From Thermodesulfobacteriota bacterium (GTDB lineage: Bacteria > Desulfobacterota > Deferrisomatia > Deferrisomatales > JACRMM01): a DNA stretch of 57,813 bases. Positions within the stretch are counted from its first letter, which is position 1, and the number at the start of each line of letters is the position of its first letter. The notes under the pieces were generated by a model. The model made no database searches and was not told where the DNA came from. It saw nothing but the letters and a program-made list of their open reading frames with translations. The DNA is taken from the NCBI GenBank assembly GCA_040756475.1, contig JBFLZB010000001.1, forward strand, positions 38,690-96,502, in the 5' to 3' direction. This document shows, piece after piece, positions 1 through 57,813 of the stretch. A program made the translations under genes and the position numbers.

Positions 1-15
1 GGACCCATGGGACGG

Positions 16-58
16 ATGGGTGGAAAGTGCCCGCCTTCGGGGGTTTCCTTCCACCCAT
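16..58 (+). terminator. possible hairpin upstream of hisB
   Basis: A 10-bp perfect inverted repeat, ATGGGTGGAA at 16-25 and TTCCACCCAT at 49-58, encloses a GC-rich loop. It could end an upstream transcript lying outside the window. No T-tract follows, so intrinsic termination is uncertain. Confidence 0.3.
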
Positions 59-89
59 AGGTCCCATAAGTCCCATCGGTCCCATGAAG
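54..89 (-). repeat. four 9-bp tandem repeats, unit ACCTATGGG on the minus strand
   Basis: Plus-strand units CCCATAGGT, CCCATAAGT, CCCATCGGT and CCCATGAAG run head to tail. The first is the exact reverse complement of the ACCTATGGG unit repeated eight times at 19248-19319, so the same unit occurs in both orientations about 19 kb apart. The tract lies 48 bp upstream of hisB. Confidence 0.75.
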
Positions 90-137
90 ACCAGGCTCGG
101 GCCCTGTAGCCCATCACCCGTCACCCGGAGAGTTCCC

Positions 138-725
138 ATGTCCCGCAAGGCCGAGGTCGAGAGGAAGACGAAGGAGACCGAGATCCGGGTGGAGCTGGAC
201 CTCGACGGCACCGGGTCGGCGCGGATCGAGACGGGGGTCGGGTTCCTGGACCACATGCTCACCCACGTGGCGGTGCACGGGTTCTTCGACTTGGGGGCCG
301 CCGCCCGGGGGGACGTCCACGTGGACTTCCACCACACCGTGGAGGACGTGGGCATCGCCCTGGGGGAGGCCGTGTCACGGGCGTTGGGGGACCGGCGGGG
401 CATCGCCCGGTACGGGGAGGCCACCGTGCCCATGGACGAGGCCCTGGCCCAAGTGGTGCTCGACCTCTCCGGCCGCACCCACCTCTCCTACGACGACGGC
501 CTGGCGCCGGGCAAGGTGGGGGAGGTGGACATCGAGCTCTTCCGGGAGTTCTTCGAGGCCTTCGCCCGCGCCGCCGGCGCCACCGTGCACGTGCGGGTGA
601 CCTCGGGCCGCAACGCCCACCACGTGATCGAGGCCGTCTTCAAGGCCTTTGCCCGCGCCCTGGATCGCGCCACCCAACCCGACCCCCGCCGCCAGGGCGT
701 GCCCTCCACCAAGGGCAGCCTGTGA
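138..725 (+). CDS. hisB: imidazoleglycerol-phosphate dehydratase HisB
   Basis: Dehydrates imidazole-glycerol phosphate to imidazole-acetol phosphate in cytosolic histidine synthesis. The 195-residue protein is the usual length of the monofunctional enzyme. It shows the metal-binding signatures [10 protein letters not shown] (residues 34-43), [14 protein letters not shown] (from residue 65) and [15 protein letters not shown] near the C-terminus, which are family hallmarks. The ATG at 138 is chosen because it begins the conserved [16 protein letters not shown] start; the frame is open further upstream, but only through repeat DNA. It is the first gene of a his cluster continuing with hisH, hisA, hisF and hisE. 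No phosphatase domain of the enterobacterial bifunctional HisB is present. Confidence 0.96.
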
Positions 726-733
726 AGCGCGGC

Positions 734-761
734 GGGTGACGGGTGACGGGTGACGGGTGAC
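734..761 (+). repeat. GGGTGAC heptamer, four copies
   Basis: Four perfect head-to-tail 7-bp units begin 8 bp after the hisB stop. The same heptamer recurs as its complement at 113-126 and 19330-19350, and in degenerate form before hisE. Confidence 0.85.
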
Positions 762-783
762 GGGTAAAGAGTCGGATCGGTCC

Positions 784-805
784 GATCCGACCGATCGGTC
801 CGAAA
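784..805 (+). repeat. 22-bp core element, copy 1
   Basis: This 22-bp palindrome-rich segment, built from GATCCGACC and GATCGGTCC half-elements, is identical to positions 3188-3209 upstream of hisE. In both places it is followed by a CAACGGACAAC-type tract leading to a start codon. Confidence 0.8.
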
Positions 806-812
806 CCACAAC

Positions 813-882
813 GGACAACGGACAACGGACAACGGACAACGGACAACGGACAACGGACAACGGACCACAGACCACGGACCAC
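813..882 (+). repeat. GGACAAC heptamer, seven perfect plus three degenerate copies
   Basis: Seven exact GGACAAC units (813-861) are followed by three variant units of the form GGACCAC. The array ends 6 bp before the hisH ATG and so takes up the normal ribosome-binding region; no clear Shine-Dalgarno sequence is visible there. Confidence 0.85.
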
Positions 883-888
883 GGACCC

Positions 889-1536
889 ATGCTGATCATC
901 GTCGATTACGACTCCGGCAACCTGCGCAGCGTGCAGAAGGCCTTCGAGTCCCTGGGGGCCGAGGCCGTGGTGACGCGGGATCCGGCGCGGGTGCGCGACG
1001 CCCGGGCCCTGGTGCTCCCGGGCCAGGGGGCGTTTCGGGACTGCATGGGGAAGCTCGAGAGCTTCGGGCTGGCTCAGCCGGTGCGGGACCGCATCCTCGC
1101 CGGGGTGCCGTTTCTGGGCATTTGCGTGGGCTACCAGCTCCTCTTCGACGAGAGCGAGGAGCACGGGCGCACCGAGGGGTTCGGGCTCCTGCGGGGGCGG
1201 GTGGTGCGCTTCCCCCACGAACTGCGCGACGCAGACCAGCGCCTCAAGGTGCCCCACATGGGCTGGAACCGTCTCCACAAGCGGCGCGACGTGGACGTGC
1301 TCGCCGGGGTGGCCGAGGGGGACTACGTCTACTTCGTCCACTCCTACTATCCGGTGCCCGAGGACCCGGGGGTAGTGGCCACCACCACCGCCTACGGGCT
1401 GGAGTTCGCTTCCAGCGTGGCCCGGGACAACCTGTACGCCTGCCAGTTCCACCCGGAGAAGAGCCAGCGGGTGGGGCTCGCGATCCTGAGGGCCTTCTGG
1501 GAGAAGGCGCAGAAGGGAGCGGCGCCGTGCTCGTGA
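889..1536 (+). CDS. hisH: imidazole glycerol phosphate synthase, glutaminase subunit HisH
   Basis: Class I glutamine amidotransferase that supplies ammonia to HisF for imidazole-ring formation. The 215-residue product begins MLIIVDYDSGNLRSV. The nucleophile motif reads FLGICVGYQLLF, and the His/Glu of the triad lie in CQFHPEKSQ, so the catalytic set is complete. The oxyanion-strand region carries the family-typical PGQGAF. The ATG at 889 gives the standard N-terminus; upstream sequence in frame is heptamer repeat. The 3' end overlaps hisA by 10 bp, suggesting translational coupling. A HisF partner lies 0.85 kb downstream. Confidence 0.96.
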   Translation: MLIIVDYDSGNLRSVQKAFESLGAEAVVTRDPARVRDARALVLPGQGAFRDCMGKLESFGLAQPVRDRILAGVPFLGICVGYQLLFDESEEHGRTEGFGLLRGRVVRFPHELRDADQRLKVPHMGWNRLHKRRDVDVLAGVAEGDYVYFVHSYYPVPEDPGVVATTTAYGLEFASSVARDNLYACQFHPEKSQRVGLAILRAFWEKAQKGAAPCS

Positions 1537-2264
1537 TTCCCGCGATCGACTTGAAGGGGGGGCGCTGCGTGCGCCTGCGCCAGGGGCGGATGGAGGACGA
1601 CACGGTCTACGGCGACGACCCGGCGGCGGTGGCCCGGCGCTGGGCGGAGCTCGGGGCGCGCCGCATCCACCTGGTGGATCTCGACGGGGCCTTCGCGGGC
1701 CGCCCGGAGAACCTGGCGGCCGTGCGGGCCGTGCGGCGGGCCGTGGATGTGGAGCTGGAGCTCGGGGGAGGCATTCGGGACGAGGCCACGGCGGAGCGGC
1801 TCTTCGCCGAGGGCCTCGACTACGTGATCCTGGGCACGGCCGCCCTGGAGGAGCCGGCGCTGGTGGGCCGCGTGTCGACGGCCCATCCGGGCAGGGTCCT
1901 GGTGGGCATCGACGCCCGGGATGGCTGCGTGGCGGTGCGCGGCTGGGCCGAAGTCTCCCGCACCCGGGCCGTGGACCTGGCCCGGACGCTCGCCGGCCAG
2001 GGCGCCGCCGGGTTCGTCTTCACCGACATCGAGCGCGACGGCATGCAAACCGGCGTGAATCGGGAAGCCACCGCGGAGTTCGCCCGCCACGCCGGAGCCC
2101 CCGTCATCGCTTCCGGCGGCGTCTCCGACCTCGCCGACATCGAACGCCTCCTCCCCCTGGAAGCCGACGGCGTCGTCGGCGTCATCACCGGACGCGCGCT
2201 TTACGAAGGAACACTGGATCTGGCCCAGGCTTTGGCGGTGGTGCGCAGAGCAGCGGGCCCATGA
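1527..2264 (+). CDS. hisA: phosphoribosylformimino-5-aminoimidazole carboxamide ribotide isomerase HisA
   Basis: TIM-barrel isomerase converting ProFAR to PRFAR in histidine synthesis. The 245-residue protein starts at a GTG (1527) inside the end of hisH, giving the conserved [17 protein letters not shown]. Further signatures are [27 protein letters not shown] and [11 protein letters not shown], the phosphate-binding and catalytic loops of the family. The GTG start and 10-bp overlap fit translational coupling to hisH. A 121-bp gap with GCACGTT heptamers separates it from hisF. Confidence 0.96.
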
Positions 2265-2285
2265 GGGGAGGGCGCGTTGGGCGTG

Positions 2286-2306
2286 GCACGTTGCACGTTG
2301 CACGTT
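2286..2306 (+). repeat. GCACGTT heptamer, three copies
   Basis: Three perfect 7-bp units lie in the hisA-hisF spacer. A related series of seven heptamers, GTTGCAC and relatives, lies at 19151-19199. Confidence 0.75.
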
Positions 2307-2385
2307 GGGGAACGTGAGCCGTGGAACGGGTCGTGCCGGATCGTCACCCCAACGAGCAACCCGCAACACACAACGAGCCACCCCC

Positions 2386-3153
2386 ATGCTCGCCAAACGC
2401 ATCATCCCCTGCCTCGACGTGAACGCCGGCCGCGTGGTCAAGGGCACGAATTTCGTCAACCTCCGGGACGCGGGCGACCCGGTGGAGGTGGCCCGCATCT
2501 ACGACGAGCAGGGGGCCGACGAGCTTACCTTCCTCGACATCACGGCTTCCAGCGACGAGCGCGCCATCATCCTCGACGTGGTGCGGGCCACCGCCGAGCG
2601 GGTCTTCATGCCGCTGACCGTGGGAGGCGGGGTCCGGGAGATCGCCGACGTGCGGGGGCTCCTTTTGGCCGGTGCCGACAAGGTCTCGGTGAACACCGCC
2701 GCGGTGCACCGGCCCGAGTTCGTGGAGGAGGCCTCGCGCCGCTTCGGCTCCCAGTGCATCGTCGTGGCCATCGACGCCAAGAGGCGCGGCCCCGGCCCGG
2801 GGGAAGGGTGGGAGGTGTACACCCACGGGGGCCGGCGCCCCACCGGCATCGACGCCCTGGAGTGGGCCCGGCGCATGGAAGCCCTGGGGGCGGGCGAAAT
2901 CCTGCTCACCAGCATGGACGCCGACGGCACCAAGGACGGCTTCGACATCCCGCTCACCCGGGCGGTGTCGGAAGCGGTGGAGATCCCCGTGATCGCCTCG
3001 GGGGGCGCCGGCAACGCCGAGCACATGTGGGAGGCCCTCACTGCCGGCAAGGCCGACGCCGCCCTGGCCGCGAGCATCTTCCACTTCCGTGAGCTCACCA
3101 TCGCCGACGTCAAGCGCCTGCTGGCCGCCCGCGGCGTGCCCGTGAGGCTGTGA
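2386..3153 (+). CDS. hisF: imidazole glycerol phosphate synthase, cyclase subunit HisF
   Basis: Uses ammonia from HisH to convert PRFAR to imidazole-glycerol phosphate and AICAR. The 255-residue TIM barrel begins [20 protein letters not shown], the family's conserved start with the catalytic Asp in CLDV. The second catalytic Asp is in [11 protein letters not shown], and the phosphate loops [12 protein letters not shown] and [10 protein letters not shown] are present. The ATG at 2386 is supported by homology; the frame extends upstream only through low-complexity spacer. It ends 80 bp before hisE. Confidence 0.96.
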
Positions 3154-3187
3154 CGGGCGGGTGAAGGGTGACGGGTGAGATCCGACC

Positions 3188-3209
3188 GATCCGACCGATC
3201 GGTCCGAAA
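3188..3209 (+). repeat. 22-bp core element, copy 2
   Basis: Identical to 784-805. It is flanked on the left by degenerate GGGTGAC units and on the right by AACGGACAAC reaching the hisE start at 3234, so the whole composite spacer of hisB-hisH is recapitulated in shorter form. Confidence 0.8.
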
Positions 3210-3233
3210 ACACAACAGACAACGGACAACCCC

Positions 3234-3581
3234 ATGCCCATCCTCGACCGCATCTACCACGTCATCCTCGACCGGAAGGCGAACCCCCAGCCCGACTCCT
3301 ACGTGTGCCGGCTCCTGGGCAAGGGGGAGGACAAGATCCTCCAGAAGGTGGGGGAGGAGGCGGTGGAGACGATCCTGGCCGCCAAGTCCGGGGACGAGGA
3401 CGCCCTGGTCTACGAGCTCGCCGACCTTGCCTTCCACTGCCTGGTGCTCCTGGGCGCCCGCGGCATTCCGCCCGACCGGGTCGCCCGGGAGCTGGAGCGC
3501 CGCTTCGGCACCTCGGGGGTGGCCGAGAAGGCGAGCCGCGGAGGTGCTGGCCACCGAGAAGAAGACCCCTCGACAGGATGA
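3234..3581 (+). CDS. hisE: phosphoribosyl-ATP pyrophosphatase HisE
   Basis: Hydrolyses phosphoribosyl-ATP to phosphoribosyl-AMP, an early step of the histidine pathway. The 115-residue product is a stand-alone HisE (MazG-like all-alpha fold) with [15 protein letters not shown] and [16 protein letters not shown] carrying the acidic metal-binding helices. HisI, the next enzyme, is not fused to it and is not found in the window. The last codons overlap an ACAGGATG repeat that also supplies the stop codon. It is the last clear his gene of the cluster. Confidence 0.94.
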
Positions 3582-3665
3582 CAGGATGGACAGGATGGGG
3601 CGGATCGGAGAGGGCGCCCTCTTTCCTCTTCCGGTCCCTATCCTATGTATCCTGTCATCCTGTCC
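3572..3665. repeat. inverted repeat after hisE
   Basis: The left arm (3572-3587, two tandem ACAGGATG-type units) is the exact 16-bp reverse complement of part of the right arm (3649-3665). The 61-bp spacer is long for an intrinsic terminator, although it may still act as one. The hisE stop codon lies inside the left arm. Confidence 0.55.
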
Positions 3666-3713
3666 ACCGTACTCCCCGCACCTCGTACCTAGCTCCCGCA
3701 CGGAGTCCTTCAA

Positions 3714-4016
3714 ATGAACATCGCCCGCGTCGCCCAAGCCGCTTCTTTTTCTCCGGAGAAGGCGTCCAAGGTTTCCCTGGCCGACGGGGCCCACGCCCGG
3801 GTCACCTTGTGGTGCCTGGAATCTGGGCAAGACATCCACCCCCACGCCCACGCGGGGGACCACGTGTGGGTCGTCGAACAGGGGCGCGGGTGGTTCCTGC
3901 GGGATGGGGAGGAGGTCCCGGTGGAGGCGGGCACCGTGGTCTTTGCCCCGGCCGGGGAGGTCCACGGCATGCGGGCGGATACCCGCCTGGTCTTCGTCTC
4001 GGTGAGCGCCGGCTGA
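3714..4016 (+). CDS. small cupin-domain protein
   Basis: A 100-residue single-domain cupin. The metal-site motif reads [16 protein letters not shown], followed by the second cupin motif [18 protein letters not shown] with a further His. Such proteins form one beta-barrel that usually binds a divalent metal; the substrate cannot be deduced. A GGAG sequence sits about 7 bp before the ATG. It lies between his and glutamate synthase genes on the same strand, but nothing directly links it to either pathway. Confidence 0.8.
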
Positions 4017-4213
4017 CACCCGGAACGATGCCCGGTTCCCCGGATGGGCCGGGCGGCTGCCTAAAGTCTGGACAGTTCCTCCCCCTTGGTCGGTCGCATC
4101 TCCGCCCCGGCGGGGGTGGTCGGCGTCCGGGCATGCCTAGTTGTTGAGCAAATCCGCGGCCCCGGCCGGTACGCCCTCCCGCAGAGCCCCCGGAAACTCC
4201 CTCCAAATCAACC

Positions 4214-4230
4214 TTGGCCCGTTCCTTGCT
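4214..4230 (+). promoter_or_regulatory. sigma-54 (-24/-12) promoter for glutamate synthase
   Basis: TTGGCCCGTTCCTTGCT matches the sigma-54 consensus YTGGCACGRNNNTTGCW at all but two defined positions. The GG and GC dinucleotides are separated by exactly 10 bp. The expected start of transcription is near 4241, about 50 bp before the first glutamate synthase ATG. Nitrogen-responsive control through an NtrC-type activator would suit the genes; no activator site was identified. Confidence 0.65.
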
Positions 4231-4289
4231 ACAAGTCGGCGGGGGCCGGCCTGCGCCCCTGCACCGCGACCCCGGCAAGGAGACCCCGT

Positions 4290-5429
4290 ATGTGCCGACT
4301 GTGTGCCCTCGTTTCGTCGCAGTACTTCTCGCCCATGGAGGCGGTCCAGGCCCTGGAGACCATGAAGGAGGGCCACGACGGCTCGGGCCTGGGGTTGACG
4401 CTTCGGGACCTGGGGGGTGAGTTCGAAGGGATCAAGGAGTTCCCCATCCTCTCCGGCATCACCTCCGAGCGGGGCTACTTCGAGCTCGACGACTACATGG
4501 TAGCCCAGGGGTTCCGCACGAAGCTCTTGTGGGACCCCTCCATCACCCTCAAGCCGGGGATGAGCATCCGGCGGCGGGACCGCTACATCGTCAAGGCCTT
4601 CGACTACCCCGACCGGATGAAGGACAGGCCCTGGGAGGAGAAGGCCGAGTTTCTAACCCGCACCCGGGTGGAGCTTCGCAAGATGGGGGAGGCCGACGAC
4701 TCCATCATCGTCTTCAGCTTCTGGCCCGACGTGGTGACCCTGAAGGAGGTGGGGGACCCCCTGGAGGTGGGCGAGTTCTTCGGCCTCGACTCAAAGCCCA
4801 TCCCGGCCAAGATCGTCTTCGCCCAGGGGCGCCAGAACACCAACTACGCCATCAACCTCTACGCATGCCACCCCTTCTTCCTCCAGGGGATGTTCACCAT
4901 GACCAACGGCGAGAACACGGCGTTCGTCCCCATCCGCGAGTACCTGACCAGCCGGGGCAACCCCGCCTACATGGGCTACAACTCCGACAGCGAGGTGTTC
5001 GCCCACATCCTGCACTACACCCGGCGCAGGCTCGGGTACCCCCTCAAGTATTACAAGGACGTGCTCACCCCCCTCAAGGACGAGGAGATGGAGCGGCGCA
5101 AGGACCGCGACGCCCTGCGGCTCATGAAGCGCAGCCTGCGGATGCTCACCATCGACGGCCCCAACTGCGTCATCGGCTGCGACGGGGACGGCACCGTGTT
5201 CATGGTGCAGGATGCCAAGAAGCTGCGGCCCGGGGTGGTGGGGGGGGTGCGCGGCAAGGTGGGACTCATGTCCGAGGTGTGCGGGCTGGCCTCGGCGGTG
5301 CCCGGCCGCGACGTGGACAAAGACGTGTTCCCGATGAAATACGACCTGGTGAGCGTGCGCCCCGGGGCGGAGGAGATCGAGGTATGGAATCAGCGGGACG
5401 GCTCGACGTCAACCATCAGCTTAGCCTAA
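4290..5429 (+). CDS. glutamate synthase, glutaminase (class II amidotransferase) subunit
   Basis: Corresponds to the N-terminal amidotransferase domain of large-chain glutamate synthase, here a separate 379-residue protein. After Met removal the N-terminus is Cys2 (MCRLCALVSSQYF), the expected N-terminal nucleophile. MKEGHDGSGLGLTLRDLGG and MTNGENTAFVPIREYL match the glutamine-binding region of class II amidotransferases. The ATG at 4290 is fixed by the catalytic Cys. It overlaps the next gene by 46 bp. Split GltB domains of this kind are known from archaea and some anaerobic bacteria. The subunit would release ammonia from glutamine and pass it to the FMN subunit. Confidence 0.9.
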   Translation: MCRLCALVSSQYFSPMEAVQALETMKEGHDGSGLGLTLRDLGGEFEGIKEFPILSGITSERGYFELDDYMVAQGFRTKLLWDPSITLKPGMSIRRRDRYIVKAFDYPDRMKDRPWEEKAEFLTRTRVELRKMGEADDSIIVFSFWPDVVTLKEVGDPLEVGEFFGLDSKPIPAKIVFAQGRQNTNYAINLYACHPFFLQGMFTMTNGENTAFVPIREYLTSRGNPAYMGYNSDSEVFAHILHYTRRRLGYPLKYYKDVLTPLKDEEMERRKDRDALRLMKRSLRMLTIDGPNCVIGCDGDGTVFMVQDAKKLRPGVVGGVRGKVGLMSEVCGLASAVPGRDVDKDVFPMKYDLVSVRPGAEEIEVWNQRDGSTSTISLA

Positions 5430-7039
5430 ACGACCTTCCCTACATCGTCCGCTGGGACGACCCCCACTGCACCCGGTGCGGCCGGTGCACCTCGGTGTGC
5501 CCTGTGAAGGCCATCGAGCCCGGGGTCTTCGAGAAGCGGGTGGTGGAGTCCACGGGACCCGCCCCCTTGCCCACCACGGTGCGCAAGGTGGTGTCGGGCG
5601 TGCGCCAGGTCACCGACGTGAAGCGCCGGTGCATCGGCTGCGCTACCTGCCGGCTCGTGTGCCCCAACGACGCCATCGCGCCCGAGTTCAACCCGGCCAA
5701 CAAGTTCGCGTGGCACGTGACCCAGGGGGGCGAGCCCTACAAGCGGGGCGGACGCCGCAACGACCCGGGCACCTCCACCCTGGACCGGCTCAAGTTCACC
5801 CGCATCTCGATGCTCACCGACCCGGCGCTGGACGCGGGCCGGCACGAGTTTCGGGTGCGCACCTATCTCGGCCGGAATCTGCCCCCCGAGGCCCTGCCCC
5901 TTCGGATCGAGGGCAACGACCTCGTCCCGGACGGCACGCCCTTCATCCCCCCCGTGCGGGAGATCTTCCCCATCCGCATCGGCGGCATGTCGGTGGGCGC
6001 CCTCTCCCCCCACATGTGGGAGGGGCTCGCCCAGGGTGTGGCGTATCTCAACGAGGTGGAGAAGCTCCCCGTGGTGATGTGCACGGGCGAGGGCGGCATG
6101 CCCCCCAGGCTCCTCAAGAGCCCGTTCCTCAAGTACTTCATACTCCAGATTGCCTCGGGCTACTTCGGGTGGGACGAGATCCTGCGGGCCGTGCCCGACA
6201 TGCAGTGCGACCCCGCCGCCATCGAGATCAAGTACGGCCAGGGGGCGAAGCCCGGCGACGGCGGGCTCCTCATGGCCAGCAAGGTCTTGAAGCTCATCGC
6301 CCGCATCCGGGGGGTGCCGGAATTCGTCGACCTGGCGTCGCCGCCCACCCACCAGACCAAGTACTCCATCGAAGAAGCCGTGGCGAAGATGATCACCTCC
6401 ATGTCCCTGGCGTTTGGTTTCCGGGTGCCCGTGTACCCCAAGATCTCCGGCACCAAGACGGCGCTCGCGGTGCTGAACAACCTGGCCCGCAACCCCTTTG
6501 CGGCGGCCCTGACCATCGACGGGGAGGACGGAGGCACGGGGGCCGCCTACAACGTGAGCCTCGACAAGATGGGCCACCCCATCGCCTCGAACCTGCGGGA
6601 GTGCTACCTGACGCTCGTGAAGCTCGGCAAGCAAAACGAGCTGCCGCTCTTTGCGGCCGGGGGCGTGGGCAAGCACGGCAACCTGGTCGCCAACGCCGCG
6701 GCGCTGATCATGCTGGGCGCCTCGGGAGCCGACTGCGCCAAGTACGTGATGCAGGCGGCCGCCGGCTGCCTGGGGGACGAGCGAAACCGCTGCAATATCT
6801 GCAACACGGGCAAGTGCCCCCGGGGCATCACCACCCAGGACCCCAAGCTCTACCGGCGGCTCGATCCCGACAACGTGGCTCAGCGGGTGGTGGACACCTT
6901 CGTGGCGGCCGACCGGGAGCTCAAGAAGATCTTCGCCCCCATGGGCCGCTCCACCGAGCTCCCCATCGGGATGTCCGACGGCCTGAGCGTGGACGACCCC
7001 GCGGTGGCCCAGCGCCTCCAGATCGGGTACGCGTGCTAG
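5384..7039 (+). CDS. glutamate synthase, FMN-binding synthase subunit with N-terminal ferredoxin domain
   Basis: A 551-residue central (synthase) domain of glutamate synthase, which adds ammonia to 2-oxoglutarate. The N-terminus carries two [4Fe-4S] motifs, CTRCGRCTSVCPVKAI and CIGCATCRLVCPNDAI. The TIM-barrel FMN domain follows with GGMSVGALSPHMWEGLA, KIKY-like EIKYGQGAKPGDGG and TIDGEDGGTGAAY. The 3Fe-4S-type motif CNICNTGKCPRGITTQDP is near the C-terminus. The start at 5384 has the purine-rich GAGGAGATCGAGG just upstream and overlaps the preceding gene by 46 bp. The N-terminal ferredoxin domain suggests electron input through iron-sulfur clusters rather than direct NADPH binding. Confidence 0.92.
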   Translation: MESAGRLDVNHQLSLNDLPYIVRWDDPHCTRCGRCTSVCPVKAIEPGVFEKRVVESTGPAPLPTTVRKVVSGVRQVTDVKRRCIGCATCRLVCPNDAIAPEFNPANKFAWHVTQGGEPYKRGGRRNDPGTSTLDRLKFTRISMLTDPALDAGRHEFRVRTYLGRNLPPEALPLRIEGNDLVPDGTPFIPPVREIFPIRIGGMSVGALSPHMWEGLAQGVAYLNEVEKLPVVMCTGEGGMPPRLLKSPFLKYFILQIASGYFGWDEILRAVPDMQCDPAAIEIKYGQGAKPGDGGLLMASKVLKLIARIRGVPEFVDLASPPTHQTKYSIEEAVAKMITSMSLAFGFRVPVYPKISGTKTALAVLNNLARNPFAAALTIDGEDGGTGAAYNVSLDKMGHPIASNLRECYLTLVKLGKQNELPLFAAGGVGKHGNLVANAAALIMLGASGADCAKYVMQAAAGCLGDERNRCNICNTGKCPRGITTQDPKLYRRLDPDNVAQRVVDTFVAADRELKKIFAPMGRSTELPIGMSDGLSVDDPAVAQRLQIGYAC

Positions 7040-7114
7040 CGGGGGTCGGGCGCGTCTGACCCGTCGGACGCCCCGCCGGCCGCACGAACACCAGGAGCCA
7101 ACAGGAGCTCTTTC

Positions 7115-9454
7115 ATGATCGAGATCAAAGGAAGGGTTAAGGGCCGCCGGGTCTCCACCAAGGAGCTCGACGAGCAGATCCAGGAGGCCGTGCGCAGCGG
7201 CAAGCGCCGCCTCAAGGTCTCGGCCGACGGCCAGCACGGCATCGGCGGCCGCATCTGGCCCCAGGCCGAGTCGGTGAAGGTGCGCATCACCGGGGCCCCG
7301 GGGCAGCGGGTGGGCGGCATGGGCATGGCGGGCACGGAGATCGTGGTGGAGGGCTCGGCTTCCGACGACGTGGGCTGGCTCAACACCGGCGCCACCGTCA
7401 CGGTGCTGGGCGACGTGGGCAACGGCGCCCACAACGCCGGCGCCCAGGGCAGGCTCTACGTCCAGGGCAGCGGCGGCGCCCGCTGCGACACGCTGACCAA
7501 GTTCAACCCCCGGTTCGAGCCCATCCAGTCCTGGTACTTCCGGGACGTGGGCGACTCGTTTGCGGAGTTCAAGGCCGGGGGCGTGGCCGTGGTGTGCGGC
7601 GTCAACCCGCGAAACCCCGACAGCATCCTGGGCTACCGGCCCTGCGCCGGCATGGTGGGGGGCACCATCTACTTCCGGGGGCCGGTCCAGGGGGTGGTGG
7701 AAGAGGACGTGCGCGTCGGTGCAGTGACCGACGCCGACTGGGAATGGCTCACGAAGCACATGAAGCCGTTCCTCAAGGCCGTCGACCGGCTGAGCTTCTA
7801 CCAGTCGCTGACCCGCAGCCGGGAGGATTGGCGAAAAATCGTGGCGCTCAGCCCCGAGGAGCGCGAGCAGCGCGCCCGCGCCGGGCGCCCCGCCATGGTA
7901 GCCTTCCGGAAGAACGTGTGGGAGAAGGGCGTGGGGGGCGGCGGGATCTTCGCCGACTACTTGGAGACCGAGACCACCATCCTGCCCTTCGTGGCCCAGG
8001 GTGAGGGGCGCCGCCAGGTTCCCCGGTGGGAGAACGACCAGTACGCGCCCCCCTGTGCGGGGTACTGCCCCACGGGCATCCCCACCCACCAGCGCACCCG
8101 CCTCATCCGGGAGGGCCGGGAGGAGGAGGCCCTGGACCTGGTCCTGCAGTATTCCCCCTTCCCCGGCACCGTGTGCGGCTACGTCTGCCCGAACCTCTGC
8201 ATGGACTACTGCTCCCGGCAGCAGTTCCTCAAGGACCCGGTGGACGTCTCGTTCCTGGGGCGCCTGAGCCTGGAGCGGCCCGCCCCCCGTCCCGCGGCGG
8301 CCCGGCCGGAGAAGATTGCGGTGCTCGGCGGCGGCCCCGGGGGCATGTCCGCCGCCTACCAGCTCGCCCTCCAGGGGTACCGGGTGAGCCTGTACGAGCG
8401 GGAGGAGCGCCTGGGGGGGAAGATCTACTACTGCATCCCCGAGGAGCGCCTCCCGGCGGAGATCCTGCAAAAGGAGATCGACCGCTTCGCCTCCCTGGGG
8501 GTCGACGTCCACACGGGCGTGGAGGTGACCCGGGAGGTCTACCGGGAGATCCACCGCGGCCACGACGTGGTGCTGCTCGCCACCGGCTGCCACTCCCCGC
8601 GGACGATCCCCTTCCCCGGCTACGAGCACGTGATCCCGGGCATCGTCTTCTTGAAGGAGCTCAACGCCCGCAACCCCATGGACCTCGCGGGCCAGAGCGT
8701 GGTGGTGATCGGGGCGGGCAACGTGGGCATGGACATCTGCGTGGAGGCCTTCAACTGCGGCGCCGCCCGGGTGACCGCGGTGGACATCCAGAAGCCCGCT
8801 TCCTTCGGCAAGGAGCAGAAGATGGCCGCGGCCCGGGGGACGGAGATCCTCTACCCCAAATTTACCGACCTCTACGACCGGGAGGCCCGAACCATCCGCT
8901 TCAAGGACGGCACCTCCCTGCCCGCCGATACGGTCATCATCTCCATCGGGGAGACCCCCGAGCTCGGCTACCTCCCCGCGGGGCCCGCCGGGGTCGACCT
9001 GGAGCGGGGGTTCGTGCGGGTCGATTCCGTCGGCCGCACCACCGACCCCAAGGTCTTCGCCATCGGCGACGTGGCCAAGCCTGGCCTCATCACCAACGCC
9101 ATCGGCGCCGGCTTGCAGGTGGCCCGGTATGTCCACTCCCTGCTCTCCAAGACCGAGTACGACGAGGAGACCAAGCGGATCATCCCCTACGAGCGGATCA
9201 AGTTTCAGTACTACGAGCGCTCCCGCCAGGGCGACCTCTCCCGCACCTGCGCCGGGGAGGGGGGCAAGTGCCTCTCCTGCGCAAGCTGCCGCGACTGCCA
9301 CCTGTGCGAGGCCACCTGCTACTGGGGCGCGATCTCGCGCGTGGAGCTGGGGGGCGGGGAGTACGAGTACGCCGTGGACCCCGACCGGTGCATCGGCTGC
9401 GGCTTCTGCGCCGGCGTGTGCCCCTGCGGCATCTGGGCGATGTACGAGGCGTGA
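7115..9454 (+). CDS. glutamate synthase GXGXG domain fused to GltD-like NAD(P)H:FAD oxidoreductase and ferredoxin
   Basis: A 779-residue fusion. Residues about 1-250 match the C-terminal GXGXG beta-helix domain of GltB (GQHGIGGRIWP, GQRVGGMGMAGTEIVVEG, LGDVGNGAHNAG). A GltD-type module follows: Fe-S cysteines in CAGYCPTGIPTHQ and CGYVCPNLCMDYC, the FAD motif VLGGGPGGMSAAYQLAL, the NAD(P) motif VVIGAGNVGMDICVEA, and FAIGDVAKPGLITNAIG. The C-terminus has two more cluster motifs, CLSCASCRDCHLC and CIGCGFCAGVCPCGIW. It would take electrons from NAD(P)H and hand them to the FMN subunit. GXGXG and GltD parts are normally on different chains, so the fusion is notable. It ends the operon. Confidence 0.9.
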   Translation: MIEIKGRVKGRRVSTKELDEQIQEAVRSGKRRLKVSADGQHGIGGRIWPQAESVKVRITGAPGQRVGGMGMAGTEIVVEGSASDDVGWLNTGATVTVLGDVGNGAHNAGAQGRLYVQGSGGARCDTLTKFNPRFEPIQSWYFRDVGDSFAEFKAGGVAVVCGVNPRNPDSILGYRPCAGMVGGTIYFRGPVQGVVEEDVRVGAVTDADWEWLTKHMKPFLKAVDRLSFYQSLTRSREDWRKIVALSPEEREQRARAGRPAMVAFRKNVWEKGVGGGGIFADYLETETTILPFVAQGEGRRQVPRWENDQYAPPCAGYCPTGIPTHQRTRLIREGREEEALDLVLQYSPFPGTVCGYVCPNLCMDYCSRQQFLKDPVDVSFLGRLSLERPAPRPAAARPEKIAVLGGGPGGMSAAYQLALQGYRVSLYEREERLGGKIYYCIPEERLPAEILQKEIDRFASLGVDVHTGVEVTREVYREIHRGHDVVLLATGCHSPRTIPFPGYEHVIPGIVFLKELNARNPMDLAGQSVVVIGAGNVGMDICVEAFNCGAARVTAVDIQKPASFGKEQKMAAARGTEILYPKFTDLYDREARTIRFKDGTSLPADTVIISIGETPELGYLPAGPAGVDLERGFVRVDSVGRTTDPKVFAIGDVAKPGLITNAIGAGLQVARYVHSLLSKTEYDEETKRIIPYERIKFQYYERSRQGDLSRTCAGEGGKCLSCASCRDCHLCEATCYWGAISRVELGGGEYEYAVDPDRCIGCGFCAGVCPCGIWAMYEA

Positions 9455-9458
9455 CGGA

Positions 9459-9531
9459 GCGTGAAGCGTGAAACGTGAGGCGTGACGGGCTGCCCGGCAG
9501 CTCCAACGGGCAACCCGCAACGGGCAACCCG
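9459..9531 (+). repeat. two heptamer series downstream of glutamate synthase
   Basis: Four GCGTGAA-type heptamers (9459-9486) are followed, after 17 bp, by four alternating CAACGGG/CAACCCG heptamers (9504-9531). The second series abuts the 25-bp hairpin. Confidence 0.75.
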
Positions 9532-9584
9532 CACCCCAGATGCACGAGAGCCCCCTTCCGGGGGCTCTCGTGCATCTGGGGTGC
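9531..9584. terminator. 25-bp perfect hairpin between converging genes
   Basis: Positions 9531-9555 and 9560-9584 are perfect reverse complements with a TTCC loop. The element lies between the glutamate synthase operon and the convergent Cys-rich gene, and its right arm shares one base with that gene's stop codon. It is symmetric, so it could serve both strands; no T-tract is visible. Confidence 0.65.
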
Positions 9585-9814
9585 TAGCCCTTCATCTTCT
9601 GTGGCTTGCACAGGAGGTCTGCCTGCTCGGCCGGACGGCCGCAGGCGCCGCACACGTACTCCAGGTTCTGCCGCATGGGCTTGCACACGTGCCGGGCGGT
9701 CTCGGCGGTGTCGCCGCAGTACTGGCACTTGTCGGTCACCTTCTGGGGCTTGCACAGGTGACCCTTTTCCGTCGTCACCGCTCCACAGCTCTCGCACTTG
9801 TAGACGTTTGACAT
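9584..9814 (-). CDS. small protein with three CxxCG...CKP zinc-ribbon-like repeats
   Basis: A 76-residue protein starting MSNVYKCESCGAVTTEKG at 9814, with AGGAG just upstream. Three repeats are visible: CESCG...HLCKPQK, CQYCG...HVCKPM and CGACG...LLCKPQK. Each has a CxxCG pair followed 8-13 residues later by a single Cys in a CKP motif. The spacing suggests three metal-binding units with three Cys each, or a shared cluster, rather than ordinary four-Cys ribbons. I do not recognise a named family. It is monocistronic and converges on the glutamate synthase operon. Confidence 0.75.
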   Translation of the reverse strand: MSNVYKCESCGAVTTEKGHLCKPQKVTDKCQYCGDTAETARHVCKPMRQNLEYVCGACGRPAEQADLLCKPQKMKG

Positions 9815-9919
9815 GTCGTCATCTCCTTTGCCGGGGGGGGCCGGGGCCCGCTTCGCTGCTTGGAAGTACTCTTGCCACTGCGGGGGAGAAGAGCAAGTCG
9901 GAACCCCCACGGAGGAAGT

Positions 9920-10948
9920 TCAGAACCCGGGGCGGAGCAGGTCGGCGATCTCCTCGGGAAAGGCCATGCACAGGGTCTCGTTGTAGAGATTTCGCAGGGC
10001 GCCCACGTCGGTGGCCCCCAGGGCCTGATTGAAGAAGGTTCGGGGAGAAAACACCAGGTGTACCCGGGCGTGCTCGTCGCCCGGGGCCCCGGTGAAGAGG
10101 TTCGCGTTGAAGCTGTAGATCCCCAGGGCGTCGTAGGCCTTCATGACTCGCGCCAGGCCGGTCCCCAGGTCGGCGAGGTCCTGCTCCGTGAGGTCCAAGG
10201 TCGCCCGGGCGCCCTCCACCACGGCCACCACGTCTCCCGCGACGCCCATGGGCGCGAAGGAGACGAGCCACTGGGTGCGGCCGATGCCCCCCAGGTAGCG
10301 CCGGCCGTCGGCCTGCTCGGCCCGCACCAGGTCGTCCCAGTAGTTCGAGCCCGCGCGGGCCCGGTACGCGGCGGCAGCTTCCAGCTCGGCGCGCATCAGA
10401 TTCGGGGCGTCGGAGCTCGCGAAGACCTGGAGGTGGGAGTGGATCAGCGAGCTCCCGGCGGGGGGCATGTGGTTCCAGTTGATCAGGTGGTACACCGACT
10501 CGGGGTGCCGCCGGGCGTGGAGGCCGCGAAAGAAGGCGAGCGCCAGGCCGAAGGCCCGGGCGATCCGCTCGGCGCCGAGCTCGGTCATGGGGGTGAAGTG
10601 ACGGCTCCCCAGGGTGGCCACGGCGCTCACGGCGTCGTAGGGGGCGAGGTTGGGAAAGAGCACCATGTCGTCGGCCTGGAGGCGGCCTTCGGGCAGGACC
10701 TCCGGGGGGAAGGACGGCGTCACCGCCAGCACCCGCTCGGGGCAAAACGGGCACCAGGACTCGGTGCCCGCCACGAGCTTGTCGAAATCGGGCTTCTGCC
10801 ACTGGAGCTTCATGAAGTGGCAGATCCGCGCCGTCCGGCCCGTGAGGGGGTCGATCCGGATCTCGCTGGGGATCTTCCTGGGACTCCCGTCCTTGGGGTC
10901 CAGGAGCACCGTCTCCTTGCGCCGGGCAATGAATTGCAGGGTATCCAT
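9920..10948 (-). CDS. GalT-like nucleotidylyltransferase (HIT superfamily)
   Basis: A 342-residue protein related to galactose-1-phosphate uridylyltransferase. It has a CxxC zinc motif (ESWCPFCPERV) and the HIT-type catalytic motif SSLIHSHLQVFAS, in which H-x-H-x-Q matches the GalT active site; the first His would be the nucleotidylated residue. NANLFTGAPGDEHARVHLVF lies toward the C-terminus. The start at 10948 follows AGGAGGTGG. No other Leloir gene is nearby, so the sugar- or adenylyl-phosphate substrate is open. Deltaproteobacterial proteins of this length are often annotated only as GalT-related. Confidence 0.8.
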   Translation of the reverse strand: MDTLQFIARRKETVLLDPKDGSPRKIPSEIRIDPLTGRTARICHFMKLQWQKPDFDKLVAGTESWCPFCPERVLAVTPSFPPEVLPEGRLQADDMVLFPNLAPYDAVSAVATLGSRHFTPMTELGAERIARAFGLALAFFRGLHARRHPESVYHLINWNHMPPAGSSLIHSHLQVFASSDAPNLMRAELEAAAAYRARAGSNYWDDLVRAEQADGRRYLGGIGRTQWLVSFAPMGVAGDVVAVVEGARATLDLTEQDLADLGTGLARVMKAYDALGIYSFNANLFTGAPGDEHARVHLVFSPRTFFNQALGATDVGALRNLYNETLCMAFPEEIADLLRPGF

Positions 10949-11294
10949 CGAGTTCCACCTCCTGGCCGTGGGTACGAGTGGCGTGCACTCTAACCGGACG
11001 AGGGACCCTTCGCAAACCGCGAGCACGAGGGCTGAATAGCGGCGAGGGGGGCGCCGGAGCCCCGGTGTCGCCGTCCGGAGACGGACGGGCTGGGCGCCGG
11101 GAAGGGGTTTTCGCCACCCGCGCTCCCTCGCCTGTCGCCGGTGGGAGACGGCAAGGCTCCTCTCTCCTGGGGCGGGCGTCGCGTGGGCCGTGGTTTTTCA
11201 GCCCGGGGGGCGGGACGGCACGGCGGTTGCTCGTGTCACGCGGGACTCGGCCGGGGGGGGCATCCGCAACGCACGGTTTCCCAGGAGGTCCCCC
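10949..11294. other. divergent intergenic region
   Basis: 346 bp between the GalT-like gene and the plus-strand membrane gene. It holds the promoter candidate listed separately and the AGGAGG site of the membrane gene at 11283-11289. The rest is GC-rich with no convincing ORF, repeat or RNA. Confidence 0.6.
10987..11015 (-). promoter_or_regulatory. sigma-70-like promoter candidate for GalT-like gene
   Basis: On the minus strand TTGCGA (11015-11010) and TAGAGT (10992-10987) are separated by 17 bp, about 40 bp upstream of the ATG at 10948. Each hexamer matches four of six consensus bases. Confidence 0.4.
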
Positions 11295-11858
11295 ATGCCC
11301 GTCGGCTTTCGGCGCCTGATGGCGCTCGTCTTCTCCCTCACCTTCTTCGGCCTCTCGGTGGCCCTGGGGGGGATCGCCCTCCAGCACTTCGCCCAGAGCT
11401 TCTTCTCGGACAAGACTCTCGCCGAAGGGATCCTCAAGGCCCTCAACATGGGGGTCATCGCCCTGGCGACCTTCGAGCTGGGCCTCGGCGTCCAGAAGGA
11501 ATACGCGGGACCCGACGACCGGGACGACATCCTCGTGGTGCTGCGCCGCACCGTGTCTCGGTTCGTGAGCACGGTGTGCATCGCCCTTGTGCTGGAAGGG
11601 CTCATCATGGTGATCAAGTACAGCCAGCAGGAGCTTGCGGGCAACCTGCCTTATCCCGTGGCCATCATCACGAGCGCGGCGGCCCTGCTGCTCGCCCTGG
11701 GAGGGTTCCTCCACCTCACCCGCCACGTGGGGTGGGAAGACGGGGTCGAGCCGGCATCGCGCCCGCGCCCCGCCCTGCGGCCCGACGCCTCCCACGGGCT
11801 CATCCTGGAGCCCTGGCAGGTCTCGGGCGAGCGCAAGGACGCCCTGCGCCTCCCGTAG
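11295..11858 (+). CDS. integral membrane protein, four predicted helices
   Basis: A 187-residue protein starting MPVGFRRLMALVF after CCAGGAGGTC. Four hydrophobic segments are visible, near residues 8-30, 46-63, 85-108 and 118-140, and the C-terminal 45 residues are hydrophilic with an Arg-Pro-rich stretch. The short loop GVQKEYAGPDDRDDILVVLRR between helices 2 and 3 is acidic. I do not recognise a characterised family; similar four-helix proteins occur as conserved hypotheticals in sulfur- and metal-respiring bacteria. It converges with the rhomboid gene 33 bp downstream. Confidence 0.7.
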   Translation: MPVGFRRLMALVFSLTFFGLSVALGGIALQHFAQSFFSDKTLAEGILKALNMGVIALATFELGLGVQKEYAGPDDRDDILVVLRRTVSRFVSTVCIALVLEGLIMVIKYSQQELAGNLPYPVAIITSAAALLLALGGFLHLTRHVGWEDGVEPASRPRPALRPDASHGLILEPWQVSGERKDALRLP

Positions 11859-11891
11859 GTGCAGCCGCGGCCCTGTGCGGGCCACGGGCTC

Positions 11892-12818
11892 CTAGCCTTT
11901 CCCCAGGGCCAGGGCCCAGGCCCCCACCACGACGGCCAGGCAGAGGAGCCCCAGGCCCGCCGAGGCCTTCCACCTCGGCACGCGCCGCAGGGGCCACGGC
12001 CAGCGGGTGAGCGATCCCGCCGCCACCCCCCAACCGAAGCCGAAGAGGTGTGCCAGGTAGTCCGTTCGCTCTCCCCCGACCCCGGTGAGTGCGAGGAGCC
12101 CGCCGCCCGCCCCCAGGGGGAGTACCCAACGGCGCCAGTCGCGGCGCGCCGCCGCCCAGGCCGCGCGCCCGACCAGGACGCCCAGGGCGCCGAAGACCGC
12201 CGTGGAGCTGCCGATGCTCAGGTGGGAGGGGGCCCGGGCCAGCGCGTTGGTGAGGTTCCCGAGGGTTCCCGCGGCCAGCACCAGGGCGAGCCCCAGGCCC
12301 AGCCCCAGCTGCCGGTTCACGTGGACGAGGAGCAGCCCGCCGAGGACCAGGTTGCCTGCCAGGTGCAGGCCGTCGGCGTGCAGCGTGAGCGCGGTGACCA
12401 GGCGCCACACCTCGCCCCCGAGCACGCGGGAGGCGTCCAGGGCTCCTAGCCGGTGCCACTCCACGGCGATGCCGAAGACCCGCCCCGGTGCCTGGAAGGT
12501 GAGGTCGTGGAAGAGCCCCAGGGCCACCAGCACCGCCCAGGTGCGCACGTCGTTGCGGACCGTGGGGGGCTCGGGGGGCGGGCGGGGCGGCCAGCCGCGA
12601 TTTTCCGCCTCGTAGCGGAGCAGTTCCTCTTCCGCGCGCGGCCGAAGGGCAGCGGGCACCAGGAGCGCCGTGCGCCCGCTGCGGGAGTCGAACCGGTGGG
12701 GCACCCCCCGGGCCTCGAGCACCAGGGACCAGATGCGGGCTCGGCGCCGGGCGGCTTCCGGATCGTCGGGAAAGGGTACCGCCTCCTCCCAGCCCTCGGT
12801 CTCGGGATGCATCCGCAT
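11892..12818 (-). CDS. rhomboid-family intramembrane serine protease
   Basis: A 308-residue protein with a soluble N-terminal region of about 90 residues, resembling the small DUF2007-type fold, followed by a rhomboid core. HLAGN (residues 152-156) matches the H-x-x-x-N signature. The catalytic Ser is expected at S205 in IGSSTAVFG, and the catalytic His at H257 in DYLAHLFGFGWG, so the dyad is retained. About six hydrophobic helices follow residue 90. Rhomboids cleave membrane-anchored substrates; the substrate is unknown. The stop lies 33 bp from the convergent membrane-protein gene, and the start lies 15 bp downstream of the CoA-transferase stop, suggesting co-transcription. Confidence 0.85.
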   Translation of the reverse strand: MRMHPETEGWEEAVPFPDDPEAARRRARIWSLVLEARGVPHRFDSRSGRTALLVPAALRPRAEEELLRYEAENRGWPPRPPPEPPTVRNDVRTWAVLVALGLFHDLTFQAPGRVFGIAVEWHRLGALDASRVLGGEVWRLVTALTLHADGLHLAGNLVLGGLLLVHVNRQLGLGLGLALVLAAGTLGNLTNALARAPSHLSIGSSTAVFGALGVLVGRAAWAAARRDWRRWVLPLGAGGGLLALTGVGGERTDYLAHLFGFGWGVAAGSLTRWPWPLRRVPRWKASAGLGLLCLAVVVGAWALALGKG

Positions 12819-12833
12819 GGAAAATCAGATTTC

Positions 12834-14708
12834 TTAGATTCGGAACTCCAGGTGGTAGGCGCCCTCCTCGAAACGGCTCTCCACCGTGAACCCCAGCTTG
12901 TAGAACAGGTGCAGCATGGCGCGGTTCTCGGGCATGACCTCGGCGGTGATGCCCTTGATGCCCTTGTCCTGGGCGATTCGGACGATGGTGCGCACCAGGT
13001 GGTAGCCGAGCCCCTTGCCCTGCCAGGCGTCCCGCACCAGAAAGGCCGCCTCCGCGGTGTTGGTGGCCTCGTCGAGCACGTACTGGGCCAGGCCCACCAT
13101 CTCCTCCACCCCCCCGTGCTCCACCGTGGCGGCAATCGCCATGCGGGTCTGGTAGTCCAGGTCCAGCTCCTCCTGGAGCCGCTCGTGGGGCATGTACTTG
13201 ATTACGTTGAAGTAGCGCCGATAGATGGACTCGTCCGAGAGGCTGTAGAAGAGATCCTTGAGCATGGGCTCGTCGGTGGCCCGCACGGGGCGCACGAACA
13301 CCTCCTGGCCGGCCAGCACCGCGTGCTCCTCGTACTTTTCGGGGTAGAGGTCGAGCGAGGTGGGGATGATCTGGTCCGGGTAGACGTAGTGGAGGCGCTT
13401 GGCGGCCTCCAGGAGCTCCTTGCGGAACTTGGGGTGGGCGATGTTGATGAGCGCCATGGCCCGCTCCCGGATGGTCTTGCCGTGCAGATCGGTGTACCCC
13501 CACTCGGTCACCACGTAGCGGGCGGAAGCCCGGGTGGTGACCACCCCGGCGCCGGGGGAGAGCTGGGGCACGATCCGGGTGACGGCGTCGCCCCGGGCCG
13601 TGGAGGGCAGGGCGATGATGGGCTTGCCCCCCTGGCTTCGGGCCGCTCCCCGGATGAAGTCCACCTGCCCCCCGATGCCGCTGTAGAACTGGTGGCCGAT
13701 GGAGTCGGAGCAGACCTGCCCCGTCAGATCGATCTCGAGGGCGGTGTTGATCGAGACCATGTTGTCGTTTTGGCCGATCACGAAGGGATCGTTGGTGTAC
13801 TCGCTGGGGTGGAGCTCCACCATCGGGTTGTTGTCGATGAAGTCGTAGAGCGCCCGGGTCCCCATGCAGAACGAGGCGATCACCTTGCCCCGGTGCAGGG
13901 TCTTTCTACGGTTGGTGATGGCGCCGGCCTGGACGAGCTCCAGGAGCCAGTCGGAGAACATCTCGGTGTGCACCCCCAGGTCGCGCTTGTCCTTGAGGGC
14001 GTGGACGGCGGCGTTGGGGATGGAGCCGATGCCGATCTGGATGGTGGCGCCGTCTCTCACGAGCCGGGAGATGTTGCGGCCGATGCGGATCGCCACCTCG
14101 TCGGGGGTGGGGGGCAGGTATTCGATGACCGGGGAAGCGTGCTCCACCAGGTAGTCGATCCGGTCCACCGGGAGGAAGGAGTCCCCCAGGGTGCGGGGCA
14201 TCTCGGGGTTGACCTCGGCGATCACGAGCTTGGCGGACTCCACCGCCGCCTTGGTCACGTCCACGCTCACCCCCAGGCTCACGAAACCGTGGCGGTCCGG
14301 GGGGCCCACCTGGATGAGGGCCGCGTCCACCCGGGTCCTGCGGCTGCGAAAGAGCTGGGGCAGCTCCGAGAGGTACACGGGGGTGTAGTCGGCCCGCCCC
14401 TCGGCCACGGCCCGGCGGGTATTGTCGCCGATGAAGAAGGCGTTGTGGCGGAACACCTTGGCGAGCTTCTCGTCGGTGTAGGGCGCGATGCCCAGGGTGA
14501 GGATGTGGAGGATCTCCGAGTCGGCGAGGATGGCCGACTTGTTCGCCAGGCCCTCCACCAGGTACTGGGGCTCCCCGCAGGCCGAGCCCACGAAGATCTT
14601 AGCGCCCCGCTGGATGCGGGAGAGGGCGGCCTCCCGCTCGGCAACCCGGGAGGCGTAGCGGGTCTTCCAGTCCAGATCCACCCAGGAGAGGTCCGCGGCC
14701 GGTGCCAT
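12834..14708 (-). CDS. acetyl-CoA hydrolase/CoA-transferase fused to GNAT acetyltransferase
   Basis: A 624-residue two-domain protein. Residues about 1-440 match the acetyl-CoA hydrolase/4-hydroxybutyrate CoA-transferase family, including LGVHTEMFSDWLLELVQ with the presumed catalytic Glu, and GIGGQVDFIRGAARSQGG. Residues about 470-624 form a GNAT domain with the acetyl-CoA-binding sequence AWQGKGLGYHLVRTIVRIAQ. The ATG at 14708 is 1 bp from the upstream stop. The fusion recurs in delta-lineage bacteria. The GNAT domain may acetylate a protein or the transferase itself, but this is inference. It could exchange CoA between acetate and other short-chain acids. Confidence 0.88.
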   Translation of the reverse strand: MAPAADLSWVDLDWKTRYASRVAEREAALSRIQRGAKIFVGSACGEPQYLVEGLANKSAILADSEILHILTLGIAPYTDEKLAKVFRHNAFFIGDNTRRAVAEGRADYTPVYLSELPQLFRSRRTRVDAALIQVGPPDRHGFVSLGVSVDVTKAAVESAKLVIAEVNPEMPRTLGDSFLPVDRIDYLVEHASPVIEYLPPTPDEVAIRIGRNISRLVRDGATIQIGIGSIPNAAVHALKDKRDLGVHTEMFSDWLLELVQAGAITNRRKTLHRGKVIASFCMGTRALYDFIDNNPMVELHPSEYTNDPFVIGQNDNMVSINTALEIDLTGQVCSDSIGHQFYSGIGGQVDFIRGAARSQGGKPIIALPSTARGDAVTRIVPQLSPGAGVVTTRASARYVVTEWGYTDLHGKTIRERAMALINIAHPKFRKELLEAAKRLHYVYPDQIIPTSLDLYPEKYEEHAVLAGQEVFVRPVRATDEPMLKDLFYSLSDESIYRRYFNVIKYMPHERLQEELDLDYQTRMAIAATVEHGGVEEMVGLAQYVLDEATNTAEAAFLVRDAWQGKGLGYHLVRTIVRIAQDKGIKGITAEVMPENRAMLHLFYKLGFTVESRFEEGAYHLEFRI

Positions 14709-14709
14709 C

Positions 14710-15519
14710 CTAGCGCCCCCCTTCCGCCGGATATCCCGCGCCGGCGTCCCCGCTCCCCGCCAGCCCCGGCAGCCGCCCGCCGGCGCGCAGGTCGCAGGCA
14801 AGCAGGGTCCCCCCGGCCACGCACACGGGGATCGCGAGGAAGTTGAGCAGGGGGATCAGGAGCAGGAGCGACGCCCCGGTGCCGAAGCCCAGGAACGCCG
14901 AGAGGTTGTGCCAGGCGGTCCGGCGCTTGGCGGCAAACCCGAAGCGCCACCGGTCCATGGTGTAGTCCACGTAGGCCCACCCGAGGAAAAAGGCCGTGTA
15001 CAGGGCCAGGAGGGGGGTCAGGGGCCAGAAGAAGAAGCTTCCCGCCCAGAGCACGAAGGCCCCCGGGCCCCAGAGGGCAGCCCGGCGCAGTCCCGTGACG
15101 AAGGAGCGCCCCGCGTCCGCCCAGAAGACGCCCAGCCGAAAGGGCTCGTCCCTGCGCTCCCCGGTGTAGACCCTCTCGACGTGCTCCGAGAGGAGGTCGT
15201 TGAAAGGCTCCAGGAGAAGGCTGCCGAGCAGGGTGAAGGTGAAGGCGACGAAGAGGAACAGCACGGCGGCAAAGAGGATCCAGAGGGCGTAGAAAGCCAC
15301 GCTCCAGTACCAGGCCTCCCCCTGGGGGATCAGGGCGGTGACCCAGGTGCCGAAGCGCGATCCCGCGAACCAGATGAGCCCGGCGTACAGGATGGTGTTG
15401 ATCGCGAAAGGAACCCCCACGTAGGGGAGGAGCCGAGGGTGGGCGAAGAGGAACCGCAGACCCCGGTAGGGGTAGCGAAAGCTCGCGGCGGCGCCGATGG
15501 GCGGGCTCGGGGGGGGCAT
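14710..15519 (-). CDS. CysZ/EI24-like membrane protein
   Basis: A 269-residue protein with an N-terminal motif SFRYPYRGLRFLFAHPRLLP typical of the EI24/CysZ family, several hydrophobic helices, and the conserved region PFNDLLSEHVERVYTG. CysZ transports sulfate in enterobacteria, but family members in other lineages are uncharacterised and no cys genes are nearby. A Gly/Pro-rich tail follows the last helix. The stop is 1 bp before the CoA-transferase ATG, so the genes are probably co-transcribed. Confidence 0.75.
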   Translation of the reverse strand: MPPPSPPIGAAASFRYPYRGLRFLFAHPRLLPYVGVPFAINTILYAGLIWFAGSRFGTWVTALIPQGEAWYWSVAFYALWILFAAVLFLFVAFTFTLLGSLLLEPFNDLLSEHVERVYTGERRDEPFRLGVFWADAGRSFVTGLRRAALWGPGAFVLWAGSFFFWPLTPLLALYTAFFLGWAYVDYTMDRWRFGFAAKRRTAWHNLSAFLGFGTGASLLLLIPLLNFLAIPVCVAGGTLLACDLRAGGRLPGLAGSGDAGAGYPAEGGR

Positions 15520-15747
15520 GGCTCCTCCTGTTGCGGTGCAGCGCGACGGCCCACGATACCGCCTCGCGAAAGAGCGCGCAACGCACCGGCACGACCTGGA
15601 TCCACCGCCCGGGCGGGGAGCGGGATCGGGAGCCCCTGCGCTCCGGGACTTTCGGACCCCGCCCCGAGATTAGGTGGTGGATCCTGGGTGCGTCGGAGTC
15701 GTGCGGCTTGTCCGCTCGGCCGCTCCAGGTCCAAATCGAGGTCGGGG

Positions 15748-15788
15748 CCGATCCCGATTTCGATACCGATCCCGATTTCGATGCCGAT
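15748..15788. repeat. 18-bp direct repeat, two copies plus partial
   Basis: Two 18-bp units beginning CCGATCCCGATTTCGAT (15748-15765 and 15766-15783) differ only in the last base. A 5-bp partial third copy follows. Confidence 0.7.
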
Positions 15789-15947
15789 GGCTTGCCCGCG
15801 GGTTCTGAGCATGCCTGCGGCCAGCAGGGAAACGGCTCTTCGTTCGCCGGCACTTCGCTGGAGTCGGCGGGGGGCCATGTTCCGGCGCTGCGGGCCGCGG
15901 CGGGCACCAACACCCCCGGTCGCAAACCCGGGCCGTCGAAATCAGGC

Positions 15948-15975
15948 TTGACGGCAAGGAGGACTCGGGTATGTA
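15948..15975 (+). promoter_or_regulatory. sigma-70-like promoter candidate for tetraheme cytochrome
   Basis: TTGACG and TATGTA are separated by 16 bp. The ATG at 16016 lies about 40 bp downstream, and CAGGAG provides a ribosome-binding site. Confidence 0.4.
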
Positions 15976-16015
15976 TCCCGTGCGGCCCTGCCCCGGCGAA
16001 ACCCAGGAGATTCCC

Positions 16016-16489
16016 ATGAGACGCGTCCTCTGCACGGCAGTGCTCGTCCTCGCCGCCCTCCCGGCCCAGGCCCTGATCGACCCCCACGACGAGAAGGATC
16101 CCCGGCGGTGCAGCAGCTGTCACACCCCCGCCATCGGCACCCAGCCCGTGCGGGACGGGCAGTATCATCTCCTCACCGAGACCGTGGACGGGGTGTGCCT
16201 CGTGTGCCACCGGAAGGAGGAGTGCTGCCGGGTGGGGCAGGAACACCAGGATCGGGCGCTGGAGCCGGGCATCGGCATCACCCACCCCAGCGACCTCCCG
16301 GTGGCAAAGGTGCCCGCGGCCCAGCGGCCCCGCACCCTGCCGGTCTTCGGGGGGCGCATCACCTGCAACACCTGCCATTACCACGACCGCCAGCGTCCGG
16401 CCGACTACAAGATGGTCCGCCTGGTCGTCATCCAAGACACGGGGGTGGACTGGACCCCCCTGTGCGCCGACTGCCACGAAGGGTATTGA
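16016..16489 (+). CDS. periplasmic tetraheme c-type cytochrome
   Basis: A 157-residue protein with a cleavable signal peptide (MRRVLCTAVLVLAALPAQA). Four canonical CXXCH sites are visible: CSSCH, CLVCH, CNTCH and CADCH. Extra His residues (HLLTE, HPSD, HYHD) could supply second axial ligands. The protein should carry electrons in the periplasm; its partner cannot be identified from context. The ATG at 16016 is preferred over one at 15971 because it has CAGGAG upstream and directly starts the signal peptide. A convergent Sua5-type gene follows. Confidence 0.88.
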   Translation: MRRVLCTAVLVLAALPAQALIDPHDEKDPRRCSSCHTPAIGTQPVRDGQYHLLTETVDGVCLVCHRKEECCRVGQEHQDRALEPGIGITHPSDLPVAKVPAAQRPRTLPVFGGRITCNTCHYHDRQRPADYKMVRLVVIQDTGVDWTPLCADCHEGY

Positions 16490-16661
16490 GGGTGCCCCAG
16501 GGGTTCACGCGAGGGCTCCCGGACCCCGCCCCAGAACCTGGCGGTGAACTTGGGGGGCCCCACGCCGCGGAGGCGTTGCTTTTCCGCAGGAGCGGCCCTG
16601 GCCGGGACAAGGCTCCTCCGCATCCAAGCCGCACCGCCGCCGTTCGCCCCCGAGCCCGGTC

Positions 16662-17291
16662 CTACTCCACCTGCCCTTCGAGGAAGAACGACGCGTCCCC
16701 CGCTCCCTCCCGGAGCACCCGGATCTCGTCCCCCACCAGGGAGACCACCGTGGACGGCACCCGGGGCAGGATGCCGCAGTCGAGGATCACGTCCACTTCC
16801 TTGCCCAGGATCTTCTGGATCTCCGCGGGATCGTTGAGGGGGTCTCCGCCGGCCCGGTTGGCGCTGGTGGAGAGCACCGGGTTGTCGAGCTCCCGCACCA
16901 GGGCCAGGGCCACCGGGTGGTCGGGCACGCGGATGCCCACGGTCTTCTGCTTGGTCAAGAGCAGCTTGGGCACCTCGCGGCTCGCCTCGAGGACGAAGGT
17001 GTAGGCCCCGGGAAGGAACCGCTTGAGGATCCGGTACGCGAAGTTGGAGACCCGGGCGTAGCGGGCGATATGGGTGAGGTCGGCACACACGAAGCTCATG
17101 GGCTTCTTGGGGTCCCGGCCCTTGATGCGCACGATGCGCTCCACCCCGTGCTTGCTGGTGATGTCGCACCCCAGCCCGTAGACCGTGTCGGTGGGGTAGA
17201 CCACCACCCCGTCGTCCCGCAGGACCTCGATGGCCCGGGTGATGTGGCGCCCCTGGGGGGTCGTGGGGTGGACCGAGAGGGTGACGGCCAT
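16662..17291 (-). CDS. L-threonylcarbamoyladenylate synthase (Sua5/YciO/YrdC family)
   Basis: A 209-residue YrdC-fold protein making threonylcarbamoyl-AMP for the t6A modification of ANN-decoding tRNAs. GVVVYPTDTVYGLGCDI is the characteristic nucleotide/threonine pocket, with KGRDPKKPMSFVCADL and STSANRAGGDP further on. The start at 17291 follows AGGAGGTACC. The shorter form (no Sua5 C-terminal domain) and the RDPKKP/MSF sequence also fit the YciO branch, whose in vivo role is less certain. The gene is monocistronic and divergent from the S1-domain gene. Confidence 0.85.
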   Translation of the reverse strand: MAVTLSVHPTTPQGRHITRAIEVLRDDGVVVYPTDTVYGLGCDITSKHGVERIVRIKGRDPKKPMSFVCADLTHIARYARVSNFAYRILKRFLPGAYTFVLEASREVPKLLLTKQKTVGIRVPDHPVALALVRELDNPVLSTSANRAGGDPLNDPAEIQKILGKEVDVILDCGILPRVPSTVVSLVGDEIRVLREGAGDASFFLEGQVE

Positions 17292-17593
17292 GGCGGTACC
17301 TCCTGGGCGGGGGAGCGGGGCGGCAGCCTATCCGTGCGCAGGGGGTGTGTCAAACCCGCAACGCCCTGCGGAACCTCGGGCCACGGCAAGATCTGTCAAC
17401 GATACCAGGCAGTTCGAGCAGAGGGCCTGGCCGCTCTCCCCGGGGCTGCTCCCACGGCTCCCGCGACCGAGCCTCCCCGGCGCGGGCGGGTGGGGGCCCA
17501 GGCGCCCCGCGCAGGGCCGCGGTAGACCTTGCGGCTCCAAGGCCGGCGTGTGTATCCTCACGCCACTTTTCGCGCCCAGGAGGGATGATCGCG
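17292..17593. other. divergent intergenic region
   Basis: 302 bp between the Sua5-type gene and the S1-domain gene. A weak promoter pair (TTGCGG at 17529-17534, TATCCT at 17553-17558, 18-bp spacing) and an AGGAGGG site at 17578-17584 serve the S1 gene. Nothing else is recognisable. Confidence 0.5.
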
Positions 17594-19132
17594 ATGGACG
17601 AGACGAAGCGGTCCGAGACGGCAACTTCCGAGCAAACCCCCGCGCCCGAGCAGGAGGCAACCCGCGTTGCGGTCGCCGAGGGGGCTCCTGAAGCAGAAAC
17701 CGCTCAGGACTTCGCCCAGATGCTCGCCACGGCCGGGGGGCAGACCCCCGTGCGCTGGAAGAAGGGGGAAAAGATCTCCGTGCGCGTCGCCCGGGTTTCC
17801 GGCGATTGGGTCTTCGTGAGCCTCGGGGGCAAGCAGGAGGGCGGCATCCGGGCCGACGAGTTTGCGGCGGCTCCCGGAGCCGAAGGGGAGGCCGGGGCCG
17901 TGAAGCTGCCGGCCGAAGGCGACGAGCTCGAAGCCTTCGTCCTCTCCACCCAGGGCGGCGAGGTCCTCCTCACCACCAAGGTGAGTGCCCGGGGGGCTTC
18001 CCTGGCCCACCTGGAAGAAGCGTGGCGCAGCGGCATCCCCGTGGAGGGCCGGGTGGTGCAGCCGGTCAAGGGCGGCTTCGAGGTGCGGCTGGCGGGCCTT
18101 CGGGCGTTCTGCCCCCTGAGCCAGATCGATTTGCGCTGGCCCAAGGAGGCACAGGAGTACGCGGGCCAGACGTTCCCCTTCAAGATCCTCGAGTTCAAGG
18201 AGAAGGGCCGCAACATCATCGTCTCGCGCCGGGCCCTGCTGGAGGAGGACCGGGCCCAGGCCCGAGAGGCGCTCAAGGCCCGCCTGGTGCCGGGCGAGGT
18301 CGTCACCGGCACCGTGCGCTCGGTGCAGAGCTTCGGTGCCTTCGTGGACCTGGGGGGCGTGGACGCCCTGATTCCCATCTCGGAGATGAGCTGGACGCGG
18401 GTGGAGTCGCCGGCAGAGGTGGTTTCCCCCGGCCAGCAGGTGACGGCGAAGGTGCTCAACGTGGACTGGGAGCGCGACCGGGTGAGCCTCTCCCTCAAGG
18501 CGCTGGCGGGCGACCCCTGGGACGACGTGGCCGCCAAGTACCGCTCGGGCCAACGGGTCACGGGCACCGTGGCGCGGCTCACCAACTTCGGGGCCTTCGT
18601 GACCCTGGAGCCCGGCATCGACGGCCTGATCCACATCTCGGCCCTGGGCGCGGGCCGGCGGGTGAAGCACCCCAAAGAGGTGCTCCAGCCCGGCGAGGCG
18701 GTGGAAGCCGACGTGGTGGGGGTGGACGCGGGGGCCCGCAAGATCTCTCTTTCCCTGGAGCACCGCCACCAGGCCACCCTGGGCGGGCTTCCCTCTCCGG
18801 GCTCGGTGCTCGGGGGGGCGGTGGAGAAGGTGGTGGACTTCGGCCTTTTCGTCCGGCTGCCCTCGGGGCACACGGGCCTCGTCCCCAACGTGGAGATGGG
18901 CACCCCTCGAGGCACCGATCACTCCCGCATGTTCCGCCCGGAGGACCCCATCGAGGTCATGGTGCTGGACGTGGAGGAAGGCGGGCGCCGCATCCGCCTT
19001 TCCCGCAAGGCCGTGTCCGACGGCCGCGAGGCCCAGGAAGCCCAGGAATACCGCGCCACCCAGCCCGACCCCAACGCCTCCATGGGCACCCTCGGCGACC
19101 TCTTCAAGGCACGGCTCGCAAAGAAGAAGTGA
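17594..19132 (+). CDS. ribosomal protein S1-like RNA-binding protein, five S1 domains
   Basis: A 512-residue protein with an acidic, low-complexity N-terminus of about 50 residues and then five S1 (OB-fold) repeats. Clear examples are GEVVTGTVRSVQSFGAFVDL, GQRVTGTVARLTNFGAFVTL and GGAVEKVVDFGLFVRL. Canonical RpsA has six domains, so this may be an S1 paralogue or the lineage's own bS1. The start is ambiguous: ATG 17585 sits only 1 bp from AGGAGG, so ATG 17594, 10 bp away, is preferred. It would bind mRNA on the 30S subunit or regulate RNA. No cmk neighbour is seen. Confidence 0.82.
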   Translation: MDETKRSETATSEQTPAPEQEATRVAVAEGAPEAETAQDFAQMLATAGGQTPVRWKKGEKISVRVARVSGDWVFVSLGGKQEGGIRADEFAAAPGAEGEAGAVKLPAEGDELEAFVLSTQGGEVLLTTKVSARGASLAHLEEAWRSGIPVEGRVVQPVKGGFEVRLAGLRAFCPLSQIDLRWPKEAQEYAGQTFPFKILEFKEKGRNIIVSRRALLEEDRAQAREALKARLVPGEVVTGTVRSVQSFGAFVDLGGVDALIPISEMSWTRVESPAEVVSPGQQVTAKVLNVDWERDRVSLSLKALAGDPWDDVAAKYRSGQRVTGTVARLTNFGAFVTLEPGIDGLIHISALGAGRRVKHPKEVLQPGEAVEADVVGVDAGARKISLSLEHRHQATLGGLPSPGSVLGGAVEKVVDFGLFVRLPSGHTGLVPNVEMGTPRGTDHSRMFRPEDPIEVMVLDVEEGGRRIRLSRKAVSDGREAQEAQEYRATQPDPNASMGTLGDLFKARLAKKK

Positions 19133-19150
19133 GGGGAGTGGGGGTGGGAC

Positions 19151-19199
19151 GTTGCACGTGGCAGGTTGCAGGTTGGCAGTTGGCCAATAGCTAATAGCC
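19151..19199 (+). repeat. run of seven related heptamers
   Basis: Consecutive 7-bp units GTTGCAC, GTGGCAG, GTTGCAG, GTTGGCA, GTTGGCC, AATAGCT and AATAGCC lie after the S1-domain gene. The 7-bp period is kept although the unit drifts. Confidence 0.65.
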
Positions 19200-19247
19200 G
19201 TGCTCCCTGCCCGTCACGTGGTCTTCTCCCTGGTACCCCTCCTTGAA

Positions 19248-19319
19248 ACCTATGGGACCTATGGGACCTATGGGACCTATGGGACCTATGGGACCTATGG
19301 GACCTATGGGACCTATGGG
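19248..19319 (+). repeat. ACCTATGGG nonamer, eight perfect copies
   Basis: Eight identical 9-bp units run head to tail. Each contains an ATG, and all eight ATGs are in frame with the downstream hydrolase because the unit is a multiple of three; translated, the array reads as Met-Gly-Pro repeats. Copy number could change without breaking frame. The complementary orientation occurs at 54-89. Confidence 0.9.
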
Positions 19320-19356
19320 AGAAAACCCCGTCACCCGTCACCCGTTACCTCCGCCC

Positions 19357-20322
19357 ATGCTCCTCCATCGCATCCCGATTCCCACCCCCTTCCCCGTGGG
19401 GCCGGTCAACGCGTACGTGCTCGGGCCCGAGCCGCTGACGCTCTTCGACTGCGGTCCGAGGACGGAGCAGGCGTGGGCGGCCCTTGGTTCGGGGTTGGCG
19501 GCCGTGGGGTTCCGGGTGGAGGACGTGGAGCGCCTGGTGCTCTCCCACCCCCACCAGGACCACGCGGGGCTCGCCCGGCGGGTGCGTAGCGCGTCGGGCT
19601 GCCGGGTGTATGCCCACCCGGCGGACCACGACCGCCTGCGGGACCTGCCCGGGGTGTGGGGGCGGATTTCCGGCTTCCTCGTGGAGGCCTCCCGCCGGGC
19701 CGGGGCGCCCGAGGGGGTGCTCGGCGAGCTGGCGGCCGCCCTGGCCGGGCTCCCCGCCTACACGGAGCCCCTCGACGCCGTGGAGCCCCTGGACGAAGGG
19801 GATGCCCTGGAGGTGGGGGGGCTGCGCCTGCTGGTCCTCCACACCCCGGGGCACGCCCGGGGCGCCCTGTGCCTGTGGGAGGCGAAAGACCGGATCCTTT
19901 TTTCGGGCGACACTCTGCTGCCCCGCATCTCCTCCAACGCCATCCTCGAGCCCGCCGCCGGCGCGTTTCGGGAGCGCACCTTCCTACGCTACCGCGAGAC
20001 CCTGGCCCGCGTGGCCGGGCTCGCGCCGGCCGCGGTCTTCCCCGGCCACGGGGAGCCCCTGGGGGACCCCCGCGACCTGGTCGGGCGCCGCCTCGCCCTC
20101 CACGACGTGCGGGCGGCCCAGATCCGGCGCCTGGTGGCGGAGGGCCACACCCGCCCCTGGCAGATCGCCGGCCGCCTCTTCCCCGGCCTCGAGCCCGCCC
20201 AGGCGTCCCTGGCCGTGAGCGAAGTGGTGGGGCACCTGGACCTCCTGGCCCAGCGCGGCGAGGTGGTCTTCGAGGGGCAGGCCGGGGAGTGGGTGGTTGG
20301 CCCCTCGCGCCCCGATCGCTGA
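19357..20322 (+). CDS. metallo-beta-lactamase-fold hydrolase
   Basis: A 321-residue protein with the metal-binding motif LSHPHQDHAG (H-x-H-x-D-H), a further metal His in HTPGHARGALCL, the bridging Asp in FSGDTLLPR, and PGHGEPLGDPRDL. The C-terminal 90 residues form a winged-helix-like tail, as in LACTB2/BLACT_WH-type proteins, which hydrolyse thioesters or act on nucleic acids. The substrate is not evident. ATG 19357 starts the fold (MLLHRIPIPTPFPVGPVN), but no good Shine-Dalgarno sequence precedes it, and in-frame ATGs in the upstream nonamer array could add a Met-Gly-Pro extension. Confidence 0.82.
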   Translation: MLLHRIPIPTPFPVGPVNAYVLGPEPLTLFDCGPRTEQAWAALGSGLAAVGFRVEDVERLVLSHPHQDHAGLARRVRSASGCRVYAHPADHDRLRDLPGVWGRISGFLVEASRRAGAPEGVLGELAAALAGLPAYTEPLDAVEPLDEGDALEVGGLRLLVLHTPGHARGALCLWEAKDRILFSGDTLLPRISSNAILEPAAGAFRERTFLRYRETLARVAGLAPAAVFPGHGEPLGDPRDLVGRRLALHDVRAAQIRRLVAEGHTRPWQIAGRLFPGLEPAQASLAVSEVVGHLDLLAQRGEVVFEGQAGEWVVGPSRPDR

Positions 20323-20356
20323 CTCGTACCTCGGACCGCTGGCCTCCGACCTCCCC

Positions 20357-21838
20357 TCAGACCGCCCAGCTCCGGGCCCGCTCCACCGCGCGCCGCCATC
20401 CCTCGTAGAGGCGATCGCGCACCAGGGGCTCGGCCTCGGGCTCGAAGCGCCGGTCCAGGGCCCAGCGCTCGGGGATGGCCTCCGGCGCCAGGAGGCCCGC
20501 CCCCACGGCGGCCAGGTAGAAGGCGCCGAGCGCCGTCGTTTCGATGACCCGGGGCCGCAGGACCGCCTTGCCCAGGGCGTCGGCCTGGAGCTGGAGGAGG
20601 AGGTCGTTGGCCGCGGCGCCGCCGTCGGCCCGCAGGTCCCGGAGCTCCACGCCGCTCGCCTGCTCCATGGCGGCCAGGGCGTCGCGGGTCTGGTAGGCCA
20701 TGGCCTCCAGCGCCGCCCGTGCCAGGTGGGCCCGGGTGGTGCCCCGGGTGAGGCCCACGATCAGCCCCCGGGCCTGGGGGTCCCAGTGGGGGGCCCCGAG
20801 GCCCGTCAGCGCCGGCACGAAGTAGACGCCTCCGGCGTCGGGGACGCTGCGGGCCAGGGCCTCCACCTCGGGGGCCGTGCCGATGAGCCCCAGCCCGTCC
20901 CGCAGCCACTGCACGGCCGCCCCGGCGATGAAGATCGACCCCTCCAGGGCGTACACGGGAGGCCTGCCCCCCAACTGCCAGGCGAGCGTGGTGAGAACCC
21001 CGTGGCCGAGCACCGGACGCTCGCCGGTGTTCATCACCACGAAGGCCCCCGTGCCGTAGGTGTTCTTCGCCGCTCCCGGGGCGAGGCACGCCTGTCCGAA
21101 GAGGGCCGCCTGCTGGTCGCCGGCGATGCCGGTGACCGGAACCGACCGGCCGAAGACCTCCCGGTCCGTCTCCCCGAAGAACCCCGCCGAGGCCCGCACT
21201 TCCGGGAGCACCTCCCGGGGGACGTGGAAGAGCTCCAGGAGTTCCTCGTCCCAGTCCAGCCCCCGGATGTCGAACAGCAGCGTGCGGCTCGCGTTGGTCA
21301 CGTCGGTGGCGTGGACCCGGCCCCCGGTGAGGCGGAAGAGGAGCCAGGTGTCCACCGTGCCGAAGCACACCTCTCCGCCCTCGGCCCGCCGGCGGAGCCC
21401 CGGCACCCGATCCAGCAGCCACGCCAGCTTGCTCCCCGAGAAGTACGGGTCGAGCACCAGCCCCGTCTTCTCCTGCACCCGGGGCTCCCACCCCTCCGCC
21501 TTGAGCCGCCCCGTATGGGGCGCGGTGCGCCGGTCCTGCCACACGATGGCGCGGTGCAGGGGTTCCCCCGTGCGCCGGTCCCACACCAGGGTGGTCTCCC
21601 GCTGGTTCGTGATCCCCACCGCTGCCACCTCTCCCAAGGCCCGGGCGCGCTCCAGGGCTTCCCGGGCCGTGGCGAGCTGGGTCTGCCACAGATCTTCCGG
21701 GTCGTGCTCCACCCACCCCGGCTCGGGAAAGTGCTGGGGAAACTCCCACTGGGCCGACGCCACAGGGCTCCCGTCGTCGTGGAAGACGATGGCCCGGCTG
21801 CTCGTGGTTCCCTGATCCAGGGAGAGGAAGGCAGACAT
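20357..21838 (-). CDS. glpK: glycerol kinase
   Basis: Phosphorylates glycerol to sn-glycerol-3-phosphate with ATP. The 493-residue FGGY-family protein begins [19 protein letters not shown] with the ATP phosphate-binding loop and has [26 protein letters not shown], and [20 protein letters not shown], all typical of GlpK. The length is standard. No glycerol facilitator or dehydrogenase gene is adjacent. The stop is 35 bp from the convergent hydrolase gene. Confidence 0.95.
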
Positions 21839-22139
21839 GGCGGCTCTCCGGCGGGTGGGGGACGGGGGCTTCGTCAGAGCTTACCCGAATTCGGGAGCCC
21901 CGGCACGGGCCCGCGGCTCGCCCTCCCTTCGAGCGTTCCCCGCGATCCCGTTTCCCTCTCTCGCCCCTGATGCCACCGCGCGCGGGGAGCGCTCGGGACT
22001 CTCAGAACCAGCGAACCCCTCCGCCACGGCCAGCCCGGCAGCAAGCATTGGGTCGCCGAGTTCGGCCACAGCCTCCTCTGCGGCCGCTCGCGCAGTGACC
22101 CCGCGAACAGCAGTCCTCTCCGGCGGTGTCGCGGAGCCG
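21839..22139. other. intergenic region between glpK and the barrel-cytochrome gene
   Basis: 301 bp separating two minus-strand genes, so it should hold the end of the porin-cytochrome transcript and the glpK promoter. No strong hairpin with T-tract, promoter pair or repeat was recognised. Confidence 0.5.
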
Positions 22140-23375
22140 TCAGAAGTGAATGATGGTCTGGAACAGCCCTCCCACGTTGGTGGGGTCGTCGTCGGACTGG
22201 CTGCGGACGTAGCGGCCCTCGAAGCGAAGGATCACGGTCTCGAAGGGGATGTAGGCGACGTTTCCGATGACCCGCTTCACGATTCCGTCCGGGGCGTTGC
22301 CCACGTCCTCGTTCTCGTAGCGCAGGGTCACGGAGTAGTTGGGAGCGAAGAAATAGTTCACCTCTCCCATCCACACCACCGAATCCACCTCCAGTCCGTT
22401 GCCGTCCACGTCGTCGTCGTGCCCGAACACCCCGCTGAACAGGACAGTCCAGGCGCGGTAGAGCACTTCGGCTTCCGCACCGATGCGATAAAAGTCGGTG
22501 TCGTAGGTGTTCTGTTCGATGCGTCCGCCGTAGCCATACGTGGACAGGGTGAGGGAGAGAAAGTCCCAGAGGCTGTCCACGTCGAAATCCACGTCCGGTT
22601 GGTTGCCGAGGAAGTCGGCGCCGCCGATCTTGCAGCTCAAGTGGCCGAAAAACTCCATGGTGTCCTGTCCCCTTCGGTCCCCGACGCCGGCGGCCAGGAA
22701 CAGGCGCTTGGCGAGGACGGCATTGAGCTCCACGGCGTCCCGGGGGGCGGTGAGGGGGCCTCCTCCGCCGGCTACGGAAAACGCCAGGGGTGCCTGCAGC
22801 GACGCGGTGAAGCCCTGGTTCTCCCTCCACAGGGTGGTCTGGGGAATGAGGCGCCCGAAGCGCAGGTTGATCGGGGTGCCTTGCAGGTGCCGGTATACGG
22901 CGAAGGCCTCGGCGCTGCCGGTGAGGTCATGGGCGAAGAACCCGATCTTGTTGCGGATGCTGCCCCCGGCGTGGAGTTGAAGGTCGGTGGCCGAGGTCAC
23001 CTTGTCGTCTTCCAGTTCCGGGTCGTAGTCGAAGCGGAAGCGGGCGGAGACGCTCAGGGGCAGGGTCGTGGGGATGCCGCTGAGCCAGTATCCCTCCGGC
23101 GCGTTGACCGGCTTGTCCGCCGGGGTCCTGCCCGGCCACACGTAACCGTTTCGGCGAAAGGCCTCCCCGAACTCGTTGCGGTGGGGAAACGGAGTGTGGC
23201 AGGTGGTGCACTCGGTGTTGTACTCCCGGGTCCAGGCGGCGATGGCGCCGGCCTCGGGAGGTACGGCCGCCGACCACAGCAGGGCCAGCGCCAGGCAGGC
23301 GGCGGCCAGGGGAACGTACCCGGCCGGGGCGGAGGATGAAATCGCGACGGGGGGTTCCTGCGTTATGCCGTTCAT
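22140..23375 (-). CDS. outer-membrane beta-barrel with N-terminal monoheme c site
   Basis: A 411-residue exported protein. A long N-terminal region with a hydrophobic core (VPLAAACLALALLWSAA) acts as the signal peptide. The mature start has one heme motif, ECTTCH, in the context HTPFPHRNEFGEAFRRNGY. The remaining 340 residues show alternating beta strands and end in FQTIIHF, with the terminal Phe usual for barrel insertion by BAM. ATG 23375 is preferred over 23387 and 23381 because a GAGG lies 6 bp before it. It follows the multiheme lipoprotein gene by 13 bp. A barrel plus an outer-membrane multiheme partner suggests trans-envelope electron transfer. Confidence 0.78.
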   Translation of the reverse strand: MNGITQEPPVAISSSAPAGYVPLAAACLALALLWSAAVPPEAGAIAAWTREYNTECTTCHTPFPHRNEFGEAFRRNGYVWPGRTPADKPVNAPEGYWLSGIPTTLPLSVSARFRFDYDPELEDDKVTSATDLQLHAGGSIRNKIGFFAHDLTGSAEAFAVYRHLQGTPINLRFGRLIPQTTLWRENQGFTASLQAPLAFSVAGGGGPLTAPRDAVELNAVLAKRLFLAAGVGDRRGQDTMEFFGHLSCKIGGADFLGNQPDVDFDVDSLWDFLSLTLSTYGYGGRIEQNTYDTDFYRIGAEAEVLYRAWTVLFSGVFGHDDDVDGNGLEVDSVVWMGEVNYFFAPNYSVTLRYENEDVGNAPDGIVKRVIGNVAYIPFETVILRFEGRYVRSQSDDDPTNVGGLFQTIIHF

Positions 23376-23388
23376 GGTCATCCTCATC

Positions 23389-26091
23389 CTAGGGACGCTC
23401 GGGGCCGAGGTATGCGCGCGCGCCGGCCTTATAGGCGGTGTCGTCGCCCAGGGCCGCCAGGGTCTGGTCCACGGAGCCGTTGAGGGCGTGATCGTCGAGC
23501 CAGTCGATGGAGTCGTAGATCAGACGCTTGGCGTAGATCCGGTTGTGGGCAAAAGCGCCGGGTTCTCCCTTGAGCAGACTCAGGTTGAAGCATGCCCCCA
23601 GATTGTGGATTCCGGTCCAGGCGTCGTCCGGGTCGGGAGCGTCGAGCTTGCCGTCGCCGTTCGCGTCGATGGCCGAGTAGCCGTTGCCGTTGGTATCGGT
23701 GTACCAGTTCCTGACGGGTGCGCCCTCAGCGTCGACCAGGTACGGGTAGCTGGCGATGAGATGGAAGCCTCGCTGGGCAGCCTGGCCCGCCAGGGCCGCG
23801 AGGGCGTCCCGGTAGTGTGCCTTCTCTTCTTTGGCGAGGGCCGCGGTCATGCCGCCGTGATTCGCGTGGCACGTGGCGCACACCGGCGGCTCCTCGTGCG
23901 CCCTCCCCGCCTCGGAGGAGTAGGCCAGAAGCAGGTGATTGGCGACCGGCTGCCCGGCCGGTTCCTCGCCGGCTCCGGCGTTCGCCGCTGCCTCCGCTTC
24001 GCCCTTCGGGGGCAGGGTCATGTGGCAGCCCACGCAAGGACCGGAGGTTCCGGTGCCGGGCCTGGCTTCCACGGTTGCCCCGGTCTCGGCGTCCAGAACT
24101 GTGGATCCCACCGCGGCGTGCGCAAAATAGGGGACGTCTGCGTAGGAGAGGGGGTTGCCCTCGTCGTCCGCGAACTGGTAGCCGGTGGTCCGGAACAGGA
24201 TGCCGGTGGCGGCCATGTAGTGGGGGCTGATGAAACCCAGGTCGGCCAGGCCGCCGGGGTCGAGTTGGGCGATGCGCCGGCCGGTCTCCCTGCCGGCGTG
24301 GCAGGCGACGCACACGTTGGATGGACCCAGGTCCGGATAGCCGGTGGCGGCGGAGGTGCCGGGGTAGGCGATCGACAGGGCGCCGGGGTCGTGGACGCCG
24401 CCGGCGCTGTCCGGATGGCAGGCCCAGCAGTACAGCAGTTCCCGCTGGCTTCCGCTGGCCACGAAGTCGTTGTCTGCGGGATCGTAAGTCTCCGGAGCGG
24501 AGACGAAGTTCCGAAATCCTGTCGATGTGTGGCAGTACTGGCAGGAACGGCGGCTCGCGTCTTTGAAGTCGTAGTTGGCCCAGGCGGCGCCGTAGTCACC
24601 GGTCACCCCGGCGGTGAGGATGGCGGCGGTATCGGCTTGAGCCGGGTCCGCGGCCGCCGCTTCCTTCGCCTCCAGAATGCGGCCGCCGTGGCCGGAACGG
24701 GCCCATTGTTGGTTGATGGTGGTGTCGCAGGCGTGGACGTTGTGGCAGTCGCGGCAGACCCGCTCGCTGGCTGGGTCGAGGACGTAGCCTTCGATGGTGG
24801 TGGGGTCCCGGGCCCCCGCAGGTTGGCTGCCGTCGTCGAAGTGGGTGTCGTAGATAATGCTGGCTCCGGAGAACACGCCGGAGCCTACGGCGTACCCCGA
24901 CCACGAGTACCGGCTGTTCTCCCCGTGGTAGCTGTCTGTCACCTGGTGGCAGTTGGTGCAGGTGCGGTACTCGGCCGACTCCACCACCCTGCCGTCGCCG
25001 TCTAGGAGGGCGGGTTCGAGCAGTTCGTCGGGCGCGTGGGGGTCGTGACAGGTGCGGCACTGGATGGGGGTGGCACCGGCCACCGGCTGGGCGACCGCGA
25101 AGGTGGGTGACCCGCTCAGGTCGTCGTACCCGCCGTCGATGGCCTGAAACGCCCGGGCGCCTTCGTCGGTGTGACACTTGGCGCACAGGGCGCGCACGGC
25201 GGTGGACCCCTCCTGCGCGTAGGTGTGATCGTTGATGGACCGCGCATGGGGCGAGGCCGCGTAGTCTTCGTAGATCTCGTCGCCCTCCGGGTAGTAGCGG
25301 TTGTGATCGAAGGAGGCGTTGTGACACGGTGCGCAGCGCGCCGCGCCGGGGCGGGCATAAGGGATGGGTCCGGAACCGAAGTGGTCGCCGCCCGGGCCGT
25401 GGCAGGCTTCGCAGCCCACCACCGGTCTGGGCACGTTGCCGGTGTAGTTCGGTGCCAGGTCGAAGCCGTCTCCCAACGGGTCGTGGCAGACCAGAGTGCA
25501 GTCGGGGTCGGTGCCCAGCCCATAGTAGCCGTAGGGCGGGTAACCGTGGGTGCTGAGCCCCAGATCCAGGGGCCGGTGGGAGTCGTCCCTGGCCTCGAGG
25601 TTGGCGTGGGCGCCCCCCAGCCAGATGGGAGTGATCCGGGTATGGCACACGGAGCAGGACCGGGCGCCGGCGTAGTCGGCGCCGCCTCCCCCGCCGAGGT
25701 CGTCGGCGGCTGCGTATTGGGGCGCTCCCATGCGAATCCACTGCGAGAGCACCTCGACCTGGGAGGCGGTGAAGTACTGGTTCCACTGGCCGATCGGCAT
25801 CGAGGTCAGCAGCAGGCTGTCCTCCGGGCTACCCCGGGTCACCAGCCCCAGGCTGAAGAGGCTCAGGTAGGGGGTCTTGGCCACCGGGTAGCCCCCGACC
25901 GGGTTGTCGGGGGTGTGGCAGGAGCACGCCGCGTTGAGAATCGGCTGAACGGTCCGGGCGTAGACGTCCACTTCGCCGGCGCCTGGGCCGCTGCCTGTGC
26001 CTCCGCTGGTGCCCCCGCCGCAGGCTGCCACCAGGCCGAGGAAGACGATCGAGTTGCCCGCCATCCGTCTGTTCCACTGCTTCCGCATCAT
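23389..26091 (-). CDS. multiheme c-type cytochrome lipoprotein (12 canonical heme sites plus 2 variants)
   Basis: A 900-residue exported lipoprotein. The lipobox LVAAC places the lipidated Cys at residue 24. Twelve CXXCH motifs are visible: CSVCH, CEACH, CAPCH, CAKCH, CRTCH, CTNCH, CRDCH, CQYCH, CWACH, CVACH, CVGCH and CATCH. Two non-canonical sites are ACSCH (residues 55-59, CXCH) and CTLVCH (residues 198-203, CX3CH). A Ca-binding-like DTNGNGYSAIDANGDGKLD lies near the C-terminus. The start at 26091 has AGGAGG 7 bp upstream; a GTG at 26097 is less well spaced. It probably sits in the outer membrane and passes electrons together with the adjacent barrel. Closest general class: metal-reducer OmcA/OmcB-like cytochromes, without clear identity. 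Confidence 0.85.
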   Translation of the reverse strand: MMRKQWNRRMAGNSIVFLGLVAACGGGTSGGTGSGPGAGEVDVYARTVQPILNAACSCHTPDNPVGGYPVAKTPYLSLFSLGLVTRGSPEDSLLLTSMPIGQWNQYFTASQVEVLSQWIRMGAPQYAAADDLGGGGGADYAGARSCSVCHTRITPIWLGGAHANLEARDDSHRPLDLGLSTHGYPPYGYYGLGTDPDCTLVCHDPLGDGFDLAPNYTGNVPRPVVGCEACHGPGGDHFGSGPIPYARPGAARCAPCHNASFDHNRYYPEGDEIYEDYAASPHARSINDHTYAQEGSTAVRALCAKCHTDEGARAFQAIDGGYDDLSGSPTFAVAQPVAGATPIQCRTCHDPHAPDELLEPALLDGDGRVVESAEYRTCTNCHQVTDSYHGENSRYSWSGYAVGSGVFSGASIIYDTHFDDGSQPAGARDPTTIEGYVLDPASERVCRDCHNVHACDTTINQQWARSGHGGRILEAKEAAAADPAQADTAAILTAGVTGDYGAAWANYDFKDASRRSCQYCHTSTGFRNFVSAPETYDPADNDFVASGSQRELLYCWACHPDSAGGVHDPGALSIAYPGTSAATGYPDLGPSNVCVACHAGRETGRRIAQLDPGGLADLGFISPHYMAATGILFRTTGYQFADDEGNPLSYADVPYFAHAAVGSTVLDAETGATVEARPGTGTSGPCVGCHMTLPPKGEAEAAANAGAGEEPAGQPVANHLLLAYSSEAGRAHEEPPVCATCHANHGGMTAALAKEEKAHYRDALAALAGQAAQRGFHLIASYPYLVDAEGAPVRNWYTDTNGNGYSAIDANGDGKLDAPDPDDAWTGIHNLGACFNLSLLKGEPGAFAHNRIYAKRLIYDSIDWLDDHALNGSVDQTLAALGDDTAYKAGARAYLGPERP

Positions 26092-26511
26092 CCTCACTCC
26101 TCCTGATCCAAGTGCAAGAGAGTCGGGGCGCCCCCGGAGCGGGCGGTGCCCCGCAATCGCCCTGTTCTTGGTGCTTCCGGTGAATCTGCCTCCCTCTGGC
26201 TGGGGTTGCCGTGGAGATACGCCCCCGGCGGTGAGGTCTCACGTTGCTATCCCTTCGTCAAGTCGTGGAAGGGCCTTTAGAAAAAGCAAAAGAATTCGGG
26301 AATCTCGAATTGTTATTCGATATAAGTTTTTTGAGTTATGGTTTTGTAACCCGTGTAATGGCTATTTCTTCTAGAAAACTTCGATGTTGTTGTCGAATTT
26401 TCTTAAAGTCGGCGAATTCTAGTCCGAAGAGGGGGGTAGAGGTCGTGGACCTTGCGGTTTGGGACAGGGGAGGAGTTCGAGTTTCTTGACCAGATGCAGG
26501 AGGTGTAAGAG
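26092..26511. other. divergent regulatory region with AT-rich core
   Basis: 420 bp between the cytochrome operon and the CX4CH cytochrome. By direct count 26281-26400 is 38 of 120 G or C (32 percent), against roughly 70 percent around it. It contains promoter candidates for both directions. No c-di-GMP (GEMM) or other riboswitch core was recognised. Confidence 0.7.
26331..26359 (+). promoter_or_regulatory. sigma-70-like promoter candidate for CX4CH cytochrome and chemoreceptor
   Basis: TTGAGT (26331-26336) and TGTAAT (26354-26359) are 17 bp apart inside the AT-rich core. The untranslated leader would be about 145 nt. On the other strand TTACAA/TTATAT with 18-bp spacing overlaps this site. 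Confidence 0.45.
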
Positions 26512-26880
26512 ATGACACGATCGACCCGAATTGCTGCCGCCGTTTGTGCCGCTTGCCTGATCGCCCTTACGGCCCACGCGGGGCTGAAGGTGATCGGAGA
26601 GGGAGCCGACCGCCGGTTCGACCCGGCGCAGTTTCCCCCCGAATACCAGGCGAGCTACAAGTTAATGGAGGCCCGGTGCAACGTGGCCGACTGCCACGAC
26701 TTCCAGCGCACGGTCGACGCCATCGCCACGGGGGTCGCCACCGTGACCAACACTCCCTTCGACAAGGCGGCCGCCAAAGCCTACGGCGTGAAGATGATGC
26801 GCATGCCCAACTCCGGCATCGACAAGGCGGAGGCAAAGCAACTCGTCGAACTCATGTACTACATGATCGACCAGAGGTGA
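26512..26880 (+). CDS. small exported monoheme cytochrome with CX4CH motif
   Basis: A 122-residue protein with signal peptide [23 protein letters not shown]. The only heme-like site is [12 protein letters not shown]56, C61, H62 with four residues between the cysteines. MRMPNSGI later in the chain could provide the Met distal ligand, and the C-terminal helix [15 protein letters not shown] resembles the last helix of class I cytochromes c. This order (Cys-Cys-His, Met loop, C-terminal helix) supports a small cytochrome c despite the odd spacing. The SD is AGGAGG at 26499-26504. It lies 5 bp before the chemoreceptor gene and divergent from the multiheme cytochrome. Confidence 0.72.
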
Positions 26881-26885
26881 TTGCC

Positions 26886-28904
26886 ATGCGCCGTGCGAAA
26901 CGCACGCTGGGGATGCGAACCAAGCTGTTCGTCGCGGGGCTCGCGGCAGTGCTTCTGGCCTCCCTGTCTCTCGGGATTTACGCTCTGAGACGGGGGGAGG
27001 AAGCGATCCTGACCTCCGTGGAGGCCCAACTGGCGGAAGACGCTCGGCGCGCCTCCCAGCGCATCGTGGAGGTGATTGACGACAGCGCCGGCGACCTCTC
27101 CATCTGGGCGCGCCTCGACGTGGCACCACAGACGCTGGACAACGAGGCCCCGAAATTCTTCGTCGAGTTCGCCAGGCAGAGCGTCATGCAAAAGGGAATC
27201 TACGCGCACATGGTGCTGGCGCTTCCCGACGGCACTCTGTTCGCGATGAACGAGGTGGACCGGGACGGGGAGGCCATCGCAACCCACCCCCTGCCCCGGG
27301 CCTCCTTCGGTGATCAGGAGTGGTTCCGGACCGCCCTCGGGTCCGCCCAGGTGACCCTGGCCGGACCCCTGGTGCCCGAGGCCCTGGTGAAGGCGGTCAG
27401 GGATGGCGCCCCGGTGGGGCGTGAACTGCTCCTCAGCCACCCGGTGCTCGACATCATGGACGACACCGTGGGCCTGTGGATATCGGGCCTGGACTGGTCC
27501 TGGTTCGGGCAGTACCTGGACCACCTGGTGAGTCGAGAGGACGGACGGGTCAACCGATTTCCCCTGCTGCTGGACGGTGCCGGAGAGGTCATCGGTACCG
27601 GCCCCGCGGCTGCTCTGGGGCGGGAGGCGGCAGGCGCCTTCGCAGACAGGCTCGCAGGCAGCCCGGGGGGAGTTCGGGAATTCGAACTCGACGGCCGGCG
27701 GTATTTCGGGGTCGCCGCGGAGGTGAGGCCCGAGCGGATTGCCGATTTCCCCGGATGGCGCATCGCCGTGGTACAAGATCGCGCGGCGGCCCTGGCGCCG
27801 GTGGCGCGGTTCCGCAATCGGGTCATCGGGGTGGGGGTAGCGGTTTCCATCGCGATCTCGGCGATGTTGCTGCTTGCCTTGCAGCGGGCGGTGCAGCAGG
27901 TGACGCGGCCGCTGATGGACCTGGGGCACAGCATCCAGAGAATGGGAGAGGGTGACCTGTCGGTGCGGGTGGCGGCGGCCTCCGATCCCGAGATGGCACG
28001 TTTGGCGGAGGCCTTCAACGAAACCGTGGGGGTGCTGGACACGGCCATCGGGGAGGTGGAGACCACCTCGAAGGGGGTGCGCCGCTCGGTGCAGGCCGTA
28101 ACCTCGGCCATCGAAAACTTCGGCTCCCAGGAGAAGGACCTCTCTGGAGCCACGGCTTCCGCGGCGGCGGCGAGCCAGCAGATGGCCGCGTCCGTGGAGC
28201 ATGTGGCGGCCACCTGCAATGACCTGGAGCAGATGGCCTGCGAGTCGAAGGACCTGGCGGGGGACGGCGAGCACCGAATGGACGAGTCGCGCAACGCGGT
28301 CACCGAGATGGTCGAGGCCATCGACGGGGTGATTGGGGCCATGGAAAAACTCAACAGCCACATGGACGGCATCCGGGGGATCTCGGGGAGCATCGAGGAC
28401 ATCGCGGACCTCACCAACCTGCTGGCGCTGAATGCCGCCATCGAAGCGGCCAGGGCGGGGGAGCACGGCCGAGGGTTCGCCGTGGTGGCATCCGAGGTCA
28501 AGAAACTCGCCGAACAGAGTTCCCGGGCCACCCGGCAGATCCTCACCCTGGTCAAGGAGGTGCGGGAGGTCTCCAAGGAGGTCTCGGAGCGGGTCGACGC
28601 GGCACGGGAGCGGTCCCGAATGGGGCTCGACACCACGGGGCAGGCCACCGAAGCGCTGCGGCGCATCCGCGCCGCCACCGAGAACACCACCGCCCGCATC
28701 CTCGAGATCGCCACCTCCATGGAGGAGCAGAGCCGGGCCGCCCCCGAGGTGCCCCGCCTGATCGCCCGGGTGGAAGAGCTGCTGGTCAATACCAAGAACG
28801 ACCTCGGACAGGCGTCGGAGGAGGTGCTCCACCTCTCCGAAGCCAGCGTGAGGCTCGACGCCCTGCTGGAGCGCTTCCACCGCTCGGGCTCTGCGCCCTC
28901 TTAG
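26886..28904 (+). CDS. methyl-accepting chemotaxis protein with periplasmic sensor domain
   Basis: A 672-residue transmembrane chemoreceptor. TM1 is near residues 12-34 and TM2 near 315-338; the 280-residue periplasmic region between them looks like a double Cache/CHASE4-type sensor ([20 protein letters not shown]). HAMP follows ([20 protein letters not shown]), then the signalling domain with the highly conserved hairpin tip [20 protein letters not shown]. No CheB/CheR-binding pentapeptide is seen at the C-terminus. It starts 5 bp after the CX4CH cytochrome stop with GAGGTGATT as SD, so the two are co-translated. It has no heme motif of its own; redox or electron-acceptor taxis is a hypothesis. 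Confidence 0.92.
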
Positions 28905-29131
28905 AACCCCAGGCTCCCTCCCCGGCGGCCGCTCGGGGCGGGCTCGGCCGAACTCTCTCTTGGCGCCCGCGCCCGCCTCCTTCTGCTCATAACCCCAGCA
29001 CCCGCCCCGAAACGGGGCCGTCGACCGGGACGCTGGGACACGGCGCTGCCATCCGCTTCCAGCGGATGTCCTTCTCCACGTCCCGGCCCCGAAGGGACCC
29101 CAAGTAGCACCAAGCCGCGTAGGTCAACTGA

Positions 29132-29148
29132 AGGGTCTGCAAGACCCT
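29132..29148. terminator. short hairpin between converging genes
   Basis: AGGGTCT and AGACCCT flank a GCA loop (7-bp stem) between the chemoreceptor and the acyl-CoA synthetase genes. No T-tract follows. Confidence 0.35.
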
Positions 29149-29167
29149 GAAGCCCCCGGCGCAGCGC

Positions 29168-31273
29168 CTACGGTCTTTCCATCGCTTGGCGGCAGCGGGC
29201 CAGAATGCTCAACACCTCGAACGGCTCCTCGATCAGCGGGAACGTCGGTACCCCCTTCGGCTCGAGGAAGGCCTTGGCCGCGTCCATGTGCTTCTTCTGG
29301 GCGCTGAAGGTCACGTAGAAGGGCTTGTCGGGATATCGCCGCGCCACGTCGACGATGAAGTCCAGCGGCGGGACACCCGTTTCGTCCGTGAGCATCAGGA
29401 TCATCACCAGGGCGTCGATGTTGGGGTCCTTGAGGACCGCCTCGGCTGCCTCCCGATACGCGAAGTCCACGCCGCTGGCGGCCGCCGCGGGCCAGATGTC
29501 CACCGGATTGCGCATGCGGATGTAGGGAGGGCTGATCTCCTGGAGCCTCCGGCGGGTCTCCTCTTCCACGGCCGGCACTTGCAGGCCCACGTGGCGGCGG
29601 CAGTAGTCCGTCATGCACACGAGCATGGCCCCGGAGGGCGCCATGAAGCTCACCCGGTCGCCGCGGGGGAGCGGCATCGCCGCCAGCGCCTTCGCCGCGA
29701 GGATGAGGTGCGAGTACTGGTGGACGCGCACGACGCCAGCCTGCCGCAGGGCGCCGTCGATCACCCGATCGTCGGAGGCGAGGGCGGCGGTGTGGGCCAC
29801 GGCCGCCTTGGCCCCCTCCTGGGTGGCGCCGCCCTTGAGCAGGATCACCGGCTTGTGCCGGGTGACCCGCGCGGCCACCTCCAGGAACCGCCGGGGGTGC
29901 TTGAAGCTCTCCAGGTACACGAAGATGGCCCGGGTCTCCGGGTCGTTCCCGTAGTACTCCAGAACCTCGCTCTCCTCCACGTCGAGCTTGTTTCCCAGGC
30001 CGATCACCCGGGCGACGCCGAAATGCTCGCCCGTGAGGATGTAGCGCATGGTGTGGGTGGCAAAGTTGCCGGTCTGTGCCAGGTAGGAGATGTTCCCGCG
30101 CTCGATCTTCCCCAACGGGAAGAAGCTGGACGTGAAGTGGTGGGGGGTGCTGGTGTGGCCGGAGGTGTTGGGCCCCAGCACCCGGACGCCGGTTTCCCGG
30201 ATCGCGCGCACCGTCTCCTCTTGCAGCGCGCTGCCCTCCTCGTCCACCTCGGCAAAGCCGCTGGCCGCCAGGACGACGGCCTTGATGCCCTTGGCGGCAC
30301 AGTCGCGGATGGTCTGGGGGGTCGCGCCCGCCGGCAGGATGACGATGGCCAGATCCACGCCGTCGGGCACGTCGTGAATCGAGGGATGGACGGTGTGCCC
30401 CAGGATCTCGCCGCCCCTGGGGTTCACCAGGTAGAGGCGCCCGCGATAGCCGTTGGCCAGGATGTTCCGGATGACGTCGTTTCCGGCCTTGTGGGGGGTC
30501 TGGGATGCGCCGACCACCACCACGCTATCGGGCTCGAAGAAGGGCTTGAGCCCGGTGGCGGGGGCGGGCGGCTGCTCCTGGGTCGCCGACGAGGCTTCCA
30601 GCACCACCAGGGCGTCCACCGCCACCGGCCGGCCGCCGCGCACGATGAGGGGGTTGACGTCGATTTCCCGAATCTCGGGGTGGTCCACGCCGATCCGGCC
30701 CAGGGCGGTGAGGCAGCGGGCCAGCTCCTCCAGGTCGACGGGTGCCATGCCGCGAACGGCCTCCAGGATCTTGCGGCCTCGGATCTCCCGGCACATCTCG
30801 AGGGCGTCGTCGCGGGTCAGGGGCGCGGGGCGGAAGCACACGTCTTGGAGCACTTCGGTGAAGATGCCCCCCAGGCCGAACATCACGCACGGGCCCAGCT
30901 GGGGGTCCCGGATCAGCCCGGCCACCAGCTCCCGCGAACCGGCCACCATCTCCTGGACCAGGAGCCGGCCGCCCAGCTCCTTCGCGCGGGGTGCGAGGCG
31001 GTGGTGGGCACGCTGGAGGCCCGCCCGATCTGCGATGTTCAGCTCCATGAGCCCCCCCTCGGTCTTGTGGGACACCGCGGGGGAACACACCTTCAGGACC
31101 ACCGGATAACCGAACCGCTCCGCTGCGGCTTCGACTTCCGCGAGCTCGTCCACGAGGGCCTCCCGAGCGGTCGGGATGTCGTAGGCCTCCAGGATGCGCT
31201 TGCTCTCGTACTCCGACAACGTCGCGTGGTTGGCCGCCAGGGCCGCGGCAATGGTCTCTACCGTCGCTTTCAT
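29168..31273 (-). CDS. ADP-forming acetyl/acyl-CoA synthetase, fused beta-alpha type
   Basis: Interconverts acyl-CoA + ADP + Pi with acid + ATP + CoA, an energy-conserving step. The 701-residue chain has the ATP-grasp (beta) part first, with VLKVCSPAVSHKTEGG containing the conserved His, and the CoA-binding and ligase (alpha) part second, with VVVVGASQTPHKAGNDV and the phosphohistidine-region AAVAHTAALASDDRV. Most bacterial single-chain homologues have alpha before beta, so the order is reversed. The start is fixed by MKATVETIAAAL at 31273 after GGGAGG. It lies downstream of the molybdopterin oxidoreductase on the same strand, 125 bp apart. Confidence 0.88.
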   Translation of the reverse strand: MKATVETIAAALAANHATLSEYESKRILEAYDIPTAREALVDELAEVEAAAERFGYPVVLKVCSPAVSHKTEGGLMELNIADRAGLQRAHHRLAPRAKELGGRLLVQEMVAGSRELVAGLIRDPQLGPCVMFGLGGIFTEVLQDVCFRPAPLTRDDALEMCREIRGRKILEAVRGMAPVDLEELARCLTALGRIGVDHPEIREIDVNPLIVRGGRPVAVDALVVLEASSATQEQPPAPATGLKPFFEPDSVVVVGASQTPHKAGNDVIRNILANGYRGRLYLVNPRGGEILGHTVHPSIHDVPDGVDLAIVILPAGATPQTIRDCAAKGIKAVVLAASGFAEVDEEGSALQEETVRAIRETGVRVLGPNTSGHTSTPHHFTSSFFPLGKIERGNISYLAQTGNFATHTMRYILTGEHFGVARVIGLGNKLDVEESEVLEYYGNDPETRAIFVYLESFKHPRRFLEVAARVTRHKPVILLKGGATQEGAKAAVAHTAALASDDRVIDGALRQAGVVRVHQYSHLILAAKALAAMPLPRGDRVSFMAPSGAMLVCMTDYCRRHVGLQVPAVEEETRRRLQEISPPYIRMRNPVDIWPAAAASGVDFAYREAAEAVLKDPNIDALVMILMLTDETGVPPLDFIVDVARRYPDKPFYVTFSAQKKHMDAAKAFLEPKGVPTFPLIEEPFEVLSILARCRQAMERP

Positions 31274-31398
31274 GCGGAGCCTCCCGTCGAGGGTTCGAGG
31301 TCTGGATTTCTGAGGGGCCCGGGTGCCGTGTGCGTGCGGCTGCGCCGCGACGGCCCCCTTTCCCGCGCCTTGGTGCCCGAAGGTCCTTCCTGCGGCTC

Positions 31399-33537
31399 TC
31401 AAGCCTCCCTGCGGACCTCCACGAGACAGGTGCTTCCGGGGAAGGCCCCTCCCGGCGAGCGGCGGCCGCCGGTGAGCACGTTGACCGAGCCTCCGCGGTC
31501 GACTCCGGCTGCGTCGGGCCGGTACCAGGCGCCGGCGTCCAGGCTCACGACGCCGGGCATGATGCGGTCCGTGACCTTGGCGAGCGCCGAGAGCTCTCCC
31601 CGGTCGCTCACCACCCGGACCCGGTCGCCGTCGGCAATGTCGCGCGCCGCGGCGTCGTCGGGGTGGAGCCAGAGCGCGTCGTCGGCCAGGGCCTTCATGC
31701 GGGGGATGTTGTCGCCCTGGGAGTTGATCCGGCCCCGGGAGTGGGGGCTCACGAGTTGGAGGGGGTAGCGGGCCGCGAGTGCGTGACCCGGGCCCTCCCA
31801 ACCCGTCAGATAGGTGGGGATGGGGGGGACCAGGGGGTCGTCGAGCTCGGCGAGCTTCTGGCTGTGGATCTCGATCTTCCCCGATGGAGTCCGAAACCGA
31901 TGGCGGGTGGGGTCCTCGATCTGCTCGCGAAAGGCGACCCAGGGCCGGTCGGGATCCAGGCGGTGGACGCCCTGGCGCTTGAGGGTCTCGAAGTCGGGAA
32001 GGCCGGGGGTCGCGGCGACCATCTCCCGCAGCCACTCCTCATCCGCCTTGTCGTTGTATTCCGCGATGCCCATCCGCGCGGCGAGCTCGGTGAAGATCTC
32101 CAGGTCCGACCGGGTCTCGGGCAGCGGCTCCAGCGCCTTCTCCATGCCGATGACGTAGGGACCGCCGGCCCAGGGCTGCCCCACGTCGTCGCGCTCCAGG
32201 AAGTGGGTGACCGGCAGCACAAGGTCGGCGTGGCGGGCCGTTGGGGTCAGAAAGAGCTCGTGGACGACCACGAACTCCGGCGTCTGGAGCGCCTGTGCCC
32301 CCCGCCTCACGTCGAGGAGCTGGTTGAGAAAGTTGCACCCGACCACGTAGAGGAGCTTCGGGTCGACCGGGTACCCGCCCTCCTTGCCCCGAACCAGCGC
32401 GTCGTAGAGCTCGGTGCCGTGGAGCTGGGGGCCCGCGGCCTTGGGCACGGGCAGGGACTTGGCCAGGGAGCCCAGGGGCAGGATGCCCGTGCCGCCTGCG
32501 ACCCACCCGCCCTCGACCCCGAGGTTGCCGGTCATGGCGCACAGCACCTGGGCGGCCCGGTGAAACTGCTCGCCGAAGGCGCTGCGCCCCGGTGCCCACC
32601 CGGTGCAGAGGGCGGCGGGGCGGACCGTGGCATAGAGCCGCGCGAGTCGCTCGATGGTCTCGGCCGGCACGCCCGTGACGACCTCGGCCCACTGGGGCGT
32701 CTTGGGCACCCCGTCCGGGCGGCCCAGGACGTACTCGGCAAAGCGCTCGAAGCCGGTGGTGTGCGCCTCTAGGAACGCCAGGTCGTGCAGGTCCTCGGCG
32801 ATCGTCACGTGGGCCATGGCGATGAGCATCGCCGCGTCGGTGCCCGGCCGGATGGGAACCCACTCGTCGGCCAGGGCGGCGGCCGAGGGGCTTTGCCGGG
32901 GGTCCACGCAGACGATCTTCGCCCCCTGCTCCCGGGCCTTCTCCAGGTAGCCCACGGTGTCGGGCCCGAACCGCGTGACCACGGGGTTCCAGCCCCACAG
33001 GAAGACGAGCCGCGAGGAGAGGAGCGTGTCGCGGGTCGAACCGGTGAGGGCTGCGCCGAAGGTGGCCCGGGAGGCGAAGATGGCCCCCTCCAGCGAGGTG
33101 TTGCCCCACCGGGTGGTGGCGCCCCCGAACAGGGAGAAGAACCGGCGGGCCGTGTTGGAGGTGTTGTGGAGAGCTCCCAGGGAGCCGTAGGAGTCCAGCA
33201 GGACCACCGACGCGGGGCCGTAGCGGTCCCGCACCCGGGCGAGCTCTCCCGCCACCGTGGCCAGCGCCTCGTCCCAGGAGACGGGCGCGAAGTCTCCGCT
33301 CCCCCGCTCCCCCACCCGCCGCAGCGGAGCGGTGAGCCGATCGGGGGCGCGCACCACCTCCCCCTGGGCGAGCCCCCGCCCGCAGGCCCGGACGCGCGAG
33401 TCCGGGGCCGGATCGGTGCCGATGTGCCGGACACGGTCGCCCGACGCCTCCACCTCGAGCAGGCACCGCCCCCCGCAGTCGTAGGAGCACGCGGTGCGCA
33501 CGCGCCGGACGTCGTCTAGGGCATCGGTCGAGGTCAT
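31399..33537 (-). CDS. molybdopterin-dependent oxidoreductase, DMSO reductase family
   Basis: A 712-residue bis-MGD enzyme. The N-terminal [4Fe-4S] motif reads CSYDCGGRC...ACGRG. Cofactor-binding signatures include RFFSLFGGATTRWGNTSLEG, GWNPVVTRFGPDT, CVDPRQSPSAAALADEW and the C-terminal molydopterin-dinucleotide domain SPHSRGRINSQGDNIP. No twin-arginine leader is present, suggesting a cytosolic location. It has no neighbouring electron-transfer subunit, so its donor is unknown. The start MTSTDALDDV at 33537 has GGAGGAGG upstream. The Mo ligand was not assigned with certainty. Confidence 0.87.
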   Translation of the reverse strand: MTSTDALDDVRRVRTACSYDCGGRCLLEVEASGDRVRHIGTDPAPDSRVRACGRGLAQGEVVRAPDRLTAPLRRVGERGSGDFAPVSWDEALATVAGELARVRDRYGPASVVLLDSYGSLGALHNTSNTARRFFSLFGGATTRWGNTSLEGAIFASRATFGAALTGSTRDTLLSSRLVFLWGWNPVVTRFGPDTVGYLEKAREQGAKIVCVDPRQSPSAAALADEWVPIRPGTDAAMLIAMAHVTIAEDLHDLAFLEAHTTGFERFAEYVLGRPDGVPKTPQWAEVVTGVPAETIERLARLYATVRPAALCTGWAPGRSAFGEQFHRAAQVLCAMTGNLGVEGGWVAGGTGILPLGSLAKSLPVPKAAGPQLHGTELYDALVRGKEGGYPVDPKLLYVVGCNFLNQLLDVRRGAQALQTPEFVVVHELFLTPTARHADLVLPVTHFLERDDVGQPWAGGPYVIGMEKALEPLPETRSDLEIFTELAARMGIAEYNDKADEEWLREMVAATPGLPDFETLKRQGVHRLDPDRPWVAFREQIEDPTRHRFRTPSGKIEIHSQKLAELDDPLVPPIPTYLTGWEGPGHALAARYPLQLVSPHSRGRINSQGDNIPRMKALADDALWLHPDDAAARDIADGDRVRVVSDRGELSALAKVTDRIMPGVVSLDAGAWYRPDAAGVDRGGSVNVLTGGRRSPGGAFPGSTCLVEVRREA

Positions 33538-33606
33538 GGGATTCCTCCTCCGGCAGGCCACGCGAAACGGCCTGCGGCGAGTCGGGCGGCGGGTGGGCAG
33601 CCGGGA

Positions 33607-33900
33607 TCAGGTGCTGTAGAGCTCCTGGAAGACCGAGATCTCGGCCGGGCCGGCCAGGAGGCCCTGGATCTTTGGAAAGAGCGCCTGGAAGTGCGGCGAC
33701 GAAGAGTGGGCGGCCAACGCCGCTTTGTCTTGGTACCGTTCGATCATCACGATCGTATTGGGATCCGCTTTGGCCCGGTTCATCGTGTACAGGAGGGTGC
33801 CCTCCTCGCGAGCCACGTGCGCCATCAATTCGCGGAGCACCGCGATGGCGTCGTCGACCTTCCCTTCCTGGACCGGCAGCTTGGCAATCACGGCGAGCAT
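33607..33900 (-). CDS. antibiotic biosynthesis monooxygenase (ABM) domain protein
   Basis: A 97-residue ferredoxin-like dimeric alpha-beta protein of the ABM/YgiN class. MLAVIAKLPVQEGKVDDAIA starts the fold, and EEGTLLYTMNRAKADPN and IERYQDKAALAAHSSSPHF match the conserved core. Members oxidise quinols or aromatic compounds without cofactor, or serve as quinol-handling proteins. The ATG at 33900 follows GGGAGG. It lies 69 bp upstream of the molybdopterin oxidoreductase on the same strand and may be co-transcribed with it. Confidence 0.82.
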   Translation of the reverse strand: MLAVIAKLPVQEGKVDDAIAVLRELMAHVAREEGTLLYTMNRAKADPNTIVMIERYQDKAALAAHSSSPHFQALFPKIQGLLAGPAEISVFQELYST

Positions 33901-33979
33901 GGCGTGGACCTCCCGTCTCGACGGTGGATGGATCGGTGATCCCCTGCCGCCCCCGCAGGCTGCAGGAGAGGCAGCGGCG

Positions 33980-34624
33980 TCAGCAGACGACCACGAGCCC
34001 GGCAAGGGTCCCCTTGGGCACGTCTTCGGGCCGGGCATCGCTCCCGATGGGGTAGATGTCCCAGCCGGCCGCAGCGGCCATGCGAAACACGTCCACGCCC
34101 ACCGCTTCCATGGACGGTCTGGACTTGAGCGAAAACCGGCAGCGCTCCCCTTGGAGGGCGGCGCAGTCCTTTGCCTGGGAGCAGTAGGAGTGGCGGCAGG
34201 AGCCGGCGGCGAGGCCGAAGGCCAGGTAGTGGCCGTCGTAGAAGGCCAGGGACTCGATCTGGTTCACGATCTCGTAGAGCTCGCGGTAGACGTCGATGCG
34301 CTCCTGGATGGTGGCCTTGTTGCGCACGATCACCTCGGACGGCACGTCCTTGACGAAGAACACCGCCCGGCGGTAGGCGCGAAGCTGGGAGGCGAGCTCC
34401 GAGGGCTTCAGGGTATTGGGCGGGCAGTGGGCGCACACCCCGTAGCCAAAGCACCGTGGAATCTGGCACTTCAGGGTCACCCGCTCGTCCACCGGAATCT
34501 CGCTGCACGACACCTGCTTCGCCCGGGAAGCCCCCAGCTCCAAAGCCTTCTCCACGTACCGCTCCAGATCCCGGTCCACCTCGTCCGCACTGCGGTCCAG
34601 CCGAATCTTCCCGATCCCCTTCAT
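33980..34624 (-). CDS. DUF2284 predicted metal-binding protein
   Basis: A 214-residue Cys-rich protein of the DUF2284 family. Cys clusters are visible at CQIPRCFGYGVCAHCPPNT and in SCRHSYCSQAKDCAALQGERC, which could hold an Fe-S cluster. MKGIGKIRLDRSADEVDRDL starts at 34624 after GGGAGAGG. The function is unknown; the family is common in anaerobes. It lies upstream of the ABM and molybdopterin genes on the same strand, 79 bp from the ABM start, so the four genes down to the acyl-CoA synthetase may form one transcript. Confidence 0.78.
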   Translation of the reverse strand: MKGIGKIRLDRSADEVDRDLERYVEKALELGASRAKQVSCSEIPVDERVTLKCQIPRCFGYGVCAHCPPNTLKPSELASQLRAYRRAVFFVKDVPSEVIVRNKATIQERIDVYRELYEIVNQIESLAFYDGHYLAFGLAAGSCRHSYCSQAKDCAALQGERCRFSLKSRPSMEAVGVDVFRMAAAAGWDIYPIGSDARPEDVPKGTLAGLVVVC

Positions 34625-34956
34625 CGCGCCTCTCCCTTCCGCCCGGTCGCTGTTTCTCCGATGGCCTCGCCCAAACTTCCCCCTTTTTACAGCGAGGTCA
34701 TGGAGGGGGCAAGGAGCGGCGGGTGCCGCCTCTCGGTGACGTGGGGGCTTTCCCGGCTGCGCGCAGGCAAGGCACTGCGTGTGCGGCCCCCCCCCGGGAG
34801 GCCCCAGCAGGACGCCGTCATGGGAACTGGGCCTAGACCCCCCCCTTGAAAATCCCGATCGCGAATCGCGGTCGGCGAGCGGCTTGTGCCCCATGGAGCC
34901 TGGGCCTATGCTGCCTTCGTCCCTTACGTACTCTCGAGGTGGTTGGGGGAGCGGCC
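34625..34956. other. divergent intergenic region
   Basis: 332 bp between the DUF2284 gene and the hybrid kinase gene. It includes a short palindrome around GATCGCGAATCGCGGTC (34858-34874) and the promoter candidate at 34884-34912. No coding sequence is convincing. Confidence 0.5.
34884..34912 (+). promoter_or_regulatory. sigma-70-like promoter candidate for hybrid kinase
   Basis: TTGTGC and TATGCT are separated by exactly 17 bp, placing the transcript start about 38 bp before the GTG at 34957. Confidence 0.45.
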
Positions 34957-37317
34957 GTGGGAACTCCTCTTCGCGTCCTGGTGGTAGACGACTCGGAAGA
35001 CGACGCGCTGCTGGTGCTGCGCGAGCTCAAACGGGGCGGTTACGACTGTGCCTCTCGCCGCGTCGAGACGGCGCAGGACATGGAAGCGGCGCTCGATCGA
35101 GAACGCTGGGACGTCGTCATCTCCGACTACAGCATGCCCCGGTTCAGCGGGCCGGCGGCCCTTGCCTTGCTCCAGGGAAAGGGGCTGGACCTTCCCTTCC
35201 TGATGGTGTCTCGGGTGATCGGGGAAGAGACGGCGGTGCAGGCGTTGAGGGCCGGCGCCCACGACTTCGTGATGAAGCGCAACCTGGCCCGGCTCGCGCC
35301 GGCGGTGGGTCGGGAACTTCGGGAAGCCCAGATGCGCCGGGAGCGGCGACAAGCGGCCGAGGAGCTTCGGGCGAGCGAAGAGAGATTTCGGGAGCTGGCC
35401 GATTTGCTGCCGGAGACGGTGTTCGAAGCGGGAGAGGAAGGCGTCCTGACCTTCATCAACCGGACGGGCCTGGAACTTTTCGGGTTCAGCCTCCAGGAGA
35501 TCCGCGACGGCCTCCCGGTCCTCCATCTCCTTTGCCCCGAGGACCGACCGAGGGCGCGGGCGAATATGGAGGCGATCCTGGCGGGGCGCAGGGTTGCTGC
35601 CAACGCCTACTCGGCTCTTCGCAAGGATGGCACGATCTTCCCGGTGCTCATCCATTCCAACGCGATCCTGAGGGGCGGCCGTGCCGTGGGGCTGCGGGGC
35701 GTGGCCGCCGACCTCACGCAGCTCCAGCAATCCGAGCGGGAGCGCAGCCGACTGGCCACCGCCGTGGAACAGGCGGCCGAGGCCATCGTCATCGCCGGGA
35801 CGCGAGGCGAGATCGAGTACGCGAATCCAGCGTTCGAGGCGGTAACCGGATACGGCTTGCAGGAGGTGCAGGGGCGCAGTCTCGTGTTCCTGAACCAGGA
35901 AGCCACGGACGAGGCAGTACTGAGAGCCTTGGCGGCGTGCTTGGAGACCGGACGGGGGTGGACCGGCCACCTCGTCGGGAAGCGAAAGGACGGAAGTGTC
36001 TTCGAGGAGGATTGCACGCTGTCTCCGGTGCGGGACGGGGCGGCGCGGCTCGTAAACTTCGTCGCGGTGCGGCGCGACGTGACCGAACAGCTGCGCATGG
36101 AGCGGCAGTTTCGGCAGGCGCAGAAGCTCGACGCCCTGGGCACCCTGGCCGGAGGCATCGCCCACGACTTCAAGAACCTCCTCATGCCGATCATCGGATT
36201 CACACAGCTGACGTTCGACGACCTCCCGGAGGGGAGCGAAGGCAGGGAGAACCTGGCTCGGGTCTTGTCTGCCTCGGACCGGGCTCGGGACCTGATCGAC
36301 AGGATCCTGGCCTTCAGCCGAGAGGCGGAGCAGCCCAGGCGCCCCCTTCGGCTGGGCCCGATGATCGCCGAGACCCTGGAACTCCTCCGAGGGTCCCTTC
36401 CCAAGACCATCGAGTTCCGGCACCACATCGCGACGCCCGAAGACTTCGTGCTTGGGGACCCCACCCGCATCCATCAGGTGCTCGTCAACCTGTGCACGAA
36501 TGCAGCGCAGGCGATGGAGGGCAACCCCGGTGTGCTCGAGGTGACGCTCGCGCAGGTGAACCCGGACGCCGAATTTCTCGCCCACCACCCAGAGCTGCGG
36601 GAGGGCCCGTATCTGCGGCTTAGCGTGACCGACACGGGATGCGGCATGACCAAAGAGCTCATGGAGCGCATCTTCGAGCCCTTCTTCACGACCCGAGGTG
36701 GGCGCGGGGGTACGGGGTTGGGCCTGGCGGCCGTTCACGGCATCGTCACGAGCTTTGGGGGGGCGGTTCGGGTGTACAGCGAACCCGGACACGGTACCTC
36801 GTTTCACGTCTACCTGCCGAAGATCGCGCCTCGCGAGCCCGAGAAAGCGGAGACGGGAACGGCCGCGCCCACGGGAAACGAGCGCATCCTCTACGTCGAC
36901 GACGAACCGGATATCGTCGAAATCGGCCGCAAGGCGCTCCAAGCGCTCGGGTACCGGGTGGCCACCGCGACCGGCAGCCTGGAGGCACTGGAACGGTTCC
37001 GCGCAGACCCTGACGCGTTCGACCTCGTCGTCACCGATGACATCATGCCGAAGATGACCGGGGTGGCGCTTGCCCGAGAGCTCCGAAACATTCGACCCGA
37101 CCTTCCGGTTGTTCTGTCCAGCGGCCTCGTCCGAACTGCCCGTAATGAGCTGGAGGCACTGGCTCCGGTCGAGATCCTCCACAAGCCCGCGACCCTGCGA
37201 CAAATCGGCGAGGCCGTCCGGCGCGCCCTGGATCGGGAGAGGGCCGCTGGGGAGATACAACGTCCGCGGCGGCCGTCTCCCGAGCCGCCGGGGGATGCGA
37301 GGTCTCATCCGACATGA
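34957..37317 (+). CDS. hybrid sensor histidine kinase, REC-PAS-PAS-HisKA-HATPase-REC
   Basis: A 786-residue soluble kinase. The receiver near residues 4-120 has RVLVVDDSEDDALLVLRELK and DVVISDYSMPRFSG. Two PAS domains follow (about 140-255 and 270-385). The phosphoacceptor is H403 in LAGGIAHDFKNLLMPI. ATP-binding boxes are complete: NLCTNAAQAME, DTGCGMT and GGTGLGLAAVHGI. A second receiver from residue 642 reads RILYVDDEPDIVEIG with TDDIMPKMTG. The GTG start at 34957 begins the first receiver cleanly; ATG 34846 would add 37 residues without homology. The stop overlaps the next gene by 4 bp (ATGA). No membrane segment is seen, so it senses a cytosolic signal or another regulator. Confidence 0.9.
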   Translation: MGTPLRVLVVDDSEDDALLVLRELKRGGYDCASRRVETAQDMEAALDRERWDVVISDYSMPRFSGPAALALLQGKGLDLPFLMVSRVIGEETAVQALRAGAHDFVMKRNLARLAPAVGRELREAQMRRERRQAAEELRASEERFRELADLLPETVFEAGEEGVLTFINRTGLELFGFSLQEIRDGLPVLHLLCPEDRPRARANMEAILAGRRVAANAYSALRKDGTIFPVLIHSNAILRGGRAVGLRGVAADLTQLQQSERERSRLATAVEQAAEAIVIAGTRGEIEYANPAFEAVTGYGLQEVQGRSLVFLNQEATDEAVLRALAACLETGRGWTGHLVGKRKDGSVFEEDCTLSPVRDGAARLVNFVAVRRDVTEQLRMERQFRQAQKLDALGTLAGGIAHDFKNLLMPIIGFTQLTFDDLPEGSEGRENLARVLSASDRARDLIDRILAFSREAEQPRRPLRLGPMIAETLELLRGSLPKTIEFRHHIATPEDFVLGDPTRIHQVLVNLCTNAAQAMEGNPGVLEVTLAQVNPDAEFLAHHPELREGPYLRLSVTDTGCGMTKELMERIFEPFFTTRGGRGGTGLGLAAVHGIVTSFGGAVRVYSEPGHGTSFHVYLPKIAPREPEKAETGTAAPTGNERILYVDDEPDIVEIGRKALQALGYRVATATGSLEALERFRADPDAFDLVVTDDIMPKMTGVALARELRNIRPDLPVVLSSGLVRTARNELEALAPVEILHKPATLRQIGEAVRRALDRERAAGEIQRPRRPSPEPPGDARSHPT

Positions 37318-38282
37318 TCCCCACGACTGTGCGAAACCTGTATCTGACCCACGCCAAGGACCGGCGGCGGACGGAGAAACTCTGGGAGAGGTTCCATGTT
37401 CGCCGGTTGAGAGAGGAGGACCTTCGCGACCCCTATCATCAGATGCTGATCCAGGAGTGGGCGCGGGTCCAGAGTCTAGGGGTGGATCCTCTCCTGGCGA
37501 AGGCGCCGCTCCTGTCCGCCGAGGCCTTCGGCAGGCTCGCCGAGGAGAAGGAGTTCCTGATTGGGATCGCCCGGCGCTCGTTCGAGCGGGTTCGCAGGAC
37601 CCTGTCCGGGATTTCCGGGATCCTGATCTTCGCCGACGCCGAGGGAACCATATTGTGCGTGACCGGTGATGCGTCGGTTCGACTCGAGGCGGCTGGCGAG
37701 AGCAATCTCGTCGAGGGCGGCCAGTGGGGTGAGGCTTTGGCCGGCACAAACGGGATCGGAACCGCGCTGGCCCGCCGGACGCCGGTGCACGTCTTTTCTT
37801 CGGAGCATTTCTCCGCGGGGTGGCACCGCTGGACCTGCGCCGGGGCTCCGGTGCTCGACCCCTTCACCCAGGAGGTTCTGGGTGTCGTGGACTTCACGAC
37901 CACGCAGGCCCAGTTTCGGGACAAGGCGACCGATCTGGTGTACTCTCTCGCGTCGCATATCTCCGCGCAGATCCGGGCACAAGTGGAGCTCGAGCGGGTC
38001 CAGTTGCTCCAGCGGCGCTCTTCCCTCGCCCCCGACGTGCCGCCGGATCGCATCGTGCTGTTCGACCGACTGGGGCACCGCATCGCCACGGGCAGCCCAA
38101 GGAAGGCGGGTCCGGCCGCCGAGGAAGGCGAAGCCGGGCTGGCGCCGCTGGAGACGCGACCGATTTGCTTGCCCGGTGCGCCGGAACCGGCCGGCACCTT
38201 TGCGGTGATGGGCGGTACCCGTCTCCACAGGCGAGCAAAGTCCCCGCCGCCCGGTCCCGAGCCGCTTTCCCCAAGGGGGTGA
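37314..38282 (+). CDS. GAF-domain protein resembling the AcoR sensor region, without AAA+ or HTH
   Basis: A 322-residue protein whose central part matches the N-terminal sensor of AcoR-type sigma-54 activators: NLVEGGQWGEALAGTNGIGTAL and EHFSAGWHRWTCAGAPVLDP, followed by VLGVVDFTTTQAQFRDK. Those regulators continue with an AAA+ ATPase and a helix-turn-helix, neither of which exists here; the C-terminal 90 residues are Pro-rich and unmatched. The ATG overlaps the kinase stop (ATGA), implying fixed stoichiometry. It may provide a ligand-sensing input to the hybrid kinase or be a truncated activator. Confidence 0.75.
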   Translation: MIPTTVRNLYLTHAKDRRRTEKLWERFHVRRLREEDLRDPYHQMLIQEWARVQSLGVDPLLAKAPLLSAEAFGRLAEEKEFLIGIARRSFERVRRTLSGISGILIFADAEGTILCVTGDASVRLEAAGESNLVEGGQWGEALAGTNGIGTALARRTPVHVFSSEHFSAGWHRWTCAGAPVLDPFTQEVLGVVDFTTTQAQFRDKATDLVYSLASHISAQIRAQVELERVQLLQRRSSLAPDVPPDRIVLFDRLGHRIATGSPRKAGPAAEEGEAGLAPLETRPICLPGAPEPAGTFAVMGGTRLHRRAKSPPPGPEPLSPRG

Positions 38283-38324
38283 GTCGTACCCTGGCGTCAG
38301 GGGAAGAGGGAAGAAGCAGAGGCC

Positions 38325-39272
38325 GTGGACGCGCTGACCATCGTGTTGGGGACTGTGTGGGGGTTGACGGCGGTTGCGCTCGGTGTTGCGCTCCGGCGAG
38401 CGATGGCGGCGCGCAGGCGGGCGGAGAAAGAGCTCCGCATGGGCTTGGAGGAGCGGGACCAGAGCGCCATGGAGGGGACCGCGGACCTCGTGGAATCCAG
38501 CACTCGGCAACTGGAAGCATACGCCCGGTCCGTGTCCGAACTGCAGCGGCAGGTGATCGAACGCACGCTCCAGGTCGAGGCGACCAATCGGGAACTCGAG
38601 GCGTTTGCCTACTCTGTCTCCCACGACCTGCGTGCCCCCCTGGAAAGGATCCATGATTTTGGTCGCGCTCTCGAGGAGGATTACGCCGAGCGGCTCGACG
38701 ACCTTGGTCGGGACTATCTGCGCCGGATTCGAGGAGCCACCCTGCGCATGGGGCAGCTGATCGATGCCCTCTTGCGGCTCTCTCGTCTGACGCAGCAGGA
38801 AATGCACCGGGTTCCCGTGGACTTGAGCCGCATCGCGCAGGAGGTCGTCGAGGGGTTGCGCGCCGCGGAGCCTTCGCGGGTGGTGAGCGTTCGGATCGCT
38901 ACTGGGCTCGTGGCCGAGGTCGACCCGGCCCTGCTGCGCATCGCTCTGGAGAACCTCCTGGGGAACGCTTGGAAATTTACCTCGAAGCGCTCCGGCGCGG
39001 CCATCGAGTTCGACAGCCTGGAGGGCTCGGAAGGGGAGGCGCCCTGGGCTGCGGACCGACCGGTCTACTTCGTGCGGGACAACGGGGTCGGATTCGACGC
39101 GGCTTACGCCGGCAAGCTCTTCGGGGCGTTCCAGCGGCTTCACGGGGAAGCTGAGTTTCCAGGCACCGGCATCGGCCTGGCCACGGTACAGCGCATCATC
39201 CACCGTCACGGAGGGCAGGTGTGGGCCGAGTCGGTGCCAGGCGAGGGGGCGACGTTCTTCTTTACCGTATAG
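38325..39272 (+). CDS. sensor histidine kinase, one N-terminal membrane helix
   Basis: A 315-residue kinase starting at GTG 38325. One hydrophobic segment (TIVLGTVWGLTAVALGVAL) lies near residues 5-23, then a coiled-coil region, then HisKA with the phosphoacceptor in AFAYSVSHDLRAPLERI, typical of the phytochrome-like HisKA group. ATP-binding boxes are present: LENLLGNAWKFTS, RDNGVGFD and GTGIGLATVQRII. No periplasmic or PAS sensing domain is present. A GAAGAGGGAAGAAG stretch precedes the start. It sits 43 bp after the GAF gene and probably belongs to the same transcript. Confidence 0.88.
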   Translation: MDALTIVLGTVWGLTAVALGVALRRAMAARRRAEKELRMGLEERDQSAMEGTADLVESSTRQLEAYARSVSELQRQVIERTLQVEATNRELEAFAYSVSHDLRAPLERIHDFGRALEEDYAERLDDLGRDYLRRIRGATLRMGQLIDALLRLSRLTQQEMHRVPVDLSRIAQEVVEGLRAAEPSRVVSVRIATGLVAEVDPALLRIALENLLGNAWKFTSKRSGAAIEFDSLEGSEGEAPWAADRPVYFVRDNGVGFDAAYAGKLFGAFQRLHGEAEFPGTGIGLATVQRIIHRHGGQVWAESVPGEGATFFFTV

Positions 39273-39299
39273 CCAGGTTTCGCCGGCGGGGAGGCACCT

Positions 39300-39722
39300 T
39301 TGCCCGACACGCATCGCAAGTCCATCGGCTACATCGTGTGGCTCTTCGGGTTTACCGGGGCCCACCGCTTCTACTACGGGAAGCCCGTCTCGGGGGTGAT
39401 CTGGTTCCTCACCCTGGGGCTCCTGGGGGTGGGGTGGCTGGTGGACCTCTTCCTCATCCCCTCCATGGACCGGGAGGCGGATCTGCGCTTTCGGCCGGGT
39501 CCCGTGGACTACAACGTCGCGTGGATCCTCCTGACGTTCCTGGGGCCCCTGGGCGTGCACCGGATGTACCTGGGCAAGTGGGGCACCGGGATCCTGTGGC
39601 TCCTCACGGGCGGCCTCCTGGGCCTGGGCTGGGTGTATGATTTCCTCACCCTGAACGACCAGATCACCGTGGTGAACGCCCGCAGCGGGCCAGCCGGGCC
39701 CCGCCCGGAGCCCGGCAGGTGA
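39300..39722 (+). CDS. TM2-domain membrane protein with duplicated TM2 unit
   Basis: A 140-residue protein starting at TTG 39300, after GGGGAGGC. Two copies of the TM2 pattern are visible: FGFTGAHRFYYGKPVSGVIW with GVGWLVDLFLIP, and FLGPLGVHRMYLGKWGTGIL with GLGWVYDFLTL. TM2 proteins have two helices per unit joined by a short turn carrying the D-x-x-x-x-P/D-F motif; their function is poorly defined. Its stop overlaps the following GTG by 4 bp. Confidence 0.8.
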   Translation: MPDTHRKSIGYIVWLFGFTGAHRFYYGKPVSGVIWFLTLGLLGVGWLVDLFLIPSMDREADLRFRPGPVDYNVAWILLTFLGPLGVHRMYLGKWGTGILWLLTGGLLGLGWVYDFLTLNDQITVVNARSGPAGPRPEPGR

Positions 39723-41305
39723 GGGAGCAGGAGCCGGGATCAGCAAGGGGCGCGACCGGGCCGGGCCCGGTGCGCCTGCCGGCGGCGACGGCCCTGCGGG
39801 TGGTGGCCCCGTTTGCCTTCGGGTATTTCCTGTCGTACCTCTTTCGGGTTGTCAACGCGGTCATCGGGCCGGAGCTCGCGGCGGAGCTGGGGCTCACCGC
39901 GGGGGATCTGGGGCTCCTGACCGCGGCCTACCTCCTGGCCTTCGCGGCCCTGCAACTGCCCCTTGGGGTGCTGCTGGACCGATTCGAGCCGCGCAAGGTG
40001 GAGGCGTGCCTGCTGCTGGTGGCTGCGGCCGGGGGCCTGGTCTTCTCGCTCGCCCGGACCCCGGCGGGGCTCGCCGCCGGCCGGGCCCTCATCGGCCTGG
40101 GGGTCTCGGCCTGCCTGATGGCGGCTTTCCGGGCCTTCGTGCAGTGGTTTCCCCGGGAGAAGCTCGCGCTGGTCAACGGCGTCCAGCTCGCCGCGGGGGG
40201 CCTGGGCGCCCTGGCGGCGACGGCCCCCGTGGAGGCGGCGCTGCGGTTCACGGACTGGCGGGGGGTGTTCCAGGCGGTGTCGGTGCTCACGGTGGCTGCG
40301 GCGGCCCTGCTCCTCCTGGTGCCCCGCCGGCCCGTGGCGGCGGCGGGGGTGGGGCTCAGAGCGCAGCTGCGGGGGCTGGTGGAGGTGTTCGGGAGCCCGC
40401 GCTTCTGGGGACTCGCGCCCCTGGCGGTGGCATCCCAGGCCACGTACCTGGCGGTGCAGGGGCTGTGGGCGGGCCCGTGGCTGCGGGACGTGGCGGGGCT
40501 GGAGCGGGGGCCGGCATCGGTGGTACTGCTCGGCACCGCGGCGGGGATGACGGCGGGTTATCTCGCGCTCGGGGCGGGGGCCGAGCGGGCCGGACGCCGG
40601 GGCATCCCCACGGGGACTTTTGCCGCCGGGGGCATGGCGGCGTTCATGGTCTTGCAGGCGTTCCTGCTGGGGGGGCTCGGGGGGGCGCCCGGATTCTTCT
40701 GGGCCGCGTACGGGTTCCTGGGCACGGCGGGGGTGGTGTCCTACGCCGCCCTCACCCAGGTCTTCCCCGCCCACCTGGCGGGCCGGGTGAATACGGCGCT
40801 CAATCTCCTGGTATTCGTGGCGGCGTTTGCCGCCCAGTGGGGCCTGGGAGCGGTGGTGGGTCTCTGGCCTGTGGGCCCCGGGGACGGGTACGCTCCGCAG
40901 GGGTACCGGGTCGGGTTCGGCGCGCTGCTGGCGTGCCAGGTCGCGGGGCTGGCGTGGTACGCCGTTGCCCGCCGGCGGGGGCCCCTTCACCCTTCACCCC
41001 ACCTCCTGGGGGGCGCTGGCGGAGAGAAGGAGTGCGAAGTCCGGGCCCCGGTCCGGTTCGGTTCCCAGGTGCAGGGCGCCGCCCTGGCGCGCCAGGGCGG
41101 CGGCGGCCAGGGTGAGGCCCAGGTCGTCGGCCCAGGGGTGGGTGCGGAAGAAGGGGTCGAAGAAGTCCCGGCGCTCGCCCGCCTCGACGCCGGAGCCGGC
41201 GCTTCCCACCCGCACCGCCCAGCCCCCCGGCGCCTCCTCCAGCGCGACGCGCAGGGCGGCGCCGGGGGCCGAAGCGGCGGCAGCCTTCTCCAGGACCGCC
41301 CGTAG
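39719..41305 (+). CDS. major facilitator superfamily transporter
   Basis: About 12 hydrophobic helices are visible from FAFGYFLSYLFRVVNAVIGP to GFGALLACQVAGLAWYAVA. The loop 2-3 signature GVLLDRFEPRKVEACL is present. The GTG at 39719 overlaps the TM2 gene; another GTG at 39770 is possible. The transporter fold ends near 40980. The remaining 105 codons run antisense through the 3' end of the FHA-kinase gene without homology, so the natural end may be earlier and the true stop lost. Substrate unknown; the closest general groups are sugar-phosphate/nitrate-type antiporters. Confidence 0.78.
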   Translation: MREQEPGSARGATGPGPVRLPAATALRVVAPFAFGYFLSYLFRVVNAVIGPELAAELGLTAGDLGLLTAAYLLAFAALQLPLGVLLDRFEPRKVEACLLLVAAAGGLVFSLARTPAGLAAGRALIGLGVSACLMAAFRAFVQWFPREKLALVNGVQLAAGGLGALAATAPVEAALRFTDWRGVFQAVSVLTVAAAALLLLVPRRPVAAAGVGLRAQLRGLVEVFGSPRFWGLAPLAVASQATYLAVQGLWAGPWLRDVAGLERGPASVVLLGTAAGMTAGYLALGAGAERAGRRGIPTGTFAAGGMAAFMVLQAFLLGGLGGAPGFFWAAYGFLGTAGVVSYAALTQVFPAHLAGRVNTALNLLVFVAAFAAQWGLGAVVGLWPVGPGDGYAPQGYRVGFGALLACQVAGLAWYAVARRRGPLHPSPHLLGGAGGEKECEVRAPVRFGSQVQGAALARQGGGGQGEAQVVGPGVGAEEGVEEVPALARLDAGAGASHPHRPAPRRLLQRDAQGGAGGRSGGSLLQDRP

Positions 41306-42574
41306 GGCGGCCCCGGTCAGGGCCGGGTCGTGGGGGACCGTCCGCTTCCCGAGGCGGGAGGAAACTGCCGACGCCACCCCTTGCGCGGCGAGAAGGGGGG
41401 CGAGCTCCCCCAGGGCCCCTGCGACGGTGTCCTCCAGGGGCGCCAGGCGAAACGCCGCCACGGGCAGGGCGATCACTTCCTCCACCTTGCGCACCGCGCA
41501 CTCCAGGCGTTCGGCCTCCTGCACGATGGCGGACGCGTCGTGCTCCACGGCCGGGTCGCCGCAGGCCTTGAGGAGCCGGCGGCTCATGCCGCCGATGACC
41601 GCCACGGGGTTTCGCACCTCGTGGGCCAGGGCCTGGGTAAGCCTTCCCAGGGCTGCGACCCGCTCCGACTCGATGAGCCGACCCTGCACTTCGCGCAGGC
41701 GCTCGGTGCTGTGCTGGAACCGAACCTGCAGGTCCGCGTAGAGGCGGGCGTTCTCCAGGGCGATGGCCACCAGGTGGCTCACGGTATGGAGCAGCGCCAG
41801 GTCCTCCAGGGTGTAGGCGGCAGCCACGCTGCGGTCCAGGTAGATGACGCCGCGCACCTGACCCCGGGAGACCAGGGGTGCGCACAGCACCGAGCGGATG
41901 TTGAGCCCGATGATGCTCTCGCTGAGCGAGAAGGGGGTCTGCCCCTGTACGTCGTCGCAGAGCAGGGCCTCGGCGGTCTCCAACACCCGGTCGGCGACAC
42001 TGCGGCTCAGCGGGGTCGCCCCCGGCGGGTGGCTCGCCCAGGTGACGAGCTTCCCGTAGGGGTCCCGCCCGGCCACGGCGCAGCGGTCGTAGGCGAAGAG
42101 GTCCCGGAGGGTGCCCAGGACCGAAGGGAGGATCTCTTCCAGGCGCAGGTTTCCCACCAGGGTCTCGATGACCGCGTAGAGCACCTGGAGGCGGCGGGTA
42201 TCCGGGGGCGGGGCGGCGGCGAGGCGTCCCCGCTCCAGGATCTGGGAAGGGAGCTCCCCGGCCTGGGGGACGCCCACGGACGGACTCTCCCCTTCCCATT
42301 CCAGGGTGAGCTCCAGGGGGCCGAAGCCGAGCCGGTCGCCCGCCCGCGCGTCTGCTTCGGAGATCCGGTGCCCGTTGAGGAAGACCCCGTTTCGGCTCCC
42401 CAGGTCCCACACCCGAACTCCCTCCGCGCAGACCCGCAGGCGGGCGTGGCGCCGCGAGATGCGGGGGTTGTCCAGGTGGACGCCGCACTCCGGCGCACGA
42501 CCCAAGAGGTGCTCCCCCTCGGGCAGGAGTTGGGGGTCTCGTTCGATCGCCCCGGCTGCGCGAAGCCGCCACAC
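40994..42574 (-). CDS. FHA-GAF-degenerate histidine kinase
   Basis: A 526-residue protein starting at GTG 42574 after GGGAGGAGC. Residues about 1-90 form an FHA domain with LLGRAPECGV, the phosphothreonine-binding S40-R41-R-H43, and N62-G63. A GAF domain spans about 145-300 (GQVRGVIYLDRSVAAAYTLE). The H-box is intact, with H318 in ALAHEVRNPVAVIGG. The ATP-binding part is eroded: the N-box reads RAVLEKAAAA without Asn, the G1 region VGSAGSGVE lacks the Asp, while FDPFF and DDLGLTLAA remain. It likely binds a phosphoprotein rather than signals by classic phosphotransfer. It follows the PP2C gene by 77 bp and is divergent from the Tss operon. Confidence 0.83.
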   Translation of the reverse strand: MWRLRAAGAIERDPQLLPEGEHLLGRAPECGVHLDNPRISRRHARLRVCAEGVRVWDLGSRNGVFLNGHRISEADARAGDRLGFGPLELTLEWEGESPSVGVPQAGELPSQILERGRLAAAPPPDTRRLQVLYAVIETLVGNLRLEEILPSVLGTLRDLFAYDRCAVAGRDPYGKLVTWASHPPGATPLSRSVADRVLETAEALLCDDVQGQTPFSLSESIIGLNIRSVLCAPLVSRGQVRGVIYLDRSVAAAYTLEDLALLHTVSHLVAIALENARLYADLQVRFQHSTERLREVQGRLIESERVAALGRLTQALAHEVRNPVAVIGGMSRRLLKACGDPAVEHDASAIVQEAERLECAVRKVEEVIALPVAAFRLAPLEDTVAGALGELAPLLAAQGVASAVSSRLGKRTVPHDPALTGAALRAVLEKAAAASAPGAALRVALEEAPGGWAVRVGSAGSGVEAGERRDFFDPFFRTHPWADDLGLTLAAAALARQGGALHLGTEPDRGPDFALLLSASAPQEVG

Positions 42575-42651
42575 GGCGTGGGCTCCTCCCTCTCGGATGA
42601 TCCCGCGATCCGGCGCCTCGCGGGTTGGCCCCCGGCGTTTCCCCGGCCGCG

Positions 42652-43614
42652 TTACGGCCCGAACTGGAATGCCGCCCAGAGGACCGCTCCCACGGCGCCG
42701 GCGAGCGCCGCGAGGCCCGCCAGCCACCACCAGGTGCCCCGTCGGGCAGGGGTCGCCGGGGGAATGATGGGCCCGCGCAGGATGCTCTCCAGGGAGGTCT
42801 CTCCTTCGGCCGGCTCGGTCCGGGCCGGAGAGTCCGCCGGTCTGCCCGACTCGGCGGCGAACGGGGCCGGGGCCGCGGGTTCCCCGGTCACCTGGAGGAC
42901 TGCGGCGGTGGCGTTGTCCCTGGTGCCGGCGGCCAGCGCTGCCTCCACCAACCCCACGGCGGCGGCCTCGGGGTCGGGCCCTGCCGCGGCCTTCAGGATC
43001 TGGCCGGGGGAGAGCACCCCGTGCACGCCGTCGGAGGTGAGGACGAAGACGTCGCCCGGGCGCGCTTGTCCCCGCACCACCTCGGGCTCCACCTCCGGCA
43101 TCGTGCCCACCGCCTGGGTCAGCACGTTGCGGTCCGGTTGCAGGGGGGCTTCCTCGGGGGTGATGAGCCCCGCCTCGACCCGAGCCTGGACGAGGGAGTG
43201 GTCCCGGCTCAGTTGGGCCAGGGTCCGGCCGCGCAGCAGGTAGGCCCGGGAATCGCCCACGTTGACCGACCAGAAACGGCCGCCGCGGACCAGCACCAGG
43301 ACCATCGTGGTGCCCATCCCCAGCAGGTCCGAGGTGGTCTGGGCCCGGGCGTAGATGCGGCGGTTGGCCTCCTCGAAGAGCCGAACCAGGAGGGCCTCCT
43401 CGGCTTCGGGGGAGCCGGCTTCTCCGAGGCCGCGGGCCAGGAGCTCACCGGCCGTCTCCACGGCTTCCCGGCTCGCCACTTCGCCCCCCGCCGCGCCCCC
43501 CATCCCGTCGGCCACCAGGGCGTACCCCAGCCGGGCGTCGACACGGGCCGCGTCCTGGTTGTTCCGGCGCGGACCGGTCGCGGTATGGAACGCGGCGTCG
43601 CAGGGCTGGGGCAT
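42652..43614 (-). CDS. PP2C-type Ser/Thr protein phosphatase with C-terminal membrane anchor
   Basis: A 320-residue Mn/Mg-dependent phosphatase of the Stp1/PppA type. All acidic metal-site motifs are present: RRNNQDAARVD, YALVADGMGGAAGGE, VNVGDSRAYLLRG, LTSDGVHGVLS and GTRDNATAAVL. A 70-residue linker leads to one C-terminal helix (WWWLAGLAALAGAVGAVLWAA), so it is tail-anchored with the catalytic domain in the cytosol. In T6SS loci such phosphatases (PppA) reverse kinase-driven activation of Fha. It is the first gene of the leftward unit that includes the FHA kinase-like protein. Confidence 0.92.
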   Translation of the reverse strand: MPQPCDAAFHTATGPRRNNQDAARVDARLGYALVADGMGGAAGGEVASREAVETAGELLARGLGEAGSPEAEEALLVRLFEEANRRIYARAQTTSDLLGMGTTMVLVLVRGGRFWSVNVGDSRAYLLRGRTLAQLSRDHSLVQARVEAGLITPEEAPLQPDRNVLTQAVGTMPEVEPEVVRGQARPGDVFVLTSDGVHGVLSPGQILKAAAGPDPEAAAVGLVEAALAAGTRDNATAAVLQVTGEPAAPAPFAAESGRPADSPARTEPAEGETSLESILRGPIIPPATPARRGTWWWLAGLAALAGAVGAVLWAAFQFGP

Positions 43615-43954
43615 CGCGTGCGCCTATAGAGAAGACCCCTCTCCTTGACTCCCCTATCCCTCGATGGGAGAGGGGCCTGGAATGAGGGTGAACGGGCCGT
43701 CTTTCATCCCCCGGGGTGACCGAAGGTCATGGGCAAACTCACAGCGAACACGGGGGTCTCGAAGCGGTGCCCCCAGGAAGTCGGGGTTCTTGACAGGCGG
43801 CTTCCGGCGTATATTGTCCCCGTCCTGGGATCACCGCCGCCCCGAAATGTTGGCGGAGCCTACCCCCCGGGGCCGGGGCCGTCAAAGGACCGGACCCCCT
43901 GGGGGGACCGGATGCCACCAAACGCGCCTTCCACCAAGGAGAGGGGTCCACAGC
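43615..43954. other. divergent regulatory region of the phosphatase and Tss operons
   Basis: 340 bp shared by two operons that appear functionally linked. It contains the promoter at 43790-43817 and the AAGGAGAGG site at 43936-43944 for the kinase-like gene. No leftward promoter was recognised. Confidence 0.6.
43790..43817 (+). promoter_or_regulatory. sigma-70 promoter for the kinase-like/Tss operon
   Basis: A perfect TTGACA (43790-43795) and TATTGT (43812-43817) are 16 bp apart. The leader to the ATG at 43955 would be about 130 nt. Confidence 0.6.
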
Positions 43955-46450
43955 ATGGAGCGAAAGGGTGCGGCGTTCGCCCCCGAGGAGTTCGGGGCGG
44001 CCGTCTTCGGGCTTCCCCCGCCGGTGCGACTGTCCGTGGGCCTGCGGGAGTCCCCCCAGGGTGCGGCGTTCGAGGCGCTGCCGGACCCCTTTGCCCGGAT
44101 CGGCGGCCGGGAGGGACTCGGGACGATCGTGCTCGGGCGGGTGACGGTGGAGGGCCTGGGGAACGCCGGCAACCGCCCCGTCGCCCTCTTTCTGGAGCGG
44201 GACGCCTGCGCCGCCGCCGAACCCTTGCCAAACCCCGCCCGCGACCAGGCCTTCGAGCGCCACTACCGGGAGCTCCTGCGCCTGGGCCAGGAGGCCGGCG
44301 CCCCGGTGCTGCGCCCGCTTGCCTTGGGAGCGTCCACGGGGGAGCCGCCCGCGTTGCCGTCCTCGCCTCCCCTGACCTTCTGCAAGCGCCGCCGCCTCTT
44401 CTTCACACCCCCCTGCCCCCGGTGCGGGCGGCCCCTGGCAGACTGCCGGGACGACGCCCTCCTGGCGGAGACGGGGCTCGCCACCTACTCCGGCTCGGCG
44501 CGGCGTTATGTGTACTGTCCGACGTGCGCGGCGGGGGCGGCGGCAGGGCCGGCGCTTTTCGGGTGCGGTGAGGGGACCAACGGGGGACCGGCCGGGAACC
44601 GCTGGGATCTGGTGGGCGCCTGGGGGCGCCTCGTGGGCGAGGCAGCCGGCTCCGACCCCTCCTTCCCGTGCCCCGGGTGTGCCCACGCGGGCGGCTGTTA
44701 CCCGGCCGGATCCGGCGAAGGGGAGGCGTTTCGCCTGCTCGTGCCCTTCTCCTTCCACGGGTTCCGGGTCTTTGCCCTGGAGTACCTTCCCCTCACCTAC
44801 GGGGAGTTCTGCGACCTCCTCGGGGGCCAGTCGTGGGAGGCACTGCGCTCCGGGCTCGCCGAGCGGCGGGCGTTCGACCGGCTGGCGGCCCTGCCCGAAG
44901 CTCCCGTCGGGGACGCCGGAAACGGTACCGCCGGCCGGCGCCTGTTCCTTTCGGGCGAGGCGACCGGGCGGCGGGCACTGGAGGCGCTGGCGCTGAAGCT
45001 CTCCGCGTTTCGAGAGCTGTGCCGGGGCGTCCACGCGGTTCACCGGGTCCTCGGCCGCCCCCACCTGGACCTGGGGCCCGACGGCGCTTGGGTGGGCCTG
45101 GGGGCCTGCGGCCCGTACGCGCCGGCCTACTGGAGCTTCGAGCTGCGCCTGGGGGGGGTGGACGCGGCGCGGTGCGCGGGCGGCGCCGATGGGGAGGACG
45201 CTCCCGCCGGGGCCGAGCCCGACCGATTTTCCTGCCGCCCGCCCCCCGACCCGGATCCGGAGTACGCCCACCCCGGCATCGCCCGCCGGGGGCCCGGGGG
45301 GCCCTTTCCCGGCAGGCTGACCGTGCTCTCGGTGGAGCCGTCGGGGGGCTCCGACGCGCGGGTGGTCCGGGCGCTCCTGGCCGGGGCAACCCGGGGGCTG
45401 GAGGATTGGGGACCGGGGGACCGTCTTCGGGTGGGCTTCGGGCGGGCCCAGGGCTTCGGGGGCGACTTCTCCCTTTCGTTCTTCCAGGAGGCTCGGGTGC
45501 GCGACGGGGTGCGGCTCGCTTGCGAGCCTTTCGCCCCCTCCACGGAAGACCTGGCCCAGTGGGAGCTGCTCCGGTCGGTTCCCCAGGTGGAAGCAGCCTG
45601 CTCGGTGGAGCGCGGCTTCGGCCCCGAGTGCGACCTCTACAGCCTCGGGATGCTCCTGTTGCGGGGGCTCTCGGCGACCCCGGCCGCGGGCCCTGGCGGC
45701 GAGGGGGTGTTGGAGCGGTGCCGCGAGGCGGCGGCGCGGTTTGCCCAGGCTGTGGGCGGCCCCTCCAGCCCCGGGGGCGAGGCGGCGGATACCAGGGCCG
45801 AGGTGTTTCGCGAAGTGCTCGAGGATCTACGGTTCGACCCGGAGGACGGCGTGCCCCGGGAGCTGTGGGAGGACGTCCTGTCCCTGGGCTCTCGTTTGGT
45901 CGCGCCGCCTCGCGGTGCGTCGCTGGCCTCGCTCCTGGAGGAGCTCGAGGGCCTGCGAGCCAGGGTGGAAGAGGCCCTCTTCCAGGGGCCCGCCCCGGGA
46001 GAAGGGGAGCTTCGGGAAATCCTGGGCGAGCTCATTGCCGACCCTTCGTGGCTCGACGCCGCGCTGGGCGGCGGGGGACCTCCACCACCGCCGCTGCCCG
46101 AACCGGCTGCGGCACCCGAGGTTGCGTCCGCGCCCGTGCCGGAGGTCCCGCCCGCGGCCCCCGAGCCCCCGGCGGCGGAGCCGCCGGACCTGGATGCCAC
46201 GGTGATCCTGCGCAAACCGGGCGCTCCGGCCCAGGCGCCCCCTGCGCCCCGAGCGGCCGCCGCACCCCGGAAACCAGAGATCCCGGGTGCTGGAGCAGGG
46301 GAGGACCTGGAGTCGACGGTGATCCTGGGGGGGAGGGGCGTGCGGCCGCCCCAGGAGGCCCCGGACGAAGAGGCGCCGGGCGAGGAAGCCGGCGAAGACC
46401 TGGAGAAGACGATCATCCTGCGGCCCGCGGCGCGGCCGAAGGAGAAGTAG
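43955..46450 (+). CDS. kinase-like zinc-ribbon scaffold with three FHA-type phosphothreonine motifs
   Basis: An 831-residue protein, first of the Tss operon. The order resembles a protein kinase: N-lobe-like RPVALFLERD (75-83) without the ATP-anchoring Lys, a Cys-rich insertion (C154, C157, C164, C188, C191; C239, C242, C248) suggesting zinc ribbons, a hinge-like FALEYLPL, a catalytic-loop-like PHLDLGPDG (369-377) in place of HRDLKPEN, and CDLYSLGMLLLRG (559-571) resembling subdomain IX. D372 is kept, but the following Lys and Asn are not. The Pro-rich tail carries DLDATVIL, DLESTVIL and DLEKTIIL (Thr 749, 788, 819). Each has Leu at +3, a known FHA preference. A pseudokinase or divergent kinase scaffold is likely; no named family is recognised. 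Confidence 0.72.
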   Translation: MERKGAAFAPEEFGAAVFGLPPPVRLSVGLRESPQGAAFEALPDPFARIGGREGLGTIVLGRVTVEGLGNAGNRPVALFLERDACAAAEPLPNPARDQAFERHYRELLRLGQEAGAPVLRPLALGASTGEPPALPSSPPLTFCKRRRLFFTPPCPRCGRPLADCRDDALLAETGLATYSGSARRYVYCPTCAAGAAAGPALFGCGEGTNGGPAGNRWDLVGAWGRLVGEAAGSDPSFPCPGCAHAGGCYPAGSGEGEAFRLLVPFSFHGFRVFALEYLPLTYGEFCDLLGGQSWEALRSGLAERRAFDRLAALPEAPVGDAGNGTAGRRLFLSGEATGRRALEALALKLSAFRELCRGVHAVHRVLGRPHLDLGPDGAWVGLGACGPYAPAYWSFELRLGGVDAARCAGGADGEDAPAGAEPDRFSCRPPPDPDPEYAHPGIARRGPGGPFPGRLTVLSVEPSGGSDARVVRALLAGATRGLEDWGPGDRLRVGFGRAQGFGGDFSLSFFQEARVRDGVRLACEPFAPSTEDLAQWELLRSVPQVEAACSVERGFGPECDLYSLGMLLLRGLSATPAAGPGGEGVLERCREAAARFAQAVGGPSSPGGEAADTRAEVFREVLEDLRFDPEDGVPRELWEDVLSLGSRLVAPPRGASLASLLEELEGLRARVEEALFQGPAPGEGELREILGELIADPSWLDAALGGGGPPPPPLPEPAAAPEVASAPVPEVPPAAPEPPAAEPPDLDATVILRKPGAPAQAPPAPRAAAAPRKPEIPGAGAGEDLESTVILGGRGVRPPQEAPDEEAPGEEAGEDLEKTIILRPAARPKEK

Positions 46451-46456
46451 GGCCCC

Positions 46457-47179
46457 ATGGACGCCCCGGCGCAGGCCCCTTTCGTCCAACCCGATTCCGC
46501 CCGGGACCTGGCCGGCTTTTTGCGCGCGGCGCACCGGCGCAGTGCCGGCCTGCCTGCGGGGGAGCGGCGCCGGGCGGTGGAGCTCTGCCTCGCGTACCGC
46601 TTGCGGGGACTCGGTCGGGACGGCGCCAGGGCGCTCCTGGAAGGGGCCGCCCAGGTCCTCGGAGCCGGGGAACGGCCCCGGGCCCCGCGCCCCGGGCACC
46701 GGGGGGCCGGCGGGCCTCCCCTCGCACCCCCGGGCGTGCTGCGGGAGCTCCTGGGGCGGGTGCTGGGGGAGGCCGGGTCTCCGGACCGGGAGGGCCCCGA
46801 AGCCTTCGCCCGGGTCGCCGAGGAGCTGGCGCGGGTGGAGGAGCAACTTGCCCGGGCCAAGCCCCGGGCTCCGGCCGGGGCCCCGCTGGGTGAGCGGGTG
46901 GGGGAGCTCCAGGACCGCCTGGCGGGGGTCGATCGGGCGCTGGAACAGACCGCCCAGGAGTTCCTGGACCGCCTCCTGGACGCCTTCGACCCCGACGCGG
47001 CCAAGGCCTACGTGGGCCAAAAGGGCCTCAAGCCCTCGGCGTTCTACAAGGCCTCGGTGTACGATGCCCTGTGCGAGAAGTTCGCCCAGCTCCGGGAGTA
47101 CCACCGCCGGGGCCGGCTGGTGCGGGATTTTCGCGCTACCTTCAAGAACCACTTGAAACGACACGATCCCACGCCGTGA
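46457..47179 (+). CDS. uncharacterised Tss-operon protein, distantly TagH-C-like
   Basis: A 240-residue soluble protein 6 bp after the kinase-like gene. It begins with a helical Arg-rich region, has a Gly/Pro/Arg linker (residues about 74-92), a predicted coiled coil (VAEELARVEEQLARAK) and a conserved-looking C-terminus, LDRLLDAFDPDAAKAYVG to LVRDFRATFKNHLKRH. The C-terminal pattern (an F-D-P motif then long helices) resembles the helical domain after FHA in TagH/Fha proteins of T6SS, but without FHA here. That assignment is tentative. The position between kinase-like gene and tssJ suggests an adaptor to the membrane complex. Confidence 0.6.
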   Translation: MDAPAQAPFVQPDSARDLAGFLRAAHRRSAGLPAGERRRAVELCLAYRLRGLGRDGARALLEGAAQVLGAGERPRAPRPGHRGAGGPPLAPPGVLRELLGRVLGEAGSPDREGPEAFARVAEELARVEEQLARAKPRAPAGAPLGERVGELQDRLAGVDRALEQTAQEFLDRLLDAFDPDAAKAYVGQKGLKPSAFYKASVYDALCEKFAQLREYHRRGRLVRDFRATFKNHLKRHDPTP

Positions 47180-47188
47180 GGTGACGAG

Positions 47189-47773
47189 ATGACGACGCGC
47201 GAGACGAGGGAAGGCCGAAAGGTCGGGGGGGGGCGGCAATGGGTCGCCCTGGCCCTCCTGGTCCTGGGGATGGCGGTGACGGGCTGCGGGGGCGGCGCCG
47301 CCGTGCGGGTCGACTGCGACTACGGGTACGCCAAGGACGCCCTCTCGTTTCGGCTCGCGGCGTCCCCGGACCTGAACCTCTACAACAACCAGCCCCACAC
47401 GGTGGTGCTGGTCTTCTATGCCCTCTCCGATCCCAACTCCTTCAACCAGCTCCTGGAGTCCTCCGACGGCATCGGCAGGCTCCTGGAGGGCAAGCGCTTC
47501 GACGCGAGCGCGCTCTCCCCTCGGCAGATCGTGGTCCAGCCGGGGGAGACCAAGGAACTCGTCATGGACCGGGTCCAGGGCACCCGCTACGTGGGGGTGG
47601 TGGGCGGGTTCTACAACCAGCAGGCCCAGAGCTTCAGCCGACTCTACACGGTGCCCACGAAAAAGCTCACGACGCTCTTCGGGAAGGAGAAGGCGTGCGT
47701 GACCGAGCCCCTCGCGGTGGACCTGGAGCTGGGGAGCGACGGGTTCGTGGGCCCGGGGGAGGCCAGGCCGTGA
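47189..47773 (+). CDS. tssJ: type VI secretion outer-membrane lipoprotein TssJ
   Basis: A 194-residue lipoprotein. The signal peptide ends in the lipobox GMAVTGC. The mature beta-sandwich region reads LNLYNNQPHTVVLVFYALSD and NSFNQLLESSDGIGRLLEGK, then VVQPGETKELVMDRVQG, matching the order of conserved blocks in TssJ (hydrophobic strand after Asn-rich turn, F/L-rich helix, PGE turn). TssJ anchors the TssL-TssM complex to the outer membrane. It lies 9 bp after the 240-residue gene and 61 bp before tssK. Confidence 0.82.
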   Translation: MTTRETREGRKVGGGRQWVALALLVLGMAVTGCGGGAAVRVDCDYGYAKDALSFRLAASPDLNLYNNQPHTVVLVFYALSDPNSFNQLLESSDGIGRLLEGKRFDASALSPRQIVVQPGETKELVMDRVQGTRYVGVVGGFYNQQAQSFSRLYTVPTKKLTTLFGKEKACVTEPLAVDLELGSDGFVGPGEARP

Positions 47774-47834
47774 GCCCCTTCGGTCCCCGCGCCTCGCACG
47801 GGAGTGCCGACGCCGCCCCCGGGAGGAGCCCCCG

Positions 47835-49223
47835 ATGAACCAGGGCCGGCCGATCTACTGGCACGAGGGGGTCTTCTTGCGCCCCCAGCACTTTCAGCAG
47901 CAGGACGACTTCCACGACGCCAAGCTCTGGGCGCTGGCCGGCGCGGGCCGGCCCTACCCCTGGGGGGTGCGGACGCTGGCGGTGGCGGAGCCCGCCCTCA
48001 AGAGCCAGGTGTTCGAGGTAGCCTCGGGCGAGCTTCTCTTCCCCGACGGGGCCCTGGTGCGCCTGCCGGGAAACGCCCGCCTCAAGCCCCGGTCCCTCGA
48101 AGGCCTTTGGGACGCCTCGGGAAAGCCCCTCTCGATGTACGTGGGCCTGCACAAGCTCGCCCCCGAGGGGGTCAACGTGGCCGAGGAGGAGGGGGGCGAG
48201 CGGGAGGAACGCCGGTACGCGGCCTCCAACGGCGACACCTCCACCCGCGACCTCTACGCCCGGGGGGAGGGCCAGCCGATCCTCTATCTGGAGTACCGCC
48301 TGCGCCTCTTCGTGGAGGACGAGGCCGCCGAGGCCACCGACTACCACCTGCTCAAGATCGCCGAGGTTCAGCGCTTCGGCAATGACGTGCGCCTGGTGCC
48401 CGGGTGGGTGCCCCCCCTGGTGCACGTGGCCGGGTCGGCCCACCTGGTGCGCGAGCTCCGGGATCTGGGGGAGCAGCTCACCGCCCACGCCCACGAGCTG
48501 GCCCAGTACAAGCACGGCCGCGGCGTGGAGGCCCCCGACCTGGGCTCCCGGGATCTCCTGTACCTGCTCGCGCTGGCGGCGCTCAACCGGTGGGTGCCCC
48601 GGGTGCGCCAGTACCTGGAAACCGGCGAGGTCTCCCCCTGGGAGTTCTACGCCCTGCTGCGCCAGCTCGTGGGCGAGCTCTCCACCTTCTCGAGCCGTTA
48701 CGACGCCTTCGGGGCGCTCGCCGACACCCCCGGCGACGAGGGCCTGCCCCCTTACCGGCACACGGATCTCGGCCGGTGCTTCGGCGAGGCGTGCGGGGTC
48801 GTGGCCCGGCTCCTGGAGGAGCTCACCGCCGGACCCGACTTCGTGGCCCCGCTGCTCTTCGACGGGACCTACTACGCCGCCGACGTGCCCGACCGGATCT
48901 TCCAGGGCCGCAACCGTTACTACCTGTGCGTGCGCAGCGAGCTGGAGCGGGAGCAGGTGGTCGGCACCCTCCAGGCCATCGCCAAGCTCGGCTCCCGGGA
49001 GTACCTGCCGCTGCTCATCGCCCGGGCCCTGCCCGGGGTGGCGCTCCAGGAGCTCCCCACCCCCCCCAACGAGTTGCCCCGGCGTCCGGGCAGCCTATAC
49101 TTCGCCGTCGAGAGCCACGGCCCCGCCTGGGACGCCGTGAAGGAAAACGCCAACGCGGCCATCTACTTCGAGACTCCCCCCGGGGAGATCGAGATCGAGC
49201 TGATGGTGATCTATGAAAAGTAG
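47835..49223 (+). CDS. tssK: type VI secretion baseplate protein TssK
   Basis: A 462-residue TssK (ImpJ/VasE family). The N-terminus IYWHEGVFLRPQHFQQQD is the family hallmark. The C-terminal part contains ALPGVALQELPTPPNELPRR and the ending AIYFETPPGEIEIELMVIY, both typical. TssK connects the baseplate to the TssL-TssM membrane complex, so its presence implies that a baseplate or tail-like partner exists in the cell, although none is in the window. It overlaps tssL by 11 bp. Confidence 0.93.
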   Translation: MNQGRPIYWHEGVFLRPQHFQQQDDFHDAKLWALAGAGRPYPWGVRTLAVAEPALKSQVFEVASGELLFPDGALVRLPGNARLKPRSLEGLWDASGKPLSMYVGLHKLAPEGVNVAEEEGGEREERRYAASNGDTSTRDLYARGEGQPILYLEYRLRLFVEDEAAEATDYHLLKIAEVQRFGNDVRLVPGWVPPLVHVAGSAHLVRELRDLGEQLTAHAHELAQYKHGRGVEAPDLGSRDLLYLLALAALNRWVPRVRQYLETGEVSPWEFYALLRQLVGELSTFSSRYDAFGALADTPGDEGLPPYRHTDLGRCFGEACGVVARLLEELTAGPDFVAPLLFDGTYYAADVPDRIFQGRNRYYLCVRSELEREQVVGTLQAIAKLGSREYLPLLIARALPGVALQELPTPPNELPRRPGSLYFAVESHGPAWDAVKENANAAIYFETPPGEIEIELMVIYEK

Positions 49224-49914
49224 CGAAGCGTCCGGCGACGTGGCGGGCTGTTTCGTCGACCTGCTCGCCTACGTCTTCTTCCTGCGCTGGATCTGCGCGC
49301 GCAAGCAGCCCGAGTTCGCCGCCGTAAAGACCCGCGTCGACCAGCTCATCGACGACAGCGCGCGCCGCATGCGCGCAGCCGGCATCGACCCCCGCGACTA
49401 CGACGACGCGCGGTTTGCCGTTCTCGCCTGGGTGGACGAGACCATCCTCAACATGCCCTGGGGCCAGCGGGAGCAGTGGACCCGCTCGCTCCTCCAGGTG
49501 CGCTACTACAACACCACCAACGCGGGAGAGGAGTTCTTCGAGCGGCTCAACCGCCTGCGGTCCGACGAAAAGAGCGTGCGCGAGGTCTACTACCTGTGCC
49601 TGAGCCTGGGGTTCCGCGGGCGCTACCACGACGACGGCGACGAGTTCCTGCTGGAGCAGCTGCGAAAATCAAACTTGAAATCGATCCTCGGCGCGAGCCG
49701 CGAGCTCAACACCTATGCCGCCGAGCCGGCCTTCCCGGGCTCCGGGGATACCGGTCTCGGGGGCGCGGGCCGCAGGCCCGCGGGGAGGTTCTGGACCCTG
49801 CCCCGGATCGCCCTGGCGGCGGCCCCTCCGGTCTTCCTGGTCCTCCTCTTCGTCGTCTACCACTTCGTGCTCGACGGTGTGGTTGAAAATCTCCTGACCC
49901 GGGTGCAGGGGTGA
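49213..49914 (+). CDS. tssL: type VI secretion inner-membrane protein TssL (DotU family)
   Basis: A 233-residue short-form TssL. The cytosolic helical domain carries ARFAVLAWVDETILNMPWG, GEEFFERLNRL and LCLSLGFRGRYHDD, the three most conserved blocks of TssL/DotU. A single C-terminal membrane helix (ALAAAPPVFLVLLFVVYHF) sits near residues 195-216, and there is no peptidoglycan-binding OmpA-like domain. The start lies inside tssK, so the two are co-translated. TssM follows 5 bp after the stop. Confidence 0.93.
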   Translation: MKSSEASGDVAGCFVDLLAYVFFLRWICARKQPEFAAVKTRVDQLIDDSARRMRAAGIDPRDYDDARFAVLAWVDETILNMPWGQREQWTRSLLQVRYYNTTNAGEEFFERLNRLRSDEKSVREVYYLCLSLGFRGRYHDDGDEFLLEQLRKSNLKSILGASRELNTYAAEPAFPGSGDTGLGGAGRRPAGRFWTLPRIALAAAPPVFLVLLFVVYHFVLDGVVENLLTRVQG

Positions 49915-49919
49915 GTGCC

Positions 49920-52900
49920 ATGAAGGCGCTGCTCAAGGGAGTGCTGGTGGGCGGGGTGACCCTGGCGGGGGGCTCGGCCGCCCTGGCCGCCTACGTCTTG
50001 GGGTGGACGCCCGTCCAGGCCGGCCTCCTCTTCGGGGCGGTGGCGGTGCTGGGGGCCGCGGGAGTGGTGCTCATGCGCCTTCTGCGCGCCCGGCGCAAGG
50101 CGGCCCTCCCCGAGGCTCCATCGGCTGCCGACGCCGGCCCCCGGGGCAAGGAGGCGGCCGAGCGGCGAAAGGCCCTGGACGCCCGGTGGAAGACCTTCGT
50201 GGGCCAGCTTCGCCGCGCCAAGGTAAAGGGACGGGGCGACCCCGTCTACGCCCTCCCCTGGTACCTCTTCCTGGGGGAGGACGGCGCCGGCAAGACCACG
50301 GCCGTCGAGAACAGCCTGCTCGCGGTGTCCGGAGGGCAGCCTCCCCGGGAAGAGCCCCAGGCGGGGGGCAGCTTCGGCTGGAGGGTCCTGGAGGAAGGCA
50401 TCGTCCTCGACGCCCCGGGCCGCTATGCCTTTCCCCGCGATCCACTGGACGAGGCCGAGTGGGCGGAACTGTGCTCGCTGCTCGTGCGCACCCGCAAGGA
50501 GGAGCCCCTCAACGGCGTGCTCCTGGCCGTACCTGCGGGGGCGCTCCTGAGCCGGGGCGACGACGAGCTCAGGCGCCAGGGGGCCGCCCTGGGCAAGCGC
50601 CTGGACGAACTCACCCGCACCCTGGGGGCGGTGGCGCCGGTCTACGTGCTCGTCACCCAGTGTGATCTCGTAGGGGGCATGGCCAGGTTCTTCGGGAACC
50701 TGCCCGAGAACGCCTTTGCCGGGGCCATGGGCGGCCTCAACGACGACCGCGCCCTGGAGCGCCCCCAGGAAGCCTTCCCCGAGCAGGTGTTCGGCCGGCT
50801 CTACCGGGACCTGCGCCAGCTTCGCCTCACGCTGTTGGGCGACGTGCCCCCCGACGAGGTCCACCCCCAGGCCGTGCTCTTCCCCGAGGAGTTCCTGGAG
50901 CTCAAGGCCCCTCTGGGGCGGTTCCTCGAGGGGGTCTTCGAGAAGAACCCCTACCGGGAGCCGCCCTTCTTTCGGGGGCTCTACTTCACCAGCGCCCGGC
51001 AGGCGGGCACCCCCGCCTCGGCGTGCCTCACCCGCCTGGGGCTCCAGGACGAGATCCTGCCCCTGGCCGGGGAGAGCCGAAGCCTCTTTCTCAAGGACTT
51101 CTTCGGGCGCGTGCTGCCCGGAGACCGCGCGCTGGCGGCCCCTACCTCCCGGGCGCTGAGCTGGCGGCGGCTCACCCAGAACGCCGCCCTGGCCGGGTGG
51201 GTGCTCGCCTGCGTGGCCGTGGGGGTGCTCTTGAGCCTCTCCTTTGGCCGCAACCTCTCCACCGTGCGCAAGGTGGACCGGGAGATCCCGCCCCGCCCCT
51301 ACCTGGGGGCGGAGTTCGGGCCGAACGTGGAGCTGGCCGACCAGCTGCGCGCCACCGTGCGGGAAGCCCGGGAGAGCGGGCGGGCCGGCGTGCTCCCCCG
51401 CCTGGGACTGACCCAGGGGGAGGATCTGGCCGACCGCCTCGCGGCGGTGTTCGTGGAACGCTACCGGGCCGGCGTCCTCGACCCCCTGGACCGGGAGCTC
51501 GACCGGGGCCTCCTGGCCGTGAGCGACGGCAAGGACCCCTCGCGGGTGGCCCGCTACGTGGACTACCTCTCCAAGCGCACCAAGCTCCTGCGGCTCGCCG
51601 CGGAGGGGGAGCGCTCCGAGGAGGCTCTGGCTGCCGCCGAGCAGCCCGACTTCGGGCTGGTCCTGGCGCTGCCCGGGGGCGCCGCGGCGCCCGCCCTGGC
51701 CGAGCCGGTGGAGCGTGGCTACGGCGCCTACCTGGCGTGGCGTACCGACCCGGGGGGAGCGGCCAAGGATCTGGAGGCCGAGCAGGCCCGCCTGGCAAAC
51801 CTCCTCGCCCAGAAGGCCGTGGGGTTTGCCTGGCTCGTGGAGTGGGCCAACCTGCAAGAGTCCCTGCGCCCCGTCACCCTGGCCGTGTACTGGGGGGCCG
51901 AGCCTCCCCCAGCCGCCGGCGGAGGAAGACCGGTCCTGGTCGAGCCGGCCTACACGCCCCCGGGCTGGCAGGAGATCAGCGGGTTCATCTCCACCATTTC
52001 CCGTTCGGTGGCCGGGGGCGAGGGGCTGGGGGCGGCGCTGAATGCCTTCGAGACCTCCTACCGCACCCAGTACCTGGCCCAGTGGGAGCGCTTCCTGCGG
52101 GAGTTCAGGCAGGGGGCCGGAGGCTGGACCGGGCGCCAGAAGAGGATCGAGCTCGCGGGCCGCCTGGCCGGTCCCGAGTCTCCCTACCAGCGGGTCATGG
52201 CCGACGCCGCCGAGGGCCTCGCCCCCGCGGTGGGCCTGGCCAAGACCCTGGACGACGTGCCCGAGTGGGTCTCGCTCCTCTACCGCTGGGAGCGCCTGGG
52301 GAACCCCGAGTACCAGAAGGCCCTCAAGGGGGCCGAGGGGGTGATGGGGCGCCTGGTGAGCCGGGGAGGCAAGGTGCTGGCCGACCTGCGGGCGCGCTTT
52401 TCCGGGCAGGCCGACGAGGCCCGGGTGGTGGAGCAGGACACCCGGGGCGTGGCCTTGGTGGCGGCGTACCAGGAGAGCCTGCGGCAGATGGCCGCCGCGG
52501 TCCAGGCCCCCGCCGCCGCCTACCAGGCGGCGCGGGAGGCCTATGTGGAGGCCGAGACCCGGGTGGGCGAGCCCCAGCAGCCCGTCTCGCGAAACGCCTG
52601 GGCCCAGGCCCGGCTCTCCTCGCTGCTGTCCCAGGGCAGGCCCCGGGAGGCGGTGTTCTGGCAGCTCCTGGCCGAGCCGACGTCCCAGGTCTGGGGGGTC
52701 ATGCTCGACGAGGCCCAGGTCCACCTGCAGCAGCGGTGGGAGGCCGAGGTCCTGGCCGAGGCGAAGACCTTCACCGGCTGGGAGCAGGTGGGCGCCCTCC
52801 TGGGGGAGGGCGGCAAGGTGTGGGCCTTCCAGAGCCAGTATGTGGACACCTTTGTCGCCAAGGACCCCCGGCGGGGCTTCGTGCCCAAACGCCTGCACAA

Positions 52901-53408
52901 CGACTCGCTGACCTTCTCCGGGGGCTTCCTGGGGGTGTCGAACCTGGGCAAGCTCGGCGGCAAGGCCTTCGAGCGCAGCTACCGGGTGCAGATCGCCGCC
53001 GTGCCCACCTCGGCCAACCCCGGCGCCACCGTGCAGCCCCACCGCACCCGCCTGGTGCTCCAGTGCGCCGCCGAGAACCAGGAGCTCGTCAACCTCAACT
53101 ACCCCATCGAGAAGACCTTTTCCTGGACCCCCGGGGAGTGCTCCGACACGGTGCTGGAGATCGCCGTGGGCGACGCCGTCCTGCTCAAGCGGTACTCGGG
53201 CCACGACGGCTTTATCGCCTTCCTCAAGGACTTCCAGGCCGGCACGAGAACCTTCCGCGCCGAGGAGTTTCCCCCGGAGCAGAGCCGCCCCCTGGCCGGC
53301 TACCAGGTGCGAAACCTCACCGTGGGCTACACCTTCAAGGGCCACGCCGAAGCCCTGCGCCTGGCCGTCTACGATCCCAACGCCGTGCCCGCCGCCCTCT
53401 TCGAGTAG
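49920..53408 (+). CDS. tssM: type VI secretion inner-membrane protein TssM (IcmF family)
   Basis: A 1162-residue IcmF-type protein. Two N-terminal membrane helices (about residues 5-27 and 32-52) precede a cytosolic NTPase-like domain with an intact Walker A, LGEDGAGKTTAVENS (from about residue 116), and VLVTQCDLVGGMARFFGN as the NKxD-like region. A third helix (LAGWVLACVAVGVLLSL) near residue 425 is followed by the large periplasmic domain that contacts TssJ. A GTG at 49911 in frame is possible, but ATG 49920 has AGGGG at better spacing. Length and topology are standard. It ends the operon. Confidence 0.94.
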   Translation: MKALLKGVLVGGVTLAGGSAALAAYVLGWTPVQAGLLFGAVAVLGAAGVVLMRLLRARRKAALPEAPSAADAGPRGKEAAERRKALDARWKTFVGQLRRAKVKGRGDPVYALPWYLFLGEDGAGKTTAVENSLLAVSGGQPPREEPQAGGSFGWRVLEEGIVLDAPGRYAFPRDPLDEAEWAELCSLLVRTRKEEPLNGVLLAVPAGALLSRGDDELRRQGAALGKRLDELTRTLGAVAPVYVLVTQCDLVGGMARFFGNLPENAFAGAMGGLNDDRALERPQEAFPEQVFGRLYRDLRQLRLTLLGDVPPDEVHPQAVLFPEEFLELKAPLGRFLEGVFEKNPYREPPFFRGLYFTSARQAGTPASACLTRLGLQDEILPLAGESRSLFLKDFFGRVLPGDRALAAPTSRALSWRRLTQNAALAGWVLACVAVGVLLSLSFGRNLSTVRKVDREIPPRPYLGAEFGPNVELADQLRATVREARESGRAGVLPRLGLTQGEDLADRLAAVFVERYRAGVLDPLDRELDRGLLAVSDGKDPSRVARYVDYLSKRTKLLRLAAEGERSEEALAAAEQPDFGLVLALPGGAAAPALAEPVERGYGAYLAWRTDPGGAAKDLEAEQARLANLLAQKAVGFAWLVEWANLQESLRPVTLAVYWGAEPPPAAGGGRPVLVEPAYTPPGWQEISGFISTISRSVAGGEGLGAALNAFETSYRTQYLAQWERFLREFRQGAGGWTGRQKRIELAGRLAGPESPYQRVMADAAEGLAPAVGLAKTLDDVPEWVSLLYRWERLGNPEYQKALKGAEGVMGRLVSRGGKVLADLRARFSGQADEARVVEQDTRGVALVAAYQESLRQMAAAVQAPAAAYQAAREAYVEAETRVGEPQQPVSRNAWAQARLSSLLSQGRPREAVFWQLLAEPTSQVWGVMLDEAQVHLQQRWEAEVLAEAKTFTGWEQVGALLGEGGKVWAFQSQYVDTFVAKDPRRGFVPKRLHNDSLTFSGGFLGVSNLGKLGGKAFERSYRVQIAAVPTSANPGATVQPHRTRLVLQCAAENQELVNLNYPIEKTFSWTPGECSDTVLEIAVGDAVLLKRYSGHDGFIAFLKDFQAGTRTFRAEEFPPEQSRPLAGYQVRNLTVGYTFKGHAEALRLAVYDPNAVPAALFE

Positions 53409-53505
53409 GGACCGCTTCTCCCCAACTTTCTCTCTCCCGGACGGGGGAGCGGCGTTTGACAAGAAGCTCCCCGGGGTCGTCGCAGTTCTCTCCTCGACGA
53501 TCGAC

Positions 53506-53523
53506 CGGCCCCCCGGGGGGCGG
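53506..53523. terminator. GC-rich palindrome downstream of vapC-like gene
   Basis: A near-perfect CCCCCC/GGGGGG palindrome immediately after the minus-strand PIN gene, between converging units. No T-tract is seen, so it may be only a partial terminator. Confidence 0.35.
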
Positions 53524-53525
53524 CC

Positions 53526-53939
53526 TCAGGGGGCGATGATGGGAATGGCCAGGCGGCCCTTCTTGCGGTATACGCGGAAGTGGCCGTCCGTGGTCAGCAC
53601 GGCGCTTGCCGGATTGAGCTCGGCCATCCGCACCAGGCAGGCATCTGCGAGGGACATGGGCTGGTCCGCGTACCGCGCCATGAGATCGCGAAGCCGAGGC
53701 ACTTCGCCCGCGAGGCGGTATGAGAGCTCCACGATTCCCCGGGCCACCAGTTCCAGCGCGGCGTCCGGGCCGGAGGGCAGCCCCCGGAGCAGGAAACAGG
53801 CCTCGGAAAGCACGGCCTCACAGGTGAGAAGAGGGGGACGGAGCTCGGCCAGTCGGGTCCGCGCCCACCCGTGGTGCACGTCGCGGCGGTTGAGGAAGGC
53901 CACAAGGGGGCCGGTGTCCAGTATCGTCGGGGCGTTCAC
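53526..53939 (-). CDS. PIN-domain toxin, VapC type
   Basis: A 137-residue PIN-domain ribonuclease. Acidic active-site residues appear in order: D in ILDTGPLVAFLNRRD, E in CEAVLSEACFLL, D in PMSLADACLVRM and D in AVLTTDGHFRVY. VapC toxins cleave tRNA or rRNA. The ATG overlaps the upstream antitoxin stop by 4 bp, the usual vapBC arrangement. It converges on the Tss operon. Confidence 0.88.
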   Translation of the reverse strand: MNAPTILDTGPLVAFLNRRDVHHGWARTRLAELRPPLLTCEAVLSEACFLLRGLPSGPDAALELVARGIVELSYRLAGEVPRLRDLMARYADQPMSLADACLVRMAELNPASAVLTTDGHFRVYRKKGRLAIPIIAP

Positions 53940-54175
53940 CGTCCGTAGCCTTCCAGGTGGTCTTCGTTGCAGGACAGGTCCGGAGGGCCTTCGAGACTGC
54001 CCGCCAGATCCGCTGCCAGGTCCAGCACCGATCCCTGGGCCGCGCGCTCCCCTTCGCGCAAGAACGCCTCCAGCGCCTGCCGGGTCAGGGCCGACTTGGT
54101 GCCGCCCCGCCGAGACACGGCAGTATCGAGTTTCGCGTCGAGGTCGTCTGGAATCTTGAGGGACAGGGTCTTCAT
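53936..54175 (-). CDS. ribbon-helix-helix antitoxin, VapB/CopG-like
   Basis: A 79-residue protein with an N-terminal RHH DNA-binding motif, MKTLSLKIPDDLDAKLDTAV then TKSALTRQALEAFLRE, and an acidic C-terminus (LEGPPDLSCNEDHLEGYGR) expected to wrap the toxin. CAGGAG lies 6 bp before the ATG. It is translationally coupled to the PIN toxin and should autoregulate the pair. Confidence 0.86.
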   Translation of the reverse strand: MKTLSLKIPDDLDAKLDTAVSRRGGTKSALTRQALEAFLREGERAAQGSVLDLAADLAGSLEGPPDLSCNEDHLEGYGR

Positions 54176-54242
54176 CGGGAACTCCTGTATTACTGGTTTG
54201 CGTTCTGGATAATACCGCACGGCCGCCTGGGCGGCAAGCCCC

Positions 54243-55721
54243 TTAGCCCGACGGCGGGGCATACCTCTCGCGGTACTCCTTGACCTCCACCTTGCGGGCG
54301 GTGTTCTCCGAGCTCATGGTGCGTACGGTGCCGAAGACGGGGCGGTCGGGGGGCCAGGGGCGGTCGTAGCGGCCCAGGCACCAGGCGATGCCGGTGAGCG
54401 AGTTGGGGTCGCGGCCGTCCAGGGCGTAGCGGTCGTTGAGGTGCAGCAGGGTGTCCCAGGCCTCCCGGGGGCTCGGGGTCCACTCCAGGATCTTCTTGCC
54501 CCAGAGCATGCGCAGGTAGGTGTGGATCCGGCCCTCCCGCAGGAGCTGGGTCTGGGCGGCGTTCCACAGGGGGTCGTGGGTGGCGGCGGCCTCGAGCTCG
54601 TCCCGGGAATACCGGTACGGGCGCCGGTCGGCGGCGTGGCGCTCCAGGGCGGCCCGGGCCCAGGGGGGAAGGCTCTCGTAGCGGTCCCAGGCCGCGCCCC
54701 GGGCGCAGCCGTTGAAGCCGAGCTCGCGCCAGACCACGAGCTGGTCCAGGAACGCCTCGGCGGACTCCCCCACGCCCCACCAGCCGGTGCGCTTGCCCGT
54801 GGCCTTGGGGCCCAGGAGGTCCTCGGACCAGCCCTCGTGCTCCATGACCGCCGCGAAGACCTGGTGGGGGCAGAGGTGGCCGAAGTGGAGGTAGGGGGAG
54901 AGCCCGCTCGTGGCGTCCCGGTCGGGGTGGTTTCGGTCCTCGGCGTAGCGGGGGAGGCGCGCGGCGATGAACTCCCGAAGCCGCTCGCGGCCTGCCCGCT
55001 CCCCGCCGGTGCATGGGGCGGGGGCGACCCGGTGGTCGATGGGGAAGGCGGCCAGACTCGCGCCGGGGCGCAGGAGGGAGGGGGGGGCTTCGGGCCAGCG
55101 CTTCTGCACGTCTTCCGGGACCTCGGCCCGGCCGGGGAGGTCCCCCAGGGGGTTCGGGACGGGCAGGGCGAGGTGCTCCCGCAGGGTGCGCTGGAGGAAC
55201 CGGCGAAAGTCCACGGCCCGGCCGAAGGGCCGGTCGGCAGCCCCCAGGGGGAGGAGGCCGTTGGCGTCCACGGCCTCCACGAGGACCGGGAGCCGGGCTG
55301 CGGCGGCGGCCACCATGCGGGGGAGGAAGAAGGCCGGGGAGTCGTCGGCCACCACCAGGCATGCCCGCTCGGCCAGGGCGGCCAGGAGCCTCGTGCCCTC
55401 GCCTGGGAAGGGCTCGGCGTAGGGGCGGTAGGCGATGCCGGCCTCGCGGAAACGCTCCCGGTTGTCCCCCATCCCGTCGAGGACGAACCGGTGGAGCCGG
55501 TCGCTGGCGTGGGGATAGGCGCACCGCAGGGCCTCGAGGACGAGGAGCGGCCTTCCGAGCTCCCGGGCGCGCTCGCCGGCCTGCTGGAGGGCGAAGTTCC
55601 ACGACGCCCGGCGAAAGGCGGTCATCCAGTAGAGGACGTACTCCCCCTGCCGCCGGATGCCCTGCCGGTTGGCCGCCCGCACCCGGTGCGCCGGGACGGC
55701 GCCTACGGCTCCCGAGCTCAC
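54243..55721 (-). CDS. deoxyribodipyrimidine photolyase, class II-like
   Basis: A 492-residue flavoprotein repairing UV-induced cyclobutane pyrimidine dimers with light. The N-terminal region EYVLYWMTAFRRASWNFALQ and the C-terminal FAD domain GRIHTYLRMLWGKKILEWT with LNDRYALDGRDPNSLTGIAW match class II CPD photolyases. The GTG at 55721 overlaps the preceding stop by 4 bp (GTGA) and is chosen for that reason; no ATG gives a better start. Coupling to an NDH-2-like gene and a phytoene-dehydrogenase-like gene suggests a light-response or pigment unit. Confidence 0.85.
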   Translation of the reverse strand: MSSGAVGAVPAHRVRAANRQGIRRQGEYVLYWMTAFRRASWNFALQQAGERARELGRPLLVLEALRCAYPHASDRLHRFVLDGMGDNRERFREAGIAYRPYAEPFPGEGTRLLAALAERACLVVADDSPAFFLPRMVAAAAARLPVLVEAVDANGLLPLGAADRPFGRAVDFRRFLQRTLREHLALPVPNPLGDLPGRAEVPEDVQKRWPEAPPSLLRPGASLAAFPIDHRVAPAPCTGGERAGRERLREFIAARLPRYAEDRNHPDRDATSGLSPYLHFGHLCPHQVFAAVMEHEGWSEDLLGPKATGKRTGWWGVGESAEAFLDQLVVWRELGFNGCARGAAWDRYESLPPWARAALERHAADRRPYRYSRDELEAAATHDPLWNAAQTQLLREGRIHTYLRMLWGKKILEWTPSPREAWDTLLHLNDRYALDGRDPNSLTGIAWCLGRYDRPWPPDRPVFGTVRTMSSENTARKVEVKEYRERYAPPSG

Positions 55722-56911
55722 GGGACGCTTCCCCCGGCGTTCCCCCCAGGGCTTTCCCCGCTGCTCCCGCCGAAGAGGCGGCGGGCCAGGGCCCGGGGGA
55801 GGTCCCGGTAGAGCTCCGCCAGGTACTTGAGTTCGTTGGCCTTCTTGGCCGCCGCCGCGGCCGCCCCGTGCAGGCCGAAGCCGTAGAGCACGCCGACCCC
55901 GTCGAAGTCGCCGAAGCCGATCATCTCCCCGATGGGGCGGTAGCGGGAGGGGCGCAGGGGGCGCAGGGTCTCGTAGCGCCACAGGTTCTCGGCGGCCAGG
56001 GCCCCGTGGTAGACGGCCCGCTGGGCGCTCCCCAGGTTGGCGAAGGAGTCCCGGCTGTCCACGGTGGCGAAGTCGCCTGCCGCGAAGACCTCGGGGTAGC
56101 GGGAGCTCTGAAGGTATCGGTTGACCGTGAAAGGACCTTCGGCTTCCAGGCCCTCGAGCTCCACCCGGCGCACCCCGCTGCACCAGACCGTGAGGTCCGC
56201 CTCCAGGCGCCGGCCGTCCTCCAGGACCACCGCGCCCTCCTCCACCCGGGCGACCCCTGCGCCCAGGAGGAGGGCGACCCCCCGGTCCGCCAGGTACCGG
56301 GCCACGTAGCGGCGCTCCCTCTCCCGGCATTGGGAGCGGGCCATGACCTCGGGGCTCTGCTCGACCACGGAGATCTCGCAGGTCTCCCGGGGGGCGAGCT
56401 GCCGGAGCATGGCCGCCACTTCGAGGCCCTCGATACCGGCCCCGCACACCACGGCCCGACGGCGCACTCCCTTTCGGCCCAGGCCGAGGGCGGCGATCCT
56501 ACGGGCGCAACGGTCGGCGGCCTCGTAGGTCTGGAGGGACTCGGTGTAGCGGTCGGCCCCCTCTACCCCCAGGTACGTGGTCCGGCCCCCCAGGGCCAGG
56601 AGGAGCCGGTCGTAGAGGTGCTCGCCGGAGTTCCCGACGACGACCCGGCGCTCCAGGTCGAGCGCGCGGATCTCCTCCTGCACGTACTCCGCCCCCGAGG
56701 CCGCCGCCAGGGGGGCCAGGGGCAGCCGCACCAGGAACTCCCGGCTTCCCATGACGGCCCGCTCGTGGAAGCGGGTCTTGATGGTGTGGTGGGCCGAGGC
56801 GTCCAGCAGGACCACCCGGCGGTGCCGGCGGCCGGGAAGGCGGGCCAGCGCCCGCAGGGCGGCGAGGCCGGCGTACCCTCCGCCCAGGACGAGGAGCGGA
56901 CCTTCGGTCAT
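55718..56911 (-). CDS. NDH-2-like FAD/NAD(P)-dependent oxidoreductase
   Basis: A 397-residue pyridine-nucleotide oxidoreductase of the type II NADH dehydrogenase/sulfide-quinone reductase superfamily. The FAD-binding N-terminus LLVLGGGYAGLAALRALARL and the second dinucleotide motif AVVCGAGIEGLEVAAMLRQL are intact; the C-terminal FAD contact is FAAGDFATVDSRDSF. It may pass electrons to quinones at the membrane. The ATG overlaps the upstream gene by 4 bp (ATGA), so the three genes here form a tight operon. Confidence 0.85.
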   Translation of the reverse strand: MTEGPLLVLGGGYAGLAALRALARLPGRRHRRVVLLDASAHHTIKTRFHERAVMGSREFLVRLPLAPLAAASGAEYVQEEIRALDLERRVVVGNSGEHLYDRLLLALGGRTTYLGVEGADRYTESLQTYEAADRCARRIAALGLGRKGVRRRAVVCGAGIEGLEVAAMLRQLAPRETCEISVVEQSPEVMARSQCRERERRYVARYLADRGVALLLGAGVARVEEGAVVLEDGRRLEADLTVWCSGVRRVELEGLEAEGPFTVNRYLQSSRYPEVFAAGDFATVDSRDSFANLGSAQRAVYHGALAAENLWRYETLRPLRPSRYRPIGEMIGFGDFDGVGVLYGFGLHGAAAAAAKKANELKYLAELYRDLPRALARRLFGGSSGESPGGNAGGSVP

Positions 56912-57813
56912 GTCCCTTGCCCCTTTGCTCGCCCCCCCAGGTCTGCCAGGGACGCCCGGGCCGCGTGGTACCCGCACATCCCGTGCACCCCACCCCCCGG
57001 CGGGGTCGAGGCCGAGCACAGGTACCAGCCCGGCACCCCGGCCCGGTAGGGGTGGAGCGACGGCGCGGGGCGGGCGAAGGTCTGCCGCAGGTCCTGGACG
57101 CCCCCCCCGATGTCGCCCCCCACGTAGTTGGGGTTGTAGGCCTCCATCTCCCGGGGGCCCAGGGCGCTGCGGGCGAGCACGCATTCCCGGAACCCCGGGG
57201 CGAAGCGCTCCACCTGGGCCTCGATCCGGTGCGTCTCGTCCCGGGCCCAATCGCTGGGGACGTGGCAGTAGGCCCAGGCGGTGTGCCGGCCCGCGGGGGC
57301 CCGGGTCGGGTCAAACAGGGTGGGCTGGACGAGGATGACGTAGGGGCGCTCCGAGATCCGGCCTCGCCAGGGGGCGCGCTCGGAGGCGGCGATCTCCTCG
57401 AGGGTGCCCCCCAGGTGGACCGTGGCGGCCCGCCGGCACTCGGTTGCCGCCCAGGGGATGGGCTCGGAGAGCGCCCAGTCCAGCTTGAAGACGCCCGGGC
57501 CGTGGCGGAACCGACCCAGCGCCCGCCGGTAGGAGACCGGGAGGCGGCGCCCCCCGAGGGAGACGAGCCGGCGGGGCGACACGTCCCACAGCGCGAGTCT
57601 GGCGGGGGGCAGGTCCTCGGCGCGCTCCACGGGGGCGCCCGCCCGGACCGTGCCTCCCAGGGACCCGAGGTGGGACGCCAGGGCGTCGGCGAGCCCCTGG
57701 GAGCCCCCCCGCACCAGGGGCCAGCCGGCGGCGTGGCCCGCCGCCGCAAGGGTGAGGCCGAAGGCCGCGGTGCCGGCGGTCTCCAGGGGAAGCACGGCGT
57801 GGGCGGCGAGGCC
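56908..57813 (-). CDS. phytoene-dehydrogenase-like FAD oxidoreductase, 5' end cut by window
   Basis: The visible 301 codons are the C-terminal part of a CrtI-like/NAD(P)-FAD amine-oxidase-fold protein. GLAAHAVLPLETAGTAAFGL, GWPLVRGGSQGLADAL and the final FAD-binding segment PGGGVHGMCGYHAAR match the family. The N-terminal Rossmann motif lies beyond position 57813. The frame stays open to the window edge, so the GTG at 57789-57795 is not the true start. Proteins of this group desaturate carotenoids or oxidise other polyenes or aliphatics; the substrate is not determined. Confidence 0.82.
   Translation of the reverse strand, partial: GLAAHAVLPLETAGTAAFGLTLAAAGHAAGWPLVRGGSQGLADALASHLGSLGGTVRAGAPVERAEDLPPARLALWDVSPRRLVSLGGRRLPVSYRRALGRFRHGPGVFKLDWALSEPIPWAATECRRAATVHLGGTLEEIAASERAPWRGRISERPYVILVQPTLFDPTRAPAGRHTAWAYCHVPSDWARDETHRIEAQVERFAPGFRECVLARSALGPREMEAYNPNYVGGDIGGGVQDLRQTFARPAPSLHPYRAGVPGWYLCSASTPPGGGVHGMCGYHAARASLADLGGRAKGQGT

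Follow-up and report, generated by a model that had tools for sequence, protein, structure and literature searches.

A CX4CH monoheme cytochrome encoded beside a chemoreceptor and a Cyc2-like conduit in Deferrisomatales: a possible redox-sensing pair

How metal-respiring bacteria locate insoluble electron acceptors is an open question. In Shewanella, a Cache-domain MCP and genes of extracellular electron transfer are both required for gathering at insoluble acceptors (PMC5789149). This congregation (Mtr/CymA) combines a Cache-type MCP with outer-membrane electron transfer, as does the locus described here; yet the passages of PMC5789149 that we consulted name no dedicated cytochrome partner co-encoded with the MCP, and the cue proposed there is the proton motive force or H+. 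A closer link between heme and receptor is seen in DcrA, GSU0582, and GSU0935, in which periplasmic heme c is likewise tied to an MCP and redox sensing was proposed (PMC8396549). In these proteins, however, the heme lies within the sensor domain of the receptor, whereas in our locus the heme protein is encoded by a separate gene; the heme-c redox receptors that we found described in the literature carry their own cofactor. The bipartite energy-taxis receptor CetA/CetB divides sensing and the membrane MCP between two co-transcribed proteins, according to PMC3558505, and in this it resembles the pair proposed here, although CetB is a PAS-domain protein and the partner in our locus is an exported cytochrome. 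No cytochrome–chemoreceptor pair of such a kind was found in our literature search, which also took in Cyc2 together with chemotaxis and was largely limited to openly available journals. If the proposal holds, a pair tied to a Cyc2-like conduit would provide a concrete link from outer-membrane electron flux to motility. In this paper we looked at the cytochrome, the receptor and the conduit genes in one stretch of 57,813 nucleotides from a Deferrisomatales genome, which we call the window, and followed their homologues through 395 genomes of the phylum.

The cytochrome gene (26512..26880, + strand) is an open reading frame with an ATG start and a TGA stop, of which 26880 is the last base, and it encodes a predicted exported, monoheme, class I-like cytochrome of 122 amino acids. 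The protein contains a single hydrophobic stretch (residues 5-29), which is compatible with a signal peptide; a probable Sec signal peptide covers residues 1-23 (26512..26580, + strand) and ends in AHA, with the cleavage site placed by eye. The heme-attachment site CNVADCH (CX4CH; residues 56-62; 26677..26697, + strand) is supported by the sequence and by the alignment of homologues, and it is the sole CXnCH site when n is scanned from 1 to 15. The mature protein contains only two Cys and one His, and any CX2-6CH arises by chance in 0.1% of its composition-preserving shuffles. The first-pass annotation had described an exported protein with CNVADCH as its only heme-like site, and this description was confirmed, with one leader and one CXnCH site. 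It had also pointed to a Met-loop; here we found Met95 (26794..26796, + strand) to be invariant in 18 of 18 homologues, which makes it a candidate distal axial ligand. A signal peptide together with a single CXnCH site is what is expected of class I c-type cytochromes, with the difference that the spacing is CX4 and not CX2.

Profile and structural comparisons give a similar, though faint, picture. The only Pfam match of the window cytochrome is PF10643, which stays below threshold (E 0.021, 14.8 bits against a cut-off of 27.1), and among the 18 family members weak profile matches are found to Cytochrome_CBB3 in six, to c551 in three and to Cytochrom_C in two. The AlphaFold model is weak (mean pLDDT 61.6) and shows helices at residues 43-55 and 105-121. 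Foldseek returned nothing at E <= 0.001 with this model, while cytochrome c domains make up five of the six VIA rows, with a best Z of 3.5. The best aligned chain by VIA is PDB 3a9f, the C-terminal domain of Chlorobium cytochrome cz (c-551), with Z 3.5, rmsd 3.7 and 63 aligned residues, below every significance threshold; the same domain is the best cytochrome match by sequence (E 0.44), but it carries the canonical CX2CH where the window cytochrome has CX4CH. Based on these sequence and model data, the protein probably folds as a class I cytochrome.

The receptor gene (26886..28904, + strand) has its ATG at 26886, so that the 5 bp spacing from the cytochrome stop, reported in the first-pass annotation, is correct. 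It encodes a transmembrane chemoreceptor of 672 amino acids with the order TM1, dCache-like periplasmic domain, TM2, HAMP and MCP signalling domain. The HAMP and MCPsignal matches are above the Pfam cut-offs and, together with two transmembrane segments (hydrophobic stretches at residues 12-35 and 311-336), they identify the protein as an MCP. The dCache_1 match is sub-threshold (E 3.7e-6, 27.1 bits against a cut-off of 45) and three orthologues of the receptor show no dCache match at E <= 1e-4. The only Cys residues of the receptor are Cys444 and Cys452, both on the cytoplasmic side, and no CXnCH was found when the protein was scanned for it. Heme-c chemoreceptors of the DcrA and GSU0935 type have a CXXCH inside the periplasmic domain; with no Cys in its own periplasmic domain, the receptor cannot belong to them.

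The sensor domain of this receptor (residues 1-309) is present in five of the 395 phylum genomes, one copy in each (G000, G001, G002, G004, and G010), and in all five it is encoded directly downstream of a cytochrome family member with CX4CH or CX6CH. In G002 they lie on different contigs, the ends of which overlap within the cytochrome gene with two base differences, and the adjacency there is deduced from these two overlapping ends. The gap between cytochrome and receptor is 5 bp in the window, 4 bp in G001 and G002 and 17 bp in G004 and G010; gaps of 4-17 bp in all five suggest that the two proteins are co-translated. The first-pass annotation had suggested that the receptor might read the redox state of the cytochrome, and had made a conserved gene pairing in relatives one of the points on which this depends; the pairing does recur, which rules out one peculiar to a single genome. 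The 14 genomes that carry the cytochrome family encode 10-30 receptors each, so chance neighbours should be rare, although the shared ancestry of these genomes means that the cases are not independent. A natural fusion of cytochrome and receptor was not seen among the members examined; one candidate, a 639-aa open frame in G008, was dropped since translation gave a cytochrome of normal length that ends in a stop codon of its own, with further genes behind it. Two observations can be added on these loci. The G004 receptor (L019:9538-11497, + strand) gives a tblastn match split over two frames, as a frameshift would produce; the genome is a single contig. In L015 the region downstream of the cytochrome contains an extended series of peptide repeats (CSTPFGIVDPN / VLNAFRHRRSQQ) that resembles a CRISPR-type array read as protein.

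On the other side of a divergent intergenic region of 420 bp (26092..26511), in which a sigma-70 promoter scan gave no sites, are two genes on the - strand that may form an outer-membrane conduit. P0003 (23389..26091, - strand) is a lipoprotein-like multiheme cytochrome with a match to MtrC/MtrF domain II/IV. Its PF22113 match (51.8 bits against a cut-off of 30) and its VAAC lipobox agree with MtrC/MtrF proteins, and by sequence we consider it an MtrC-like lipoprotein cytochrome, putatively of the outer membrane. It contains 14 CH sites, of which 12 are CX2CH, one is CX3CH and one is CX1CH. The CX1CH is the first heme-like site (CSCH); it reads CGCH in the G002 homologue, and the G001 homologue contains no CX1CH. 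A spacing of one residue would be unusual for heme c. Homologous multiheme genes are near in G001 and G002, and more distant homologues are found in G035, G072, and G287.

P0004 (22140..23387, - strand) is a 415 amino acid Cyc2-like fused monoheme cytochrome-porin with an N-terminal CTTCH and a C-terminal Phe. As in Cyc2, there is one N-terminal CXXCH, and the length exceeds the minimum of 365 residues expected of Cyc2. However, the protein departs from both Cyc2 motifs: AXPXFAR[Q/K][T/Y] upstream of the CXXCH, as described in PMC8406198, is replaced by AIAAWTREY, and PXL shortly after it by PHR. Because of these departures we name the window porin Cyc2-like only. The first motif is exact in the porin homologues of G306 and G268 (L047, L048), and PXL is found as PEL in those of G035, G072, and G287 (L022, L044, L045). 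P0004 has no Pfam, NCBIfam or PDB sequence match, and its structure model, made from two sequences (mean pLDDT 30.3), shows nothing on a 16-stranded barrel. Elsewhere in the window, at 19243-19330, a short tandem repeat that reads MGPMGPMGP in one frame and TYGTYG in another marks the start of a 359-aa open reading frame.

The porin profile detects 34 of the 395 genomes at E <= 1e-10, with 11 strong matches (E below 1e-160) and the next at 1e-53. The profile was built from 11 rows that are among these 11 strong matches, and the gap in score therefore arises in part from how the profile was made; what counts is that the search added no other genome to the group. In all 11 genomes with a strong homologue the cytochrome is found in the same cluster as the porin. 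The multiheme and porin genes are divergent from the cytochrome in the window and in line with it in relatives; with respect to the porin, the cytochrome is directly downstream in eight genomes, beyond the multiheme gene in G001 and divergent in G000 and G002.

A profile search of the phylum finds the cytochrome family in 14 of 395 genomes, including 6 of the 12 genomes of the order Deferrisomatales. We aligned 18 members, and an extra 42-aa fragment from G002 was treated as the end of one of them. One match, in G025 (E 0.009, L008/L024), was dropped as it has no CXnCH aligned to the family site and disappears with the profile. An MCP or a sensor kinase is encoded within two genes of 13 of the 18 members (8/8 in Deferrisomatales and 5/10 outside). 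The five others are both G035 copies, G159, G206 and the second G287 copy, and these indicate that the cytochrome also works without a linked receptor.

The sensors near the cytochrome are of different kinds. In G004, G008, and G010, which belong to one family, another receptor is just upstream of the porin. Outside Deferrisomatales a second receptor type is linked to the cytochrome. In G361, where its sensor is of the helical 4HB type, it lies 83 bp downstream of a CX2CH member; it is found one gene away from the cytochrome in G072 and G287, with a PBP_like_2 gene in between (recognized by Pfam in G072 and by a similar sequence start in G287), and in divergent orientation beside the porin in G268 and G306. 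The sensor of this second type gives nine matches in seven genomes: five are inside the cytochrome module, two are directly downstream of a multiheme cytochrome, and the other two (L092, L093) have short flanks without a cytochrome, which argues against a strict rule. In L094 and L095 the gene immediately in front of a paralogue of this second type is a multiheme cytochrome (about 2460-3676, - strand) with Cytochrome_cB and MtrC-like matches, and the second receptor family may be cytochrome-linked in general. Sensor kinases are also found beside the family. The second G002 copy (CX4CH) overlaps with its start (ATGA) the end of a hybrid kinase (L018:3163-6315, - strand) with Tll0287-like, PAS, HisKA, HATPase and receiver domains, and the second G001 copy is 164 bp behind a HisKA/receiver hybrid kinase.

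The genes themselves, the conservation of the heme residues and of the gene linkage between cytochrome, porin and receptors, and the presence of flagellin and CheA are observed. For a mechanism we suggest, with a probability of about 0.5, that this locus serves an extracellular electron-transfer conduit as its sensing branch, in which the redox state of the cytochrome is relayed by the receptor for redox or energy taxis. The Cyc2-like porin and the MtrC-like lipoprotein cytochrome would pass electrons across the outer membrane, to an outside acceptor or from an outside donor, and the small CX4CH cytochrome would be their periplasmic monoheme partner, with a reduction level that tracks the electron traffic of the conduit. 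The receptor, translated with the cytochrome and without a heme of its own, would have its dCache-like domain dock or otherwise couple to the cytochrome, and would turn the supply of electron acceptor into redox or energy taxis. In this way a dedicated cytochrome partner would make up for what the receptor lacks, as CetB does for CetA (PMC3558505). Covalent heme, ligation by Met95, docking, the direction of electron flow and the resulting behaviour are all steps that we infer.

Another option, quite possible although we hold it at less than even odds, is that the cytochrome does no more than carry electrons through the periplasm for the Cyc2-like conduit, and that a co-regulated receptor uses its dCache-like domain to detect some unrelated soluble ligand. 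Gene linkage is also expected from co-regulation alone, which is a counterpoint to docking, and the linkage of the cytochrome to the porin is as strong as that to the receptor and persists in G035, which lacks the receptor. Cache domains have been regarded as cofactor-free ligand binders (PMC12889525), and the periplasmic binding protein gene between cytochrome and receptor in G072 and G287 also fits a soluble ligand. Yet G361 pairs the cytochrome with a receptor in a genome that shows no porin match at E <= 1e-10, and two unrelated types of receptor sensor, as well as two hybrid kinases, are linked to one and the same cytochrome family. It is this G361 pair and the exchange of receptors and kinases beside the cytochrome that tilt our judgement toward the sensing branch rather than the carrier alone.

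For a sensing branch that ends in taxis, the motility genes are also of interest. Flagellin is found in 12 of the 14 genomes and the CheA dimerization domain in all 14, and the genome of the window has both. G072 and G287 have a receptor but no flagellin match, and in these two the receptor probably acts on something other than swimming. Fe(III) reduction by cultivated Deferrisoma is described in PMC9769843 and PMC6137239.

An improbable third option would make the cytochrome a sensor in its own right, of a gas or a ligand (such as NO at a labile Met95 site), that signals to the receptor and is not a redox carrier. Heme-c Cache domains fused to signalling modules act as NO sensors (PMC12889525), and one family member is coupled to the kinase with a Tll0287-like domain. 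However, Met95 is invariant in all 18 members, together with Cys56, Cys61, His62, and Arg97, and the tight linkage to an electron conduit suits electron transfer better.

The heme loop itself differs in width across the family. It is CX4 in three members and CX6 in five, all eight inside Deferrisomatales, and CX2 at the same alignment position in all 10 members outside this order. In the tree one branch, with support of 98/99, divides the CX2 members from the widened-loop members, which indicates one change. Since distant members carry the canonical CX2CH at the same place, CX4CH can be considered a widened heme site; a chance motif is ruled out by the invariant residues in the homologues and by the low shuffle rate. 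Concerning heme attachment, ResB, which belongs to the CcsBA system, occurs in each of the 12 genomes tested and CcmE in six of the 12, in CX2CH as well as CX4/6CH genomes. CcmE was thus discarded as the cause of the wide loop, as its presence is unrelated to loop width, and these gene contents suggest that the ordinary heme-attachment machinery probably accepts wide loops. CX4CH is a known heme c spacing and is counted as such in PMC10734462; for CX6CH no report was found in a literature search that used plain spellings, without brackets or subscripts, and was largely limited to openly available journals. That heme is no longer attached covalently at the widened CX4CH/CX6CH sites, and the protein is a degenerate cytochrome or metal binder, would fit the loss of the canonical spacing in 8/8 Deferrisomatales members but is very unlikely given that both Cys, the His and Met95 are kept in every member, all eight widened ones included, that ResB is present throughout the genomes tested and that CX4CH is counted as a heme c spacing in PMC10734462.

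More tentatively, the sensing branch can be described as a redox form of binding-protein-dependent chemoreception. A cofactor-free receptor would read an exchangeable periplasmic cytochrome of the conduit, so that the electron load of extracellular respiration would guide the cell, and the heme loop of this cytochrome would have been widened in two-residue steps from CX2CH to CX4CH and CX6CH. Such a CX2/CX4/CX6 series within one family is a natural test of the tolerance of the heme-attachment machinery. One further copy of the family can be noted: G287 encodes a second CX2CH member (L045:11685-12041, - strand), about 4.6 kb from the first, and the gene behind it likewise resembles the periplasmic binding protein-like gene next to the first.

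What the first reader, a model, noticed from the sequence alone, without database searches (positions are those of the whole stretch)
43955..46450. Kinase-like zinc-ribbon protein with three D-L-[DE]-x-T-[VI]-I-L motifs
The protein keeps the order of kinase elements but lacks the ATP-anchoring Lys and has HLDLGPDG instead of HRDLKPEN, with Cys-rich ribbons inserted between the lobes. Its disordered tail repeats DLDATVIL, DLESTVIL and DLEKTIIL. The +3 Leu suits FHA binding, and an FHA protein and a PP2C phosphatase are encoded divergently. A substrate-scaffold for pThr/FHA signalling built on a divergent kinase looks undescribed to me.
Basis: partly seen in the sequence, partly recalled or inferred. 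Interest (0 to 1): 0.86.

Follow-up and report, generated by a model that had tools for sequence, protein, structure and literature searches.

The report
T6SS pseudokinase with phosphothreonine-motif tail
This gene encodes an undescribed part of a bacterial toxin-injection machine (type VI secretion): a dead protein kinase whose floppy tail carries repeated threonine sites that a partner kinase probably phosphorylates, so that a two-headed phosphothreonine-binding protein can dock and switch the machine on.

Summary
Window 43955-46450 encodes an 831-residue cytosolic protein with nine near-invariant cysteines, a decayed kinase fold and a disordered tail carrying DLDATVIL, DLESTVIL and DLEKTIIL; these are the only three hits of that pattern in the 5-Mb genome. 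Homologues in the same position carry 1-9 tail motifs (101 found, 1.5 expected), always Thr, never Ser. In one genus only a ~130-residue tail protein remains. Of 43 T6SS-bearing genomes in the phylum sample, a conserved double-FHA protein occurs in 25, all with the motif tail, and in none without it. It lies beside a Ser/Thr kinase and a PP2C phosphatase, often in the same T6SS cluster. In Planctomycetota relatives the kinase part is followed by, or fused to, FHA plus T6SS_FHA_C, and the tail is missing; one relative keeps HLDLKPEN. Best reading: a 'split Fha', a T6SS threonine-phosphorylation pathway in which a multi-site phosphothreonine tail recruits a separate double-FHA adaptor. Phosphorylation and binding are untested.

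The parts
43955..46450 (+). CDS, 831 aa: T6SS pseudokinase / zinc-ribbon protein with phosphoacceptor-like tail (called F1 here)
   Evidence: open frame; first gene of conserved T6SS module in about 20 Desulfobacterota clusters
44381..44527 (+). Cys-rich ribbon 1/2: Cys143, Cys154-x2-Cys157, Cys164, Cys188-x2-Cys191
   Evidence: near-invariant cysteines
44669..44698 (+). Cys-rich ribbon 3: Cys239-x2-Cys242-x5-Cys248
   Evidence: Cys invariant in all 20 aligned members
45062..45085 (+). degenerate catalytic loop HLDLGPDG (residues 370-377)
   Evidence: HRD-Asp not conserved (DNNGGRRRADRNDDGGSA), Lys and Asn positions lost; intact HLDLKPEN in relatives L190 and L192
45302..45610 (+). beta-rich insert (about residues 450-552), model resembles the ferredoxin-reductase/siderophore-interacting beta-barrel
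   Evidence: secondary structure and partial Foldseek matches; present only in window, L005 and L019 among A2 members; assignment of those matches to this insert is inferred
46070..46447 (+). disordered C-terminal tail (residues 706-831)
   Evidence: pLDDT below 50
46187..46210 (+). motif 1 DLDATVIL, Thr749
46304..46327 (+). motif 2 DLESTVIL, Thr788
46397..46420 (+). motif 3 DLEKTIIL, Thr819
46457..47179 (+). T6SS_FHA_C-like protein without an FHA domain (F5/F10)
   Evidence: weak PF20232 match (0.19 here; 0.0035 in L051; 1e-4 in L188); F5 profile matches a canonical Fha (E 7.9e-6)
47189..47773 (+). TssJ
   Evidence: PF12790 E=2e-16
47835..49223 (+). TssK
   Evidence: PF05936 E=2e-100
49213..49914 (+). 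TssL/DotU
   Evidence: PF09850 E=3e-45
49911..53408 (+). TssM/IcmF
   Evidence: PF14331 E=6e-63
42652..43614 (-). PP2C phosphatase, divergent; likely eraser
   Evidence: PF13672 E=4e-19; also next to F1 in L011
40994..42730 (-). FHA-GAF-HisKA sensor kinase; possible second reader, conserved only narrowly
   Evidence: PF00498 E=2e-16; homologue downstream of TssM in L011

Best explanation
The protein is a cytosolic T6SS assembly regulator, a 'split Fha'. Its zinc-ribbon/pseudokinase front docks on the T6SS_FHA_C-like neighbour and the membrane/baseplate proteins encoded next to it. Its disordered tail carries several acidic-x-hydrophobic-x-E-Thr-[VI]-[VI]-[LIM] sites that a separate Ser/Thr kinase phosphorylates on signal. 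The phosphothreonines then bind the first, canonical FHA domain of a conserved double-FHA protein encoded with the kinase and a PP2C phosphatase. Several sites give a graded or multivalent switch, and PP2C resets it. This replaces the covalent FHA plus T6SS_FHA_C link of ordinary Fha by a phosphorylation-dependent link. Shown by sequence: the operon, the motif arrays, loss of the front with the tail kept, co-occurrence with double-FHA, the fused arrangement in relatives, decay of the kinase. Inferred: phosphorylation, FHA binding, the docking surface, and control of T6SS firing.
For: Fixed order F1 - F5 - TssJ - TssK - TssL - TssM (- TagF - TagJ - TssA - TssB - TssC). 101 motif cores in 25 proteins (24 with motifs) against 1.53 expected; none of 22 other gene families of the loci carries the acidic motif. 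The residue before [VIM][VI][LIM] in tails is Thr in 97 of 98 cases and never Ser, as pThr-specific FHA reading would demand. Acidic -4 to -6, Glu -1 and Leu/Ile/Met +3 resemble the site logo of mycobacterial PknA-dependent phosphothreonines (acidic -1 and -3 to -6, Leu/Val +3; PMC7164672); FHA domains select by pT+3 (PMC5549992). Tail-only proteins stand in the same gene position in one genus. Double-FHA: 26 of 395 genomes with a sharp gap (E<1e-100 against >=3e-21); among 43 TssK-positive genomes: both 25, motif tail only 2, double-FHA only 0, neither 16 (Fisher p=6e-10, not corrected for phylogeny). Kinase, PP2C and double-FHA lie together, on the same contig about 25-45 kb from F1 in several genomes. 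First FHA keeps the canonical G-R, S-R-x-H and N. Planctomycetota: pseudokinase-FHA-T6SS_FHA_C fusion in L191 and tail-less F1 beside a canonical Fha in L189; of 13 Planctomycetota genomes searched only G612, the one with a 4-motif tail, has the double-FHA ortholog (expectation noted, issued in the same turn as the search, before its result was seen).
Against: No phosphorylation or binding data. The co-occurrence rests largely on one T6SS clade, with one joint loss and one joint transfer inside it, so the Fisher p-value overstates independence. G102 and G273 carry the tail but no double-FHA ortholog was found; G102 is a fragmented assembly, G273 is rated 99% complete. In this genome kinase and double-FHA are on other contigs (L128, L147), so linkage to the T6SS is not shown here. 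Docking of the front on F5, TssK or TssL is a guess from gene order and fusions.
Confidence: 0.7

Rival explanations
1. The tail motifs are phosphorylated but are read mainly by another FHA protein, such as the divergent FHA-GAF-histidine kinase beside this gene, feeding a two-component transcriptional response rather than T6SS assembly directly.
For: FHA-GAF-HK is encoded next to PP2C and F1 in the window and downstream of TssM in L011; its best NCBIfam match is the FHA-histidine kinase EspA.
Against: Such a protein was seen near F1 only in the window and L011, with a GAF-HisKA relative near the double-FHA in L146, whereas the tail motif and double-FHA co-occur in 25 genomes.
Confidence: 0.12
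2. The tail repeats are not phosphorylation sites but short beta-strand-forming motifs (E-T-V-I-L) that add to a sheet in a T6SS partner, in the way of a linear assembly peptide.
For: The hydrophobic [VI][VI][LIM] core would suit beta-augmentation; the motif number varies from 1 to 9.
Against: The Thr is invariant in 97 of 98 cores and never Ser or Val, and the acidic flanks and the presence of kinase, PP2C and double-FHA in the same genomes are unexplained; a planctomycete Hanks-type kinase carries about 14 similar x-x-T-[FYIL]-[VIL]-[LM] repeats in cis.
Confidence: 0.12
3. The protein is an active atypical kinase that phosphorylates its own tail.
For: Kinase-like fold; the window protein keeps an Asp in HLDLGPDG; relatives L190 and L192 keep an HLDLKPEN loop and a VAIK-like Lys.
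Against: VAIK Lys is Phe here, no HRDxxxxN Asn, no DFG; the HRD Asp is G/N/R/A/S in most members; tail-only members have no kinase domain at all.
Confidence: 0.04

Closest known systems
T6SS threonine-phosphorylation pathway (PpkA / PppA / Fha) of Pseudomonas H1-T6SS, Serratia and Agrobacterium (PMC3953482, PMC6082577)
   Same: T6SS-encoded; Ser/Thr kinase, PP2C phosphatase and FHA present; a phosphothreonine read by FHA licenses assembly; Fha lies next to tssJ in Pseudomonas (gene order from own knowledge).
   Different: Known substrates are Fha itself (Thr362 in Pseudomonas, Thr438 in Serratia) or TssL Thr14. Here a dedicated pseudokinase with 1-9 sites would be the substrate, FHA and T6SS_FHA_C are on separate proteins, and the FHA protein has two FHA domains.
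TagH/Fha (FHA plus T6SS_FHA_C, PF00498 + PF20232)
   Same: Same genomic slot; the next gene is a T6SS_FHA_C-like protein; fused forms occur in Planctomycetota (L189, L191).
   Different: The protein itself has no FHA and no T6SS_FHA_C domain.
TssW of Acidovorax citrulli (TssW-PpkA-Fha axis, PMC12607579)
   Same: Accessory T6SS protein acting on the PpkA-Fha pathway, encoded among T6SS genes.
   Different: [quoted passage not shown] this protein shows no strongly hydrophobic segment (highest 19-residue hydropathy 1.19) and carries pThr-like motifs.
Hanks-type Ser/Thr kinases (Pfam Pkinase)
   Same: Divergent kinase-like fold; relatives keep HLDLKPEN and VALK/AIK.
   Different: Catalytic residues lost in Desulfobacterota members; Cys-rich ribbons inserted within the kinase fold, before the hinge.

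Membership tests
Hanks-type Ser/Thr kinase (active) | VAIK lysine | tested here: not met
   Phe79 in the window protein; Lys in only 2 of 18 aligned members, kept in several Planctomycetota members
Hanks-type Ser/Thr kinase (active) | HRD catalytic Asp | tested here: inconclusive
   Asp372 present in the window protein but not conserved in the family
Hanks-type Ser/Thr kinase (active) | HRDxxxxN Asn and DFG Asp | tested here: not met
   Gly377; YWSFELRLGG in place of DFG
Protein-kinase fold (pseudokinase) | kinase-like fold | tested here: met
   Foldseek list of L066 model is almost all kinases but best E only 0.0099; window model JAK2/TYK2 probability 0.82-0.99; Pkinase E=7e-6 in relative L190
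Protein-kinase family by sequence profile | Pfam Pkinase gathering score in this protein | tested here: not met
   no match
T6SS Fha/TagH | FHA domain | tested here: not met
T6SS Fha/TagH | T6SS_FHA_C domain | tested here: not met
   absent here; weak in the next gene
T6SS threonine-phosphorylation pathway | encoded in a T6SS gene cluster | tested here: met
T6SS threonine-phosphorylation pathway | kinase, PP2C and FHA protein in the same genome or cluster | tested here: met
T6SS threonine-phosphorylation pathway | kinase-dependent phosphothreonine needed for secretion | not testable with these tools
   needs mass spectrometry and mutants

The most novel reading that the evidence does not exclude
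A previously undescribed family of T6SS regulators in which a protein kinase decayed into a scaffold whose multi-site phosphothreonine tail takes over the physical link between FHA and T6SS_FHA_C, giving a 'split Fha' switch whose strength is set by the number of tail sites; in one lineage only the tail is left.
Probability: 0.6. Interest if true: 0.8.

Novelty: new variant of a known kind. Interest (0 to 1): 0.74.

Why it matters
T6SS firing is licensed in model bacteria by a kinase-phosphatase-Fha pathway with one known site per system. This family would show a dedicated multi-site substrate, built on a dead kinase, that links a trans-acting FHA adaptor to the machine. It gives a clear evolutionary series (kinase-like, pseudokinase, tail only; fused FHA against phospho-linked FHA) and makes the open question of what pThr-FHA contact does in T6SS assembly testable with short peptides.

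Tried and rejected
Generic 'kinase substrate' reading without T6SS: rejected by gene order. Active kinase: rejected by lost catalytic residues and tail-only members. Membership in Fha/TagH: rejected, no FHA or T6SS_FHA_C. TssW identity: rejected. Sequence profile against solved structures: no match. NCBIfam and Pfam gave no family for F1. A first ORF-regex for tail motifs missed the tail-only proteins and was corrected. L152 looked like a tail-F5 fusion, but an ambiguous base lies at the junction, so it is not claimed as one. Literature searches for a T6SS pseudokinase, a Planctomycetota T6SS FHA protein, or a T6SS zinc-ribbon kinase-like protein found no description; only open-licence papers could be searched.

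Full report
What is there. Window 43955-46450 (+) is an open frame of 831 residues. Motifs, cysteines and the degenerate catalytic loop are as described. The three tail motifs are the only matches to their degenerate codon pattern in the 5-Mb genome. AlphaFold2 predicts a folded front and a disordered tail from residue 706. There is no strongly hydrophobic stretch, so it is probably cytosolic.

Where it sits. Directly downstream are a T6SS_FHA_C-like protein without FHA, then TssJ, TssK, TssL and TssM. The same order F1-F5-TssJ-TssK-TssL-TssM recurs in about 20 Desulfobacterota genomes, continuing into TagF, TagJ/ImpE, TssA, TssB and TssC. (The record titles of close relatives, place the window's genome near Deferrisomatales/Deltaproteobacteria.) In this genome the sheath gene is on another contig. 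Homologues were found in 21 of 395 genomes of the phylum sample by profile (G219 among them through its tail only), and six further T6SS genomes carry only the tail or a tail cut by a contig end (G018, G055, G147, G240, G354, G273).

The tail. In 25 proteins the core T[VIM][VIML][LIMV] occurs 101 times against 1.53 expected by shuffling; one of the 25, L019, has none. None of 22 other families of the same loci shows the acidic version. The consensus is acidic at -6 to -4, Leu/Phe/Met/Ile -3, Glu -1, Thr, [VI], [IV], [LIM], with 1-9 copies and the last copy near the C-terminus in most members. The residue at the Thr position is Thr in 97 of 98 cores, never Ser. The flanks resemble PknA-dependent phosphothreonine sites of M. 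tuberculosis (PMC7164672), and the +3 position is the known FHA selectivity position (PMC5549992).

The front can be lost; the tail is kept. In L059 and L063 the pseudokinase C-lobe is missing. In genus g15 (L065, L148-L151) only a short helix (AIxxILxxILxKW) and a tail of about 90 residues with about three Thr sites, not all strictly matching, remain, in the same gene position. The TssK tree places a full-length member (L052) among these tail-only ones, so the front was probably lost more than once.

The kinase part. No family library recognises the window protein. A homologue's model finds almost only protein kinases in the PDB, at weak E-values; the window model finds JAK2/TYK2-type kinases plus an unrelated beta-barrel of the ferredoxin-reductase type that probably corresponds to an insert at about residues 450-552. 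Planctomycetota relatives settle ancestry: L190 matches Pkinase (E=7e-6, below the curated cut-off) and keeps HLDLKPEN, and several keep VALK/AIK. In Desulfobacterota the Lys, Asn and DFG are gone and the Asp varies, so it is a pseudokinase.

Partners. A conserved protein of about 310 residues with two FHA domains, the first canonical, occurs in 26 of 395 genomes with a sharp score gap. Among the 43 genomes with TssK, the motif tail and this protein occur together in 25, tail alone in 2 (G102, G273), protein alone in 0, neither in 16 (one, G309, with its upstream cut by a contig end; for several others only the stretch around TssK was examined); Fisher p=6e-10 without phylogenetic correction. 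The TssK tree shows most of this is one clade with one joint loss (f28: L153, L156) and one transfer. The double-FHA gene is next to PP2C and kinase genes and in several genomes lies about 25-45 kb from F1 on the same contig, at the other end of a T6SS cluster with ClpV, VgrG, TssF, TssG, TssE and Hcp. In G130 and G102 a CHASE2 kinase gene, and in G240 another kinase gene, is next to F1.

Fused relatives. In Planctomycetota (14 of 294 genomes) L191 carries pseudokinase, FHA (E=1e-13) and a T6SS_FHA_C-like end (E=0.0024) in one protein; L189 has a tail-less F1 beside a canonical Fha (T6SS_FHA_C E=4e-24, FHA E=7e-16). Both lack the motif array. Only L188 (G612) has the array, and its TssK falls inside the Desulfobacterota clade. 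The expectation that only G612 would have the double-FHA ortholog was noted in the same turn as the search was launched, before its result was seen; it held (E=2.6e-53 against 4.7e-19 for the next genome), and that ortholog sits beside a divergent PP2C-like gene.

Mechanism. A kinase phosphorylates the tail; the double-FHA protein binds; PP2C resets; the front and the short helix hold the tail at the T6SS base. The first two steps follow from motif, gene content and known FHA chemistry; the docking step is inferred from gene order and fusions. In Agrobacterium, Fha binding to pThr14 of TssL activates secretion (PMC3953482), which shows that this kind of contact can license a T6SS.

Limits. No biochemistry. 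Statistics are not corrected for shared ancestry. The Foldseek kinase evidence is weak by E-value and gains weight from the sequence of relatives.

Noticed in passing
L198:5439-7679: A planctomycete Hanks-type kinase (broken by an N run) carries about 14 N-terminal repeats of the type E/N-x-T-[FYIL]-[VIL]-[LM] (e.g. FEPTFVLKD), an apparently independent array of the same kind of motif in cis to a kinase.
   Followed up: partly
window 45302-45610: Residues about 450-552 form a beta-rich insert in the kinase fold; partial Foldseek matches are to ferredoxin-reductase/siderophore-interacting barrels. Present only in window, L005 and L019 of alignment A2.
   Followed up: partly
L129:8612-10183: A 523-residue protein next to the double-FHA gene matches both VipA and VipB (TssB and TssC), as if a second, fused sheath-like protein; related proteins next to double-FHA in L134 and L140.
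   Followed up: no
L129:1943-6743: Kinase gene flanked by a trypsin-like protein and a TPR/thioredoxin-like protein, conserved across several clusters and also on G000:C2 (L147).
   Followed up: no
L064:8267-10803: F1 front (594 aa) and its motif tail lie in different frames of overlapping ORFs; sequencing error or real frameshift not decided.
   Followed up: no
L191:7907-12172: A single DLEATSMV stretch lies between FHA and T6SS_FHA_C in the fused planctomycete protein; may be a relic or precursor of the tail motif.
   Followed up: no
window 53526-53939: Small reverse-strand ORF that reads like a PIN/VapC-type protein just after TssM; marks the end of the T6SS genes on this contig.
   Followed up: no
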